From Rhodanobacter sp. (GTDB taxonomy: Bacteria > Pseudomonadota > Gammaproteobacteria > Xanthomonadales > Rhodanobacteraceae), in NCBI GenBank assembly GCA_004298045.1, contig SCRM01000021.1:124001-188000 (forward strand): a stretch of DNA of 64,000 nucleotides, in the 5' to 3' direction. Positions 1 through 64,000 of this stretch are shown piece by piece. The translations under genes and the position numbers were made by a program. A model generated the notes under the pieces. That model was not told the origin of the DNA. It ran no database searches and saw only the letters and a program-made list of their open reading frames with translations. Every line of letters starts with the position of its first letter. Position 1 is the stretch's first letter.

Positions 1-1165
1 CGGCTTCGGACGCCTGCTTCTCGGCCTTCAGCGTGCCGCCTTCGAAGATCGGCTGCACCAGGCCGGCGGCCACGTTCCAGATGCGGCTGGCCGGGCTGAA
101 CAGGCCATCGGTGTGGTTGCCCTGCACGCCCCAGGCGGCGCTGAGCTCGACGTTGGGATACATGCGCGCCACCGCGATGCCGACCTCGGCGTTCGCGGCG
201 CGCAACTGCGCCTCGGCGGCCAGGATGTCCGGGCGCTCGTGCACCAGCGCGGAGGGCAGGCTGAGCGGCAGGGCGGTCGGCAGCTGCAACTGGTCGATGG
301 CGGGCAATGTGAGCGTGCCGGCCTGCGCCGGGAATCGGCCGAGATAGGTGGCCAGGAGGTGCAACGCTGCATCGCGTGCCTGCTGCAGCGTCACCTGTTG
401 CGCCTGGCTGGAAGCAAGCAGGCTTTGCTGGGTAAGCACGTCAAATTGCGAAGTGGCACCCAGCCGGTACTGCGTGCGCGCGAGGTCCAGCACCTGCTGC
501 TGGTCGTGCAGCGTGTGCGCCATGGCATCAAGCTGCGCATCCAGCGCGGCCAGGTCGATGGTGGTGGCCACGACGTTGCCGGCAATCGCCAGCCGCGCGG
601 CGGCCAGCCGGTAGCGTGCAATGTCCACCCGCGCCTGCGCATCGTGCGTGGCGAGCCGGCTCAGGCCGAACACGTCGGGCGCGTAGCTCACCTCCACCTG
701 TCCCGTGTACAGGTTGTACAGCTGCGGGCCGACCCTGCCGCCGCTCGCCGCGCCGCTCGAACGCTGGCGTTCGGCACCGAGGCCAAGCGCCACCTGCGGA
801 TAAAACGCGCCGCGCGTGGCGCGCAGCAGGTGCTGCGCCTGCTCCACCGTGGCCTGTGCCGCTTCGATGTCCGGGTTGTGCGCCAGTGCGGCATCGACTA
901 GCCGGTCAAGCGGCGCCGAACCGAACGCGCGCCACCACTGCGGATCGACCGCCGCGCCAACCTGCAGCTTTGGTGGCGTCACCGTACTGCTGGCTGATGC
1001 CGGCGCGGCAGTGGATGCCGTGTAGGTGGCGACGGTTGGTGCGGGTGGCCGATGCCAGGCCGGTCCAACGGTACATGCTGACAGCAGCGCGCAGACCATC
1101 GGCAGCGATACAAAGCACCAGCGCCGCGCACCGCGCGGAGTGTGAGAAAAAGGAGGTATGCCCAT
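1..1165 (-). CDS. RND efflux outer-membrane lipoprotein, NodT/OprM family (3' end cut by window)
   Basis: Outer-membrane channel of a tripartite efflux pump, of the TolC-like OEP family. The reading frame is open from position 1165 to the window edge, giving about 388 residues of the usual 460-490. The N-terminus has a hydrophobic stretch ending in a lipobox (LLSAC), typical of the acylated NodT/OprM branch. The body shows the expected repeats: an N-terminal WWRAFG motif, then DIEAAQA and RPDILAAEAQLRAANAEVG-type helices. The ATG at 1165 is the first in frame upstream of the signal sequence, but it lacks a strong ribosome site, so an ATG about 28 codons in, close to the lipobox, cannot be excluded. 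The pump's inner-membrane and adaptor genes would lie beyond position 1. Nothing in this frame is broken. Confidence 0.85.
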   Translation of the reverse strand, partial: MGIPPFSHTPRGARRWCFVSLPMVCALLSACTVGPAWHRPPAPTVATYTASTAAPASASSTVTPPKLQVGAAVDPQWWRAFGSAPLDRLVDAALAHNPDIEAAQATVEQAQHLLRATRGAFYPQVALGLGAERQRSSGAASGGRVGPQLYNLYTGQVEVSYAPDVFGLSRLATHDAQARVDIARYRLAAARLAIAGNVVATTIDLAALDAQLDAMAHTLHDQQQVLDLARTQYRLGATSQFDVLTQQSLLASSQAQQVTLQQARDAALHLLATYLGRFPAQAGTLTLPAIDQLQLPTALPLSLPSALVHERPDILAAEAQLRAANAEVGIAVARMYPNVELSAAWGVQGNHTDGLFSPASRIWNVAAGLVQPIFEGGTLKAEKQASEA

Positions 1166-1479
1166 GTTTGTGCGATGCCGCAACGGCGGCGAGTGCATGC
1201 TACGCCGCCGGCGTGTGCATCACGTGTAGAACCGGGGAGCGCGGGCGGCGGAAATCCAAGCGACTGCAGTTGTGCCGTCCTGGCGATCTTCCGCACCGGT
1301 GGTTGTTGGCCAATGGAATGACGGTGTGGCTGCAGACCGTCACGTCAATTGGCGCAAAGCCGTTTCCTCTCGCTTGCTTGGTTTCTACTGACCACGTTCG
1401 CGGGCGTACTGCGCTGCGTCATCCGGCATTGGGCAGCGCGCCCGTATGCTGGCGTGTCGATTTGAACGGTGGGCAGCGC
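1166..1479. other. Intergenic region between divergent efflux and MFS genes
   Basis: About 314 bases separate the divergent outer-membrane lipoprotein and MFS genes. I found no convincing promoter pair, operator palindrome or RNA structure. ORFs crossing it are high-GC artefacts. It probably holds both promoters. Confidence 0.4.
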
Positions 1480-2748
1480 ATGCGGTACGAAACGGCGGCG
1501 GAAAGCAGTGCGGCAACGCCGTACATCCATCACGGCACGCCGGATTTCACCCGCACCAATCTCGCGCTGTTTGCGGCCGGGTTGTGCACCTTCGGCCTGC
1601 TGTATTGCGTGCAACCGCTGATGCCCGAGTTCAGCCGCGACTATGGCGTGTCCGAAGCCGGCGCGTCGTTGTCGCTCTCGCTCACTACCGGCGTGCTCGC
1701 CATAGCGATGCTGGTAGCCGGTGCGCTGTCGGATGCGTGGGGTCGCAAGGGCGTGATGGTGGTCTCGCTGCTGGCATCGGCGGTGCTGGTGCTGGGCAGT
1801 GCAGTGATGCCGACCTGGGGCAGCCTGCTGGCGGTGCGCACGCTGATGGGACTGACGTTGAGCGGCCTGCCGGCAGTGGCGATGACCTACCTCAGCGAGG
1901 AGATGGATGCCGAGTCGATCGGCCTCGGCATGGGCCTGTATATCAGCGGCAGCGCAATCGGCGGCATGGGCGGGCGCATCGTCACTGGCGTGCTGGCCGA
2001 TTTCGTCGGCTGGCGCATCGGCGTCGCCGTGGTCGGTGTGATCGGCCTGGCCTGCGCGCTGGCGTTTGCGCATGCATTGCCGGCATCGCGGCATTTTCGC
2101 CGCCAGCCATTGTCGCTGCGCGGTATCGCCGGACGCTTCTCCGGCGTGTTCCATGACCGCGGCCTGCCGTGGCTGTTCCTCGAAGGCTTCCTGCTGCTGG
2201 GCGCCTTCGTCACCGTCTACAACTATCTGGGCTACCGCCTGCTGGCGCCGCCGTACAACCTGAGTCAGGCGGCGGTCGGCCTGATCTTCGGCATCTACCT
2301 CATCGGCACCTTCAGCTCGGCGTGGATGGGCCACCTCGCCGGCAAGCTCGGCCGCCGCAAGGTGCTGTGGACCGCGCTGGCCCTGATGCTGGTCGGTGCC
2401 GCGCTCACCGCAGCGGCATCGCTGTGGCTCATCATGCTCGGCGTCGTCGCCATCACCTTCGGCTTCTTCGGCGGCCACTCCATTGTAAGCAGCTGGGTCG
2501 GCCGCCGCGCCGGCGCGGCCAAGGCGCAAGCCGCCTCGCTGTACCTCTTCTGCTATTACATGGGCTCCAGTACGGCCGGTTATTTCGGCGGCTTCTTCTA
2601 CGCCGCCCACGGCTGGACCGGCGTCGCGCTCTTCGTCGGCGCATTGACCCTCGCCGGCCTCGCCATCGCGCTCGGGCTCACTCGCCTGAAGCCCTTGGTC
2701 AACGTGCCGACGCTGCCGCAACCGATGAGCCGCGGGGCGATGGGGTAA
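1480..2748 (+). CDS. MFS transporter, YnfM-like
   Basis: Inner-membrane major facilitator of 422 residues with about 12 hydrophobic segments. The family signature between helices 2 and 3 is visible (GALSDAWGRKGVM), and a second copy occurs at mid-protein (GHLAGKLGRRKVL). The opening CVQPLMPEFSRDYGVS matches the Escherichia coli YnfM group of putative drug or metabolite exporters. I chose the ATG at 1480 because the first helix begins about 30 residues later. A much longer in-frame extension upstream has no membrane-protein character. The gene is monocistronic and diverges from the efflux lipoprotein gene. It converges on a phosphodiesterase gene, with a palindromic repeat right after the stop. 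Substrate is unknown. Confidence 0.85.
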   Translation: MRYETAAESSAATPYIHHGTPDFTRTNLALFAAGLCTFGLLYCVQPLMPEFSRDYGVSEAGASLSLSLTTGVLAIAMLVAGALSDAWGRKGVMVVSLLASAVLVLGSAVMPTWGSLLAVRTLMGLTLSGLPAVAMTYLSEEMDAESIGLGMGLYISGSAIGGMGGRIVTGVLADFVGWRIGVAVVGVIGLACALAFAHALPASRHFRRQPLSLRGIAGRFSGVFHDRGLPWLFLEGFLLLGAFVTVYNYLGYRLLAPPYNLSQAAVGLIFGIYLIGTFSSAWMGHLAGKLGRRKVLWTALALMLVGAALTAAASLWLIMLGVVAITFGFFGGHSIVSSWVGRRAGAAKAQAASLYLFCYYMGSSTAGYFGGFFYAAHGWTGVALFVGALTLAGLAIALGLTRLKPLVNVPTLPQPMSRGAMG

Positions 2749-2752
2749 GGGT

Positions 2753-2886
2753 CGGGATTTGGAATTTGGGATTGGGGATTTGGCAAAGCGGCGTTCTGAG
2801 CGTCGCGTTGCATCTGCGGCCAGCCGAAGCGAAGGCAGTGAGGATCGCTGCTCTACCGAATCTCCAATCCCGTATTCCTAATCTCG
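2753..2886. repeat. Stop-adjacent imperfect palindrome, copy 1
   Basis: The left arm (2753-2783) is a run of GGGATT units. The right arm (2856-2886) reads as a diverged reverse complement of it, with about 70 bases between. The left arm starts four bases after the stop of the MFS gene. The right arm overlaps the end of the convergent phosphodiesterase gene and supplies its last two codons and its TAG stop. Related copies are at 15023, 26795, 30866, 42546 and 63407. Confidence 0.7.
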
Positions 2887-4146
2887 TGCCCCACCCACCA
2901 ACATCCCCTTCACCGCATCGAAATCCCCATCGTTCCGATCCGCCGGGATGCCGAGCAAATGGGTCATCAGCGGATATACATCGACGTTGGGGAATTCCGG
3001 CCAGGTGATGCCTTGGCGGAAGGCGGGGCCGTGGGCGATGAACAGGGCGCGCATGGTGGGGTCGGCGTTGTCGTAGCCGTGGTTGCCGATGCTGACACGG
3101 TCGCCGCGTCTGGCGGCGGAGGCGGTGGTGGTGATGCGCCAGCCGACGTCGGCGAGGCACACGAGCTGCGGCACGCGCGGGTTGGTGCCGTAGTGGAAGC
3201 GTGCCGGAATGCGGGTCTTGTCCCAGCACTGCATGTGCTGCTGCGGGGCTTCCAGCTGCTTTTCGATGGCGGCGAAGTCGTGGCCGGCACGCGGGTTGAA
3301 ACCGGCGACGATCTCGAGGCTCACGACGTGCACGGCGTCGAGCGGAATCAGCTTGTCGATGTAGACGTTGTTCTCTTTCGGCACGCTGGCCATGCCGTGG
3401 TCGGCGAGCACGATGAGGTTCACCCTGTCGTACAGGCCGCGCGCCTTGAGGCCGGCGACCAGGCGTGCGAGCGCAGCGTCGGTGTCGCGCAGCGCGGCGT
3501 CCACTTCGGGCGAATCGGGGCCGTGCGCGTGGCCGGCGTGATCCACTTCGTCGAAATACAGGGTGAGGAAACGCGGGCGCTCGGCCGGTGGCAGGTCGAG
3601 CCAGGCCAGCACCTGGTCGACGCGCTGGTCGGCGGTGATCTTGCCGTTGTAGGGTTTCCAGTAATCGGGATGCTTGCCGTGGATGTCGGCCTCGCTGCCC
3701 GGCCAGAACATGGTGGCGGTGCGCAGGCCGTGCGCGTCGGCGTCTTCCCAGATCGGCGTGCCCTCGGCCCACCAGCGGCCATCGGATACCGCCTTGCGGT
3801 TGCCGAGCGAAAACTTGCCGAGCTGCGCGTCGAACATGGTGTTGTTGACGATGCCGTGGTGGTCGGGATACAGCCCGGTCACCAGCGTGTAGTGGTTGGG
3901 AAAGGTAAGCGAGGGAAACGCGGGCTGCAGCGCCGCCGCGTGCACGCCGGTTTTTGCCAGCATCGTCAGCGTGGGCGTGAGGCCGCGGTTGATGTAGTCG
4001 GCGCGGAAGGCGTCGATCGACACCAGCAGCACCGGACCGGGGCGGCTGGCGGGTGTGGTCGCGTTCGGCGGCAAGCGGCCTTGCGCCGCGCAGCCGGCAA
4101 GCAGCGCCAGCAGCAGGATGACGGCGTATCGGAACGGAAATTTCAT
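2878..4146 (-). CDS. Lipoprotein type I phosphodiesterase / nucleotide pyrophosphatase (alkaline-phosphatase superfamily)
   Basis: Secreted metal-dependent phosphodiesterase of the ectonucleotide pyrophosphatase (NPP) group, 422 residues. The N-terminus is a lipoprotein signal ending in LLAGC, so the enzyme is probably anchored in the envelope. Visible landmarks are VSIDAFRADY (first metal Asp), FPSLTFPNHYTLVTG (nucleophile Thr in the TFPN motif), DEVDHAGHAHGP (metal ligands) and LADHGM (Asp-His metal pair), all in the family's order. I chose the ATG at 4146 because it gives a proper signal peptide; an ATG 12 codons upstream is less likely. The last codons and the stop lie inside a dispersed repeat. 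It probably hydrolyses nucleotide or phosphodiester substrates outside the cytoplasm; the exact substrate is unknown. Confidence 0.88.
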   Translation of the reverse strand: MKFPFRYAVILLLALLAGCAAQGRLPPNATTPASRPGPVLLVSIDAFRADYINRGLTPTLTMLAKTGVHAAALQPAFPSLTFPNHYTLVTGLYPDHHGIVNNTMFDAQLGKFSLGNRKAVSDGRWWAEGTPIWEDADAHGLRTATMFWPGSEADIHGKHPDYWKPYNGKITADQRVDQVLAWLDLPPAERPRFLTLYFDEVDHAGHAHGPDSPEVDAALRDTDAALARLVAGLKARGLYDRVNLIVLADHGMASVPKENNVYIDKLIPLDAVHVVSLEIVAGFNPRAGHDFAAIEKQLEAPQQHMQCWDKTRIPARFHYGTNPRVPQLVCLADVGWRITTTASAARRGDRVSIGNHGYDNADPTMRALFIAHGPAFRQGITWPEFPNVDVYPLMTHLLGIPADRNDGDFDAVKGMLVGGARD

Positions 4147-4194
4147 GCCAGGGTACCTACGCTCAGGTCGTGTATCCATGATGGACAGGTTGAC

Positions 4195-4545
4195 ATGCCG
4201 ATGCAGCGTTCCCACGCAACAACCAGTCATGAACACCTGGCACTTGCGATGGCACTCGGCTTGTCGGTGTTGCCGCTGGCCGTTGTCGCGCAGCAGGTGC
4301 CGCCGGCGGCCGCGCAGTTCCAGCAGACCATGCAGCAGCAACACGTCAGCGACCAGTTGCAGAAGAGTCAACAACAGGCACAGCAACAGCAGAATGTCAG
4401 CGACGTGGCGGGCAAGGTGTTGCCGCAAGGCTCTGCTGGGCAGCGGTCACTGAAACAGGCCGATCGCGCACGCCAGGCGGCGAGCGCCGCGCAGCAGCGC
4501 GATGCAGTCGACCGCTATCGCGATGCGGCCAACCAGGGTCACTGA
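4195..4545 (+). CDS. Small Gln-rich exported protein of unknown function
   Basis: A 116-residue protein I do not recognise. It has a hydrophobic segment (about residues 16-35) ending near VVAQQ, consistent with a cleaved signal peptide. A Gln-dense middle (about 45-70) follows, then a charged Arg/Ala/Gln C-terminus likely to be helical. Starts at 4195 (ATG) and 4201 (ATG) are both possible. The gene diverges from the phosphodiesterase gene, leaving only about 48 bases for two promoters. Its 3' end overlaps the end of the convergent ogt gene by seven bases. The strong composition bias makes it less certain than its neighbours, but the signal peptide and intact frame favour a real gene. Confidence 0.5.
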   Translation: MPMQRSHATTSHEHLALAMALGLSVLPLAVVAQQVPPAAAQFQQTMQQQHVSDQLQKSQQQAQQQQNVSDVAGKVLPQGSAGQRSLKQADRARQAASAAQQRDAVDRYRDAANQGH

Positions 4546-5060
4546 GCCGGTTCGACGAACAGGTCGCCGTGCAGCTTGCGGCCTTCGAGGCCGAGCAAGG
4601 CGCGCTTGATCCACAGCCCGCCGCCGTACCCGGTGAGGCTGTGGTCGGCGCCGATCACGCGGTGGCAGGGCACGATGATGGGAATCGGGTTGCGCCCGTT
4701 GGCGGCGCCGACGGCGCGCACCGCCTTGGGCTTGCCGATGCGTTGCGCCAGCTCGCCATAGCTCATGGTGATGCCGAACGGGATGCGCAGCAGTTCCTCC
4801 CATACGGCAAGTTGAAATGGCGTGCCGCGTGGGTGCAGCGGCAGGTCGAACACGGTGCGTCGACCGGCAAAGTATTCGGCCAGTTGCGTGCGTGCCTTGG
4901 CAAGGCGTCCGGCGTCGCGTTGCCATGTGTCCTTCGTATTCGGACGGTGCTCGCTCTCGAAGCAGATTTCGCACAGGCCGGCGTCATCGGCCACCAGCGT
5001 CAGCGGGCCGAGCGGGCTCGGCATGATGTCGTAGTACAGGGCTACTCGGGGTGTCGTCAT
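4539..5060 (-). CDS. ogt: Methylated-DNA--protein-cysteine methyltransferase
   Basis: Suicide repair protein that moves the methyl group of O6-methylguanine or O4-methylthymine to its own cysteine. The 173-residue length fits Ogt. The active-site PCHRV motif is present with its Cys at about residue 132. The preceding NGRNPIPIIV and following GYGGGLWIKRALL motifs match the family. I chose the ATG at 5060; one five codons upstream is possible. The gene lies 79 bases downstream of alkA on the same strand, so the two likely form an alkylation-repair operon. Its end overlaps the convergent Gln-rich gene by seven bases. Confidence 0.93.
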   Translation of the reverse strand: MTTPRVALYYDIMPSPLGPLTLVADDAGLCEICFESEHRPNTKDTWQRDAGRLAKARTQLAEYFAGRRTVFDLPLHPRGTPFQLAVWEELLRIPFGITMSYGELAQRIGKPKAVRAVGAANGRNPIPIIVPCHRVIGADHSLTGYGGGLWIKRALLGLEGRKLHGDLFVEPAQ

Positions 5061-5139
5061 GGGTTTGCCGCTCATGGTCGGGGGGATGGGAGACACGCGT
5101 GCAGGCGCCGCGCACATGACGGAATGGCTGGCGAAGGGC

Positions 5140-6639
5140 TCATCGCGCAGCGGGCACGCCGTTGCGTGCGCGAGGCTGGGCGCCGCGCCACAGGTGCATC
5201 ACAGCGTAGGCACGCCACGGCCGCCACGCCTCGGCGCGCACGGTCAGTGCCCTGGCGCTTGGGATGGACCCGCCGGCCGCGGCGGCGCGACGCAGCACCA
5301 GGTCGGCGGCCGGGAAGGCGTCGGGATGGCCGAGTACGCGCAGGGCGATGTAATGCGCGGTCCAGTCGCCGATCCCGGGCAGGGCGGTCCAGCGCGCGAC
5401 GAACGTCTCCAGCGACTGGCCGCGGTTGAAATCCACCCGGCCGTCGAGCAGGGCGCGAGCGATGCCGCGGATCGTCGCCGCGCGCGCCGTGGTGACGCCC
5501 AGCTCGCGCAGGTCGGCCGCGGCCAGCGTGGCGGGGTCGGGAAACAGGCGATCAAGCCCCGGCATCGGCGCCGGGTCCAGCACGCCACCGTGGCGCTGCA
5601 CGATGCGCGCCGCCAGCGTGCGGGCCGCCGCCACGCTCACCTGCTGGCCGAGCACCGCGCGCACCGCGATTTCAAAGCCATCCCAACTGCCCGGCAGGCG
5701 CTGGCCGGGATGCTTGCGCAGCAAGGGGCGCAGCATGGGTTCGCCACGCAGGGCGGCGGCGATCGCCTGCGGGTCGGCGTCGAGATCGAACAGGCGGCGC
5801 ACCCGCGCCACCAGGTCCAGCAGCTGCGCCGGCTGTGGCGCGTGCAGCTCCAGCTTCAGCGCGTGCGTGCCGCGTGCGCCGGCGGATACCCGCAGCCAGC
5901 CCGGTGCTGCCGCGGGGCCGAACACGCGCGTGTAGCAGTGCTCGTCCACCTGCTCGATGCCCGGCAGCGCACGGCCGCGCAGGAACGCCAGCAGCGCCGC
6001 GAAATCGCAGGGCGGACGGTAGGCCAGGTGCAGTACCAGCGCGTCGCCGGATGCCGTGCGCGGGGTGCGGCGCAATTCGCGCGGTGCCACCCGGTTGGCC
6101 AGCGCGAACGCGGCATTGAACCGGCGCAGGCTGCGGAAGCCGGACGCCAGCGCCACGTCGGTGATCGGCAGCGCGGTCTCGGTGAGCAACTGCTTGGCGA
6201 ACAGCAGGCGGCGCGTGGTGTGCACGCTGATGGGCGGTACGCCCAGCCGTTCCACGAACAGCCGGCGCAATTGCCGTGCGCCCAGGTCGAGCCGCGCGGC
6301 GAGCTGGTCCAGCGAGCCGTCCGCCAGGGCGCCGGCCTCGATCAGTTGCAGCGCACGCGCCACCACGTGATCGCCGCGTTGCCACCACGGGTTGCCGGGC
6401 GCGAGCTCCGGCCGACAGCGCAGGCAGGGCCGGAAGCCGGCGGCTTCCGCCGCTGCGGCATTGGCGAAGTAGCGCACGTTCCCGCGCCTGGCCGGCGGCG
6501 CCGGGCACACCGGCCGGCAGTAAATGCCGGTACTGGCCACCGCGGTGAAGAACAGCCCGTCGAACCGCGCGTCGCGGCTGAGCCGCGCCCGTTCGCAGGT
6601 ACGCGCGTCGGGCAGGGTGGTGGCGTGGGTGTCGGACAT
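5140..6639 (-). CDS. alkA: Ada-type regulatory domain fused to AlkA DNA-3-methyladenine glycosylase II
   Basis: A 499-residue three-part protein. Residues 1-80 resemble the Ada N-terminal zinc domain: Cys 41, 45, 72 and 75 have the exact C-X3-C-X26-C-X2-C spacing of the Ada methylphosphotriester site. Residues about 90-190 form an AraC-type helix-turn-helix. The rest is AlkA: an N-terminal domain, then the HhH-GPD core with LPGIGDWTAHYIALR and a following FPAADLVLRR that carries the catalytic-Asp position. It should excise alkylated purines and may also activate transcription when methylated, as Ada does. It lies directly upstream of ogt. Fusions like this are known in several proteobacteria and actinobacteria. 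The dual role is inferred from the architecture. Confidence 0.92.
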   Translation of the reverse strand: MSDTHATTLPDARTCERARLSRDARFDGLFFTAVASTGIYCRPVCPAPPARRGNVRYFANAAAAEAAGFRPCLRCRPELAPGNPWWQRGDHVVARALQLIEAGALADGSLDQLAARLDLGARQLRRLFVERLGVPPISVHTTRRLLFAKQLLTETALPITDVALASGFRSLRRFNAAFALANRVAPRELRRTPRTASGDALVLHLAYRPPCDFAALLAFLRGRALPGIEQVDEHCYTRVFGPAAAPGWLRVSAGARGTHALKLELHAPQPAQLLDLVARVRRLFDLDADPQAIAAALRGEPMLRPLLRKHPGQRLPGSWDGFEIAVRAVLGQQVSVAAARTLAARIVQRHGGVLDPAPMPGLDRLFPDPATLAAADLRELGVTTARAATIRGIARALLDGRVDFNRGQSLETFVARWTALPGIGDWTAHYIALRVLGHPDAFPAADLVLRRAAAAGGSIPSARALTVRAEAWRPWRAYAVMHLWRGAQPRARNGVPAAR

Positions 6640-6845
6640 GCGATCAGGCTAGCACCGGCCCTGCGCGGAGACTCGCCGTTTTCGGACATCGATGGCACGA
6701 GCCTTGTGCGGGACGCCATCTGGCACGGGCGTCGGTCGTGCAGGGGCCGCCGGCTTCGTGGCGGCCTTCCCGCCGCGTTGACAATCCCCTGCGGACTGCC
6801 GAACGATCCGGGATGGTGATCCTTTGGTTTCCCGGGCAGGCACGC

Positions 6846-8252
6846 ATGGCACACGCACGTTCCCAAGTCCGTTTGCGGTTCATCGTCGTGCTGGCGGTGC
6901 TGTTGTCGGGAAGCCTGCTGTGTCAGGCACACGCCGCCGGCGCGGGAGCCGCGACGCAGAAGTGGGTCGCTACCTGGGGGCAGGCGATGACCTCGCAATA
7001 CGTGCGGGTTGCCGGCCGCGACGGCGAGCCGCTACGGGATGTCTATGGGCAGCCGCTCGAGCACGCGCCCACGGTCGATCACCTCACCCTGCGCCAGAGC
7101 GTGAACGTCAGTGCCGGCGGCGTGCGCGTGCGCATCCGGCTGTCGAACTATCACGGCCGTGCGCCGCTCACCGTGGGCGTCGCGCGCATTGCGCTCGGCG
7201 CCGGCCACGCCGATGACCTGTCGGCGATCGATCCCGACAGCGACCGGCGGTTGAGCTTCGGCGGTGGCAAGCGATCGATCACCATCGCGCCCGGCAACGA
7301 GGCGGTCAGCGATCCGGTCGAGCTGCGCGTGCCGGCACTGTCGAACGTGGTCGTCAGCCTGTATTTCGCCGGCCCGGTCCAGCTCGCCGATTTCCATCCG
7401 ATGGAACCGGCGCACACCACCTACGCGGTCGACGGCGACGCCACGCGGCAGCCATCGCTGGCGCACCTGCCGGCCGCGAAGGCACTGCCGCGCACGCGGG
7501 ACGATCACCTCTACCTGCTTGCTGGCGTCGAGGTCGAGGTGCCGGAGGACACCCGCGGCATCGTCGCGTTCGGCGACTCGATCACCGACGGCGCGCTCGC
7601 CAGCGCGCCCGGCACCACCTGGCCGGCGGTGCTGGCCGGCCTCGCCCAGCGCCACGGCGACGCGGCGGCGGTGGTGAATGCCGGCATCAGCGCCAATGAA
7701 TTGACCACCGACCAGATCGGTGCGCCGGGTGCCGGCGCCTCCGGCCTGAAGCGCTTCCTGCGCGACGTGGTCGATCGCCCCGGTGTCACGGATGTGGTCG
7801 TGCTGTTCGGCGCGAACGACATCAATCGCGGCATCGATGCCGCCGGCTATCCGAACGGCGCATCGGCCGGCGACCTCATCGCCGCGATGCGCATGCTCGC
7901 CGACGTCGCCCACCAGCACCACCTGCGCATTTACGCCGGCACGGTCACGCCGTTCGCCGGATTCCCGGGCTGGTACAGCCCGCAGCGGGAGGCCGTCCGG
8001 CTGCAGTTCAACCAGTGGATGCGTCGTTCCGGCGTGTTCGACGGCGTGGTCGATTTCGCCGACGCCGTGGCGGGTGCGTACGTGCCGCCGCCGCTGGTTG
8101 CGCAGCAGTCCCCGTTGCCGGCCGGCATGGCGACCGTCTGCGCGGGCGACGCAGGCCTGCATCCGAATGATCGCGGCTACGCCGCGATGGGTGCGTTGGC
8201 TTATGACGTGCTGTTCGACGCGAAGCTGCAGCCGCTGCTGGGTTGCCGCTGA
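6846..8252 (+). CDS. Secreted GDSL/SGNH-family esterase
   Basis: Exported hydrolase of 468 residues. The ATG at 6846 gives an Arg-containing n-region and a hydrophobic core ending near QAHA, a normal Sec signal peptide; a start 11 codons upstream would spoil it. The N-terminal 200 residues form a beta-rich domain (KWVATWGQAM start). The SGNH core follows: block I FGDSITDG with Ser at about 245, block III GANDI with Asn at about 324, and block V with His at about 439 in LHPND. The Asp that usually sits three residues before this His appears displaced by one (GDAGLH). It probably hydrolyses ester or acyl groups on carbohydrates or lipids outside the cytoplasm. It is probably monocistronic; hutU starts 209 bases later. 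Confidence 0.87.
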   Translation: MAHARSQVRLRFIVVLAVLLSGSLLCQAHAAGAGAATQKWVATWGQAMTSQYVRVAGRDGEPLRDVYGQPLEHAPTVDHLTLRQSVNVSAGGVRVRIRLSNYHGRAPLTVGVARIALGAGHADDLSAIDPDSDRRLSFGGGKRSITIAPGNEAVSDPVELRVPALSNVVVSLYFAGPVQLADFHPMEPAHTTYAVDGDATRQPSLAHLPAAKALPRTRDDHLYLLAGVEVEVPEDTRGIVAFGDSITDGALASAPGTTWPAVLAGLAQRHGDAAAVVNAGISANELTTDQIGAPGAGASGLKRFLRDVVDRPGVTDVVVLFGANDINRGIDAAGYPNGASAGDLIAAMRMLADVAHQHHLRIYAGTVTPFAGFPGWYSPQREAVRLQFNQWMRRSGVFDGVVDFADAVAGAYVPPPLVAQQSPLPAGMATVCAGDAGLHPNDRGYAAMGALAYDVLFDAKLQPLLGCR

Positions 8253-8461
8253 GGTTTCCTGGCACAGGGCATTCGCACTGCGCCAGTCGCTCATGCATGG
8301 TCGCGAAGCCGGAGCCCGCGTGCCGCTGCACGCGGCTACGGGCCAGTGATGTTTTCGGCGACGCTCGTAGCCGGGTGTTCCCGCCGTGATGCGGCGGCGC
8401 GCCTTTTCACGCGCCGGGCGGCTAGCCACAATCGGATTCTCTCCGGTTCCATGAGACCCCC

Positions 8462-10135
8462 ATGACTGCTCCCACCCGCATCGACCGCACCCGCGTCATC
8501 CACCCGCCGCGCGGCCCCGAGCTGCATTGCAAGAACTGGCTGATCGAGGCGCCGTACCGGATGATCCAGCACAACCTCGATCCCGAGGTGGCGGAAAACC
8601 CGGCCGAGCTGGTGGTCTACGGCGGCATCGGCCGCGCGGCGCGCAATTGGGAATGCTTTGACGCGATTCTCCAGGCGTTGCGTGATTTGAATCCCGACGA
8701 GACGCTGCTGGTGCAGTCCGGCAAGCCGGTTGGCGTGTTCAAGACCACGCCGGATGCGCCGCGCGTGATGATTGCCAACTCCAACCTCGTGCCGCACTGG
8801 GCGACGTGGGAGCACTTCAACGAGCTGGACCGGAAGGGCCTGATGATGTTCGGCCAGATGACGGCCGGCTCGTGGATCTACATCGGCACCCAAGGCATCA
8901 TCCAGGGCACCTACGAAACCATCGCCGAGATGGGCCGCCAGAGCTACGGCGGCAACCTCACGGGGCGCTGGGTGCTGACCGCGGGCCTCGGCGGCATGGG
9001 CGGCGCGCAGCCGCTGGCGACGGTGATGGCTGGCGCCTGCATGCTGGCGGTGGAGTGCGACCAGCACCGCATCGACTTCCGCCTGAAGACGGGCTACGTC
9101 GACGAGCAGGCGAAGGATCTCGATGATGCGCTCGCGCGTATCGAGCGCTATACGAAGGCGGGCGAAGCGAAATCCGTCGCGCTGCTCGGCAACGCCGCCG
9201 ACGTGCTGCCCGAACTCGTGCGTCGCGGCGTGCGTCCGGATGCGGTCACCGACCAGACCAGCGCGCACGATCCGGTCAACGGCTATTTGCCGCAGGGCTG
9301 GACGGTCGCGCAATGGGCCGAGCGCCGCGTGGGTGATCCGCAGGGCACTGCGGCCGCTGCCAAGCAATCCATGCGCAAGCACGTCGAGGCGATGCTGGCG
9401 TTCCACGCACAAGGCATCCCCACCTTCGACTACGGCAACAACATCCGCCAGATGGCGTTCGACGTGGGCTGCAAGAACGCGTTCGATTTCCCCGGCTTCG
9501 TGCCGGCCTACATCCGCCCGCTGTTTTGCCGTGGCATCGGCCCGTTCCGCTGGGTGGCGCTGTCGGGTGATCCGGAAGACATCCTGAAAACCGACGCCAA
9601 GGTCAAGGAGTTGATCCCGGACGACCAACACCTGCACCACTGGCTGGACATGGCCGAGCAGCGCATCCACTGGCAGGGCCTGCCATCGCGCATTTGCTGG
9701 GTGGGCCTCGGCCTGCGCGACAAGCTCGGTCTGGCGTTCAACGAAATGGTGCGCAACGGCGAGCTCAAGGCGCCGATCGCGATCGGCCGCGATCACCTCG
9801 ATTCCGGTTCGGTGGCCAGTCCCAACCGCGAAACCGAAGCCATGCGCGACGGCTCCGATGCGGTCAGCGACTGGCCCGTGCTCAACTGCCTCTTGAACGC
9901 GGTGGGCGGTGCCACCTGGGTGAGCTTCCACCATGGTGGCGGTGTCGGCATGGGTTACAGCCAGCACGCCGGTCTGGTCATCGTGTGCGACGGCACCAGG
10001 GAAGCCGACGCGCGCATCGCCCGCGTGCTGTGGAACGACCCGGCCACCGGCGTCATGCGCCATGCGGATGCGGGTTATCCCGAAGCCATCGCCTGCGCTA
10101 AGGAAAAGGGCTTGAAGCTGCCGATGGTTTCATAA
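8462..10135 (+). CDS. hutU: Urocanate hydratase (urocanase)
   Basis: Cytoplasmic NAD+-dependent enzyme that converts urocanate to 4-imidazolone-5-propionate, the second step of histidine degradation. The 557-residue length is standard. The hallmark NAD-binding loop [12 protein letters not shown] is present, as are [34 protein letters not shown] and the near-C-terminal [16 protein letters not shown]. The other hut genes (hutH, hutI, hutG, hutC) are not next to it here, although they usually cluster. The ribosome site is weak. The downstream mrr gene follows after 24 bases on the same strand and may be co-transcribed. Confidence 0.97.
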
Positions 10136-10159
10136 GCAGGCCACGCAAAGGAGTACGTC

Positions 10160-11089
10160 ATGGCGGTGCCGAAATACGACTGGTGGTATCTGCCGTTGTT
10201 GCGCCTGCTAGGCGACGGGCGCGCGCGGCGCATGTCCGAGGTTTACGACGAGCTTGCAAAAGAAGCTGGCCTGAGCGAGGCCGACCTGGGCGAAATGCTG
10301 CCCAGTGGCACCGGCCCCACCTATCGCAACCGTATTGGCTGGGCGCGTACCTTCCTCAAGAAGGCCGGACTGGTGCAGTCACCCAAGTGGGGGATGGTTG
10401 CCATTACCGAGCGCGGCCAGTCGGTGCTGCGGGAAAACCCAGCAGGCATCAACAACGCCTGGTTGATGCGTTACCCCGAGTTTGCCGAATGGGCGCGACC
10501 TGCGAAGTCTGCTGCCGGTACGGCTGGGCCTACGCCGGATGACCATGATATCGACGACAGAGGCGACGAAACTCCGCGTGAAACGCTGGAGCGCATGCAC
10601 GCGCAGCTGCATCGCGACCTGGCCGACGAGCTGCTCGAACGTGTCAAGCAGGTGCCGCCTGTGTACTTCGAGAAAATCGTGGTGGATTTGATGTTGGCGA
10701 TGGGCTACGGCGGCTCGCGCGCCGAGGTGGGGCACACGGTGGGGCAGTCCGGTGACGGCGGGATCGATGGCGTGATCGACGAGGATCAACTCGGGCTGGA
10801 CAAGATCTACCTGCAGGCCAAACGCTGGAAGGACAATATCGGCCGACCGATTGTGCAGGCTTTCTCCGGTTCGCTGGAAGGCGAGCGCGCGACCAAGGGC
10901 GTGTTCATCACCACGTCGGCCTTTACCGTGGAAGCCCGTGATTACGTCGGCAAGATCAGCAAGAAGATCGTGCTGATCGATGGCCGGAAACTGGCCGAGC
11001 TGATGATCCGCCATGACGTTGGGGTGAGCGGCGAGGCCACTTACGTGGTCAAGCGAATTGATGGCGACTACTTCGATCCCGACGCGTGA
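10160..11089 (+). CDS. mrr: Mrr-family restriction endonuclease (type IV-like)
   Basis: A 309-residue DNA endonuclease of the Mrr family, which in Escherichia coli cuts methylated foreign DNA. Residues 1-110 form the Mrr N-terminal winged-helix domain (TYRNRIGWARTFLKKAGL). A low-complexity acidic linker follows (about 118-145). The C-terminal PD-(D/E)XK nuclease domain shows SGDGGIDGVI with the catalytic Asp, then YLQAKRW with the Q-X-K motif. The start has a strong AAAGGAG ribosome site. No methyltransferase or specificity gene lies nearby, as expected for a modification-dependent solo enzyme. Its place behind the metabolic gene hutU suggests acquisition as an accessory gene, though its GC content does not stand out by eye. 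Confidence 0.92.
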   Translation: MAVPKYDWWYLPLLRLLGDGRARRMSEVYDELAKEAGLSEADLGEMLPSGTGPTYRNRIGWARTFLKKAGLVQSPKWGMVAITERGQSVLRENPAGINNAWLMRYPEFAEWARPAKSAAGTAGPTPDDHDIDDRGDETPRETLERMHAQLHRDLADELLERVKQVPPVYFEKIVVDLMLAMGYGGSRAEVGHTVGQSGDGGIDGVIDEDQLGLDKIYLQAKRWKDNIGRPIVQAFSGSLEGERATKGVFITTSAFTVEARDYVGKISKKIVLIDGRKLAELMIRHDVGVSGEATYVVKRIDGDYFDPDA

Positions 11090-11129
11090 CGTTTCGCGTG
11101 CGCCGAGTGCCTCCACGGACGTGCCGCAG

Positions 11130-11164
11130 GCCCAAAGCCCCTCTTGAGGAAGCGGACTTTGGGC
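11130..11164. terminator. Inverted repeat between convergent mrr and glycine-zipper genes
   Basis: An 8-base-pair stem, GCCCAAAG at 11130-11137 with CTTTGGGC at 11157-11164, encloses a 19-base loop. It lacks a T-run on either side. Its place between two convergent stops suggests a weak bidirectional terminator. Confidence 0.35.
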
Positions 11165-11188
11165 GCCGGGGCCCGGCCCGGCCGGGCA

Positions 11189-11653
11189 TCACTGGATGCG
11201 GGTGATGTTGCCGTTCTGGTCGACCTGCACCAGATCGCCTTCGCGGATGCTGCTGGCGTCCTTGACCTGGATGTTCTGGTAGCTGCCGTTGCCCATCTTC
11301 AGGCGCACCAGATAGCTGTCGCTGCTGCCGGTGCGGTCGCCGATGGCGTGGCCGGCGAAGCCGCCGCCGACGGCGCCGCCCACGGTGGCCAGTTCGCGGC
11401 CCTTGCCACGGCCGACCTGGTTGCCCAGCAGGCCGCCGGCGATCGCACCGATCACCGCGCCGGCGGTGCCGTGGCCGCCGCCTTGTTGTACGTTGCGTTC
11501 GATGCGCTCCACCGTGCCGCACTGGTCGCAACGCAGGTAGATGCCGTCCGAACGCACGAGGACGCCATTCGGTTGTTGCGCATGGGCGCCGGCGCTGGCG
11601 GCCAGGCCGATCAATCCGGCGGTGGCAATGGCGAGCAGGACGTGCTTGTTCAT
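11189..11653 (-). CDS. Exported glycine-zipper (2TM) envelope protein
   Basis: A 154-residue envelope protein. The ATG at 11653 has a GAGGAG ribosome site and gives a clear signal peptide ending near AHAQQ. The middle holds a glycine-zipper segment (GAVIGAIAGGLLGNQVG, about residues 60-100) like those of SlyB- or Rick_17kDa-type proteins. A C-terminal segment (SYLVRLKMGNGSYQNIQV, then GDLVQVDQNG) looks like a small beta domain. A Cys-X2-Cys pair (RCDQCG, about residue 42) may bind metal or form a disulphide. Such proteins are linked to outer-membrane integrity; the specific role is unknown. The upstream antiporter gene is on the same strand but 46 bases away. Confidence 0.8.
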   Translation of the reverse strand: MNKHVLLAIATAGLIGLAASAGAHAQQPNGVLVRSDGIYLRCDQCGTVERIERNVQQGGGHGTAGAVIGAIAGGLLGNQVGRGKGRELATVGGAVGGGFAGHAIGDRTGSSDSYLVRLKMGNGSYQNIQVKDASSIREGDLVQVDQNGNITRIQ

Positions 11654-11699
11654 CAGGGTCTCCTCGAAGCCTGGGTGGTGCGCCGAGTCTAGGCGCAGT

Positions 11700-12911
11700 T
11701 TACTGTATCGAATCGTTACGATTTTGCGCGGCAAATTGCGGTGAAGGCCAGCGGCGCAGCATTCCCGCCAGCACCGGCGGGGTGAGCATGGCGGTCAGCA
11801 GCGACATGGCAACGATGACGGCGTAGATGCGGTTGTCGAAGACGCCGGCCGCGAGGCCGAGGCTGGCGACGACGATGCCCACCTCGCCGCGCGGCACCAT
11901 GCCGAAGCCGACGATGGTGGCGCTGCGTGGACCGAGCGAAAGCGCGCCGAGGCCGCCGCCGACGAGCTTGGACACCACCGCGATCGCGGTGACCACCAGC
12001 AGCATCCACAGCGCATCCGGGCTGGCCAGCTCGTGCAGGTCGATCTTGGCGCCGGTGACGACGAAAAAGAACGGCACCAGCAAGGTCAGCAGCGGTCGCG
12101 TCTGGGTTTCCAGCGTGTGCTGCTGGCGGGTTTCCGAGGCGATCATGCCGGCAAGGAAGGCGCCGATGATCGCGGCCAGGCCAAACAGGGTGGAGACATA
12201 GGCCAGCCCAAGGCACAGCGCCAACGCAATCAGCAGAGGCGACTGCGCGTGGCGCGGGGTATCCAGCCATGCCGAGTTCCAGCGCATGATGCGGGCGCCG
12301 CCCCAGCCGATCACGGCGATGAAGCCGAGCGCCTCGCCGAGCACCACCAGGAGGTGCCCGGGGTTCAGGCTTTCGCCGCCCTGCAGCGAGACCACGATGC
12401 CAAGCAGCAGCATGGCGAGCACGTCGTCGATCACCGCGGCGCCCAGGATCACCCGGCTCTCGATCCGCTGCAGTACGCCGAGTTCCTGCAGCACGCGCGC
12501 GGTAATGCCGGCCGAGGTGGCCACGAAGGCGGCGGCGACGAACATCGAGCGGTCCCAGTTGAGCCCTTCGACGTGGGCCCACACGGCGGCCATGCCGAAC
12601 GGCACCAGCACCCCGATCAGCGCCACCATGAACGCCGTGCGGCCGACTTTCTTGAGGTCGTCCAGCCGGGTTTCGAGGCCGACGGAAAACAGCAGCAGCA
12701 CTACGCCAACCTCGGACAGCACGTCCAGCGGGGTGCCGATCGCGATCTGCTCGGGCGTGACCCAGCCCAGGAGCGAGGGCCCGATCACGCAGCCGGCAGC
12801 GATCTCGCCCACTACGCTGGGCAACTTCAGGCGCTGCGCGATCTCACCGCCGATCTGCGCGGCGACAAACACGATGAAAAGCAGCAGCAGGATGTCGCTG
12901 GCGTGGTGCAT
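11700..12911 (-). CDS. CPA2-family cation/proton antiporter (KefB/NapA-like membrane domain)
   Basis: A 403-residue inner-membrane protein with about 12-13 hydrophobic helices covering the Na+/H+ exchanger domain. Helices typical of CPA2 are visible: LPSVVGEIAAGCVIGPSLLG early, SVGLETRLDDLKKVG, the ion-site region ILGAAVIDDVLAMLLLG, and a late GMVPRGEVGIVVA motif. There is no C-terminal TrkA-N (RCK) domain, so it is not a full KefB/KefC and is closer to the short Na+ or K+/H+ antiporters. The ATG at 12911 was chosen; a TTG one codon earlier is also in frame. It probably contributes to pH or ion balance. The transported ion cannot be read from sequence. Confidence 0.88.
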   Translation of the reverse strand: MHHASDILLLLFIVFVAAQIGGEIAQRLKLPSVVGEIAAGCVIGPSLLGWVTPEQIAIGTPLDVLSEVGVVLLLFSVGLETRLDDLKKVGRTAFMVALIGVLVPFGMAAVWAHVEGLNWDRSMFVAAAFVATSAGITARVLQELGVLQRIESRVILGAAVIDDVLAMLLLGIVVSLQGGESLNPGHLLVVLGEALGFIAVIGWGGARIMRWNSAWLDTPRHAQSPLLIALALCLGLAYVSTLFGLAAIIGAFLAGMIASETRQQHTLETQTRPLLTLLVPFFFVVTGAKIDLHELASPDALWMLLVVTAIAVVSKLVGGGLGALSLGPRSATIVGFGMVPRGEVGIVVASLGLAAGVFDNRIYAVIVAMSLLTAMLTPPVLAGMLRRWPSPQFAAQNRNDSIQ

Positions 12912-12961
12912 CAAACCGGCTCGCTCGGCCTGTGGAAGACCTGCATGCTACATGGCGCCTC

Positions 12962-14425
12962 TCAGTGTGCGGTGGAGGCGGCGATCGCCGGGCGATCCGG
13001 ATCGAGACGCGCGAACACGCGGCTGGCGAACGCGGTGACCAGTGCCAGCAGCACCACGGTCCAGCGAAAGGCGACGACGAAATCCGCGGGCTCGTGGCCG
13101 CGCAGCAAGGCCTGCATCAGCAAGGTGGACAGCGCGATGCCAAAGCTCATGGCGAGGTACTGCACGCTGGAAGCCATCGACGAGGCCATCGCCGCCGCGT
13201 GGATGTCGATGTCGTTGTAGATCAGCGTGTTCATCGCGGTGTATTGCAGGCCGGCAAAGCCGCCGTAGGCAAACGCCAGGGCACCGATGACCCACGGCGA
13301 GGAGTCGGCGCCGAGCAGCGCAAATCCCGCCAGCAGCACTGCCACGACCAGCGTGTTGGCGAGCAGCAGCCGGCGGTAGCCGTAGTACGCCAGCACACGG
13401 TGGATCACGCGTTTGGCAACGATCGAGCCGATGGCCTGCGGCACCATCATCAAGCCGGCCGCGAGCGGCGACCAGCCGCAGCCCACCTGCAAAAACAGCA
13501 CCAGCAGCAGAAACATGCCGGAGATGCCAAGCCGGGTGAACAGCCCGCCGGAAAGCGACACCCACACGCTGCGGATGCGCAGCAGCGCGAGGTCGGCCAC
13601 TGGGTGCGCGGTGCGCCGGCTGTGCCACACGTAAACGGCGCCAAGCAGGCACGCAAACAGGCCATAGGCGGCCATGCGCGACCATGGCACCGGGGTGTCG
13701 GAGGTCAACTCCGAGGCCACCAGCAGCAACGCCGAGCTGGCCGCGAACAGCAGGAACCCGGCCAGGTCGAAATGGTGCGCGCGCTTGAGCCGGTACTCGG
13801 GCATGCTGCGCCGGTTCATCCAGATGCCTGCGATGGCCACCGGCACATTGACCAGAAAAATCAGCCGCCAACTGGTGAACTGCGTGAGCGCGCCGCCCAG
13901 CAGCGGCCCGAGCACCGAACCGAGCACGCTGAAGGTGGCCACGGTGCTCATGGCGCGCACGAATTCGCGCTTGTCGATGCTGCGCACCAGCACGTAGCGG
14001 CCCAGCGGCATCATTGCCGCGCCGCCGACGCCCTGCAGCACGCGCGCGGCCACCAACTGGTGCAGCGATTGCGACAGCCCGCACAGGAGGGAACCCAGCC
14101 CGAACAGCAGGATCGCCGCGCCGAACACGCGGCGGGTGCCGAAGCGGTCGCACAGCCATGGGCTGGCCGGGGTGAGGATCGCCAGCGTCAACACGTAGCT
14201 GGTGAGCGCGCTGCGCATGCCCAGCGGGGTTTCGTGCAACGCCTCCGCAATCGCCGGCACCGCGGTGTTGACCACGGTGGAGTCGAGCGATTGCATGAAG
14301 AATGCCGCCGCCACCAGCCACAGCAGGCCGCGATAGCGCTGCAATGACGACGCCGCAGGCACATCGACGGAATCGGCCGGTGGCGAACCGCGGTGCGGGG
14401 GAGACTCGGCGGCACGATCCGGCAT
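12962..14425 (-). CDS. DHA2-family MFS exporter, MdtD-like
   Basis: Inner-membrane drug:H+ antiporter of 487 residues with 14 predicted helices. The opening FFMQSLDSTVVNTAVPAI is the DHA2 signature and closely resembles Escherichia coli MdtD, as does RVLQGVGGAAMMPLGR. Motif C in helix 5 (LGSVLGPLLGG) marks an exporter. I chose the ATG at 14425; a GTG two codons upstream is an alternative, and neither has a strong ribosome site. It shares a strand with the antiporter downstream, 50 bases away, and could be co-transcribed with it. It diverges from rnk. No MdtABC partner is present, so it probably acts alone; the substrate is unknown. Confidence 0.88.
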   Translation of the reverse strand: MPDRAAESPPHRGSPPADSVDVPAASSLQRYRGLLWLVAAAFFMQSLDSTVVNTAVPAIAEALHETPLGMRSALTSYVLTLAILTPASPWLCDRFGTRRVFGAAILLFGLGSLLCGLSQSLHQLVAARVLQGVGGAAMMPLGRYVLVRSIDKREFVRAMSTVATFSVLGSVLGPLLGGALTQFTSWRLIFLVNVPVAIAGIWMNRRSMPEYRLKRAHHFDLAGFLLFAASSALLLVASELTSDTPVPWSRMAAYGLFACLLGAVYVWHSRRTAHPVADLALLRIRSVWVSLSGGLFTRLGISGMFLLLVLFLQVGCGWSPLAAGLMMVPQAIGSIVAKRVIHRVLAYYGYRRLLLANTLVVAVLLAGFALLGADSSPWVIGALAFAYGGFAGLQYTAMNTLIYNDIDIHAAAMASSMASSVQYLAMSFGIALSTLLMQALLRGHEPADFVVAFRWTVVLLALVTAFASRVFARLDPDRPAIAASTAH

Positions 14426-14485
14426 TTGCACAATGGTAGTGCGTGGCGTGCCTGCATTCCGTGTACGCGCAAGGCAGGGGCAGGC

Positions 14486-14513
14486 TTGTTTCAGTCGCAG
14501 ATGCCCTTACCAT
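14486..14513 (+). promoter_or_regulatory. Possible sigma-70 promoter of rnk
   Basis: TTGTTT at 14486-14491 and TACCAT at 14508-14513 are separated by 16 bases. They lie in the gap between the divergent MFS gene and rnk, about 100 bases upstream of the rnk start. The match is moderate. Confidence 0.35.
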
Positions 14514-14539
14514 GAGCTGACGTGACAACGCAGAATCAC

Positions 14540-14573
14540 GCGCGCCGGGGCGCAACCGCTCCGGCGCGCTTTT
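14540..14573 (+). terminator. Terminator-like hairpin in the rnk leader
   Basis: A 9-base-pair GC stem (GCGCGCCGG at 14540-14548 pairs with CCGGCGCGC at 14561-14569) is followed directly by TTTT. No gene on this strand ends upstream, so it would terminate or attenuate a transcript started in front of rnk. Confidence 0.5.
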
Positions 14574-14609
14574 GCGTGAACCATACAAGCCAGCGACAGG
14601 ACGCGAATC

Positions 14610-17528
<2,919 letters not shown>

Positions 17529-17529
<1 letters not shown>

Positions 17530-18485
17530 TGGCCGCCAGGTTGCGGGCGGCATTGCATCTGCGTGCGCACCTGTACGCGCTGATCCGGGATTTTTTTGCC
17601 GAACGCGGTGTGCTCGAGGTGGAGACGCCAATCTTGTCGGCGGCGGGCAACACCGAGCCGAACATCGAGAGCTTCAGCACGCAGTTCAGCGGCCACGTGG
17701 ATGCCGGCCCGCGCGAGCGCTGGCTGCGTACCTCGCCGGAATATCCGCTGAAACGCCTGCTCGCGGCGGGCGTGGGCGACTGCTACGAGTTGGGGCGTGT
17801 GTTTCGCAATGGCGAGGCGGGCGGTCGGCACAACCCCGAGTTCACGATGGCGGAGTGGTATCGCGTCGGTTGGGATCATCGGCGGCTGATGCACGAAACC
17901 GTGGCGCTGGTGGCTGCGGCGCTGGCGCTGGTCAACAAGCGCGCCGAGGTGACGGTCACCGGCTACCGCCAGCTGTTCGTGGACGAGCTGGGCGTCGACT
18001 CGGTGCATGCTCCCATCGCCGAGCTGCGTGCGCCGCTGGCAGCGTTTCACATCGATCCAGCCGGGCTCACGCGCGACGACTGGCTCGACCTGTTGCTTAC
18101 CCACAAGCTGCAGCCGACGTTTCCCGCCGACCGCATCACCGTGATCCACGATTACCCGGCCACGCAGTGCGCGCTGGCGCGCATCCGCCCCGGCGATCCG
18201 CCGCGCGCCGAGCGTTTCGAGTTGTATCTGGGCCGTTACGAGTTGGCCAACGGCTATCACGAGTTGAACCGTGCCGCCGAGCAGCGCGCGCGGTTCGAGC
18301 GCGACAACCAGCGCCGTCGCGAACGCGGCCAGCGCGAGTTGCCGATCGACGAGCGTCTGCTTGCTGTGCTCGACCGCATGCCCGATTGCGCTGGCGTCGC
18401 GCTCGGCATCGAGCGGCTATTGATGTGCCTGGCCGGTACCGACGCGATTGCCGACGTGCTGGCGTTTCCGTTTGCCGAGGCTTGA
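17529..18485 (+). CDS. epmA: Elongation factor P--(R)-beta-lysine ligase
   Basis: Class II lysyl-tRNA synthetase paralogue that attaches (R)-beta-lysine to elongation factor P, helping ribosomes pass polyproline stretches. The 318 residues cover only the catalytic domain, without the N-terminal anticodon-binding domain of LysRS. Class II motifs are visible: motif 1 near FFAERGVLEVETPIL, motif 2 in CYELGRVFRNGEAG followed by HNPEFTMAEWY, and motif 3 in GVALGIERLLM. The ATG at 17529 overlaps the ligA stop. Its partner genes epmB and efp are not in this window. Confidence 0.95.
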
Positions 18486-18517
18486 TGCCGCGCGCCACTG
18501 GCGGGTGGCGCGCGGCA
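18486..18517. terminator. Perfect hairpin between convergent epmA and aqpZ
   Basis: A 13-base-pair perfect stem (TGCCGCGCGCCAC at 18486-18498 with its complement at 18505-18517) has a 6-base loop. It begins right after the epmA stop and ends 6 bases before the aqpZ stop. It has no T-tract, but the convergent placement suggests a bidirectional transcription barrier. Confidence 0.55.
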
Positions 18518-18523
18518 GCGACT

Positions 18524-19219
18524 TCAGTCGTGCTGGCTCCACAGGCTGCGGTAGAGCAGGCCGCCGACGAGGCCGCCGACAATCGGCACCACCCAGAAGA
18601 ACCACAGTTGGTCGACCGCCCAGCCGCCTTGGTAGAACGCCACGCCGGTCGAGCGCGCCGGGTTCACCGAGGTGTTGGTGACCGGGATGCTGACGAGGTG
18701 GATTAAGGTCAACGCCAGACCGATGGTGAGGCCGAAGAAGCCGGCGGACGCGTGCTTGTCGGTGGAACCCATGATGATCAGCACGAAAAACCCGCTGAGC
18801 ACGAACTCGCACAGCGCTGCCGCGCCCATCGAGTAGCCGCCCGGCGAATGCGCGCCATAGCCATTGGAGGCGAAGTTGCCGACCTCGAAGCCGGGCTTGC
18901 CGGAGGCAATGCCGTACAGCACCAGTCCGGCGAGTACGCCGCCGACTACCTGCGCGATGACGTATGGAGCCACTTCCTTCCACGGAAAACGGCCGCCGGC
19001 CGCGAGGCCGAACGACACGGCCGGATTGATGTGGCAGCCGGAGATGTGGCCGATCATGTAGCACATCGTGAGCTGCGTGAGGCCGAAGGCGAGGGCGACG
19101 CCCACGAAGCCAATGCCAAGTTGTGGAAAGCCGGCGGAAATCACCGCTGCGCCACAGCCACCGAGAACCAGCCAGAAGGTGCCGAATGCTTCGGCCGCCA
19201 TGCGTTTGCCGAGATTCAT
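18524..19219 (-). CDS. aqpZ: Aquaporin Z, water channel
   Basis: Inner-membrane water channel of 231 residues with six helices. Both pore NPA motifs are present, in HINPAVSFG (about residue 63) and [10 protein letters not shown] (about 185). An Arg follows the second NPA, as in the selectivity filter. Small residues, His and Cys near the filter fit a water-selective AqpZ rather than a glycerol facilitator. The ATG at 19219 has an AAAGGAG ribosome site 7 bases upstream; longer in-frame extensions are not membrane protein. The gene diverges from the MHS symporter and converges on epmA. Confidence 0.96.
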
Positions 19220-19388
19220 CGAATGCTCCTTTCGTGTTGAGTGGTTTGCACGGTGTCGTCGACCACCCAGGAAGCAGCCCGTTGCCACGCGCTCCCCACC
19301 TGCATTGCCGCCGGCACGCCGCGAGCTTAAGCCGAGTAACATCGTGGTGCACCGCAGCAGTGCGGACGTCATCATCAAGGGGAAGGAA

Positions 19389-20717
19389 ATGGGCGACTCG
19401 GGGGCGGTCATGCCGGCAAGCCGGCAGCGACTGGATCGCAACGACATCCGCACGCTGGTGCTGTCTGCGCTAGGTGGCACGCTGGAGTTCTACGACTTCG
19501 TCGTGTTCGTGTTTTTCGCCATCCCGCTCGGACACCTGTTCTTTCCGCCGGATACCCCGCCGTGGCTGGCGCAGTTGCAGGTGTTCGGCATCTTTGCCGC
19601 GGGGTATCTCGCGCGCCCGCTGGGCGGCATCGTGATGGCGCACTACGGCGACACCTCCGGGCGCAAGCGCATGTTCATGCTCAGCGTTTTCCTGATGGCG
19701 CTGCCCACGCTCGCCATCGGGTTGTTGCCGGTGTACGCGCAGATCGGCGCGCTGGCGCCGGTGCTGTTGCTGGGTCTGCGCGTGGTGCAGGGCATCGCGG
19801 TGGGCGGCGAGGTGCCGGGCGCGTGGGTGTTCGTGGCCGAGCACGCGCCGCGCGGACGCACGGGTTTTGCCTGCGCCAGCCTCACCTCGGGGCTCACCGC
19901 CGGCATCCTGCTCGGTTCGCTGGCGGCGGCCGCGATCAATGCGCATTTCAGCCACGCGGAACTCCTGGCCTGGGGCTGGCGCCTGCCGTTCATCGCCGGC
20001 GGCGTGTTCGGTTTCTTCGCGGTGTGGCTGCGCCACTGGCTGGCGGAGACCCCGGTGTTCGAGGCCATGCGCGCACGCAAGCAATTGGCGCGCGGGTTGC
20101 CGCTGGCGCTGGTGCTGCGCGACCACCGCGGTGCGATCGCGCTGTCCATGCTGGTCACGTGGATGCTCACCGCGGCCATCGTGGTGGTGATCCTGATGGC
20201 GCCGGTGCTGGTGCAGTCCACCTTCCACCTGCCGGCCACGCGGGCGTTTGCCGGCAACGCCGTGGCGTCGCTCGCGCTTGCCGCCGGTTGTCTTGCGTTT
20301 GGACGGCTGACCGATCGCGTGGGCAGCGCGTGGTCGCTGCTGGTCGGCGCGGCGGCGCTTGCGCTTTCCACGTGGTGGCTGTTCGTCGACCTGCGCGCGG
20401 GCGGCGCACACTTCCTGCCGCTGTACGCGCTGGCGGGGTTCTGCGTGGGCGTGGTCGGCGTGGTGCCGGTGGTGATGGTGGAGGCGTTTCCGCCGGCAAT
20501 CCGGTTTTCCGGCCTGTCGTTTTCCTACAACATCGCCTATGCGCTGTTCGGCGGCTTCACGCCGCCGCTGGTCGGGCTTCTGGTGCGCGGTTTTGGGCCG
20601 CTGGCACCAGCGCATTATGTGGCAGTGACCGCACTGGTCGGTGCCGGCGTGGCCGCGTGGCTCCTCGCGCGCGGGCGCCAGGTTCAGAACTCCAGTTCCT
20701 GCACCGCGCAGAGGTAG
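19389..20717 (+). CDS. MFS metabolite:H+ symporter (MHS/ProP-ShiA-KgtP family)
   Basis: Inner-membrane symporter of 442 residues with 12 helices. Family marks are [17 protein letters not shown] in helix 1, the [21 protein letters not shown] loop start between helices 2 and 3, and [24 protein letters not shown] in helices 4-5. These place it with proline/betaine, shikimate, citrate and 2-oxoglutarate transporters, importers of organic acids or osmolytes. The ATG at 19389 follows a strong GGAAGGAA purine-rich ribosome site. The 3' end overlaps the convergent DUF2461 gene by 34 bases. Substrate is not predictable from sequence. Confidence 0.9.
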
Positions 20718-21373
20718 TCCACCATTGGCGCGACGTGGCGGAAGCAGTCAACCAGCCATGGCAGGAGCTCGGCGGAGCAGGCGAACACCTCGTCGAAATC
20801 GGCGCCGGCAACGAACTCCTTGCGTTTCAGATCATCGATCAGCTCGTGCTCGGGCGGAAACCCGCGTGGCGGGCGCTTCAAGGTTTCGCCGCGCAGGGTG
20901 AGATGACTCGTGAACGCCTTGCTGCGCGTGGCGCGCTTCCACGCGGTCGGGTTGTCCGCAAGAAACTCGCGGATGTGATGTAACACGTCGGGCTCGGGAT
21001 TCCACAGCCCGCCGCCGGCCCAGCAATGGTCGGGTTCAAGGTTCATGAAAAAGCCGGGGGCGACGATTTCGTGCCGGCGCTCGTGGAAGAATCGCGCACC
21101 TTGCCAGGTCTTGTACGGCATTTTGTTGTGCGAGTAGCGGGTGTCGCGAAAATAACGGTAGAGCGAACCGCCGGCCTTGCGCGGGTCGGCGCGAAAATGC
21201 GGGCTGATTTTCGCCAACGGCTGCTGCAGGTCGGTGATGAGCGCGAGGTAGGGCTCGCGTACATGGCGCTCGTAGTCGTCCTTGTGCGCGGTGAACCATT
21301 CGCGGTTGTTGTGCTTGGCCAGCGTGCGCCAGAAGCGGAACGCGGCCGGGGTGAAATAAGCGTGGTGCGGCAT
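20684..21373 (-). CDS. DUF2461 / TIGR02453 family protein
   Basis: A 229-residue conserved protein of unknown function. Typical family features are FRFWRTLAKHNNREWF at the start, RYFRDTRYSHNKMPYKTW in the middle and a Gly/Pro-rich GGGLWNPEPDVL segment. No signal peptide or membrane segment is visible, so it is probably cytoplasmic. The ATG at 21373 lies 11 bases downstream of the sbcB stop on the same strand, suggesting co-transcription with sbcB. Its end overlaps the convergent symporter gene by 34 bases, so the two transcripts must run into each other. Confidence 0.85.
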   Translation of the reverse strand: MPHHAYFTPAAFRFWRTLAKHNNREWFTAHKDDYERHVREPYLALITDLQQPLAKISPHFRADPRKAGGSLYRYFRDTRYSHNKMPYKTWQGARFFHERRHEIVAPGFFMNLEPDHCWAGGGLWNPEPDVLHHIREFLADNPTAWKRATRSKAFTSHLTLRGETLKRPPRGFPPEHELIDDLKRKEFVAGADFDEVFACSAELLPWLVDCFRHVAPMVDYLCAVQELEF

Positions 21374-21384
21374 GGGGCCTCGGT

Positions 21385-22818
21385 TCAAAGGGTGTCGTGC
21401 AGCGTTTCGCCCCACGCCTGCAACTGGTCGAGGATGGCCAGTTTGTCGGCGCGCACGGGGTCGGCGCGCAGCGCGGCGAGGGTGGCAAAGTAATCGTCGA
21501 AAGTGAGCGTGGTGAGCGGCGTGGCGCGGGTGAGGCGGTTGCGGCGGAATGTCTTCCAGCGTGCGTCGTCCGTGGCGTTGAGCGTTTCCGGCCAGTTGCG
21601 CGCACGGTAACGGAACAGCAACTCGGCGTAGCGGTGGTCGCGGAAGGGAAAGACGCGGCTCGCAAGCTCGCTGGGCGGCGTGCTGCGCACGTCGCGCAGC
21701 AGGCGCTTGTCGGCATCGGGCAGGAAGCCGTCGTAGAGCGCAAGCTCGGCATCTGCGGCCGGTGGGATGCTTGCGGCATGGGCGAACACACGGGCAACTT
21801 TCGCGGCCAGACCATCGGTGGCAGCCAGCACATCGCGGTGGGCAAGACAGCGTTCGGGATCGAGTTGCAGTCGCGCAAGGTCGGCGCCTTTCAGCGCCGA
21901 CAGCGGCGCGATCGCCGGTGAGCGGTTGGCGCGCAGCGTGCGCAGCGGCACGCGCTCGATGTCTTCGGGCAGGTCGGCACGCGCGGTGAACACGCGGTCG
22001 GCAATGTCGTCTTCGTCCAGATCGAGCCACGCGCGTGGGTCGCTGGCAAGATCGCACACGATGATTTCGCCGGGGCGTGCGGGATGCATCGCGATCGGCG
22101 CGATCAACGTCAGGCAATGGCGGGATGCCGGGTAGCGCGAGGAAACGTGCACCAGCGGCGTCATCTGCGCCACGTCGATCAGCCCGAACACGCGCTGCTT
22201 GCGGCGCAGCGCGTAATGCCAATCCCACAGCCTTGGCTGGCGTGTGCGCAGCAGGCGCGCCAGGTCGATCAAGGCGTGCACGTCGGAGAGCGCGTCGTGC
22301 GCGTGCTCTTGTTGCAGGTGGTTGGCGCGCGCCAGATGCTCGAGCTTGAAGCTTGGGCTGCCATCGTCGCGCAGCGGCCAATGGATGCCTTCCGGGCGCA
22401 GCGCCTCGCACATGCGCACCAGGTCGATCAGATCCCAGCGCGAGTTGCCGTTTTCCCACTCGCGCCCGTAGGGCTCGAAAAAGTTGCGGTACAGCAACTG
22501 GCGCGTCACCTCGTCGTCGAAACGCAGCGAGTTGTAGCCGACGCCGCAGGTGCCCGGTTCGGCCAGCGCCGCGTGCACCTGCGCCGCAAAATCGGCTTCG
22601 CATACGCCTTCGCGCGCGGCCTGCTGCGGGGTGATGCCGGTAATGAGGCAGGCTTCCGGCTGCGGCAGGCAGTCCCGCGGTGGCTGCGCGAACACCATCA
22701 CCGGGTTGCCGACCATTTCCAGCTCGGTGGTGGTGCGGATACCGGCAAACTGCACCGGGCGGTCGCGCCGCGGGTCGGCACCGAAGGTTTCGTAATCGTG
22801 CCAGAAGAAGGTTTGCAT
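21385..22818 (-). CDS. sbcB: Exodeoxyribonuclease I
   Basis: A 477-residue single-strand 3'-to-5' exonuclease involved in mismatch repair and recombination. The DEDDh nuclease core is seen in [13 protein letters not shown] (first Asp and Glu), the [14 protein letters not shown] segment and [17 protein letters not shown] (His and last Asp). The SH3-like and C-terminal helical domains follow, with the typical [15 protein letters not shown] near the end. The length matches Escherichia coli ExoI (475). It diverges from orn, another DEDDh exonuclease, across a 54-base gap. Confidence 0.95.
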
Positions 22819-22851
22819 CGGGCGATGATCGCATGCGGGGCTGGTAAACTG

Positions 22852-22869
22852 CGCTCCTCACAAGGAGCG
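22852..22869 (+). promoter_or_regulatory. Small hairpin covering the orn ribosome binding site
   Basis: CGCTCCT at 22852-22858 pairs perfectly with AGGAGCG at 22863-22869 across a 4-base loop. The second arm contains the AGGAG ribosome site, which is 5 bases from the orn ATG at 22873. If the transcript includes both arms, this would lower orn translation. Confidence 0.4.
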
Positions 22870-22872
22870 ATC

Positions 22873-23439
22873 ATGAGCCAAGCGAACGATGAGAACTTGA
22901 TCTGGATCGATCTGGAAATGACCGGTCTCGATACGGATCGCGACTCGATCCTGGAGATCGCCACCATCGTCACCGACAAGGAACTCACGGTGCTGGCCGA
23001 GGGGCCGGTGTTCGCCATCCGCCACACGCTGGACGCGCTGGACGCGATGGACAGCTGGAACCGCAACCAGCACGGCAAATCCGGCTTGTGGGAGCGGGTG
23101 CTGACCGCGTCCGCCGATCATGCCGAGGCCGAGCAGGCGACGCTGGCGTTCCTGCAACAATGGGTGCCGGCCGGCAAGTCGCCGATGTGCGGCAATTCCA
23201 TTTGCCAGGATCGCCGGTTCCTGCATCGCCAGATGCCGCGTCTCGAACACTTTTTCCATTACCGCAACCTGGATGTCTCCACGCTCAAGGAGTTGGCGAA
23301 GCGCTGGGTGCCGGAGATCGCCAAGGGCTTCGGCAAAGAGGCGGCACACACGGCGCTGTCCGATATCCACGACTCGATTTCGGAGCTGCGCTACTACCGG
23401 CGCTTCATGGGCGCGCTGGGCGGGCAGGATCACGCATGA
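22873..23439 (+). CDS. orn: Oligoribonuclease
   Basis: Essential DEDDh exoribonuclease that degrades RNA fragments of 2-5 nucleotides and clears pGpG from cyclic-di-GMP breakdown. The 188-residue length is standard. Motifs seen are [21 protein letters not shown] (ExoI, split here by its neighbours), [15 protein letters not shown] (ExoII) and [18 protein letters not shown] (ExoIII with catalytic His and Asp). The ATG at 22873 is preceded by AAGGAG, part of a small hairpin. The stop overlaps the folP start (ATGA), so the two genes are translationally coupled. Confidence 0.96.
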
Positions 23440-24350
23440 ACACGCTCGATGCCATGTTGGCGCCAACCTTGGATTGCGCCGGCCGCGTGCTGGTGTTCGA
23501 CCGCCCGCGCATTGCCGGCATCGTCAACGTCACGCCCGATTCGTTTTCCGACGGCGGGTTGTATGCGGATACCGCGCACGCGGTCGAGCATGGTCTGCAG
23601 CTGGCCGCCGAAGGCGCCGACATGCTCGACGTCGGCGGCGAATCCACTCGTCCCGGTGCGGCCGATGTGCCGGTGGAAGAGGAGTTGCGCCGGGTGGTCC
23701 CGGTGATCGAGCAACTCGCGCGGCAAACCACGCTGCCGATTGCCGTCGATACGTACAAACCGGAAGTAATGCGCGCGGCGGTGGCGGCTGGCGCCGGCAT
23801 GGTCAACGACGTGTATGCGCTGCGCCGCGACGGTGCGCTCGATGTGGTGGCGAGCCTTGGCGTGGCGGTGTGCCTGATGCATATGCAGGGCGAACCACGC
23901 GGCATGCAGGCGGCCCCGCATTACGACGACGTCGTCGGCGAGGTGCACCGGTTCCTGGCCGATCGTTTGCTGGCGTGCGAGCTGGCCGGCATCGATCGGC
24001 GCAAGGTCATGCTCGATCCGGGTTTCGGCTTTGGCAAGGATCTCGAACACAACCTGGCCCTGCTGCGTGCGCTGGAACGCTTTGCCGACCTCGGCGGCGG
24101 CGTGTATGTGGGCCTCTCCCGCAAGTCGATGCTGGGCGAACTCACTGGCCGCAAGGTGCCGGTGGAGCGGGTTGCCGCGTCGACTGCGGTGGCGTTGATC
24201 GCAGTGCAGCGTGGCGCACGCCTGGTGCGCGTACACGACGTTGCGGCCACCGTCGACGTACTCGCGGTGTGGCGCAGCGTCCACGCCGGCGATGCGGCGC
24301 CCGTGCGCGATGCACGACCGCCTGCGCCGCGCTGGCCGGACGACGATTGA
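23436..24350 (+). CDS. folP: Dihydropteroate synthase
   Basis: Cytoplasmic TIM-barrel enzyme that joins 4-aminobenzoate to dihydropterin pyrophosphate in folate synthesis, the target of sulfonamides. The 304 residues show all signatures: [14 protein letters not shown] near residue 30, [24 protein letters not shown], a Met-X-Met run at [22 protein letters not shown] and the C-terminal [14 protein letters not shown]. The ATG at 23436 overlaps the orn stop. glmM follows 52 bases later, the conserved folP-glmM order. Confidence 0.97.
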
Positions 24351-24402
24351 GAGCGGAACAGCACCGCGCGGGGCAGGGCATCCATTCGGGAGACGGCGGC
24401 AC

Positions 24403-25749
24403 ATGGCGCAGCGCAAGTACTTCGGCACCGACGGCATTCGCGGCAGGGTTGGCACCTGGCCGATCAACGCGGAGTTCATGCTGCGCCTCGGGCGCGCTGC
24501 CGGTGCGGTGCTCAAGCGCCAGGGCAGTGCGCGGCGCGGCGTGCTGATCGGCAAGGACACCCGCGTCTCCGGCTACATGTTCGAGGCGGCACTCGAGGCC
24601 GGCCTGGTCTCGGCCGGGGTCGACGTGCGCATGCTCGGACCGATCCCCACGCCGGCGATCGCATTCCTCACGCGCTCGTTGCGCGCGGAGGCCGGCATCG
24701 TCATCAGCGCCTCGCACAACCCGCACTACGACAACGGTATCAAGTTCTTTTCCGCGCAGGGCGAAAAGCTCAGCGACGAAATGGAGGACGCGATCGAAGC
24801 GGAAATCGACGCCGCCTTTCTCACGGTGCCGTCCGAAGAGCTCGGCAAGGCCACCCGCATCGCCGATGCCACCACCCGCTACATCGAATTCTGCAAGGCC
24901 ACCGTGCCGGAGGATTTCAACCTCACCGGCATGAAGATCGTGCTCGATTGCGCCAACGGTGCCACCTACCAGGTGGCACCCAAGGTGTTTGCCGAGCTCG
25001 GCGCCGAGGTGATCGCGCTTGGCAACCAGCCCGACGGCTTCAACATCAACCGCAATATTGGTTCGACCCACCCGGAAACCCTGCAGCGCACGGTGGTCGA
25101 GCAGCACGCCGACCTGGGTGTTGCCTTCGACGGTGACGGTGACCGCGTGCAGCTGGTGGATCGCCACGGCGTGCTCGCCGATGGCGACGATCTGCTTTAC
25201 GTCATCGCCCGGGCATGGAAGGCGCGCGGGTTGCTCAAAGGGCCGGTGGTCGGCACCTTGATGAGCAATTACGGGCTCGAACTCGCGTTGCAGGCACTGG
25301 ATGTTCCGCTGGTGCGCGCCAACGTCGGCGACCGCTATGTGCTGCAACAACTCAAGGAACACCACGGTGTGCTTGGCGGCGAAACCTCGGGCCACATTCT
25401 GTGTCTCGACCGGGTCACCACCGGTGACGGCATTTGTTCAGCGCTGGCCGTGCTTGAAGCGCTGGCCGGTGCGGACCTTGCCGAAGTGCGCAAGGGGCTG
25501 CACAAGCTCCCGCAGGTGATGATCAACGTACGCGCCGACGGAGCGCGCGCCTCGCTTACCAACGTGGCCGTGCGCGCCGCCCTGGCTGCCACGGAAACCA
25601 CGCTGCGCGGTCGCGGCCGCGTGGTACTGCGTGCGGCCGGCACCGAGCCACTGGTGCGCGTCACGGTGGAAGGCGCCGATGCCGATGAGGTGCAGCGTTT
25701 GGCGCAAGGCCTTGCCGACGTCGTAAAATCGGCCGCAGAACGCTCGTGA
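24403..25749 (+). CDS. glmM: Phosphoglucosamine mutase
   Basis: Converts glucosamine-6-phosphate to glucosamine-1-phosphate on the way to UDP-GlcNAc, the precursor of peptidoglycan and lipopolysaccharide. The 448-residue length is typical. The phosphoserine is in [12 protein letters not shown] (Ser at about 104), the metal loop is DGDGDR, the sugar-binding loop is GGETSGH and the phosphate-binding loop is [11 protein letters not shown]. The start ATG follows a GGGAG ribosome site. It forms the usual pair with folP. The later members tpiA and secG lie 2.7 kb away behind three inserted genes. Confidence 0.97.
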
Positions 25750-25858
25750 ACCGGCTGGCGCTGCGCGCCTGATCCGGTCGCCGTGGAGTGGCCCGACATG
25801 ACCCGCCCCTGCGGTGGCGGGGCACCCATCGACCGCAGGTTTACCGGGGCAGCCATCC

Positions 25859-26794
25859 ATGAACAGCGTTCCTACCCTCGATATCCGTCGTTACGAAACT
25901 GACCGTGAGGCGTTCGTCGCCGAACTTGGCGCGGCCTACCGGGAATTCGGGTTCTGCTGCATCCGTGGCCATGGCATTTCCGCGGCATTGATCGACAGCG
26001 CGTACGACGCGTTCCGCCAATTCTTTGCGCTGCCGGCGCAAACCAAAATGAAGTACCACCTGCCCGGTGTCGGCGGTGCGCGCGGCTACACGCCGTTCAA
26101 GGTGGAAACCGCGAAGGACAGTCGCTACCCCGACTTGAAAGAGTTCTGGCATGTCGGTCGCGAGCTGCCGCCCGGCTCGAAGTTTGCTGCCTTGATGCCG
26201 CCGAACCTGTGGCCACTCGAAGTGCCGACATTCCGACCCAGCGCGAGCGCGCTCTATCAGGCGCTGGATGCACTCGGCACGCGCGTGCTGCGCGCTTTGG
26301 CACTGCATATCCATTTGCCCGAGCACTACTTCGACGACAAGACTGACCAGGGCAATTCGATCCTGCGCCCGATCCACTACCCGCCGATCGTCGACGGCGA
26401 CGCACCCAACGTGCGCTCCGGGGCGCACGAGGACATCAACTTCATCACGCTGCTGGTTGGCGCCAGCGCCGCCGGTCTTGAGGTGTTGACGCGCGAAGGC
26501 AAGTGGCTGCCGATCACCACCGAGGGTGATGCCATCGTGGTCAACATTGGCGACATGCTGCAGCGGCTCACCAACCATGTGTACCCGTCCACCACCCACC
26601 GCGTGGTGAACCCGCAAGGCGCGAGCGCGCGCGAGCCGCGTTATTCGGTGCCGTTCTTCCTGCACCCCAATCCCAACGTGGTACTCGACCCGCTGCCCGA
26701 ATGCATTACGCCCGACAACCCGCGCCGCTACGACACCTCGATCACCGCGCATGCGTATCTGCAGCAGCGCCTGCGCGAAATCAAATTGATGTAG
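25859..26794 (+). CDS. 2-oxoglutarate/Fe(II) dioxygenase, isopenicillin N synthase-like
   Basis: A 311-residue oxidoreductase of the plant-type (IPNS/DIOX) dioxygenase superfamily. The N-terminal DIOX_N domain (YREFGFCCIRGHGIS) precedes the jelly-roll core. The iron ligands appear as HEDINFITLL (His-X-Asp) and THRVVNP (distal His), and the cosubstrate-binding Arg-X-Ser is in PRYSVPFF. Bacterial members hydroxylate or oxidise small molecules such as amino acids, nucleobases or herbicides; the substrate here is unknown. It lies 109 bases after glmM and is possibly separately expressed. It is convergent with a second putative dioxygenase, and its stop is followed at once by a repeat arm. Confidence 0.88.
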   Translation: MNSVPTLDIRRYETDREAFVAELGAAYREFGFCCIRGHGISAALIDSAYDAFRQFFALPAQTKMKYHLPGVGGARGYTPFKVETAKDSRYPDLKEFWHVGRELPPGSKFAALMPPNLWPLEVPTFRPSASALYQALDALGTRVLRALALHIHLPEHYFDDKTDQGNSILRPIHYPPIVDGDAPNVRSGAHEDINFITLLVGASAAGLEVLTREGKWLPITTEGDAIVVNIGDMLQRLTNHVYPSTTHRVVNPQGASAREPRYSVPFFLHPNPNVVLDPLPECITPDNPRRYDTSITAHAYLQQRLREIKLM

Positions 26795-26816
26795 GCCGGG
26801 ATTCGGGATTTGCGCG
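26795..26816. repeat. Stop-adjacent repeat, single arm (copy 3)
   Basis: GCCGGGATTCGGGATTT starts at the first base after the TAG stop of the dioxygenase gene and matches the left arm of the other copies. No right arm is visible before the convergent gene end at 26859, so this copy is a remnant. Confidence 0.55.
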
Positions 26817-26858
26817 GTTGTCGTGGGGCGGGCATCGTCCGGACTGGGCGCCTGTTGT

Positions 26859-27533
26859 TCACGCCATCCAGAAAAACACCGCCGTCATGCGTTTGCTCTC
26901 GATCCCGTCGAAACCCGCGTAGGCGTTGGCGCTGTGGATCAGGTTGGCCTTGTACACCAAGAGGCGGTTGAAGCGGTGGGCGACGCGCACGTCGACCGCA
27001 AACGCGTTGGGCTGCACGAAGCGGTTGCCCAGTGCGTCGACGAGGTTGCGGTGCGGCGGCAGCACGATGTTGCCGCCCAACCGGCCATCGCCCAGTCGTT
27101 GACGGAAAAAACTGGTGCCGCAGTTGTCCGATACCTGCGGGTTGAGGTACAGCACGCCGGCGTAGCGGCACAGGTCGAGCGAGTCGGTATGCGGCTTTAC
27201 CGTGCCTTCGACCGCACCCACCACCTGGACGCAGTTGTGGTTGAGTCGCGCGCCGTCTTCCGCAGTGGCGACCCACAGCTTTTTGGCGCCGGTGGCCGCA
27301 CGCACCTTGTCTTCGACGATGGTCAGCTCCGCGGTCGACAAGGCCGGCAGCGCGCGCATGCCAGGCCAAACCTCGGCGGTGGTCGGGTAGCCGTACACCC
27401 AATCCTCGCGCGCGAGGCAGCGTTCGCGTAGTGCCAGCGGCTCGGGCAAGGCGTCGTCGAACACCCAGTAATCGCGCCCGAGGCTTGGCTTGCGATACGG
27501 CAGCGGGCGCATCTGGGTCGGGAACAAACTCAT
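26859..27533 (-). CDS. DUF6445-like protein, putative 2-oxoglutarate/Fe dioxygenase fold
   Basis: A 224-residue protein resembling the DUF6445 family. An iron-binding His-X-Asp is visible in KPHTDSLDLCRYAG (about residue 115), and a distal His in NLIHSANAY (about 200), followed by an Arg (ESKRMTAVFF). This is the pattern of an iron/2-oxoglutarate dioxygenase. It also has VYGYPTTAEVWPGMRALP near the N-terminus and GTSFFRQR after the first metal motif. No signal peptide. It overlaps the upstream SDR gene by four bases (ATGA), so they form a coupled pair. It converges on the IPNS-like gene. The enzymatic role is inferred from motifs; the substrate is unknown. Confidence 0.75.
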   Translation of the reverse strand: MSLFPTQMRPLPYRKPSLGRDYWVFDDALPEPLALRERCLAREDWVYGYPTTAEVWPGMRALPALSTAELTIVEDKVRAATGAKKLWVATAEDGARLNHNCVQVVGAVEGTVKPHTDSLDLCRYAGVLYLNPQVSDNCGTSFFRQRLGDGRLGGNIVLPPHRNLVDALGNRFVQPNAFAVDVRVAHRFNRLLVYKANLIHSANAYAGFDGIESKRMTAVFFWMA

Positions 27534-28351
27534 GGCTGGGCTCCATCGGCGCTGCGGTAACGCTTGGCTTCGCGAGCCGAAAGCCGAAAGGCGAGGCGAT
27601 CAGGTAGTAGCTTGAACACGGTCTTGATGACGCGGTTCACTCGGCCAGACACATGCACCGGGGCGCCGCGTTCGACCGCCGCGATGCCTTCGCGTGCGAC
27701 GGCTTCGGCGGTTTGCCACGCGAAACCCGGCAAGCGGTTCATCACCGTGCGAGTGCCGGTGACGTCGTGGAACTCCGTTCGGGTGAAGCCCGGGCACAGT
27801 GCGCACACGTTGACGCCGTGCCCGCGGTTTTCCAGCGCCAACCCTTCCGAAAACTTGATCAACATCGCCTTGGCCGGCGCGTACAGGGTATGGCCGGCAG
27901 TACCGGGCACGAGGCCGGCGAGCGAGGCGACGTTGACGATGCGCCCGTAACCGCGCTCGCGCATGCCGGGAAGCAGGCGCCACGCGAGCTCGATCGGTGC
28001 CGTCACCAGCACCTGCAGGAACTGCGCGTGGATCGGCCAGGCGTTGGCAATGAAACCGCCCGGCACACCGTAACCGGCGTTGTTGATCAGCCAATCCACG
28101 TGCAAGCCGCGCTCCAGCAACGCTTCGTGCAGGTGTTGCGGCGCAGCGTCCGTGCTCAAATCGACCGGCAGGACAGTGGGCGTACAGCCGTATTGCTGGT
28201 GCAATCGCGCTGCCAGCGCGTGCATCCGGTCGGCGCGGCGCGCGGTCAGCACGAGGTCGTGGCCGCGCGCCGCCAGAGCTTCCGCAAAAGCGGCACCAAT
28301 ACCGGACGAAGCCCCTGTCACCAGGCTCAGTGGATGCTCGGGAATCATCAT
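27530..28351 (-). CDS. Short-chain dehydrogenase/reductase
   Basis: NAD(P)-dependent oxidoreductase of 273 residues, classical SDR type. The cofactor-binding TGASSGIG is at about residue 14, NNAG at about 90, and the catalytic Ser and Tyr-X3-Lys appear as NVASLAG and YAPAKAML. An Arg-rich RRADR after the second strand suggests NADP preference. Two consecutive ATGs (28351 and 28348) follow a GGAG ribosome site; an extension 11 codons upstream is less likely. The C-terminus (RVNRVIKTVFKLLPDRLAFRL) resembles the DltE/YdfG-like group. It is coupled to the DUF6445 gene by ATGA overlap, suggesting one pathway. The substrate is unknown. Confidence 0.88.
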   Translation of the reverse strand: MMIPEHPLSLVTGASSGIGAAFAEALAARGHDLVLTARRADRMHALAARLHQQYGCTPTVLPVDLSTDAAPQHLHEALLERGLHVDWLINNAGYGVPGGFIANAWPIHAQFLQVLVTAPIELAWRLLPGMRERGYGRIVNVASLAGLVPGTAGHTLYAPAKAMLIKFSEGLALENRGHGVNVCALCPGFTRTEFHDVTGTRTVMNRLPGFAWQTAEAVAREGIAAVERGAPVHVSGRVNRVIKTVFKLLPDRLAFRLSAREAKRYRSADGAQP

Positions 28352-28476
28352 TGCTCCATGAGGACCGGTGCCCGGCATTCGCACACTGCAGTGCGGCAGA
28401 CACCGTTGTCAGTTTGCCGCGCATCACGCGCGGCACCTAGAATTTACGCCTTGTTTCGGGGAAACATCGTTGAATC

Positions 28477-29226
28477 ATGCGAAAAAAAATCGTTGCGGCC
28501 AATTGGAAAATGTACGGCAGCAGGGCCATGGCGAAGTCGCTGTGCACGGCGATTGTCGCGGCCAACCCGACGCACTGTGATGTATTGATCTGCCCACCCG
28601 ACCCGTATCTTTCCGACGTGGCCGACCTGTGCGGCGTGGCGGGCGTCGGTGTCGGCGGTCAGAACCTCAGCGAGCATATCGAGCCAGGCGCCTATACCGG
28701 CGAGGTGTCCGCCGCGATGCTGGCCGACTGTGGCGCGCACTGGGTATTGGTAGGTCATTCCGAGCGGCGCCATTACCACGCCGAAAGCAATGAGCTCGTT
28801 GCCCGCAAGTTTGCCGCAGCGCTGGCCGGGGGGCTCACGCCGGTGCTGTGCGTCGGCGAAAAACTCGCGCAACGCCAGGCGGGTGAAACCGATGCGGTCA
28901 TTGCCGACCAGGTGGGCGCGGTGCTGGACATCTGCGGCATCGGCGCGTTCGAGGCCGGCATGATCGCTTACGAGCCAGTGTGGGCCATCGGCACCGGGCA
29001 TGCCGCCACACCGCAACAAGTGCAGCACGTCCACGCCTTCATCCGTAGCCAACTCGAAAAAGAAGATGCTAGAATTGCCCGTCTGACCCGGCTGCTTTAC
29101 GGCGGCAGCGTCAAGGCGGCCAATGCCGCCGAATTGTTTGCACAACCGGACGTGGATGGCGGGCTCATCGGTGGGGCCTCGTTGGTCGCCTCCGACTTCC
29201 TTGAAATCTGCGCAGCGGCCCGCTAG
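28477..29226 (+). CDS. tpiA: Triose-phosphate isomerase
   Basis: Glycolytic enzyme interconverting dihydroxyacetone phosphate and glyceraldehyde-3-phosphate, 249 residues. Catalytic residues are present: Asn and Lys in AANWKM, His in VGHSERR and Glu in AYEPVWAIGTG. The phosphate loops GGSVKAANA and GGLIGGASL complete the barrel. The upstream 125-base gap holds a TAGAAT that could be a -10 element and, just before it, an 8-base-pair palindrome (28415-28435). secG follows after 23 bases and the tRNA-Leu gene after that, the usual proteobacterial order. Confidence 0.97.
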   Translation: MRKKIVAANWKMYGSRAMAKSLCTAIVAANPTHCDVLICPPDPYLSDVADLCGVAGVGVGGQNLSEHIEPGAYTGEVSAAMLADCGAHWVLVGHSERRHYHAESNELVARKFAAALAGGLTPVLCVGEKLAQRQAGETDAVIADQVGAVLDICGIGAFEAGMIAYEPVWAIGTGHAATPQQVQHVHAFIRSQLEKEDARIARLTRLLYGGSVKAANAAELFAQPDVDGGLIGGASLVASDFLEICAAAR

Positions 29227-29249
29227 GCGTCACAGGCTCAATCACTGTC

Positions 29250-29699
29250 ATGTTTGTCATTTTCAGCGTGTTTTACATCCTGGTTGGCGCGGCCATGACC
29301 GTGTTGATCCTGCTGCAAAACGGTGAAGGTGCGAACGCCGGCTCCGGCTTCGGTGGCGGTGCTTCGGCCACAGTGTTCGGTGCCCGCGGCTCGGCCAATT
29401 TCCTGACCCGGGCCACCGGAGTGCTCGGCGCCATCTTCTTCGCGCTCAGCCTTGGCATGGGCATGTACCTGCACAGCCACGGCGCACAGCAAAATGCCAA
29501 CGCCAGTCTTGGCGTCATGGCCGGTGTCGGGCAAACCCAGAAGGCGCCCGTCAAGCCGGTGCCAAAGCCGGCCGCACCAGCCAACCCGGAAGTTCCGGCG
29601 GCAACCCCGGCCAGCAATACGGCAATACCCGCGGCGCCAGCAACCAACCAGCAACAATCCGGCGTGCCGGCAGCCCCGGCCCCGCAGAAGCAGCACTGA
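29250..29699 (+). CDS. secG: Preprotein translocase subunit SecG
   Basis: Small inner-membrane subunit of the SecYEG translocon. The 149 residues begin with two helices (residues about 3-25 and 53-75) linked by the conserved loop LLQNGEGANAGSGFGGG and ATVFGARGSANFLTR. The C-terminal half is a Pro/Ala-rich tail, longer than in Escherichia coli SecG (110 residues) but common in Xanthomonadales. It is coupled by position to tpiA upstream and to the tRNA-Leu gene 8 bases downstream, so the tRNA may be processed from the secG transcript. Confidence 0.95.
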   Translation: MFVIFSVFYILVGAAMTVLILLQNGEGANAGSGFGGGASATVFGARGSANFLTRATGVLGAIFFALSLGMGMYLHSHGAQQNANASLGVMAGVGQTQKAPVKPVPKPAAPANPEVPAATPASNTAIPAAPATNQQQSGVPAAPAPQKQH

Positions 29700-29707
29700 T
29701 CAGACAA

Positions 29708-29792
29708 GCCCAGGTGGCGGAATTGGTAGACGCACTACCTTGAGGTGGTAGCGCCGAGAGGCGTGGGGGTTCGAGTCCCCCCTTGGGCACCA
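29708..29792 (+). tRNA. tRNA-Leu, anticodon GAG
   Basis: An 85-base cloverleaf including the encoded CCA. The acceptor stem is GCCCAGG with CTTGGGC, followed by discriminator A and CCA. The anticodon stem CTACC/GGTAG flanks the loop TTGAGGT, giving anticodon GAG at 29742-29744 (leucine CUC and CUU codons). The extended variable arm typical of class II tRNA-Leu and the T-loop TTCGAGT are present. It lies 8 bases after secG. Confidence 0.97.
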
Positions 29793-29825
29793 TTTGAGCA
29801 TCACGCAATACCCCGCGATACCCCT

Positions 29826-29850
29826 AAAGCCCCGATTCTTGGGGCTTTTC
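29826..29850 (+). terminator. Rho-independent terminator after tRNA-Leu
   Basis: AAAGCCCC at 29826-29833 pairs with GGGGCTTT at 29841-29848, followed by more T. It lies 34 bases past the tRNA end and should stop the tpiA-secG-tRNA transcript. Confidence 0.85.
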
Positions 29851-30171
29851 CTTTGCGTGGAGTTTTGGATCGGCACACCGTAAACGGCACGGTTATTGCA
29901 GATTTGCCACGGGTTGGCGGTAACTTTGGCGGTCACCGATACGATTCGCGGTAACTCTGGTTGCCAAGGCGCCTAGATTCGCCGTTCCATCGTGGTAAAC
30001 GCCTGGCCCGATGATCGGTGTTTTCTGCCACGACAGTTGTGTGCCCTGCAGGCCAGCGTTGGCTGTGCGGAGCAGTATCAACCAGGCGTACGGATCAGGA
30101 CCTCCAACCAGACCATCGTTTGTTGTTTCTGCCTGCCATCGCAACAAGGGCGATGCCGTGGGCTACAGCCT
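29851..30171. other. Gene-free stretch between tRNA-Leu terminator and phoU
   Basis: About 320 bases with no ORF that looks like protein. The only structure noticed is a direct repeat, GCGGTAACT, at 29917-29925 and 29948-29956. tRNA-Leu 3' ends are common integration sites, but no integrase gene or repeated tRNA end is present here. Confidence 0.4.
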
Positions 30172-30864
30172 TCACGTCGTGCTGGTGCGGTCGCGTTTTT
30201 CGCGCAGCTCGGGCAGGGGGGTGCCGTGCACGACGAACCACACGTTTTCGGCGATGTTGGTGGCGTGGTCGCCGATGCGTTCGATGTTTTTTGCCATGAA
30301 CAGCAGGTGCGTGCACGGTGTGATGTGGCGCGGGTCTTCCATCATGTAGGTGAGCAATTGGCGGAAGTAGCCGGTCCAGGCGTCGTCGAGCTGGGTGTCG
30401 TCCAGCCACACCTGTCGGGCCAGCGTGGCGTCGTGGTCGCGCCAGGCATCGAGCACCTTGCGGACTGCGATGGTGGCCAGTTTGGCGAGGTGTGCCAGTC
30501 CCCCGGTGGGGGCGATCGGTGCGTATTGCGACAACGGGATGGAACGCTTGGCCACGTTGGCCGCGTAATCGCCGATGCGTTCGATGTCGGAGGCGATGCG
30601 TAGCGCCGCAAACACGTTGCGCAGGTCTCCTGCCATCGGTGCCCGCAGCGCCAGCAGGCGCACCACGTCCTGACCGATTTCCTGCTCCAGCCGGTCGATG
30701 GCGTCGTCGTCGTCCACCACCTGTTGCGCCAGCACCGTGTCACGGCGTGCCAGTGCGTCCATGGCGGCATCCAGTTGGTGGATGGCCAATTCGCCCATGC
30801 GCACCAGTTCGCCGGTGAGCCGGGTGAGTTCGGTGTCGTAGCTTTTGATGAGGTGGTTGGGCAT
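30172..30864 (-). CDS. phoU: Phosphate transport regulator PhoU
   Basis: A 230-residue all-helical cytoplasmic protein made of two PhoU repeats. Each repeat has the metal-binding signature seen as RIASDIERIGDYAANVA (about residue 90) and MAKNIERIGDHATNIAENV (about 195). It connects the Pst transporter to the PhoR-PhoB system and represses the Pho regulon when phosphate is plentiful. It is the last gene of the pst unit, 121 bases after pstB, with a repeat element in the gap. phoB and phoR are not in the window. Confidence 0.96.
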   Translation of the reverse strand: MPNHLIKSYDTELTRLTGELVRMGELAIHQLDAAMDALARRDTVLAQQVVDDDDAIDRLEQEIGQDVVRLLALRAPMAGDLRNVFAALRIASDIERIGDYAANVAKRSIPLSQYAPIAPTGGLAHLAKLATIAVRKVLDAWRDHDATLARQVWLDDTQLDDAWTGYFRQLLTYMMEDPRHITPCTHLLFMAKNIERIGDHATNIAENVWFVVHGTPLPELREKRDRTSTT

Positions 30865-30865
30865 G

Positions 30866-30985
30866 GGGCAGGGAATCGAAAATGGAAATGGAAACTGGAC
30901 GAGCGGTGTTGTGTGTGGATGAAAGCTTAGAGCAGGTGAAACGGCCAGGGTTCACGGAAATCTGCGTTATCCCGAATCCCGGCTC
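30866..30985. repeat. Stop-adjacent imperfect palindrome, copy 4
   Basis: Read on the minus strand, the element starts at the first base after the pstB stop with GAGCCGGGATTCGGGA, the same sequence that follows rnk. The other arm, near the phoU start, is degenerate (CCATTTTCGATTCCC). It fills the gap between pstB and phoU. Confidence 0.6.
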
Positions 30986-31759
30986 TCAGCCATACCTTCC
31001 GGTGATGTAATCCTCGGTCTGCTTTTTCGCCGGTTGGGTGAAGATCTTTTCCGTGTGGTCGAACTCGATCAGCTCGCCCAGGTACATGAAGGCAGTACGG
31101 TCGGAGATACGGGCGGCTTGCTGCATGTTGTGGGTGACGATGACGATGGTGTAATCGCCCTTGAGCTCATCCACCAGCTGCTCGATCCGGCCGGTGGCGA
31201 TCGGATCGAGCGCGGAGGTGGGCTCGTCGAGCAGCAGTACCTCGGGCTTGAGCGCGATGCCACGGGCAATGCACAGGCGCTGCTGCTGGCCGCCGGAGAG
31301 GCCGAGGGCGCTCGCCTTGAGCTTGTCTTTCACCTCGTCCCACAGCGCGGCACGGCGCAGTGCCTGTTCGACGCGGTCGGCCATGTCGGTTTTGCCGAGC
31401 CGTTCGTGGTGGCGGATACCCCATGCGACGTTCTCGAAGATGGTCATCGGGAACGGCACCGGCTTCTGGAACACCATGCCGACCTTGCTGCGCAAGCGGT
31501 TGAGCGGGTAGTGCGCATCCAGGATGTTGTCGCCGTCCAGCAGCACCTCGCCGCTGGCGCGCAAGCCGGGGTAGATCGCGTAGATGCGGTTGAACACGCG
31601 CAACAAGGTGGACTTGCCGCAGCCGGACGGCCCGATGATGGCGGTGACTTCGCGCGCCGGAACATCCAGGTTGATGCCCTTGAGTGCGTGGTGGTCGTGG
31701 TAGTGGAAATCGAGGCCGCGCGCGGCAAGCTTGGCCGGCGTGGGAGTGGGGTCAGTCAT
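30986..31759 (-). CDS. pstB: Phosphate ABC transporter ATP-binding protein
   Basis: ATPase that powers high-affinity phosphate import through PstCA, 257 residues. It has Walker [10 protein letters not shown], the Q-loop region [15 protein letters not shown], signature LSGGQQQR, Walker [14 protein letters not shown] and the switch His in IVTHNMQQA, all at normal positions. It overlaps the end of pstA by eight bases, so translation is coupled. It is followed by a repeat and phoU. Confidence 0.98.
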
Positions 31760-32621
31760 GACGAACCTTGTGGCTGGAAAACAGCAGGCGGGTGACGAGG
31801 CTGGTCGCCAGCACCGCGAGCGCGATCAGCAACGCGCCAGCCCACGCGATGGCGTGCAGCGCGGGGTCGGGGTCGTTGGTGTACTGGTAGATCGCCACCG
31901 GCACGCTGGCCATCTTGTCCAATGGATTCAGCACCATATAGTTGTTACCGAACGCGGTGAACAGCAATGGCGCGGTTTCGCCGGCGAGCCGGGCAAGCGC
32001 CAGCAGCACGCCGGTGACGATGCCCGAGGTGGAAGCCCGCATCAGGATCTGCACCGTCACCTTCCATTGCGGGATGCCGAGCGACAGCGCTGCCTCGCGC
32101 AGGGTGCTGGGCACGAGTTTGAGCATCTCGTCGGTGGTGCGCACGATCACCGGCAGGCCGATCAGTGCCAGTGCGAGGGCACCGGCCACGCCCGAGAACG
32201 ACACGGCGCCGTTGGTGAGGCGCGACATCGGCAGCACCACGATGACGTACACGAACAAGCCCAGAACGATGGACGGCGCGGAGAGCAGGATGTCGTTCAA
32301 GAACCGGATGGTGGTGCCGAGTCGACTGCGGTTTGCGTATTCAGCGAGGAAGGTGCCTGCCAGCACGCCGATCGGTGCGCAGACGGCCAGCGCCAACGCG
32401 TCCATGATGAGGCTGCCGACGATCGCGTTCGCCAGCCCGCCCTGATCCGCATAGGCGGTGATGCGGGTAAACAGCCGTGGCCCGAACGCGGAGATTCCGT
32501 TGGACAGGGTCACCCACAAAATCCAGCCGAGAAACGCCAGCCCCAGCGCGGTGGCGAGCCCGGCAAAGCCGAGCGCGACGAGGTTGGTCAACCGGCGACG
32601 CAGATATGGCGTACGGGTCAT
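31752..32621 (-). CDS. pstA: Phosphate ABC transporter permease PstA
   Basis: One of two membrane subunits of the phosphate importer, 289 residues with about six helices. The cytoplasmic coupling loop is seen as [13 protein letters not shown], and the helix [13 protein letters not shown] carries the conserved charged residues of the family. It overlaps pstC by four bases upstream and pstB by eight bases downstream. Confidence 0.96.
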
Positions 32622-33595
32622 CGCTCACCCTCCCGGCGGGCGAGTTGGCGCAGCATCAGGCGGGCGATGAGCAGCACCACGAACGTCACCACGAACAGCA
32701 GGAAACCCAGCGCGATCAGTGCCGATCGATGCATGCCCACCGCCTCGTTGAATTCGTTGGCGATGGACGAGGAAATCGAGGTGCCCGGCATCAACAGCGA
32801 GCCGGTAATGAGGTAGGAGTTGCCGAGCACGAAGGTCACCGCCATGGTCTCGCCCAGCGCACGCCCCAGGCCGAGGAATACGCCGCCGATCACCGCCGAG
32901 CGGGTGTACGGCAGCACGATGTGCCACATCACCTCCCAAGTGGTGGATCCCAGCGCATAGGCCGACTCCTTGAGCCGTACCGGCACGGTCTGAAACACCT
33001 CGCGCATCACCGCGGCAATGAACGGCAGGATCATCACCGCCAGCACGATGCCGGAGGTCAGGAGGCCGAGGCCGAGCGGTGGGCCGTCGAACAGCCCGCC
33101 GACCAGCGGCAAGCGGCCAAGGCTGGCGGACAGCGCCGGCTCAATGCTGGCCATGAATGGCACGAACACGAACAGGCCCCACATGCCGTAGATGATCGAC
33201 GGGATGCTGGCCAGGAGGTCGATGGCGGTGGCCACCGGCGCGCGCAGCCAGTGTGGCGCCAGTTCGGTCAGAAACAACGCGATGCCGAAGCTGACCGGCA
33301 CGGCCAGCAGCAGCGCAATGGACGAGGTCACCAGCGTGCCGTAGATCGGCGCCAGCGCGCCGTAGTCATCGGCGACCGGGTTCCAGGTGTCGTTGGTGAG
33401 GAAACGGAAGCCGTCGTGGAACAGCACTTCGCGCCCGCCCCAGAAGGTGGCAAGTGCTGCGCCGAGCAGGGCGGCAAGCACCAGCAGGGCACAGGTTTTC
33501 AGCAGGCGGCGGAACCACGTGTCGTGGCGCGCATCACGGCGGCTACGGTAGTCGGTGGTGGCAACCGTAGGTGGATTGTCAAAACGGGAAGACAT
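32618..33595 (-). CDS. pstC: Phosphate ABC transporter permease PstC
   Basis: Second membrane subunit, 325 residues with six to seven helices. Characteristic segments are LLASIPSIIYGMWGLFVF, the coupling loop KESAYALGSTTWEVM and GRALGETMAVTFVLGN. I chose the ATG at 33595; an extension of 30 codons upstream has no homologous look and runs into a hairpin. A 150-base gap with a strong hairpin separates it from pstS, which may reduce its expression relative to PstS. Confidence 0.96.
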   Translation of the reverse strand: MSSRFDNPPTVATTDYRSRRDARHDTWFRRLLKTCALLVLAALLGAALATFWGGREVLFHDGFRFLTNDTWNPVADDYGALAPIYGTLVTSSIALLLAVPVSFGIALFLTELAPHWLRAPVATAIDLLASIPSIIYGMWGLFVFVPFMASIEPALSASLGRLPLVGGLFDGPPLGLGLLTSGIVLAVMILPFIAAVMREVFQTVPVRLKESAYALGSTTWEVMWHIVLPYTRSAVIGGVFLGLGRALGETMAVTFVLGNSYLITGSLLMPGTSISSSIANEFNEAVGMHRSALIALGFLLFVVTFVVLLIARLMLRQLARREGER

Positions 33596-33642
33596 CAAGA
33601 CGCTTCGATCAGGTCGCGGGGCGGGTGGTTGGTACAAGCAGA

Positions 33643-33692
33643 ATAAATCCCGGCCCACCGGAACCGCATGGCGGTTGTGGGCCAAGATTTAT
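33643..33692 (-). promoter_or_regulatory. Long intercistronic hairpin between pstS and pstC
   Basis: Three stacked stems: ATAAATC/GATTTAT (33643-33649 with 33686-33692), GGCCCAC/GTGGGCC (33652-33658 with 33677-33683) and AACCGC/GCGGTT (33662-33667 with 33671-33676). Only short internal loops and an ATG loop interrupt them. It lies 47 bases upstream of pstC and may block 3' exonucleases or cause partial termination. Confidence 0.6.
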
Positions 33693-33745
33693 CGTGACAC
33701 AAAGCGTGGCATGTCGGGCCAAAACCTGACCCGCATGCGTCCCCG

Positions 33746-34780
33746 TCACTGCTTGAGCTCGGCCTTCCAGTAGCTCTCAATCTGCCCGACCAGGGATGGC
33801 GGCAGCGGCACGTAATCGAGCGCGCTGGCAGCGGGCTGACCGTGTTCGTAGGCCCATTTGAAGAAATCGAGCACGACCTTGCTGTTGGCGGCGTTCTTCG
33901 GCTTTTTGTACACGATCACCCAGGAAGTGGCAGTGATCGGCCAGGCTTCCGCGCCCGGGGCATTGGTCATCAAGAGGTCGAAGTTTTTCGCGCTCGCCCA
34001 GTCGGCGGTGGCAGCGGCAGCCTGGAAACTGGCGGCCTTCGGCTCCACCACCTTGCCCGCGGCATTCTTCATCCGCGCGTAGGCAATGTGGTTCTTCACC
34101 GCATAGGCGTACTCGACGTAGCCGATCGCATTGGGGATCTGCCGCACGTACGCCGACACGCCTTCGTTGCCCTTGCCGCCGATACCGACCGGCCAGTTCA
34201 CCGCGGTGCCTTCACCCACCTTGGCCTTCCATTCGGGACTGACTTTGGTGAGGTAGTTCGTGAGGTTGAAGCTGGTGCCCGAACCATCCGAGCGATGTAC
34301 CACCGTGATCTTGGTGCCCGGCAGCTTGACGCCGGGGTTCAAAGCCACGATGGCAGGGGCGTTCCACTTGGCGATGCGGCCAAGGAAGATGTTGGCCAAG
34401 GTCGGGCCGTCCAACACCAGCTGACCGGGCGCCACGCCAGGCACGTTGAGCGCCGGCACGATGCCGCCAATCACGTCAGGGAATTGCCCAAGGCCGAATT
34501 TGGCCAGGGTGGCTGCGTCCAGCGGCATATCGCTGGCGCCGAAATCCACCGTGCCAGCCTTGATCTGGGCGATGCCGCCACCTGAGCCGATGGACTGGTA
34601 GTTGACGCGGTTGCCGGTCTTTTCAGCGTAACTGGCCGACCATTTGGAGATGACCGGGTACACGAAGCTCGATCCGGCGCCGGTGACGTCGGTGGCCTGG
34701 GCAGAAATGCCGGTGAGCGCGAGCGAGACGAGAACGGCGAGCGCGCCGAAGCGCAGGGTGCGGCGGGGTGATTTCAACAC
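33746..34780 (-). CDS. pstS: Periplasmic phosphate-binding protein PstS (non-ATG start)
   Basis: High-affinity phosphate receptor of 344 residues. A Sec signal peptide ends near ISAQA. The mature protein starts with TDVTGAGSSFVYP, the conserved phosphate-contact loop. SIGSGGGIAQIKAGTVDFGASD and VVHRSDGSGTSFNLTNYL provide further phosphate ligands. No ATG is in place: the ribosome site AGGAG is followed after five bases by GTG (34780) and at once by TTG (34777), and either may start. A triple PHO box lies about 70-100 bases upstream. It is the first gene of the pst-phoU unit. Confidence 0.95.
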   Translation of the reverse strand: MLKSPRRTLRFGALAVLVSLALTGISAQATDVTGAGSSFVYPVISKWSASYAEKTGNRVNYQSIGSGGGIAQIKAGTVDFGASDMPLDAATLAKFGLGQFPDVIGGIVPALNVPGVAPGQLVLDGPTLANIFLGRIAKWNAPAIVALNPGVKLPGTKITVVHRSDGSGTSFNLTNYLTKVSPEWKAKVGEGTAVNWPVGIGGKGNEGVSAYVRQIPNAIGYVEYAYAVKNHIAYARMKNAAGKVVEPKAASFQAAAATADWASAKNFDLLMTNAPGAEAWPITATSWVIVYKKPKNAANSKVVLDFFKWAYEHGQPAASALDYVPLPPSLVGQIESYWKAELKQ

Positions 34781-34848
34781 GTTGGCTCCTGCTGGGGGCG
34801 GGGCAATGCCCGATGGATGCCATTGCAGCGTCTGCGTGTTGCACAGTG

Positions 34849-34877
34849 ATGAGAGGTTTGTGACAGCGAGGTGACAC
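34849..34877 (-). promoter_or_regulatory. Triple PHO box (PhoB binding sites) upstream of pstS
   Basis: On the minus strand three heptamers occur at exact 11-base steps: GTGTCAC (34871-34877), CTGTCAC (34860-34866) and CTCTCAT (34849-34855). They match the PhoB half-site CTGTCAT at 5, 6 and 6 of 7 positions. The array sits 12 bases after the rnt stop and about 70 bases before the pstS start, as expected for a phosphate-starvation promoter. Confidence 0.88.
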
Positions 34878-34889
34878 CCGCCGCGCGGG

Positions 34890-35546
34890 TTACAGCCTTT
34901 GTCCGACCTGGTCGCGTTCGAGCATCTCAAGCCGATGCCAGCGATTGGTGATGTCGCAGAACAGGGCCGCGGTGCGCTCGGCGTCATACAGCGCGGCATG
35001 CGCGGCGTGCGCATCGAAGTCGCGGCCAGACGCCTGCACCGCCTTGCTCAGCACGGTCTGGCCGTAGGCCAAGCCGGCCAGTGTCGCGGTGTCGAAACAG
35101 CTGAACGGGTGGAACGGGTTGCGCTTGTTGCCGGTGCGTTTCACCGCGGCATTGATGAAGCCGAGATCGAAATGCGCGTTGTGGCCGACCAGGACAGCGC
35201 GCTGGCACCCGTGGCTGCGGATCGCCACGCGCACCGGCTGGAACGCCTGCTCCAGTGCGATTCGTTCGTCCACGGCGCCGCGTAACGGGTTGTCCGGGTC
35301 GATCCCCGTGACTTCCAGCGCGCGCGGGTCAAGGTGGGCGCCCGGAAATGGCGCCACGTTGACGTGCACCGACGCATGCGGGTGCAGGAAACCCTCGCCG
35401 TCCATGGCCAGCAGCACGGCGCCGATCTCAAGCAAGGCGTCGTGTTCGGCATCGAAGCCGCCGGTTTCGACGTCGACGACTACAGGGAGGAAACCGCGAA
35501 AGCGCCCGGCCAGGCGGCTGGCCATGCTGTGACTCGAAACATCCAT
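34890..35546 (-). CDS. rnt: Ribonuclease T
   Basis: DEDDh exoribonuclease that trims tRNA and other small-RNA 3' ends, 218 residues. Motifs are [19 protein letters not shown] (ExoI), [14 protein letters not shown] (ExoII) and [14 protein letters not shown] (ExoIII). [20 protein letters not shown] is characteristic of RNase T rather than polymerase III epsilon. The ATG at 35546 is used; one seven codons in (35525) is also possible. It lies upstream of the pst unit on the same strand, and the PHO box begins right after its stop. Confidence 0.94.
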
Positions 35547-35585
35547 CCACCAAGCATATCAGTCACGGCTTTGGACGCGCGGCGA

Positions 35586-36017
35586 TCACTGGCCGAGAAA
35601 GTGCGATGCCGCCTTGTTGGCAACGCTTTCACACAGCTTCTTGGCGACCGTGCCCTTGAGGCTTGCGAGGTTGAAGCTTTGCCCGTCGCCGCCCTGCAGC
35701 ATGCCGTTCAGGCCTTGCTGGTAGCCTGGATCCTGCTTGGCTTGCGCAGGCGCGCCAAGGCTGCCGAGCAGCTTGTTCTTGAGCGTATCGGTGGCGCTCG
35801 GCAGGTAGCCATGCGACTGGCAGTAACCGAGCACACCGGCAGCGTTCTGTGCCGTGCCGAGCGAAGAGAGGGACGGCATGGCGGTCGTCGTGGAGGTTTT
35901 TTGGCCGAGCAAATTGCCGGCGGCGCCCTTGAGTGAATCGAGGCTCTGCGCCGAGGCGACAGCGGCAAACGACAGCGTCACGACCAACAGCACGGTACGG
36001 GCAGGCAGGTGGAACAT
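35586..36017 (-). CDS. DUF2501 (YjjA-like) exported protein
   Basis: A 143-residue exported protein of unknown function resembling the DUF2501 family. The ATG at 36017 follows a GGGAG ribosome site and opens a signal peptide ending near ASAQS. The mature part is Ser/Gly/Leu-rich at first. It then has VLGYCQSHGYL and a C-terminal KLCESVANKAASHFLGQ, whose two cysteines may form a disulphide. It is on the same strand as nth upstream and rnt downstream, each with gaps of 40-66 bases. Confidence 0.8.
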   Translation of the reverse strand: MFHLPARTVLLVVTLSFAAVASAQSLDSLKGAAGNLLGQKTSTTTAMPSLSSLGTAQNAAGVLGYCQSHGYLPSATDTLKNKLLGSLGAPAQAKQDPGYQQGLNGMLQGGDGQSFNLASLKGTVAKKLCESVANKAASHFLGQ

Positions 36018-36083
36018 GGGGAATCTCCCGGGGCAGGAAACTCCCTTATACATCGCCTGCTGGTCGGGCCAAGCGTCGACCAG

Positions 36084-36731
36084 TCACGTTTCGGCTGGCG
36101 TCTTGTGCTTGTAGCGGCAGATGTCGCGAATGGGGCAATGCGGGCAATCCGGCTTGCGCGCCTTGCACACGTAGCGGCCGTGCAGAATCAACCAGTGGTG
36201 GGCGTCTTTCCGGAACTCGTCGGGGACGACCTTGAGCAGCTTGTCTTCCACTGCGCGTACGGTCTTGCCGGGTGCGAGGCCGGTGCGGTTGGCGACACGA
36301 AAAATATGCGTGTCGACCGCAATCGTCGGCTCGCCAAAGGCGACGTTGAGCACCACGTTCGCGGTCTTGCGCCCCACGCCGGGCAGTGCTTCGAGCGCTT
36401 CGCGCGTGCGCGGAACCTCTCCACTGCACTGCGCGATCAACCGCTCGCACAGGCCAATGACGTTTTTTGCCTTCGCGTTGTACAGGCCAATGGTATTGAT
36501 ATAGCGCTTGAGGCCATCCTCGCCGAGCGCAAGCATGGCCTGCGGGGTGTGCGCCACCGGGAACAGCTTGCGGGTGGCCTTGTTGACCCCGGTGTCGGTG
36601 GCCTGTGCGGAAAGCACCACGGCCACCAGCAGCTCGAACGGCGAGCCGTACTTGAGTTCCGGTTGTGGGTGCGGGTTCAGCTCGCGCAGGCGGGTGAACA
36701 GCTCGACGACTTCCTCGCGTTTCAGGGGCAT
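36084..36731 (-). CDS. nth: Endonuclease III
   Basis: Base-excision repair glycosylase/AP lyase for oxidised pyrimidines, 215 residues. The helix-hairpin-helix is LPGVGRKTANVVLN with the catalytic Lys, and the catalytic Asp is in VDTHIFRVANR. The C-terminal 4Fe-4S cluster ligands are spaced C-X6-C-X2-C-X5-C (CKARKPDCPHCPIRDIC). It starts 4 bases after the rnfB stop, so the two are co-transcribed. Confidence 0.97.
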   Translation of the reverse strand: MPLKREEVVELFTRLRELNPHPQPELKYGSPFELLVAVVLSAQATDTGVNKATRKLFPVAHTPQAMLALGEDGLKRYINTIGLYNAKAKNVIGLCERLIAQCSGEVPRTREALEALPGVGRKTANVVLNVAFGEPTIAVDTHIFRVANRTGLAPGKTVRAVEDKLLKVVPDEFRKDAHHWLILHGRYVCKARKPDCPHCPIRDICRYKHKTPAET

Positions 36732-36735
36732 GGCG

Positions 36736-37338
36736 TCAGCCCTGCTTCTTCGCGCGGGCGCGGGCCAGTGCGGCCAGCACCGGGTTTTCGGCGGTCAGTG
36801 CGGCATCCACTTCGGCCTTGCGCGCCGCAAGCTGGGCGGCGCGTTCAGCCTGCTCGCGTGCAAGCCGGGCTTCGCGCCGGATGAAGCGCTCGCGTGCCGC
36901 ATCGGCATGCGGCTGGTCGATCTGCGTCTCGGGCATCGTCACCAGCTCGATGCAATCCACCGGGCAGGCGGCCACGCACAACTCGCAACCGGTGCAGTCA
37001 TCGGCGAGCACGGTGTGCATCAGCTTGGGCGCGCCGACGATCGCATCGGTGGGACACACCTGGATGCACTTGGTGCAGCCGATGCAGTCGTGCTCGACGA
37101 TGTGCGCCAGCATGCGCGGCTTTTCCACCCCGCGTGTGGTGTCGAGCGGAATTTCCGGCACGCCCAGCAGCGCGGCCAGTTTGCGAATACCGGCCTGACC
37201 ACCGGGCGGGCAACGGTTGATCGGTGCCTCCCCACGCGCGATGGCCTCGGCGTACGGCCGACACCCGTGATACCCGCACTGCCCGCATTGGGTTTGCGGC
37301 AACAGCGCGTCGATCTGGTCGGCAAGTGATGACGTCAT
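36736..37338 (-). CDS. rnfB: Solo RnfB-type ferredoxin-like electron transport protein
   Basis: A 200-residue iron-sulphur protein. The Fe-S domain has [16 protein letters not shown] and a following Cys in NRCPPGG, ligands of one 4Fe-4S cluster. Two further 4Fe-4S motifs are [12 protein letters not shown] and [12 protein letters not shown]. The C-terminus is a charged helical tail. It lacks the N-terminal membrane helix of full RnfB, and no rnfA, C, D, G or E genes are present, so it is a soluble solo version as in other Xanthomonadales. It may supply electrons or Fe-S clusters, possibly for its neighbour nth; that is inference. metG lies 46 bases upstream. Confidence 0.88.
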
Positions 37339-37384
37339 GACCGTTTCCTGCCCGCGATGACGCGAGGCTGGGCTGGCGGGAAAA

Positions 37385-39442
37385 TCAACGTACCGTGGCG
37401 CCCGCCTGCGCGCCCTGATCCGCATTCAGCAAAAACAGGTCGGTGCCGCCGGTGCCGGCGGACAGGATCATGCCTTCGGAGAGGCCGAAGCGCATCTTGC
37501 GCGGCGCGAGGTTGGCAATGAACACCACGTTGCGGCCGACGAGCTTTTCCGGCTCGGGGTAGGCGCTGCGGATGCCGGAGAAGATCTGGCGCTTGCCCAG
37601 CGCGCCGCCGTCCAGCTCGAAGCGCAACAGCTTGACCGAGCCTTCCACCGCCTCGCACGCCAGCACCCTGCCGATGCGCAGGTCGAGCCTGGCGAAGTCG
37701 TCGATGGAGACGACCCCGGGAGCTGCCGGCGCGGAGCTCGGCGCGGCGGTCGGGGCTGCGGCGGGCGTGGCGACCAGGGATTCTTTCGAGGCTTCGATCA
37801 TGGTCTCGATCTGCTTGGGGTCGAGGCGCGCCATCAGTGGCGTGAACTTGCCGATGGTGTGGCTGGCCAGCGGATTGCGCGCGCTGGCGAAATCGGTGAT
37901 CGGTGCGGCGAGGAAGCTTTCGGCAGCGGCAACCGTGGCCGGCAGCATCGGCTTCAAGAGCCCGGCGAGCAGGCGGAATGCGGCGAGCGCGAACGAGCAC
38001 ACCTGATGCAGTTCGGCGCATTGCGATGCGTCCTTGGCCAGCGTCCACGGGGCCTTCGCGGCGATATGGCCGTTGACCAGGTCGGCCATCAGTACGAAGC
38101 GGCGGGCGAGGTCGGCGAAGTGCCCGCCTTCGTACAGCGCCTCGATGCCGTCGTAGTGGCCCAGCAGGGTTTGCCACAGGGCGCTGCGTTCGGCGTCGAA
38201 TGCCGCCGCCAGTTTGCCGCCAAAAAACTTGTGCACGAAGCCTTGCGTGCGGCTGGCGATGTTTACCCATTTGCCGACGAGGTGCGAGTTGACGCGATCC
38301 TCGAACGCCTTGAGATCCAGATCGACATCGACCGGCGTGTCGTTCAGGAGGCTGGCGAAGTAGTAGCGCAGGTACTCCGGGTTGAGCCCGGCGTCGAGAT
38401 AGGTGCGCGCCTTGATGAAGGTGCCGCGCGATTTGGACATCTTCGCGCCGTTGACCGTGAGGTAGCCGTTGACGTGCAGCGCGGTCGGCGTGCGGAAATG
38501 CGCGCCGTGCAGCATCGCCGGCCAGAACAGGCCGTGGAAATTGATGATGTCCTTGCCGATGAAGTGATGCAATTCCGCCGTGCTGGCTTCACCGAGGTAA
38601 TCGTCGAACTCCTGCCCGGTCTTTTTGCACAACGCGGTGAAACTCGCGAGGTAGCCGACTGGCGCATCCAGCCACACGTAGAAGAACTTGCCCGGCGCAT
38701 CGGGGATGGGGAAGCCGAAATACGGCGCATCGCGCGAAATGTCCCAATCTTTCAGGCCGCCATCCAGCCACTCGTGCAACTTGGCGACGACGCTGGGGTT
38801 GGCGACTGGCTTGCCATCGGTGCGCTTGCCGGCAAACCAGTCGCGCAGCAGTGCTTCGAACTTGCCCAGTTCGAAAAAGTAGTGCTCCGAATCCTTCAGC
38901 ACCGGTGTCGCGCCGGACACCACCGAATACGGATTCAGGAGATCGGTGGGTGCATAGGTCGCACCACACACTTCGCAGTTGTCGCCGTACTGGTCCGGCG
39001 CGCCGCATTTCGGACAGGTACCCTTGATGTAGCGATCCGGCAGGAACATCTGCTTTTCCGGGTCGTACAACTGCTGGATCGTGCGCTTGGCGATGTAGCC
39101 GCCGTCGCGCAGGCGGGTGTAGATCAGGCTGGAAAGCTCGCGGTTCTCGTCCGAATGCGTGGTGTGGTAGTGGTCGAAGGCGACGCCAAAGGCGGCGAAA
39201 TCCGCCGCGTGTGCCTGGCGCACGCCGTCGATGAAGGCCTCCGGCGTGGTGCCGGCTTTTTCCGCCGCCAGCATGATTGGCGTGCCATGCGCGTCGTCGG
39301 CACACACATAGGCCACGTCGCTGCCCAGCATGCGTTGCGCACGCACCCAGATGTCGGCCTGGATGTAGCCCAGCAAGTGGCCCATGTGCAGCGGGCCGTT
39401 GGCGTAAGGCAGGGCGTTGGTGACGAGGAGGCGACGGCTCAT
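37385..39442 (-). CDS. metG: Methionyl-tRNA synthetase
   Basis: Charges tRNA-Met with methionine, 685 residues. The Rossmann core has [16 protein letters not shown] with the HIGH-like HMGH. A zinc knuckle is seen in [27 protein letters not shown] is at about residue 330, and the anticodon domain follows. The C-terminal tRNA-binding (EMAP-like) domain starts at about 580 ([16 protein letters not shown]), linked by an Ala/Pro-rich stretch. The ATG at 39442 matches the family start; an upstream extension does not. It is followed by rnfB and nth. Confidence 0.97.
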
Positions 39443-39510
39443 GGTTTTTGCGCGTGGAAACGAGCCTTGCATTATGGCACGCATGCCGGCGCGGCCCTTG
39501 GTGTAGCCGC

Positions 39511-39549
39511 CCAAACGCAACGGGCGCACCGAGTGGTGCGCCCGTTGCG
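39511..39549 (-). terminator. Terminator of the DUF2147 gene
   Basis: A perfect 15-base-pair stem (39516-39530 with 39535-39549, loop GAGT) is followed on the minus strand by TTTGG. It lies between the DUF2147 stop and the metG start and should insulate them. Confidence 0.75.
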
Positions 39550-39569
39550 AGCCCGCGTTGCGAGCGGGG

Positions 39570-40031
39570 TTACTGACGCTCCCACACTTGGCTGCGGCCG
39601 AGCAGTGCGAAGCCGATGTAGCCGTGCACGTCGAGCTTTTGTCCGCCGTCCAGCATCGAGAGTTTCACCTTGTAGATCTTGCCGCTCTTGGGGTCGAGGA
39701 TCTTGCCGCCATCCCACACCGTGCCGTCCTGGCGGACGCCCCACATGATGACCATGCCCTCGATCGGCTTGTCCTTGCGGGCGCCACTGCAGGCGTGGCA
39801 CAACGCCACGTCGCCGTCGCGGGCAATGTCTTCCGGCGAGCGGTTCAGGAGCTTCACGATTTTTGCCTGATATTCGCCGTCGTGTTCACTGATCTCGACG
39901 ATGGACTTGGCCTGATGCGTGGTGTCGTCGATGGTCTTCCAAGTGCCCGCCGGAGTGTCGTTGGCGGCGAGCGCAGGGCCGGCGGCCAACAGCAGGCCGA
40001 AGACAAGGGCAAAGCAGTTGCTGGGCTTCAT
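39570..40031 (-). CDS. DUF2147 family exported protein
   Basis: A 153-residue exported protein of the DUF2147 family. A signal peptide (residues 1-23) ends at ALAAN. The mature part begins with the family's AGTWKTIDD and continues with VWDGGKILDPKSGKIYKVKLSM and the final LDVHGYIGFALLGRSQVWER. Two cysteines (ALCHACSG) probably form a disulphide or bind metal. The fold is lipocalin-like in related proteins; the function is unknown. A strong terminator follows it. It diverges from apbC. Confidence 0.86.
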   Translation of the reverse strand: MKPSNCFALVFGLLLAAGPALAANDTPAGTWKTIDDTTHQAKSIVEISEHDGEYQAKIVKLLNRSPEDIARDGDVALCHACSGARKDKPIEGMVIMWGVRQDGTVWDGGKILDPKSGKIYKVKLSMLDGGQKLDVHGYIGFALLGRSQVWERQ

Positions 40032-40188
40032 CGTAACGCTCCGTGCTGGGCAGTATGGTCGGAGCCTGCCGGTGCGCGCGCGGGGCGTCAAGCTGCGTCG
40101 CGCCATGCCCGCTGATCTGCATCACCCGGCGTGGCGGCAGGCGCTGGCATAATGTCGTGTCTCGTATTGCAGTGAAGCTCCAACCGAC

Positions 40189-41286
40189 ATGACGCAGGTA
40201 AACGAAGCCTTGGTGCGCCAACTCCTCGGCGAGGTGATCGACACCCACACCGGTGCCCCGCTCGGCAACGCGATCCGTGCCGTGGGCGTGGATGGCGCGA
40301 AGGTGTCAGTCGATCTCCTGATCGGTTATCCGGCCGCCAGCGCGATCACGGCGATCACGCAGCAGGCAAAGCAGGCGCTGGAGGCGAATGCCGGGATCGA
40401 ATCGGCGGCGGTGTCGGTCACCACCCGCATCCAGTCGCACAAGGTGCAGGGCACGCTGGGGCCGTTGCCGAACGTCAAGAACATCATCGCCGTGGCCTCC
40501 GGCAAGGGCGGCGTGGGCAAGTCCACGGTGGCCGCGAACCTCGCGCTGGCGCTGAAGGCGGAGGGCGCGAAGGTGGGCGTGATGGACGCCGACATCTACG
40601 GCCCCAGCCAGCCGCGCATGCTGGGCATCAACGCCAAGCCCGAATCGCCGGACGGCAAGAGCATCGTGCCGCTGGAAGCGCACGGCGTGCAGATCATGTC
40701 GATCGGGTTCCTGGTGGAAGAGGACACGCCAATGATCTGGCGCGGCCCGATGGTCACCCAGGCGATGATGCAGCTGATCACCGACTCGCGCTGGAACATG
40801 CTCGACTACATGATCATCGACCTGCCGCCCGGCACCGGCGACATCCAGCTCACGCTGGCGCAGAAGGTTCCGGTGTCGGGCGTGGTGATCGTCACCACCC
40901 CGCAGGACATCGCGCTGATCGACGTCAGCCGCGCGATCAAGATGTTCGAGAAGGTGGAGGTGGCGGTGCTTGGCATCGTCGAGAACATGGCTACCCACGT
41001 GTGCTCGAACTGCGGCCACGAGGAGCACATCTTTGGCGAAGGCGGCGGCGAGCGCATGGCCGAGCGCTACAAGGTGCCGCTGTTGGGCTCGCTGCCGCTC
41101 GATATCCGTATCCGCGAACAGACTGACGGCGGCAACCCGACGGTGGATGCCATTCCCGAATCCGATCTTTCCGCGCGCTATCGCGAGATCGCGCGCAACA
41201 CGGCGGGACGGTTGTCGCTCCTGCCGCGCAACAAGTCGTTGGGGCTGGGCAAGATCGTGGTGCGTGGCGTGCCCGGCGCGGCCTGA
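40189..41286 (+). CDS. apbC: Mrp/ApbC iron-sulphur cluster carrier ATPase
   Basis: Cytoplasmic P-loop ATPase that binds and transfers 4Fe-4S clusters, 365 residues. The N-terminal 95 residues form a MIP18-like domain (VRQLLGEVIDTHTG). The deviant Walker A ASGKGGVGKST starts at about residue 103. DADIYGPSQPRML is the switch region, and the cluster-binding C-X2-C is in HVCSNCGHEEH. metG lies upstream on the other strand, as in several proteobacteria where apbC and metG are adjacent. dcd follows after 82 bases on the same strand. Confidence 0.95.
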   Translation: MTQVNEALVRQLLGEVIDTHTGAPLGNAIRAVGVDGAKVSVDLLIGYPAASAITAITQQAKQALEANAGIESAAVSVTTRIQSHKVQGTLGPLPNVKNIIAVASGKGGVGKSTVAANLALALKAEGAKVGVMDADIYGPSQPRMLGINAKPESPDGKSIVPLEAHGVQIMSIGFLVEEDTPMIWRGPMVTQAMMQLITDSRWNMLDYMIIDLPPGTGDIQLTLAQKVPVSGVVIVTTPQDIALIDVSRAIKMFEKVEVAVLGIVENMATHVCSNCGHEEHIFGEGGGERMAERYKVPLLGSLPLDIRIREQTDGGNPTVDAIPESDLSARYREIARNTAGRLSLLPRNKSLGLGKIVVRGVPGAA

Positions 41287-41368
41287 GCTCGACGCGCCGG
41301 CCGCGAACCGGTAACTTTCCGCCTTTCGCCGCGGCGCACGACGCCGGACGCGTGACCACGGAGCGCAA

Positions 41369-41938
<570 letters not shown>

Positions 41939-42032
41939 ACGCCCGCCGAGCCTGCGCAGGGCGTCGCCGAGGTGGCACCGCACGAGCGCTACACTCTGCC
42001 GTCTGATCGACCGAACCCCGCTGGAGACCCGC

Positions 42033-42545
42033 ATGACCCGTCTGCCCACTCTGTTGGCCCGCATCGCCGCCGCACTCGTCGTGGGCAGTGCGTTGGTGCT
42101 TGGCGGTTGCCACAAGCAAGGCGTCAAAAGCCAGCAGCAGCTCGCCGCGCAGTGGGAAGGCAAGTTCGACGCCACCATCGAGTCGTACAAGGACGGCCAG
42201 TTCCTGATCGACGGCGCGGTGCTTTCTGCCGTGGATGCCGGCAGCCACTTCGCCTATTTGCGCGATATCCACAAGCTGCCGAAAACCGTGCTCTTGATGC
42301 CGAGCAGCGATTCGAAGATCCGCAAGGTGCACCTGCAATACCTCGCGCGCATGTCGATCGACTACGGCTTTGCCGCGTACTACGACAACGACGGACAGAT
42401 CACCCAGATCAATGCCGTGAACACCAAGGCCCGCGAGCTGAAGGATCACCATACGCCGATGAAGATCGAGGACAGCCAGCAGTGCAAATCCGCCGCCGGG
42501 TGCGATCGCATGGACCAGCAATCGTCGGGGCAGCGGGGGTACTGA
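42033..42545 (+). CDS. Small lipoprotein of unknown function
   Basis: A 170-residue predicted lipoprotein. The ATG at 42033 follows CTGGAG. The hydrophobic signal ends in the lipobox LGGC (Cys at about 26). The mature region has a beta-rich look (DATIESYKDGQFLIDGAVLS, SHFAYLRDIHKLPKTVLLMP) and ends in a Gln/Ser-rich tail with two cysteines (QCKSAAGC). I do not recognise a family. Its stop is followed directly by a dispersed repeat. It is possibly co-transcribed with dcd (94-base gap). Confidence 0.75.
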   Translation: MTRLPTLLARIAAALVVGSALVLGGCHKQGVKSQQQLAAQWEGKFDATIESYKDGQFLIDGAVLSAVDAGSHFAYLRDIHKLPKTVLLMPSSDSKIRKVHLQYLARMSIDYGFAAYYDNDGQITQINAVNTKARELKDHHTPMKIEDSQQCKSAAGCDRMDQQSSGQRGY

Positions 42546-42699
42546 ACCGGGACGGCCGGAATGGGGGATTTGGGACATGGGATCCGGTAAAGAGCCGCTC
42601 CCATCTGCGGGTTGGGTTGAAGCCTGAGCTGCACCAATCCTCGGGTGCCGCGTTGGTCGCCACGGTGGTTCCGTCGAATTCCGCATCCCCAACCCCGGC
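42546..42699. repeat. Stop-adjacent imperfect palindrome, copy 5
   Basis: It begins directly after the lipoprotein stop. The left arm, GCCGGAATGGGGGATTTGGG, starts about 9 bases in. The right arm (42676-42699) ends CATCCCCAACCCCGGC, close to the reverse complement. About 85 bases separate the arms. It lies between convergent genes (lipoprotein and HIT). Confidence 0.6.
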
Positions 42700-42755
42700 T
42701 TCGTCGACAGGCGTCCGACCTGCACTGGCCTGCGCCAGATCCGCAGCAGCTGGCT

Positions 42756-43172
42756 TCAGCCGGCCAACGCTTTTTGCAGCGCTTCGGTGCGCTGCTTGAG
42801 CAGGCTGGGCGCATAGGCCAGACGGCCGGCAACGCCCCACACCGGGCCCGGCCAGGCGGTATCGCCTTCCATGCGGGCCACGACGTGCACGTGCAGCTGT
42901 GACACTACATTGCCCAGTGCGCCAAGGTTGAGCTTGGTGCACGGACCAGTGCCGCGCAGCGCCGCAGCGCACTGGTCGACTTCACGCCACAGCTGGGCAC
43001 GGTCGGCTTCGGCAAGGTCGGCGATTTCCACCACATTCGCGCGGCGCGGCACGAGGATCAGCCAGCGGAAGCGTAAATCGTCCATCAACCGCACGCTGCA
43101 CAGGGGCAATTCGGCGACCGGGCGGGTGTCGTGTTCGAGTCGTGGGTCGAGGGCGAAGTCCGGCGTGCTCAT
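42756..43172 (-). CDS. HIT-domain nucleotide hydrolase/transferase
   Basis: A 138-residue histidine-triad protein. The catalytic triad is QLHVHVVAR (His-X-His-X-X, with the first His of the family pattern replaced by Gln-Leu-His spacing). LMDDLRFRWLILVPRR forms the first strand and the Asn-containing KLNLGALGN supports the nucleotide site. Such enzymes hydrolyse phosphoramidate or dinucleotide bonds of AMP derivatives. The start overlaps the end of the dienelactone hydrolase gene (ATGA), so the two are translationally coupled. Specific substrate unknown. Confidence 0.88.
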   Translation of the reverse strand: MSTPDFALDPRLEHDTRPVAELPLCSVRLMDDLRFRWLILVPRRANVVEIADLAEADRAQLWREVDQCAAALRGTGPCTKLNLGALGNVVSQLHVHVVARMEGDTAWPGPVWGVAGRLAYAPSLLKQRTEALQKALAG

Positions 43173-43846
43173 GCGTGAGCCACCTGCTGGTCGAAGAAGT
43201 CGAGCGTGCGTTGCCAGGCGAGTTTGGCGCTGGCTGCGTGGTAGTGCGGGTCGTCCTTGACGTCGCGGTTGAACGCGTGGCCGGCGCCGGGGTAGGTGTA
43301 CACCGGCATGTCCGGCAGCAGCTCGCGGTGCTGGGCGATGGCTTCTGGCGGGATGCTGCGATCCTTTTCGCCGAAGTGGAAAATGACCGGTGCCTTCGGG
43401 TTGACGCCGAGGTAGGGCACGTTGCGCGCGCCGTAGTAGCTCACCGCCGGCAAGCCCAGGCGGATGGCGGACAACAACGCTACCGTGCCGCCCCAGCAGA
43501 AACCGACCACGCCGATCTTGCCGGCCGAGCGGATCGCATCGGTGGCATTGGCCACGTATTCGAGCGCACGGTCCATGCCCAACTCGTCGGCGAGGCGTTT
43601 GCCGCGGGTGACGCCGCTTTTGTCATAGGCAAGTTCCAGACCGGCTTCGAGATGGTCGTAAAACGCCGGCGCCAGGGCGGTATAGCCCACCGCCGCAAGG
43701 CGATCAGCGACGCTGCGAATATGTGCGGTGACGCCAAAAATCTCCTGCACCACGATCACGCCGCCCTTTGGCTTGCCCTTCGGCTTGGCAAGGTAGCCGC
43801 CGATGCAGCGCGTGCGCTGAGTGGGGATATTGATGCTGTGTCCCAT
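43169..43846 (-). CDS. Dienelactone hydrolase family protein
   Basis: A 225-residue alpha/beta hydrolase of the dienelactone hydrolase family. The nucleophile is Cys in VGFCWGGTVA (about residue 116), with an Asp in FGEKDRSIP (about 164) and His in GAGHAFNRD (about 195), the family's Cys-Asp-His triad. GVIVVQEIFGVTAHIRSVADRLA near the N-terminus holds the oxyanion-hole segment. No aromatic-degradation genes are nearby, so the natural substrate is unclear. It is coupled to the downstream HIT gene. Confidence 0.93.
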   Translation of the reverse strand: MGHSINIPTQRTRCIGGYLAKPKGKPKGGVIVVQEIFGVTAHIRSVADRLAAVGYTALAPAFYDHLEAGLELAYDKSGVTRGKRLADELGMDRALEYVANATDAIRSAGKIGVVGFCWGGTVALLSAIRLGLPAVSYYGARNVPYLGVNPKAPVIFHFGEKDRSIPPEAIAQHRELLPDMPVYTYPGAGHAFNRDVKDDPHYHAASAKLAWQRTLDFFDQQVAHA

Positions 43847-44015
43847 GGGCCTGATTCCGGTGGCAACGATATTCCGATTCTAGCCTTGACCTGGCCATGA
43901 TCTTTTGCCGCAACGCAATCCCGCGAGGTGACGGTTGGGCGGTGATGGCGAGTGCATCGATGGCCTTCACTTGTCGGCGCGTAGACTGCCAACATCGTTT
44001 CGCCGGAGTCATCGC

Positions 44016-45098
44016 ATGTCATCGTCCGCCTCTCCCGTTTCGCGCGCCGACCGTGTCGTGGGCGCGCTGCTTGGTGCGTTCGTGGGCGACGCACTCGCGC
44101 TCGGGCCGCATTGGTATTACGACCTGGACGAGCTCAAGCATGTCTACGGCAACTGGATCAGCGATTACACGGCGCCCAAGCCGGGCCGTTATCACGCCGG
44201 TCTGCCGGCCGGAGCGTCATCGCAGGCCGGATTCATCCTGGCGCTGACGCTGCGGTCGCTGGTGGCGCAGGGCGGTTACGATGAGGCGGATTTCTGCCGG
44301 CGGATGGATGAGGAGTTGTTTCCGCTGGTCGATGGCTCGCCGATGGCGGGGCCTGGCGGCTACACCAGCCAGTCGATCCGCGAGGCCTGGCGCAAGCGGC
44401 GGGCGGGCTTGCCGTGGGGCAAGGTGGCCGGGCTGGCGGACAACACGGAGGCCGCCGAGCGGGTGCTTGCGATTGCCGTGCGCTATGCCGCCGAGCCGCA
44501 GCACCTTGCGCAATACGTGAGCAGCAACGTGGCGCTGACCCAGAGCGACCCCACGGTGGGCGCCATGACCCTGGCGTTTGCCGCGGTGCTCGGGCAACTG
44601 GTGAATGGCGCGCCGCTGGACGAGCAGCTTTCCAGTCGCCTGATGGCGCTGGTCAAGAGTGGCGAGTTGCCGTTCCACACGGTCACCAGCGGCCAGCTCG
44701 ATGTACCGCGTGGCGACGAGGCGGCGCTGGTCGCGGGGCAGTTTTCCTCGCCCGATGCGCTGCTCACGGTGTCGTCGATTGCGCGTGCGGCACGCGACCC
44801 GGCGGTGGTGATCGAGCCGGCGTCCAAGGCGGGTTTGGTCTATGGCTTGCCGTGTGCGGTGTATCACCAGTTCCCGGCGGCGTACTATCTCGCCGCGCGC
44901 TTCCAGGGCGATGTGGAGCAGGCGGTGCTGAGCGCGGTGAACGGCGGTGGACAGAACCAGGCGCGCGCGATTTTGGCCGGTGCGTTGAGCGGCGCCATCG
45001 GCGGTGTGCAGGCGATCCCGCAACGTTTCATCGACGGCCTCAAGCAGCATGCCGAGTATCTCGGCCTGGCCGAAGCGCTGGCAAAACAGATGGGCTGA
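44016..45098 (+). CDS. ADP-ribosylglycohydrolase family protein
   Basis: A 360-residue protein of the ADP-ribosylation/crystallin J1 (DraG-like) family. The N-terminal helix GALLGAFVGDALALGPHW carries metal-site Asp. A mid-protein SQSDPTVGAMTLAFA-like region and the C-terminal AVNGGGQNQARAILAGALSGA correspond to the family's second metal and substrate segments. The last motif usually reads GGDTDT; here Gly-Gly-Gly-Gln-Asn-Gln replaces the acidic ligands, so hydrolase activity is doubtful. It diverges from the dienelactone hydrolase gene. It may act on an ADP-ribosylated or crystallin-like ligand; the function is unproven. Confidence 0.82.
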   Translation: MSSSASPVSRADRVVGALLGAFVGDALALGPHWYYDLDELKHVYGNWISDYTAPKPGRYHAGLPAGASSQAGFILALTLRSLVAQGGYDEADFCRRMDEELFPLVDGSPMAGPGGYTSQSIREAWRKRRAGLPWGKVAGLADNTEAAERVLAIAVRYAAEPQHLAQYVSSNVALTQSDPTVGAMTLAFAAVLGQLVNGAPLDEQLSSRLMALVKSGELPFHTVTSGQLDVPRGDEAALVAGQFSSPDALLTVSSIARAARDPAVVIEPASKAGLVYGLPCAVYHQFPAAYYLAARFQGDVEQAVLSAVNGGGQNQARAILAGALSGAIGGVQAIPQRFIDGLKQHAEYLGLAEALAKQMG

Positions 45099-45167
45099 GG
45101 GTCGGTGCACGGGCCTTTCGCCTGCAGTGGACGGCGCCGACGTGCGGGTCGTCGCCAGTCGTGAGCC

Positions 45168-45671
45168 TCAGCCGTCGTAACGCACTTCGATGATGCAGAA
45201 GCACGTGCGACCGCCAGGCAGCTCGGCGTCGAACTCATCGTCGAGATGTTTTTTCAGCATCGCCCGAGCGAGCGGCGAGTCGATGCTGATCCAGCCGTTT
45301 TCGGCGTCGGTTTCATCCGGGCCGACGATGCGGTAGGTCACTTCCTCGCCGCTGGCGGCATTTTCCAGCGTCACGTGCGCGCCAAAAAACACCGCATCCT
45401 TGTCGCCCGGTACGCCTTCGGCCACCTGCAGCGACGGGATGCGTTTGCTGAGGTAGCGCACGCGGCGGTCGATGCCGCCGAGCTGCTTCTTGCGGTAGGT
45501 GTATTCGGCGTTTTCCGAGCGGTCACCCTCGGCTGCGGCCGCCGCGAGCGCCTTCACCACTTCCGGGCGCAACGTGTGCCACAGGTAGTCGACTTCGGCC
45601 TTGAGCTTCTCGAATCCCTCGCGCGTGATGATCGCAGTGGATTTCGGGGCAGGTGGACGCCAGCGGCTCAT
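45168..45671 (-). CDS. greB: Transcription elongation factor GreB
   Basis: A 167-residue secondary-channel factor that stimulates RNA polymerase to cleave backtracked transcripts. The N-terminal coiled coil ends in [22 protein letters not shown] with the acidic tip and basic patch. The C-terminal FKBP-like domain has [24 protein letters not shown]. The opening [20 protein letters not shown] and length indicate GreB rather than GreA. The ATG at 45671 lies 4 bases after the stop of the yjgR-like gene, so the two are co-transcribed. Confidence 0.94.
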
Positions 45672-45675
45672 TCGA

Positions 45676-47172
45676 TCACCGTTTGCCGCCGAAGATGCCG
45701 CCCAGGACGCCGCGCAGGATCTGCCGGCCGAGCTGGCCGCCGGCGGTGCGCACCATCTGCTTGCCCATGGTTTCGAGCATGCCCTGCCGGCGCTTGGTGC
45801 CGAACACCACGTCGTGCACGGTGCTGCCCCAGCCCGAGGTGCCGCTGTCGGCGGTGGGCTCGGCGACGGGCGTTGCGGGAGTAGCGGCCTTGGTGTCGGC
45901 GCGCTTGGCCAGCATTTCCGCTGCCGATTCGCGATTGACCGGCGTGTCATATTTGCCGCCGACGGGCGAGCGGCTGCGCACCGTAGCGCGCTCCGCATCA
46001 CTGATGGCACCGATTCGGCAGCATGGCGCCGTCACCAGGACCTGTTCGACCGGCGTCGGCACGCCGCCGGCGCCGAGCGTGGAAGCCAGCGCCTCGCCGA
46101 CGCCGAGCTTGCCGATGGCCTCGCGCACGTCGAGCTTGGGGTTGGCGGCGAAGGTTTCCGCCGCCGCCTTGACCGCTTTCTGATCGCGCGGGGTGAACGC
46201 GCGCAGCGCGTGCTGGATGCGGTTGCCGAGCTGGCCGAGGATTTCCCCCGGCACGTCGTCCGGATTCTGCGAGCAGAAATAGACGCCCACGCCCTTGGAG
46301 CGGATCAACCGCACCACCTGTTCCACGCGTTGCTTGAGCGCCGACGGGCAGTCGTCGAACAGCAGGTGCGCCTCGTCGAAGAAGAACACCAGCTTGGGCT
46401 GGTCGAGGTCGCCGACTTCCGGCAACTGCTCGAAGAGCTCCGACAGCAGCCACAGGAGGAAGGTGGAATACAGCTTGGGTTTCAGCACGAGCTGGTCGGC
46501 GGCGAGCACGCTGATGATGCCGTGGCCCGACATGTCCTGACGCATCAGGTCGGCCAGTTCCAGTGCCGGCTCGCCGAAGAAGCTCGCGCCGCCGCCTTGT
46601 TCCAGTTGCAGCAGGGCGCGCTGCACGGCAGCGAGGCTGGTCTTGCTGATGAGGCCGTAGCGGGTCGAGAGATCCTTGCTGTTGTCGGCGGCAAAGCCAA
46701 GCAGCGCGCGCAGGTCATCGAGATCGAGCAGCAGCCAGCCATTGTCGTCGGCCAGCTTGAAAACGATCTCCAGCACGCCTTGCTGGGTGTCGTTCAGATC
46801 CAGCACGCGGCCCAGCAGCGCCGGGCCCATCTCGCTCACAGTGGCGCGCACCGGGTGGCCGAGCTTGCCGTAGATGTCCCAGAACACGACCGGGTTGGGG
46901 GCGGGCTTCCAGCCATCCAGCTTGAGCGTGGCGAGCCGGGCCTTGAGTTTGTCGCCCGGCTCTGACGCCGGCAGCGCCAGGCCGGCGAGGTCGCCTTTGA
47001 CGTCGGCAAGGAAGCACGGCACGCCGAGGCGCGAGAACCCCTCGGCCAGCACCATCAGCGAGACGGATTTGCCGGTGCCGGTGGCGCCGGCAATCATGCC
47101 GTGCCGATTGCCGTAGTGCGGATCGAGGCTGACGCCGGTGTGGTCGTTGCGGCCGATCAGAATCCCGCTCAT
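45676..47172 (-). CDS. YjgR-like HerA/FtsK-superfamily ATPase (DUF853)
   Basis: A 498-residue P-loop ATPase of the HerA-type helicase superfamily. Walker A is [10 protein letters not shown] at about residue 30, Walker B is [15 protein letters not shown], and a downstream [20 protein letters not shown] gives the sensor region. The C-terminus ends in a glycine-rich tail ([19 protein letters not shown]) after a low-complexity Ala/Thr linker. The ATG at 47172 has a GGGGAGG ribosome site; the very long in-frame upstream extension is antisense to the transglycosylase gene and was discarded. The cellular role of YjgR is not established. greB follows directly. Confidence 0.9.
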
Positions 47173-47289
47173 GTGCGTCCTCCCCGAATGAGTGGCCGTG
47201 ATTGTAGCCAGTGCGGGTGTTGGCCTTGTCCATTGAGTAGCCGCCAACTGCTCGCTATCGTGCATGTCTTTCGGCTGGTAGTCGTAGTC

Positions 47290-48765
47290 ATGTGGCCTGC
47301 TCGTGGAAGACGGTGCTTGCGCTGGGTACCGATGTTGGTGGCGGTGGCGATGACGGCAGGGTGTGCGGGTGCCGGCGGGGCACGGCGAACTCCGACGACC
47401 AACGCGCTGTATGCGCAGTTGACGCAGGCGACAGCGGCCTATCAGGCCGGCGCGCGGCGCGTGCGCCAGGGCGACAGTGCGGGCGGCCAGCAGGCGATGG
47501 ATGCGGCGGCGGCCACGTTGCACGATGCCACCACGGCATGCGTGCGTACCGCAGGTTGCGACGTCCAGCGCTTTGCGGCGGTTTACGACCGCATCCTGCG
47601 CGGGGCGGCCGGTGGTGCGGATGATGGCGACACCATCGAGGGCGAATCCACCACCGGCATGGCGCTCGACCAGCACGGTGTGGCCACCTTGCCCGAGGCC
47701 CAGCGCAGCGTGACGTTGCTGCACGGACAAAAGCTCTCCGAGTTGATCGCCATGAATGGTGCGGTGAAGTCCGCGCTGCAGATGTGGCTGACCCAGTTGC
47801 GACCCAACCTCGTCGATGCGTGGATCAACTATCAATACCTGCGCCACGAAATGTGGCCGGCGTACAAGCAGGCCGACCTGCCCGAGGCAATCCTGTTCGG
47901 CATCATGGCCAAGGAGTCCGGCGGCAAGGTGCATGCGGTGTCGCGTTCCGGCGCCGCCGGGCCGCTGCAGTTCATGTATTCCACCGGCCTGCGCTTCGGC
48001 CTGAGCAATACCGGCGGCTTCGATCTGCGGTTCGACCCGGTGGCCGCGGCGCGCGCGAATGCCGAGTACATGAACGAGCAGCTCAAGGTGTTCAACGACA
48101 ATCTCGAACTGACGCTGGCGGCATACAACGCCGGTGAGGGCCGGGTGCGTCGGTTGGTGGGGGCGGATACGGCGGTGAGCTTCTACGACCCGCGCATCTA
48201 CGACCAGCTCTCGCAGGAAACGCGCGACTACGTACCCGCCGTATTGGCTGCAGCATGGCTGTTTTTGCACCCCGACAGCTACAACCTGCGGTTCCCGCGC
48301 ATCGACGGCAAGGCCGGCACCATCGTGCTGAAACGCCCGGCATCGATTTCCGAACTGACGGTTTGCCTTGGTTCGGCCGATGGCATGGAGGAGGGCTGGT
48401 TTCGCACGCTGCGCAATCTCAACCCGCGACTCGATCCGCAGCAAGAGCAACCGGCAGGCACCGAAATGCAGGTGCCGAAACGGCTCGAAAGGGCTTATGC
48501 GAACCAGTGCGTGGACGGCCCATGGCCCATCCTCGCAGCCGATCTGCAGCATGCCGCAGCGCCGGTCGTCATCGCACCGCCGAGCATCGTGCGCGCACCG
48601 GTGAAAGTCGGTACCCGGCGCTACAAGGTGCACCGCGGGGACACGCTGGTCAGCATCGTGCGCAATCTGCGCTGCTCCAGCGTGCAGGAAGTGGCCGAGA
48701 TGAATGGCCTGCACCACCACCATCTGGCGGTCGGACAAACCCTGAAAGTGCTGGCGTGCCGGTAG
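47290..48765 (+). CDS. Membrane-bound lytic murein transglycosylase, MltD-like, with LysM
   Basis: A 491-residue envelope enzyme that cleaves peptidoglycan glycan strands. The N-terminus has a short positive region, then a hydrophobic segment ending in the lipobox-like TAGC. The SLT domain has the catalytic Glu in GIMAKESGGKVHAVSRSGAAG, then GPLQFMYSTG and LTLAAYNAGEGRVRR. The C-terminus carries one LysM domain (YKVHRGDTLVSIVRNL). Between them is about 120 residues of less clear sequence. The ATG at 47290 lacks a strong ribosome site, but fits the signal. The gene diverges from yjgR and converges on the PAP2 gene with only 7 bases between. Confidence 0.9.
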   Translation: MWPARGRRCLRWVPMLVAVAMTAGCAGAGGARRTPTTNALYAQLTQATAAYQAGARRVRQGDSAGGQQAMDAAAATLHDATTACVRTAGCDVQRFAAVYDRILRGAAGGADDGDTIEGESTTGMALDQHGVATLPEAQRSVTLLHGQKLSELIAMNGAVKSALQMWLTQLRPNLVDAWINYQYLRHEMWPAYKQADLPEAILFGIMAKESGGKVHAVSRSGAAGPLQFMYSTGLRFGLSNTGGFDLRFDPVAAARANAEYMNEQLKVFNDNLELTLAAYNAGEGRVRRLVGADTAVSFYDPRIYDQLSQETRDYVPAVLAAAWLFLHPDSYNLRFPRIDGKAGTIVLKRPASISELTVCLGSADGMEEGWFRTLRNLNPRLDPQQEQPAGTEMQVPKRLERAYANQCVDGPWPILAADLQHAAAPVVIAPPSIVRAPVKVGTRRYKVHRGDTLVSIVRNLRCSSVQEVAEMNGLHHHHLAVGQTLKVLACR

Positions 48766-48772
48766 GCCACGC

Positions 48773-49318
48773 TCAGCGCGGAATCACCGGCACGAGGTAC
48801 AGCGACAGCAGGGCGATCACCGTGCCCAGCAAGGCGCCGGCGAGGACATCCGTCGGGTAGTGCAGACCAAGCACCAGCCGCGAGAGTGCCACCAGCACGG
48901 TGAACACGATCAGCGGCAGCGCCAGCATCGGGAACCACGCGCCGGCCACGATGCTGAAGCAGACCGCATGCAGGGTGTGGCCGGACGGAAAGCTGTACTC
49001 GTCCAGCGGCGTGACGCGGGCCACCACGGTTGCATGGATACGGTACGGCCGCGAGCGGCGGGTCATCTGCTTGAGCACGCGGTACACTAGGGACCCCACC
49101 GCGCCAGTGACCAGCATCTGCAGCGCCGCCCATATGCCGCGCGAACCCGGCAACGCGGCCAAACCGGCTGCCAGCGCCAGCCACAACCAGCCGTCGCCCA
49201 GGCGGCTGACCAGGGTGAACAATCGGTGGAGGCTGCGATGGGCACCCCAGCGGTTGGCGATGTGACACCACCGCGGATCGAACGCCCAACCTTGCCGCAG
49301 GCGCGTACGGGTGATCAT
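48773..49318 (-). CDS. PAP2-family membrane phosphatase
   Basis: A 181-residue inner-membrane phosphatidic-acid phosphatase type 2 protein with about five helices. All three catalytic motifs are present: KQMTRRSRP (K-X6-RP), PSGH, and SRLVLGLHYPTD (SR-X5-H-X3-D). It would remove phosphate from a lipid such as phosphatidate, phosphatidylglycerol phosphate or undecaprenyl pyrophosphate on the periplasmic face. Its start overlaps the stop of the GT4 gene by four bases (ATGA), so it is translationally coupled to that glycosyltransferase. Confidence 0.92.
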   Translation of the reverse strand: MITRTRLRQGWAFDPRWCHIANRWGAHRSLHRLFTLVSRLGDGWLWLALAAGLAALPGSRGIWAALQMLVTGAVGSLVYRVLKQMTRRSRPYRIHATVVARVTPLDEYSFPSGHTLHAVCFSIVAGAWFPMLALPLIVFTVLVALSRLVLGLHYPTDVLAGALLGTVIALLSLYLVPVIPR

Positions 49319-50460
49319 GAGGCAGCTTGGAACGGGGGAGCCGTGTGTGCCGCCAGCATGGCTTTCAGCAGGCTCTCCATGTCCTTGATCACGTACTCGG
49401 GTGCGCAGCGCTCGGCTGCCAGCCGGGCGTTGGCGCCGAGGGCGACGCGGATTTCCTGATCCAGCCCGAGCTGGAAGGCGGAGGTGATGAAGCCGCGCGT
49501 GTCGGTGTCCGGCACCAGCAGGCCGGAAATGCCGTTGATCAGGTGCTCATGCGCCGCAGCGCGGTCGAATGCCACCACCGGCAACCCCGAGGCCATCGCC
49601 TCGAGCACGACGTTGCCGAAGGTTTCGGTCACGCTGGGGAAAAGGAACAGGTCGGCGCTGGCGTAGTGGGTGGCGAGCTCGACGTCGTGCAGGGCGCCGG
49701 TGAAGATCGCATCCGGGTAGGCGGCGGCCAGGGCTGCGCGCTGCGGGCCGTCACCGACCACCACCATGCGCGCCTGTGGATTGCGTGCCTGCAGGGCGCG
49801 CCAGGCCTGGAGCGCCAGGCACAGGCTCTTCTCGGCGGCCACCCGGCCCACGCACAGCATGACTGGCGTGTTGTCGTTGGCATACCAACGGGCGCGCAGG
49901 GACGGGTCTCGCCGGGTTGGCGCGAAGAGTCCGGTGTCCACCCCGCGCCGCAGCTGGCGCGCGTTGGTGACGCCGCTACTGTGCAACTCCTTCAGCAGTG
50001 CGCGGGTCGGCACCAGGGTCATTTGGCCGCGGCGGTGAAACTTCAGCAGATGCGAGCGCACCAGCGGGGTAAACAGTCCGACGCCGTAGTAGCCGGCGTA
50101 CTGGTCGAAACGGGTGTGGAAGCCGGTGGCGGTCGGGATGTCCAGCACATTGGCCACGCGCATGGCGGACGTGCCAAGCGGCCCTTCGGTGGCGATGTAG
50201 ACCGCGTCCGGGCGACGTGCGGACCAGCGCTTGCGCAGGCTGCCGCCTTGCGGCATGCCGAACTGCAGCGACGGGTAGCGTGGGATCCGGGCTCCCTTGG
50301 CGTGCACCATTTCAAGCTGGTTTTCGTGGCCGTCGCTGCCGGGGCGAATCACGTCAACCTGGTGCCCGCGCTCCGCCAGGCCCTGGGCGTATCGCCGTAC
50401 GGTCAATGCGACGCCGTTGATCTGCGGTGGCCACGTTTCGGAAACAAAGGCGATGTGCAT
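49315..50460 (-). CDS. GT4-family glycosyltransferase (MgtA/SQD2-like)
   Basis: A 381-residue GT-B glycosyltransferase. The N-terminal domain starts MHIAFVSETWPPQINGVALT, typical of the GT4 branch with plant SQD2 and actinobacterial MgtA lipid glycosyltransferases. The C-terminal domain has VGRVAAEKSLCLALQAW, MVVVGDGPQRAAL and the nucleotide-sugar site FPSVTETFGNVVLEAMASGLPVVA-type EX7E motif. No signal or membrane helix, so it acts at the cytoplasmic face. The ribosome site is inside a strong hairpin. It is coupled to a PAP2 phosphatase gene, which suggests a membrane-lipid acceptor; acceptor and sugar are unknown. Confidence 0.9.
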   Translation of the reverse strand: MHIAFVSETWPPQINGVALTVRRYAQGLAERGHQVDVIRPGSDGHENQLEMVHAKGARIPRYPSLQFGMPQGGSLRKRWSARRPDAVYIATEGPLGTSAMRVANVLDIPTATGFHTRFDQYAGYYGVGLFTPLVRSHLLKFHRRGQMTLVPTRALLKELHSSGVTNARQLRRGVDTGLFAPTRRDPSLRARWYANDNTPVMLCVGRVAAEKSLCLALQAWRALQARNPQARMVVVGDGPQRAALAAAYPDAIFTGALHDVELATHYASADLFLFPSVTETFGNVVLEAMASGLPVVAFDRAAAHEHLINGISGLLVPDTDTRGFITSAFQLGLDQEIRVALGANARLAAERCAPEYVIKDMESLLKAMLAAHTAPPFQAAS

Positions 50461-50467
50461 GGTGGTT

Positions 50468-50489
50468 CTCCGGTGGGTGACCACCGGAG
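50468..50489 (-). promoter_or_regulatory. Hairpin sequestering the ribosome binding site of the GT4 gene
   Basis: CTCCGGTGG pairs perfectly with CCACCGGAG across a 4-base loop, directly upstream of the GT4 start. On the minus strand the 3' arm ends in GGAG, the ribosome site, 7 bases before the ATG at 50460. The opposite arm carries the matching CTCC. Confidence 0.65.
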
Positions 50490-50733
50490 CATCGCGGTTG
50501 CTGGTTGCGCGCGGGCGACGTTCGCATTACGTGGGCACGACACCGGTCGCAGGCGGCGCGCAGGCACGATGCGTTTTACGCGGGCCGTGCGTGGAAAACG
50601 CGGAACGGTATCGGCGGGGTGATTGACCGGTCAGCCGCGCGCGGGAGGCGCAACCAGCGAGCGCGCCACGTGGGTTGGCGGCGGCGTGAAAACAATTCGG
50701 CATGCATGCGACGCGGCGCGCCGCCACGGCGAT
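50490..50733. other. Intergenic region upstream of the GT4 gene
   Basis: About 244 bases between the GT4 leader hairpin and the end of the orphan gene. I saw no PHO-box half-sites, terminator or ORF with protein character. It probably holds the GT4 promoter. Confidence 0.35.
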
Positions 50734-51174
50734 TCAGGCGGTAGCGCCGGCCTGCTCCATCCAGTTTTTGCCCGCGTCGGCCGGCTGGTGCAGGCGTTTC
50801 AGCTCCTGCAGCAGTTGCAGTACCTGACGGTGCTGCGGCAGCAGGCGGTCCTGCGGCGAATGTTTGGTTTCGTGATAGGCCACAGCCAGCCACAGCGCGA
50901 TGCCGCGTAGGGCAACCTCCGGGTTGTCCGAGCGAGCGCGTTCATAGCCGGCGGCAGTGCCTTGCCCCCACGGTAGATAGCGTGCTTCGGGCGAGGTGCC
51001 ATACAGGTGTGGAAACTCGCTGCGGGAGGCCTGACCGATCTCGCGCAGCGTGAGCACGCTCAACTGGCCAAGGCTGCGGCGCGGCAGGGTGTGAATGGCG
51101 TTGGCAATCACGCGCAATTGACGTTCGAGCTGATAGGCGCGAAAGAGGGCAATGGCCGGACTGAGCAGCTGCAT
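50734..51174 (-). CDS. Conserved-looking protein of unknown function
   Basis: A 146-residue protein I do not recognise. It has no clear signal peptide: the first 16 residues (MQLLSPAIALFRAYQL) are amphipathic. It is rich in Arg, Leu and Gln and predicted mostly helical, with a short motif ALRGIALWLAVAYHETKHS in the middle. The C-terminus is helical (LQLLQELKRLHQ). The frame is clean and codon use resembles its neighbours. It lies between the GT4 gene and psd on the same strand, about 100 bases after psd's end. Confidence 0.6.
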   Translation of the reverse strand: MQLLSPAIALFRAYQLERQLRVIANAIHTLPRRSLGQLSVLTLREIGQASRSEFPHLYGTSPEARYLPWGQGTAAGYERARSDNPEVALRGIALWLAVAYHETKHSPQDRLLPQHRQVLQLLQELKRLHQPADAGKNWMEQAGATA

Positions 51175-51275
51175 GGAGACCCCTGGTCGACGAGCCGTGA
51201 AGGGCGATGACGGTGGCGAGCATAGCGGCTCTTCGGCACAATTGCACCGAGCGCGTCACAAAACGACGTTGTATG

Positions 51276-52127
51276 TCAGTTTTGCGGTGGAACCTGGCCG
51301 ATGCGCTGACCGACCCGCACGGTTTGCTGCGGCAACAAATCGTCGAGCTCGGCAGTGCGGTCGGGAAACAACACGATCACCGTCGATCCCATGTTGAAGC
51401 GCCCAAGCTCGGCGAACTTGTCCAGTGCCACGGTGTTGTCGGCGAAGCGTTTGTGCCCGACCGCTGCCGCATAAGGCGGAATGACCAGCCCGTCCCACAC
51501 GGTGGCAATCGAGGACACCAGCATCGCGCCCACCATGACGACGGCAAATGGCCCACGTTCGCCGCGAAAGTGGCAAACCAGCCGCTCGTTGCGGGCGAAC
51601 AGGCGCGGGATGGCATCCACCGCAAACGGGGCAACGCTGAAAATGCGCCCCGGCACATGCACGGTTTCCGTGAGCGTACCGGCCAGCGGCGTGTGCACGC
51701 GGTGGTAGTCGCGCGGCGACAGGTACACGGTCACGAAGCGGCCGTTGCGATAGGGCTCGGCCGCGGCTTCGTCACCGCCGAGCAACTCGGTCGCGGTGTA
51801 CGACTGGCCCTTCGCCTGGAAAATGCGCCCCGCCTCGATGCGCCCGGCCTGGCTGACGCGCCCGTCGGCGGGTGACAGGATCGCGTCGGGCGTGCTGTCG
51901 GGCATGCGCGCGCCGGGTTTCAATTCGCGGGTGAAAAACGCATTGAAATGCGGGTAGGCGCGTGGGTCAGGCTGTGCCGCCTCGGAGAGATCCACGCCGT
52001 AATTGCGCACGATGGTGGCGATCAGCCAATTCTTCCACGGCGCGAAGGTCCAGCGCGTGGCGCGATACACCGCGCGCGAAAGCAGTCGGTGCGGCAACAG
52101 GTATTGCACAAGGACGCGAAAATTCAT
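51276..52127 (-). CDS. psd: Phosphatidylserine decarboxylase proenzyme
   Basis: Makes phosphatidylethanolamine from phosphatidylserine at the inner membrane, 283 residues. The self-cleavage site is MGST near residue 247, where Ser becomes the pyruvoyl group. FFTRELKPGARMP, LSPADGRVSQ, YLSPRDYHRVHTPLAG with the His, and VGAMLVSSI are typical. The very long in-frame upstream extension is antisense to prmB and was discarded; the ATG at 52127 is the family start. It diverges from prmB across a 63-base promoter region. Confidence 0.96.
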   Translation of the reverse strand: MNFRVLVQYLLPHRLLSRAVYRATRWTFAPWKNWLIATIVRNYGVDLSEAAQPDPRAYPHFNAFFTRELKPGARMPDSTPDAILSPADGRVSQAGRIEAGRIFQAKGQSYTATELLGGDEAAAEPYRNGRFVTVYLSPRDYHRVHTPLAGTLTETVHVPGRIFSVAPFAVDAIPRLFARNERLVCHFRGERGPFAVVMVGAMLVSSIATVWDGLVIPPYAAAVGHKRFADNTVALDKFAELGRFNMGSTVIVLFPDRTAELDDLLPQQTVRVGQRIGQVPPQN

Positions 52128-52153
52128 CCGCGGGAGTATACGGGGCCAGCCTC

Positions 52154-52159
52154 TATAAT
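52154..52159 (+). promoter_or_regulatory. Perfect -10 box upstream of prmB
   Basis: TATAAT lies 32 bases before the prmB GTG start, in the 63-base gap shared with the divergent psd. No clear -35 hexamer is found at 16-18 bases upstream. Confidence 0.5.
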
Positions 52160-52190
52160 CACGGCCTTTCCGTTGCCTGCCGGGCCTCCC

Positions 52191-53108
52191 GTGACCGCCG
52201 ACCTTTCGACCATCATCGATTTCATCCGCTACGGCGCGAGCCGTTTCGCCGAGGCAGGGTTGACCTTTGGCCACAGTCACGACAACCCGATCGACGAGGC
52301 CACGCATCTGGTACTGGCGAGCCTGCATTTGCCGCCCGACCTGCCTCCCGCCTATGGCGCCGGCAAGCTGGTGTCGAGCGAGCGCGAGAAGGTGCTGAAA
52401 CTCATCGAGCGCCGCGTGACCGAGCGCCTGCCGGTGGCCTATCTGGTGGGCGAAACCTGGTTTGCCGGGCTCAAGTTCAAGAGCGATCCGCGCGCGCTGG
52501 TGCCGCGCTCGCCGATAGCCGAGCTGATCGAATCCGGCTTCACCCCATGGCTGGACGAGCGCCACGTCGAGCACGCACTGGATTTGTGCACCGGCTCGGG
52601 CTGCATCGGCATCGCGATGGCCGAGTACAACCCGGACTGGCACGTCGATCTGGTCGACGTCAGCGACGATGCGCTGGCGCTGGCGCGCGAAAACGTCGCG
52701 CTCCAGGGCGTGGGCGAGCGCGTCGAGGTGCTGAAATCCGACCTGTTCGCGGCCGTGCGCGGTCGCCGCTACGACCTCATCGTGTCCAACCCGCCTTACG
52801 TGACTGACGCCGAGTATGCGGCGCTGCCCGGCGAATATGCACACGAGCCCAAGCTCGGGCTCACCTCCGGCGCCGATGGGCTGGATATCTGCCTGCGCAT
52901 CCTGGACGAGGCTGCCGATCTGCTCGCGGATGACGGGCTCTTGGTGGTTGAAGTGGGCGAAAGCGAGCGCGCATTGGCGGCGTTGTTGCCCGAGGTGCCG
53001 TTCGTATGGGTGGAGTTCAAGGTGGGGCAGATGGGCGTGTTCGTGCTGGAAAAACGCGACCTCGTGGCCCACCACGCAGCCATCCACGCCGCTGCCGCAC
53101 GGCGCTGA
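52191..53108 (+). CDS. prmB: Ribosomal protein uL3 glutamine methyltransferase
   Basis: A 305-residue SAM-dependent methyltransferase that modifies a glutamine in ribosomal protein L3. SAM motif I is ALDLCTGSGCIGIAMAEY and the amide-binding NPPYV motif (about residue 200) marks the PrmB/PrmC/HemK group. N-terminal helical sequence and the pairing with aroC downstream favour PrmB over PrmC. The start is GTG at 52191, preceded by a TATAAT promoter element. A GNAT gene follows 3 bases after its stop and then aroC. Confidence 0.94.
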   Translation: MTADLSTIIDFIRYGASRFAEAGLTFGHSHDNPIDEATHLVLASLHLPPDLPPAYGAGKLVSSEREKVLKLIERRVTERLPVAYLVGETWFAGLKFKSDPRALVPRSPIAELIESGFTPWLDERHVEHALDLCTGSGCIGIAMAEYNPDWHVDLVDVSDDALALARENVALQGVGERVEVLKSDLFAAVRGRRYDLIVSNPPYVTDAEYAALPGEYAHEPKLGLTSGADGLDICLRILDEAADLLADDGLLVVEVGESERALAALLPEVPFVWVEFKVGQMGVFVLEKRDLVAHHAAIHAAAARR

Positions 53109-53111
53109 GCG

Positions 53112-53660
53112 ATGGAGCTCGTCACGGCGCGCCTGCGACTGGATGCCTTGCGCCCGGACGATGCTCCGCTGCTGTTCGCGTATCGCGCCGATGCTGCGGT
53201 CAATCGTTATCAGGGCTGGCGTCCGATCACGCTGGTCGAAGTGACGCATTTCATCGAACGGCAGTTGACCGTGGAATTCGGTACGCCGGGGAGCTGGCGG
53301 CAGTTTGCGATCCGCCCGCGTGACGGCACTGGGCTGATCGGCGATCTGGGCCTGCATTTCGTCGATCCGGACACGGTCGAACTCGGCATCACGCTGGCGC
53401 TGGCTCAGCAGTCCCGGGGATTTGCCGGCGAGGCCATGCGCGCTGCACTGGATCTCGTGTTCGGCACCCTGGGCCGGCATCGCGCGTATGCGGCGGTCGA
53501 CCCGCGCAACGTGGCATGTGTGCGGTTGCTGCAAGGCCTCGGATTGCGCCAGGAGGCCCTGTTTCGCGAAGGCTGGCGCGATGGTGCCGGCTTTGCGGAC
53601 GAGGCGATCTATGCACTGCTGGCACGCGAGTGGCGTGCCATGGCAACCGGCGCGGATTGA
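53112..53660 (+). CDS. GNAT-family N-acetyltransferase (RimJ/RimL-like)
   Basis: A 182-residue acetyltransferase of the GNAT superfamily, RimJ/RimL-like branch. It begins [20 protein letters not shown], the motif A region reads [16 protein letters not shown], and a C-terminal [20 protein letters not shown] is typical for this branch. It should move acetyl from acetyl-CoA to an amine of a protein or small molecule. It starts 3 bases after the prmB stop and is co-transcribed with it. The acceptor is unknown. Confidence 0.9.
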
Positions 53661-53733
53661 ATCTTGTGCGGCGCGACATGGACGGCCAACCCGGCTAAGC
53701 TTGGGTTTTCCGCCATCGACGAGCCCCGCGCCC

Positions 53734-54822
53734 GTGTCCAGCAATTCTTTCGGCAAACTGTTCACCGTGACCACGTTTGGCGAGAGCCACGGGCCGGCGA
53801 TTGGTTGCGTGCTCGACGGTTGCCCGCCGGGGCTGGCGATTGCGCCGGAGGAATTTCGCCATGACCTGGAGCGGCGTGCCACCGGCCGCAGCCGCTACAC
53901 CTCGCAGCGCCACGAGGCGGACGAGGTGGAGATTCTTTCCGGCGTTTACGAGGGCAAGACTACCGGCACGCCGATCGCGCTCCTGATCCGCAATACCGAT
54001 CAGCGCAGCAAGGATTACGGTGCCATCGCGCAGACCTTTCGCCCCGGCCACGCCGATTACACCTATTGGCAGAAGTACGGCATCCGCGATCCACGCGGCG
54101 GCGGGCGTGCTTCGGCGCGCGAAACCACGATGCGGGTGGCGGCGGGCGTGGTCGCAAAAAAATGGCTGGCCGAACGCTACGGCGTGCACGTGCGCGGCCA
54201 TCTCGCGCAGCTTGGCGACATCGTGCCCGAGGGTTTCGACTGGGACGCGGTCGAACAGAATCCGTTTTTCTGGCCGCACACGGCGCAGGTGCCGGCGCTG
54301 GGGGCCTACATCAATCAACTGCGCCGCGCCGGAGATTCGGTCGGCGCGCGCGTACGCGTGGTGGCCGACGGCGTGCCGCCGGGCTGGGGCGAGCCGATCT
54401 ACGGCAAGCTCGATGGCGATCTCGCCGCGGCACTGATGTCGATCAACGCGGTCAAGGGCGTGGAGATCGGCGACGGTTTTGCGGCCGTCACCCAGCATGG
54501 CAGCGAGCATCGCGATGAGCTTTATTTGGACGGCTTTACGTCCAATCACGCGGGTGGCATCCTTGGCGGCATCAGCAGCGGTCAGGCGGTGGTTGCCACG
54601 ATCGCGCTGAAACCCACGTCCAGCATCCTCGTCCCCGGCCACAGCGTGAACCTGGCCGGCGAGGCGGTGGACGTGGTGACCAAGGGGCGGCACGACCCCT
54701 GCGTCGGCATCCGCGCCACGCCCATCGCCGAGGCGATGATGGCGCTGGTGCTGATGGATCACGCCTTGCGCCAGCGCGCGCAGTGCGGCGACGTGGGGCC
54801 GGTGTCGCCGCGCATTGCATGA
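53734..54822 (+). CDS. aroC: Chorismate synthase
   Basis: Last step of the shikimate pathway, making chorismate for aromatic amino acids and folate, 362 residues. The family signatures [18 protein letters not shown], the [17 protein letters not shown] segment start and [17 protein letters not shown] are present. Catalytic His residues and the flavin site fall in these. The start is GTG (53734), giving [10 protein letters not shown] like relatives; no strong ribosome site is seen. It sits between prmB-GNAT and the asd-fimV-trp genes. Confidence 0.97.
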
Positions 54823-54853
54823 TGCACCGGCAGCCAACGCATACCTGCGAGCC

Positions 54854-55884
54854 ATGAGTGAGCCACTGCGAGTCTGGGTTTCCCGCCCCACGTTCGACGA
54901 CGTGATCGCACGCTTGTGGCCGCATTTCGAAGTACTCGCCGAACCGGAGGAGCGGAAGTTTTCGCCGGCCGAACTGGCCGCCAGGCTCGCCGCTTGCGAC
55001 GCCGCCATCGTCGGCATGAAAGAGCGCGTCGACGCCGCTGCGGTCGCCAACGCCAAGCGGCTGCGCATCGTCGCCAACCTCTCCGTCGGCTATGACAACC
55101 TCGATGTCGGCGCGCTGGGTGCGGCCGGCATCGCCGCCAGCAATACCGCCGGTGTACTGGATGAAAGCGTCGCCGATTACGCCTGGGCGTTGATGCTGGC
55201 GGCGGCGCGTGGCGTGGGTGCCGCCGAGCGCTGGATTCGCGCCGGCCAATGGCACTCGATCGAATTCAAGTCGTGGCTCGGGCTGGATGTCCACGGCCGC
55301 ACGTTGGGCATTCTCGGCATGGGCCGCATCGGCCGCGCGATCGCGCACCGTGCGGCCGGTTTCGCGATGCCGGTGATCTATCACAACCGTTCGCGCCTGT
55401 CCGAAACCACCGAGCGCGAATGCAACGCGCGCTACGTGGACAAGGCCACGCTGCTGCGCGAAGCCGATGTGCTGGTGCTGGTGGTGCCGCTCACCGCACA
55501 GACGCGCCACGCGATCGGTGCCGCCGAACTGGCGCAGATGAAACCCACTGCAGTGCTGGTCAACGTCGCGCGCGGCGGCGTGGTCGATGACGCCGCGTTG
55601 TTCGCGGCCCTGCGCAACGGCCAGCTTGCCGCGGCCGGGCTCGACGTATTCGAGGGCGAGCCGCGGCTGCACCCGGCGCTGCTCGAACTGGACAATGTGG
55701 TGCTCAGCCCGCACATCGCCAGCGCCACCGTCGACACCCGGCGCGCGATGACCGCGGTAGCGGTCGACAATGTGCTGGCCTGCTTCGGTTTTGGCGCGCA
55801 TGCCGGGCGCCCGCCCAATCTTGTCAATTCCACTGCGCTGGCCGCGGCCGGCGTGTCGTTTCCACCCCACCAAGAAATCACCCG

Positions 55885-55888
<4 letters not shown>
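54854..55888 (+). CDS. D-2-hydroxyacid dehydrogenase (glyoxylate/hydroxypyruvate reductase type)
   Basis: A 344-residue NAD(P)-dependent dehydrogenase. The NAD site is LGILGMGRIGRAIAHRAAG (about residue 155). Catalytic Arg, Glu and His fall in VNVARGGVVDD, FEGEPRLHP and LSPHIASATVDTRRAM. It resembles GhrB/GyaR-type glyoxylate or 2-ketogluconate reductases. The ATG at 54854 is preferred; one 13 codons upstream is in frame. It overlaps asd by four bases (ATGA). Substrate assignment is by family only. Confidence 0.9.
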
Positions 55889-56909
<1,021 letters not shown>

Positions 56910-56913
<4 letters not shown>

Positions 56914-57200
56914 GGGGGCTGCCCATCGCGCTGGCATGGTTCGGGATGTGTGCGGCCCCAGCATTGCTGGCGCAGACACCGGGCTCCGAGCCGGGATCAC
57001 GCGCGCCGGCGGCGACGGTCACGTCCATCCGGCAGCAGCGCGCGGCGGTTGAGCAGCTCAAGCACGCCGTTGCCAGCAAGGAGGCTGGCAGCCGCGCGGC
57101 GGCAGCGCAGCTGCAGCAAAAAGACGCAACGATCGCCGAACTGCAACGGCAATTGCAGGCGGTGAAGCCGGTGCCGATGCCGGCGACCAAGGTTCGTTAA
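56910..57200 (+). CDS. Small exported coiled-coil protein between asd and fimV
   Basis: A 96-residue protein whose ATG overlaps the asd stop (ATGA). It has a signal peptide (hydrophobic residues 5-20, ending near LLAQT), a Pro/Ser/Gly-rich stretch, then a coiled coil (residues about 40-82, QQRAAVEQLKHAVASKEAG and QLQQKDATIAELQRQLQ) and a short Pro-rich tail. I do not recognise a family. Coiled-coil segments like this also occur in FimV, encoded next, so a role in the same envelope structure is possible but unproven. Confidence 0.7.
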
Positions 57201-57259
57201 GCTGCCGCCGCGATCTGGAATGTGTCGCAGCAATGCGTTGCAAGTCACCGTTCCAGCTA

Positions 57260-57288
57260 TTGTTGATCAGCCACTATCTAACTAAAGT
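57260..57288 (+). promoter_or_regulatory. Probable sigma-70 promoter of fimV
   Basis: TTGTTG at 57260-57265 and TAAAGT at 57283-57288 are separated by 17 bases, 75 bases upstream of the fimV start in a 162-base gap. Confidence 0.5.
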
Positions 57289-57362
57289 GGCGCATCGTTT
57301 GGGTGAAGCACCGCCATGGTGACGGTCTCGCCAAGGGCCACGGCTTGTTCGGGGGAGACGTG

Positions 57363-59633
57363 ATGAAGCGTTCGTTGAAATTGCCATTGCTGATCGCATT
57401 GGCTCTCGGCAGCAGCCAGGCCTTGGCGCTCGACTTGGGGCAGATCCAGGTGAAATCAGCGCTGGGCCAGCCCTTGCTTGCCGAGATACCGGTGCAGAAG
57501 GCCACCCCGGCCGAGCTGCAGAAGCTCAGCGTGCAGCTGGCATCCGGCGACGAGTTTGCGCGCGCTGGCGTGAGCGCCGGACGCCCGGCGATCCCGCTGC
57601 ATTTCGAGGTCGTCAGCGGCGAGGGCGGACACAAGGTCATCCGAATCACCAGCCAGACGGCAGTCAACGATCCGTTCCTCGACTTGTTGATCGAGATTCA
57701 TGGTGGCACTGGCAAGAGCGTGCGCGAGTTCACCATCCTGCTTGATCCGCCGGGCACCAATCCGGCGCCGGTGGCGGCGCGCCCGACGGCGCCGAGCCGC
57801 AGCCCGGCTACTGCGGCAGCGCCAGAGCCGCGACCGAAGCGGTCGGCACCAGCCGAAAGCGCGCAACTTGCCAACGGCAAGTTCGGCCCGATCGCGCACG
57901 GACAGACGTTGTCGGCGGTGGCGCGGCGCACGGCGCCGGCCGGCGTCGACCTGAATCAAATGATGCTGGCCCTGAGACAGGCCAACCCCGATGCGTTTTA
58001 TCGCGAAAACATCAATGCGCTGAAAGCCGGCGCCGTGCTGCGGGTGCCGAGCAAGGCCGAGGCCGAAGCCGTGGCGGTCGCCGCAGCGGCTGCCCAGGTG
58101 CGACAGCAAAACGGTGATTGGCGCAGCGGCCGCGTCGCCAGCTCGCCGGTCACGGTCGCCGACGCCGGCACTCGCAGCGCGACATCCAGCTCGCCTGCCA
58201 CAAGTACGGCGCCGAAGAGTGATCATCTCGCGCTGGTGCCGGCAGCCAAGCAGGGGGCGAAGGCTGCGGCGGCGGGCAATGCCGATCACGGCAGCCAGCA
58301 GGATCTGTTGCGCAGCCAAGAGGCTGTCGCCAGCCTGCAACAGCAAAGCGACGACCTGAAATCGCGGTTGAAGGATCTCACCGACATCAACAGCAAGAAC
58401 GCGCACTTGCTGGCATTGAAGGACAACCAGATCGCCGAGTTGCAAGCGAAACTGGCGGCGGCCCGCAAGGCGGCCGGTCTGCCGGCCGAGGCGGTGGCCG
58501 CCAATGCCGCCGCCAGCGCATCGGCGGCACCGGTGCCGGTGGTGGCGGCAAATGCGGCCAAGCCGACTGCGGCCGCCAGTGCGCCAGTCGCGGCCGAGGC
58601 AATGGCGCCTGCCACGACAGGCAGTGCCGAGCCAGTCGCCAGTAAACCGGTGGCGGAAACGCCAGCCGCGGCGGCAAAGACGACACCGCTCAAGCCAACC
58701 ACCACGGCAGCGCAACCGGCTGCGGAAGAACCCTGGTACATGCAGTTGTGGGCGCAGGCACTCGGCGGTGCCATTGTCGTGCTGTTGCTGCTGTTGGCCT
58801 TGCTTGGCAGGCGGCGCGGTCGCAAACCGACCGACAAGGGCTCGAAGGCGGGCGCATCGCTCGCCGATCGCTTTGCCGCCAGCGCGGCAAGCGGTGCCGG
58901 AGATGCGGAGGCGGATGCCGACCCGGAGCAAACCCATCTGCTCGATCAGCTCGCCGAACATCCGGACGACGTCGGCCTGCACCTCGAACTGACGAGCCTG
59001 TATTACGAGCGTCGCGACGTCGAGCATTTCGAGGCTGCGGCCGAAGCCATGCACGTACACGTTGCCGACCCGCATCAGGAGGAGTGGCAAGAAGTAGTGC
59101 GCATGGGGGAAGACCTGACCCCCGCACATCCGCTGTTTGCTCACAAAAACGCGGCGGCAACCGCCGTTGCCGCCGAGCCGGTACCCGGTTTCGATATCGA
59201 TCATTTTGACGCCGACGATGTCACGGCCACCGCGCCAGCGGGCAAGACGGTGCCGGCTTCGGCCGCGCCGTCGTTTCCGAGCGATCCGGTCAAGGTGAGC
59301 GAGTACAACTTCAACTTTGATCTGACGCCTGCGCAGGAAGCGCCAGCGGCGGTTCACGGGGCGGCGGTTGAGCCCGCTGCCGCCAAGTCCGTGCCGACGG
59401 CCGCGCCCGTCTCGGACTGGCACTTCGACGAGCCGGCACCGGTGTCTGACGCGCGGGTACCGGACATCGAAACCTTCAACGACGACCCGGTCGACACCAA
59501 GCTCGATCTTGCGCGCGCCTATCTCGACATGGGCGATCCGGAAGGGGCCAAGGCCATGCTGGAGGAGGTCATGCAGGAAGGCAGCCAGACCCAAAAGGAT
59601 GTGGCCAAGCGCATGATCGACGACTTGCACTGA
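57363..59633 (+). CDS. fimV: FimV/TspA-like polar hub protein
   Basis: A 756-residue inner-membrane protein that organises type IV pili, polarity and cAMP signalling in pseudomonads and relatives. A signal peptide (1-22) is followed by the FimV N-terminal domain ([20 protein letters not shown]). A LysM-like domain (about 180-240, [14 protein letters not shown] and [15 protein letters not shown]) binds peptidoglycan. A coiled coil (about 315-380) and an Ala/Pro/Thr-rich linker follow, then one transmembrane helix (about 462-482) with a basic RRRGRK flank. The cytoplasmic part has TPR-like segments and the FimV C-terminal motif ([19 protein letters not shown]). A GGGGGAG ribosome site precedes the ATG. 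Its place between asd and truA is conserved. Confidence 0.94.
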
Positions 59634-59651
59634 CCGGTGCGGGCAACCAGG

Positions 59652-59684
59652 AACGGGCCGGCTTGCCGGCCCGTTTGCGTTTTT
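59652..59684 (+). terminator. Rho-independent terminator after fimV
   Basis: AACGGGCCGGC (59652-59662) pairs with GCCGGCCCGTT (59665-59675) across a 2-base loop, followed by TGCGTTTTT. It lies 19 bases after the fimV stop. Confidence 0.85.
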
Positions 59685-59740
59685 GTCGCGGCATGGCGGC
59701 GGGCTGCTACGCTGCAGGCTTTCGTGGATTGTGGCGTGGC

Positions 59741-60511
59741 ATGCGCATTGCGTTCGGCATCGAATATGACGGCACCGACTTTCTGGGTTGGCAGCGCTTG
59801 AGCCACGGCGAGACGGTACAGGGCACGGTGGAGCAAGCGCTGTCGCAGGTGGCCTCGCAGCCGGTCACCGTGACCTGCGCCGGGCGCACCGATACCGGCG
59901 TGCACGGCCGTTGCCAGGTGGTGCATTTCGATGCCGAGGTGGCGCGCAGCCTGCGCGCGTGGCAGCTGGGCACCACGTCGAATTTGCCGCCGAGCATCGC
60001 CGTGGTGTGGGCACGAGAGGTCGATCCGGCCTTTCATGCGCGGTTTTCCGCGCGCAGCCGGCGCTATCGCTACAGTCTGCTCAACCGTCCCATTCGCGCT
60101 GCCCTGGACGCGCGTTATGTGACTTGGGAGCGCCTGCCGCTCGATGCCGCGCGCATGCAAGCCGCCGCCCAGGTACTGGTGGGCGAGCATGATTTTTCCG
60201 CGTTTCGCGCCGCGTCCTGTCAGGCGCGGCACGCCCGGCGTTGCGTGCTGGCGGTGCGCGTGCAACGGGAGGGGGACATCGTCATGGTAGATATCGAGGC
60301 CAATGCGTTCCTGCATCACATGGTGCGCAATATCGTCGGCTCGCTGTTGCCGGTCGGGCGCGGGGAGCAGCCGCCGGAGTGGATCGCCGAGCTGCTGGCC
60401 GGACGCGATCGCGAGGTCGCCGGCCCCACCGCGCCGCCCACCGGGCTGACATTCATTGGCCCGCGTTACGAGGCGCATTGGGGCTTGCCTGCGGAGGTGT
60501 GCCAGCCATGA
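59741..60511 (+). CDS. truA: tRNA pseudouridine(38-40) synthase
   Basis: Makes pseudouridine in the anticodon arm of tRNA, 256 residues. It starts [18 protein letters not shown]. The catalytic Asp is in [10 protein letters not shown] (about residue 51). [15 protein letters not shown] and [20 protein letters not shown] are typical of the C-terminal part. The ATG at 59741 is the family start; upstream in-frame codons overlap the fimV terminator. The stop overlaps the trpF start by four bases (ATGA). Confidence 0.96.
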
Positions 60512-61179
60512 CCCGCGTCAAGTGCTGCGGCATGGCCCGGATCGAAGACGCCTTGCTGGCGGCACAACTGGGCGTCGATGCCGTCGGCCTGGTGTTTGCC
60601 GTGCGCAGCAAACGGCGCCTGTCCCCGGCACGGGCACGCGAGATCCGGCTGGCGCTGCCGCCGTTTGTCTCCGTCGTCGCCTTGTTCATGGATGACGCTG
60701 TCGAACTGGTGAACGAAGTCATCGAAGTCGTGCAGCCCGACTTGCTGCAGTTTCACGGCGATGAAACCGACGCATGGTGCGCGCAATTCGGGCGGCCCTA
60801 CATGAAGGCCGTGGCGATGGGAGATGGCGCGGCGGCGTTGCCAAGGCTGCGTGCGTACCCGCAGGCCACAGCGCTGTTGCTGGACGGCCACGCTGGCGGG
60901 CAGACGGGCGGCAGCGGACGTACCTTCGACTGGTCGCTGTTGCCGCGTGACATCCGGCAACCGGTGGTGCTGGCCGGCGGGCTGGATGCCGGCAACGTCG
61001 GCGCTGCCATCACCGCCGTGCGGCCATGGGCGGTGGATGTCGCCAGTGGGGTCGAATCCGCGCCGGGTATCAAGGATGCGCAGCGGATGCGGCAATTTGT
61101 TGCTGCCGTGCGCGCGGCCGATGGCGAAGTGTTGGACCGCGCCGGGCAGCTTCCGGACGGCATGCGCCCGAGCGAGTAA
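60508..61179 (+). CDS. trpF: Phosphoribosylanthranilate isomerase
   Basis: Third step of the tryptophan branch, a TIM barrel of 223 residues. The catalytic Cys is in RVKCCGM (about residue 6-7) and the catalytic Asp in LLLDGHAGG (about 129). [11 protein letters not shown] and [13 protein letters not shown] complete the phosphate-binding segments. A C-terminal ExPGIKD motif ([13 protein letters not shown]) is standard. It overlaps truA by ATGA and lies 12 bases from the end of the convergent trpI-like gene. Confidence 0.97.
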
Positions 61180-61191
61180 TGCCGCCCGGTT

Positions 61192-62082
61192 TCATTCGGC
61201 CGCGAGCTGGTGCGCCAGCCATTGCGCCAACACGTTGACCCGCGCGTCGCCGGGCCGGCGGGTAGCCAGCACCCAGCGCGCCGTCGTTTCACGAAACTCC
61301 CAGGGTGCGATGAGGCGTCGTTTGGCGATGTCATCGGCCACCAGGGCTCGCGGGGCGATCGCCACGCCAAGGCCGGCGGCAGCGGCTTCGAGCAGAAAGT
61401 AGAGATGCGGCAGTGGTTGGGTGGGGTGCAGCGAGGTTGGCGGCAAACCCATCGCCTTGGCCCAGTTGGGCCAGGCTTGCGGGCGGGAGGCGGTCTGCAG
61501 CAAGGGCTCGTCCGCCAGTGCGGAGGGGGGGGCGTCGCGCAGACGCGGGGCGCTGGGGTAACCCGGGCTCAGCACCGGGCCGATGCGCTCGGCCGCGAGC
61601 TCGTGAACCTGCCACCCGCTGGGCCATGGTGGCGCGGCGATCACCAGGCTCGCGTGGACATCAGTGGCGGAGGCCGGGAAGGGCTCATCCTGGGCGGCGA
61701 GGTGCACCGTGAGTTGCGGCAATTCGTGGCGCAGGCGTTCCAGCCGCGGAATGACCCAGCGCGCGAGCACGCTGCCGGAGCAGCCAAGCACGAACGCCGG
61801 TGCGGCCTGCTCTTCGCACAGCTGGTGCCAAGCCTCACGTAACTGGGTGAACGCGCCATGGCATTGTTCCTGCAGTTGCTGGCCCGCCTTGGTGAGGGCT
61901 ACGCCGCGCCCTTGGCGCTCAAACAAGGCGCGCCCGAGGGATTCCTCCAGTGTGCGAATCTGGCGACTGACGGCACCATGGGTGACAAACAGCTCCCGGG
62001 CAGCGAGGCTCATGCTGCCCAAGCGGGCAGCAGCTTCGAACGCGCGCAAGGCGTTCAGCGAGGGCAGGTCACGATTCGACAT
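61192..62082 (-). CDS. trpI: LysR-family regulator, TrpI-like
   Basis: A 296-residue LysR regulator. It begins DLPSLNALRAFEAAARLGS, and the helix-turn-helix region reads ELFVTHGAVSRQIRTLEESL. Both, and the later QTASRPQAWPNWA and HLYFLLEAAAAGLGVAIAP segments, closely resemble TrpI of Pseudomonas, which activates trpBA in response to indoleglycerol phosphate. It diverges from trpB across 112 bases, the same arrangement. A T-N11-A box lies five bases from its start. Assignment is by recognition and context; a different LysR function is unlikely but not excluded. Confidence 0.88.
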   Translation of the reverse strand: MSNRDLPSLNALRAFEAAARLGSMSLAARELFVTHGAVSRQIRTLEESLGRALFERQGRGVALTKAGQQLQEQCHGAFTQLREAWHQLCEEQAAPAFVLGCSGSVLARWVIPRLERLRHELPQLTVHLAAQDEPFPASATDVHASLVIAAPPWPSGWQVHELAAERIGPVLSPGYPSAPRLRDAPPSALADEPLLQTASRPQAWPNWAKAMGLPPTSLHPTQPLPHLYFLLEAAAAGLGVAIAPRALVADDIAKRRLIAPWEFRETTARWVLATRRPGDARVNVLAQWLAHQLAAE

Positions 62083-62086
62083 GATG

Positions 62087-62099
62087 TGAGGTTAACTCA
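62087..62099. promoter_or_regulatory. LysR-type box (T-N11-A) in the trpI-trpB gap
   Basis: TGAGGTTAACTCA is a T-N11-A inverted repeat with TGAG/CTCA arms. It starts five bases from the trpI start codon, so TrpI binding there could repress trpI and help activate trpB. Confidence 0.55.
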
Positions 62100-62158
62100 A
62101 CCTTCGATGCAAGTTCTTCGCTTTTTTGCAGGCACTGGTGCCGATAGGGTGTGAGTAT

Positions 62159-62172
62159 GTGGCATATGCCAC
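62159..62172. promoter_or_regulatory. Perfect 14-base palindrome upstream of trpB
   Basis: GTGGCATATGCCAC lies 22 bases before the trpB ATG. A second dyad, GGCAC-TG-GTGCC, is at 62131-62142. Together with the T-N11-A box they may form the operator of the divergent trpI-trpB promoters; which protein binds them is unknown. Confidence 0.45.
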
Positions 62173-62194
62173 GATGTGTCTTTACGGAGTCGAC

Positions 62195-63406
62195 ATGGCC
62201 GAGGTTCTGGATTTCCACGCCTTCCCCGATGTGCAGGGCCGGTTTGGCCGCTTTGGTGGCAGCTACGTGGCCGAGACATTGATGGCGCCGCTGGCGGCGT
62301 TGACCGAAGCCTATCTGCGTTTGCGCAAGGACCCCGCGTTCATCGCCGAGCTGGACCGCGACCTGGTGCACTACGTGGGCCGCCCCAGCCCGATCTACTT
62401 TGCCGAGCGGCTCACCAGGCACGTTGGCGGCGCGCGCATCGTGCTCAAGCGCGAGGACCTGAACCACACCGGCGCGCACAAGATCAACAACACCGTGGGC
62501 CAGGCGCTGGTGGCGCGCTACATGGGCAAGACCCGCATCATTGCCGAGACCGGCGCCGGCCAGCATGGCGTCGCCAGCGCGACCGTGGCGGCGCGGCTGG
62601 GGCTCAAGTGCGTGGTGTACATGGGCGCCACCGACATCGAGCGGCAGAAGATCAACGTCTACCGCATGAAGATGCTCGGCGCCGAGGTGGTGCCGGTCAC
62701 TTCCGGCTCGCAGACGCTGAAGGATGCCCTGAACGAGGCGATGCGCGACTGGGTCACCAACGTCGCCGACACCTACTACATCATCGGCACCGTTGCCGGC
62801 CCGCATCCGTATCCGATGATGGTGCGCGATTTCAATGCCATCGTCGGGCGCGAGGCGCGTGCGCAAATGCTGGCCGAGTACGGCCGTCTGCCGGACGTGT
62901 TGACGGCGTGCGTCGGTGGCGGTTCCAACGCCATGGGCCTGTTTTACGAGTTCCTGAACGACCGCGACGTGCGTATCGTTGGCGCCGAAGCCGGCGGTGA
63001 CGGCACTGCACCAGGCCACCACGCCGCCTCGCTGTCGCTCGGTCGTCCCGGCGTGCTGCACGGCAATCGCACCTATGTGCTGTGCGACGACAACGGCCAG
63101 ATCACCGAGACGCATTCGGTCTCCGCCGGCCTCGACTACCCCGGCGTCGGCCCCGAGCACGCGTTCCTGAAAGACGCCGGCCGCGCCGAGTACGTGGGCG
63201 TCACCGACGAGGAAGCGCTTGCCGCCTTTCACCTGCTGGCGCACACCGAAGGCATCCTGCCCGCGCTGGAATCCAGCCACGCGGTGGCGCAGGCGATCAA
63301 GCTCGCCCGCGAATACCCGAAGGACGGCATCGTGCTGTGCAACCTGTCGGGGCGCGGCGACAAGGATGTGCACACGATTGCCGCGCGCGAGGGGGTGAGG
63401 ATATGA
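62195..63406 (+). CDS. trpB: Tryptophan synthase beta chain
   Basis: PLP enzyme that condenses indole with serine, 403 residues, partner of TrpA. The PLP Lys is in [10 protein letters not shown] (residue about 96). GSNAMG is the phosphate loop, and ETGAGQHG and GVGPEHAF are conserved. The ATG at 62195 has a GGAG ribosome site and gives the usual start. The end overlaps (ATGA) a short repeat-derived ORF that leads into trpA. It diverges from the TrpI-like gene. Confidence 0.98.
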
Positions 63407-63495
63407 GCGTCGGATATGGGATCCGGGACTCAGCGGAGGCAGGCACGAACCCCGATGGGTACCGGTCATTTTTCTTGCGAGCAAGTGCGCCATGA
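63403..63495 (+). CDS. Repeat-derived 30-codon mini-ORF bridging trpB and trpA
   Basis: A 30-residue ORF (starting [12 protein letters not shown], ending LRASAP) whose ATG overlaps the trpB stop and whose TGA overlaps the trpA ATG, both as ATGA. A purine-rich GAGGGGGTGAGG ribosome site precedes its start, whereas none precedes trpA. It consists almost wholly of a dispersed intergenic repeat. It probably serves translational coupling rather than encoding a functional peptide; this is inference. Confidence 0.45.
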
Positions 63496-63529
63496 CGAAT
63501 CCCGAATCCCGAATCCCGAATCCCAATCG
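63407..63529. repeat. Stop-adjacent imperfect palindrome, copy 6 (inside trpB-trpA junction)
   Basis: The left arm follows the trpB stop directly (CGGATATGGGATCCGGG). The right arm (63497-63529) has four GAATCCC units in tandem, the reverse complement of GGGATTC. The right arm lies inside the 5' end of trpA. The loop contains a small hairpin, CTTGC-GA-GCAAG. Confidence 0.7.
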
Positions 63530-64000
63530 CATCGACACCCGCTTCGCCCACCTCAAGGCCAACCATCGCGCCGGGCTCATTCCCTTCATTACGGCCGGCG
63601 ATCCGGCACCCGCGCACACCGTCGCGCTGATGCATGCGTTGGTTGCGGCCGGTGCGGATGCGATCGAGTTGGGGGTGCCGTTCTCCGATCCGATGGCCGA
63701 CGGCCCGGTAATCCAGCATGCGAGCGAGCGTGCCATTGCCAACGGCGTCGGCCTGGCCGACGTGCTCGGCTGGGTACACGCGTTTCGCGAGCGCGACAGC
63801 GACACTCCGGTGGTGCTCATGGGTTATTTGAATCCGGTCGAGATTCACGGCTACGAGCGCTTTGCGCAGGAGGCTGCCGCTGCGGGCGTGGACGGCGTAT
63901 TGCTGGTCGATTGCCCACTGGAGGAATCCGCCGTGCTCGCGCCACTGCGCGCGGCAGGGCTGCACCAGATTCTGCTGGCCGCGCCGACCACCGCGCCAGA
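63492..64000 (+). CDS. trpA: Tryptophan synthase alpha chain (3' end cut by window), with repeat-encoded N-terminus
   Basis: Splits indoleglycerol phosphate to indole, partner of TrpB. About 169 of the usual 265-270 residues are in the window. Catalytic Glu is in [16 protein letters not shown] and Asp in [25 protein letters not shown] and [11 protein letters not shown] are conserved. Relatives begin close to RID(A/S)RF; here an extra [12 protein letters not shown] precedes it, encoded by the tandem GAATCCC units of a dispersed repeat. The start has no ribosome site and overlaps the stop of a bridging mini-ORF, so translation probably depends on coupling. Confidence 0.95.

Follow-up and report, generated by a model that had tools for sequence, protein, structure and literature searches.

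The window, the whole 64,000-nt stretch of Rhodanobacter DNA analyzed here, ends with trpB followed by trpA (Table 1). PF00290 is the Pfam family TrpA, and the trpB product is a PALP-family protein. The TGA stop codon of trpB (63404–63406), which follows the C-terminal residues GVRI of TrpB, lies within an ATGA tetranucleotide (63403–63406). The ATG of this tetranucleotide opens a mini-ORF that terminates at a TGA (63493–63495) within a second ATGA (63492–63495), from which trpA starts. A sequence-only reading of the window had described the 30-codon frame and both ATGA junctions, and its frames and coordinates were confirmed. Between the upstream stop codon and RID, the trpA frame contains no ATG, GTG, or TTG codon other than the ATG at 63492, and residues 2–12 of TrpA are the translation of AC, four GAATCCC units, and AAT. 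That these units encode an extra TrpA N-terminus had also been recognized, and it holds for all four of them. Upstream of trpB, a minus-strand ORF at 61192–62082 that we take to be LysR-type-like lies divergent to trpB, between a presumed trpF-like ORF and trpB, a placement that we regard as reminiscent of TrpI-type control.

Table 1. Features of the trpB-trpA junction in the window and bridged inserts at other trpB-trpA loci
Feature	Location	Strand	Remarks
trpB (tryptophan synthase beta)	62195..63406	+	ORF; PF00291, E 4e-41; 15-residue C-terminus kept in relatives
Shine-Dalgarno-like purine stretch within trpB	63383..63402	+	anti-SD duplex -15.2 kcal/mol
Bridging mini-ORF, 30 codons	63403..63495	+	ATGA overlaps at both ends
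Left (G-rich) heptamer array, decayed	63411..63431	+	CGGATAT GGGATCC GGGACTC
Core, 60 nt, separating both arrays	63432..63491	+	no other copies among the own-genome matches listed
trpA (tryptophan synthase alpha)	63492..64000, continues past window edge	+	277 aa in contig; PF00290, E 4e-81 (L001:1603-2433)
Right (C-rich) heptamer array, GAATCCC x4	63497..63524	+	translated in TrpA N-terminus; dispersed in genome
Repeat-derived TrpA N-terminus	63492..63527	+	12 residues ahead of RID (conserved RIDTRF)
Bridged insert, GGGACTC heptamers	L231
Bridged inserts, CGTC-type inverted repeats	L208, L222, L244, L260, L314
Bridged inserts, other	L287 (+11 nt, wider range only), L292, L295, L296, L305, L308

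The repeat at the junction is of the GGGNATC type, which comprises at least two tandem GGGANTN-type heptamers; here, these are the four GAATCCC units of the right array and the decayed units of the left array. The left array matches the reverse complement of the trpA extension at 16 of 21 positions in the best 21-nt match. With respect to a possible G-quadruplex, four G3 tracts are present on the antisense strand of the junction, and not on the sense strand. REP elements are short palindromes that bear a GTAG-type signature and are associated with a RAYT transposase. The junction had been labeled REP-like, but its anatomy is that of tandem heptamers, and heptamer (GGGNATC-type) repeat is the better term. 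According to the accessible text on Xanthomonas and Nostoc, GGGNATC heptamers occur in tandem, as convergent pairs located just past a stop codon and just before a start codon (PMC4692102).

Elsewhere in the window, clear pairs of arrays are located near 2750–2887 and 15023–15117, and fragmentary heptamer sites near 26.8, 30.9, and 42.6 kb. The claim that the mini-ORF consists almost entirely of a repeat found at five other sites is not correct: other heptamer sites exist, but only the terminal heptamers are common to them, and the left array at the junction is decayed. The same was observed when the genome was searched with the 151-nt junction, where 40 of 109 first-look candidates were scored. 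The 48 hits among the matches listed were the junction itself and 47 confined to the right array with its edges (query positions 85–151), with no second copy of the 60-nt core. When the core of another heptamer junction (genome G164, described below) was searched across 233 genomes, with at most three candidates scored per genome, it was recovered from the trp loci of G164 and G116, and the only further matches were three of 21–30 nt. This search excludes close copies only, because it missed the diverged homologous core of G004. A dispersed ORF-bearing element was thus disfavored, as the limited candidates scored included no close core copy outside trp.

By eye, most of seven other array regions of the same genome are convergent pairs past a stop and before a start codon. 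ORF calling near the arrays was too noisy in this GC-rich genome for a genome-wide count of bridges. At one of these regions (L340, G000:C12, ~23.9 kb), the G-rich array apparently forms the C-terminus of the upstream frame (ending in AEAGIGNTGLGIGEKSKPAP before the stop codon), and the start of the next gene is possibly encoded by an array, both judged by eye. At another (L362/L344, G000:C17, ~104.7–105.2 kb), a gene for a 23S rRNA-intervening-sequence-type protein (PF05635, E 2e-29) is located between accB and accC, flanked by a G-rich array past the accB stop and by a C-rich one ahead of accC, so that the arrays look like the borders of a cargo.

Next, the trpB-trpA junctions of the family were compared. 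TrpA matches were lacking in 9 of the 233 genomes, and G020 and G230, where trpA is at the start of a contig, were left out. The remaining 222 junction loci were tried and 213 were parsed; in four of the nine unparsed loci, trpA is preceded by sequence other than trpB. The spacing was −4 (ATGA) in 134 junctions, −1 in 22, and >30 nt in 51. Direct ATGA overlap is the family norm. In such plain junctions, only two TrpA residues (MN or MS) precede RID, and the trpA ribosome site is inside trpB (mean anti-SD pairing of −7.9 kcal/mol in the 134 junctions). The named relatives are Rhodanobacter and Luteibacter, and sequence similarity places the window near the former. Within the genus, trpA is present in 15/15 genomes. 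With loci obtained twice counted once and insert classes assigned by eye, their junctions comprise eight plain ATGA overlaps, three heptamer junctions (including that of the window), three with another inverted array, degenerate in one case, and a single unrelated spacer.

Further arrays were noted by eye at this spot in the family. A second inverted-array class, GAGTGAG ... CTCACTTC, occurs among L010, L012, L113, L116, L173, L192, L204-L206, L214, and L225; GTCAAAG (L210) and GGGAATC (L149) arrays were also seen, and the spot resembles a hotspot for heptamer-like arrays. At L183 (G113), trpB and trpA are separated by a 645-nt insert that, judged by eye, carries an extra open frame with a P-loop-like GPPAVGKMT motif.

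The trpB-trpA pair is a textbook case of coupled genes. In the accessible account of two-reporter work, a spacing of ~20 nt nearly abolishes termination-reinitiation, spacings of −8 to +10 nt are predictive of it, and trpBA is cited as requiring the overlap (PMC10666635). Because ~20 nt is nearly sufficient to abolish coupling, an insert of 80–130 nt past the trpB stop should break it. In the window, the spacing is −4 at both ends of the mini-ORF, within the predictive range. Pairing with the anti-SD was −15.2 kcal/mol before the mini-ORF ATG compared to −3.0 before trpA, where the background mean is −3.26. This bears out the earlier statement that the mini-ORF has a strong ribosome site and trpA none. 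We infer that the purine stretch within trpB is the ancestral ribosome site of trpA, which today precedes the mini-ORF.

We consider it likely that translation is relayed across the heptamer insert by termination-reinitiation via the mini-ORF. The ancestor would have had an ATGA overlap of trpB and trpA, with the trpA ribosome site within trpB. A GGGNATC-type inverted-array element would then have ended up directly past the trpB stop, the order of events being our reconstruction. As heptamers usually lie just past a stop codon, the position here would be inside the trpA start codon, and since the overlap shares bases, the insert would also have deprived trpA of its ATG. The old SD and ATG would have stayed at the end of trpB, and the body of trpA would have lost its own start. 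In the window, the old start would now open the 30-codon ORF across the left array and the core, which stops on the new ATG; in the relatives, the bridging ORF would stop 6–8 nt ahead of the new trpA ATG, just before the right array. Termination-reinitiation at the new ATG would yield TrpA, and the right array would supply most of its 12 residues ahead of RID. The role of the mini-ORF would be to deliver ribosomes, and its peptide would itself be irrelevant.

Taken alone, the bridge in the window is not significant, because a bridging ORF persisted in 60% of dinucleotide shuffles at the real spacer length; the pattern across the family is. Heptamer junctions were found in six species of four genera: G000 (the window), G007, and G004 in one genus, and G116, G109, and G164 in three others. 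All six have an ORF of 30–42 codons that begins at an ATG on the trpB stop and ends −4 to +8 nt from the trpA ATG, which is located just 5′ of the right array. In the five junctions besides that of the window, the mini-ORF stop is 6–8 nt upstream of trpA, and in 5/6 the new start is preceded by CGAG-TAA/TAG and a further 6–8 nt. All six also have an in-frame, array-encoded TrpA N-terminus of the NPxSRIPNP sort, comprising 12 residues in the window and 14 in the other five. The bridging ORF was retained in only 1–5% of shuffles for each of these five, compared to 60% for the window. The per-junction values sum to an expectation of ~0.76 bridged junctions of six, against 6/6 observed. Anti-SD pairing at the mini-ORF starts had a mean of −9.6 (range −8.3 to −15.2), whereas that at the trpA starts (mean −2.6, range −2.5 to −3.0) was not above background.

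The mini-ORFs of G004, G116, and G164, each from a different genus, form a gap-free alignment of 129 nt with 26–39 differences distributed over all codon positions. Their dN/dS values are 0.60, 0.67, and 1.43, compared to 0.13–0.24 for the adjacent 540 nt of trpA. For these three sequences, this is suggestive of retention of the frame and not of the peptide.

The paired arrays could also act through RNA structure. If they hide the trpA start, translation of the mini-ORF through the left array might expose it by unfolding the RNA, with no ribosome handed over. The predicted left-right hairpins are strong in 5/6 heptamer junctions (z −3.7 to −7.8), with the trpA ATG near the end of the loop, and the array arms of G007 and G116 match over 28/28 nt. 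However, the fold of the window's junction is not more stable than its shuffles (z −0.42; +0.83 over a longer span), and unfolding alone would not need the mini-ORF to stop −4 to +8 nt from trpA, as it does in 6/6. As a replacement for hand-over, we consider unfolding rather unlikely; both can act jointly. With the trpA ATG near the loop of the predicted stem, a ribosome on the mini-ORF would open this stem too. Where the arrays are intact, mini-ORF translation in the relay would thus also melt the hairpin beside the trpA start.

To extend the comparison beyond heptamers, a frame test was applied to 50 long junctions with spacers of 30–400 nt, that is, the 51 described above without the junction with the 645-nt insert. 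A bridge was defined as an ORF ending −8 to +10 nt from the trpA start; a range of −8 to +12 had been fixed before the published one was known. A start codon (ATG, GTG, or TTG) overlaps the trpB stop in 30 of the 50 junctions. Its frame bridges to trpA in 17 of these 30, compared to 3 and 6 of 30 for the other two frames (Fisher p 1e-4). In the 20 junctions without such a start codon, nine of which are in one insert class (by eye) and thus provide fewer independent cases, the equivalent frame bridges in 0/20 and the other frames in 4 and 5. With the −8 to +12 range, 18/30 were bridged, against a shuffle mean of 7.6 and a maximum of 13 in 500 runs. Without the six heptamer cases, 12/24 remained bridged compared to 6.9 by shuffle, the observed count being reached by 1/500 shuffles (frame contrast p 0.012). 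When one junction was sampled per genus (13 genera), a mean of 5.8 were bridged, compared to 1.4 and 2.4 in the other frames. By start codon, bridges were found for ATG in 8/14, GTG in 8/11, and TTG in 1/5. In an earlier subset (n=29), 16/29 junctions were bridged with chains of mini-ORFs included, against 6.3 by shuffle, and 10/23 against 5.0 without the heptamer cases; direct bridges without the heptamer cases were not significant in this subset (5/23 vs 3.0; 56/400 shuffles).

The bridged junctions span eight genera, and their inserts have no evident kinship by eye (Table 1). TrpA N-terminal extensions are also present at L208 and L244. The cases are not all independent, as five of the six heptamer cores are somewhat alike. 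At L192, L214, and L173, chains of mini-ORFs or closing mini-ORFs (e.g., MNTRCSLLFTRFSHS before the stop codon) have stops overlapping the trpA ATG; the chains are possible multi-step relays. The accB-accC pair was tried as a control and abandoned, since only 7 of 30 loci were parsed, none with a spacer of 30–400 nt.

Bridging is not universal. Among the long junctions, a direct bridge is missing from 13 of the 30 whose trpB stop overlaps a start codon and from all 20 that lack this codon, and trpA is retained throughout. The SDs of 32 unbridged trpA starts are poor (mean −0.7), and in 4/12 bridged junctions outside the heptamer class, trpA is preceded by a fair SD (−6.3 to −9.5). As trpA manages in unbridged junctions with poor SDs, a bridge would be favored, not required. 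The mini-ORF might then be incidental, with trpA initiating by itself at an SD-less ATG, helped for example by the U-rich stretch 63469–63476 and S1, and with loose coupling tolerated. The 32 unbridged junctions and the 0.60 shuffle probability of the window's own bridge agree with such self-initiation. It does not account for the excess of bridges in the start-codon frame (17/30) over the other two frames (3 and 6 of 30) and over the junctions without this codon (0/20), for a frame retained without constraint on residues, or for the strong hairpin predicted beside the trpA start in 5/6 heptamer junctions, and we judge it unlikely. The earlier proposal that coupling was kept by re-initiation across the insert hence gains support from the comparison (6/6; 17/30 vs 0/20), but only as a favored and not an obligatory state. 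Comparison of relatives' junctions, which had been suggested as a check, gave the same picture: the heptamer cases are bridged in 6/6, yet other inserts leave trpA in place with no direct bridge.

A third explanation is a MIRU-like mobile unit that carried a ready-made ORF into a DTGA site. ATGA, GTGA, or TTGA is present at the trpB stop in 30/50 long junctions, and MIRUs offer a precedent in the accessible review text (PMC12548453). With no close copies of the core away from trp among the candidates scored, and with bridging ORFs in unlike inserts, we consider this explanation very improbable.

Clear homology links the cores of G004, G116, and G164 (local scores of 44, 48.5, and 57 compared to shuffle maxima of 17.5–19.5), and those of G007 and G109 scored above shuffles against some of these three. 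The core of the window scored only 8–11 against the five relatives' cores, with shuffle maxima of 12.5–16.5; as this similarity is not above shuffles, the window's own core may be of independent origin. On a tree of the trpBA coding sequences (135 junctions, quick method), six changes are needed to place the heptamer junctions, all forced by well-supported branches. For a single vertical origin of the six, these forced tree changes are set against the homologous cores; transfer, recombination, or many losses may each account for the pattern. At L017, L106, and L146, homologous spacer cores occur in three genera, although the coding tree places each among plain-overlap species; possibly, the junction was transferred alone. 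In an order-level search (398 genomes), the matches listed that begin at query residue 1 were G116, G004, G007, and G000, all of the home family. Together, the sequences suggest that such bridges have arisen more than once in this bacterial family.

We lean, by a narrow margin of confidence, toward a broader reading, in which selection on TrpB:TrpA coupling works as a filter through which repeats landing on the stop-start overlap have time and again become bridging mini-genes, in eight genera and from unlike inserts (GGGATTC and GGGACTC heptamers, CGTC-type repeats, and others), some with a repeat-encoded N-terminus. If so, insertions at gene overlaps would generally serve as a source of small ORFs and novel N-termini of proteins. 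The junctions would amount to a natural insertion experiment, run several times in one family, in which the frame is kept and the peptide drifts. With bridges of this kind, sequences can be used to test whether small intergenic ORFs may exist solely as ribosome carriers, and the heptamer junctions offer a route by which a noncoding repeat becomes the N-terminus of a conserved enzyme. Caution is also warranted in annotating trpA starts and ORFs of 15–70 codons in such junctions.

A literature search, largely of sources outside subscription journals, found no account of this trpB-trpA arrangement, and the accessible part of PMC11535334 has nothing on the TrpA N-terminus. The repeat class itself matches the GGGNATC/GGGAATC heptamer G-quadruplex repeats of Xanthomonas (Rehm et al. 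2015, PMC4692102), for which the accessible text reports that no role in gene regulation was found and describes neither bridging ORFs nor trp. In Beggiatoaceae, TAACTGA heptamers likewise form arrays near start codons, some over ORF ends, and a translational role was suggested (PMC4679880). They are a different heptamer with stops in three frames in one orientation, and a bridging ORF is not described in the text available. Coupling of the same gene pair by stop-start overlap and termination-reinitiation is known from E. coli (Aksoy 1984; Das and Yanofsky 1989, as cited in PMC10666635 and PMC12548453), where, unlike in the window, these citing accounts have no insert and no intermediate ORF. 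A short ORF that promotes the next gene is also found in Salmonella, where mgtQ lies between mgtC and mgtB; as far as its accessible description goes, it acts via ribosome-destabilizing acidic residues, with no indication of repeat origin (PMC8092293). In biotechnology, short ORFs are similarly used for ribosome delivery, their translation aiding the next gene, as outlined in the same review that covers MIRUs (PMC12548453).

By analogy, the nearest precedent in logic is the mycobacterial MIRU (Supply et al. 1997, via PMC12548453). In the summary of this 2025 review, the MIRU is a repeat that inserts at start codons, and its ORF is coupled to the gene at −4, an arrangement that likely limits damage to expression. 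Both the DTGA insertion site and an ORF overlapping its two neighbors have their counterpart in the window, with −4 at both ends. The MIRU is dispersed as an ORF-bearing unit, whereas close copies of the G164 core were, among the candidates scored, located only at trp, bar the three matches of 21–30 nt. In the different bacterium studied here, only the arrays are known to be dispersed, the core is seemingly locus-specific, inserts of differing sequence give the same bridge, and the TrpA N-terminus comes from the repeat. Translation across a repeat, which had been thought unusual, is therefore less so, since mycobacterial MIRUs are described as behaving in much this way, but the repeat-encoded enzyme N-terminus is new, as are the unrelated repeat and the formation of bridges in unlike inserts.
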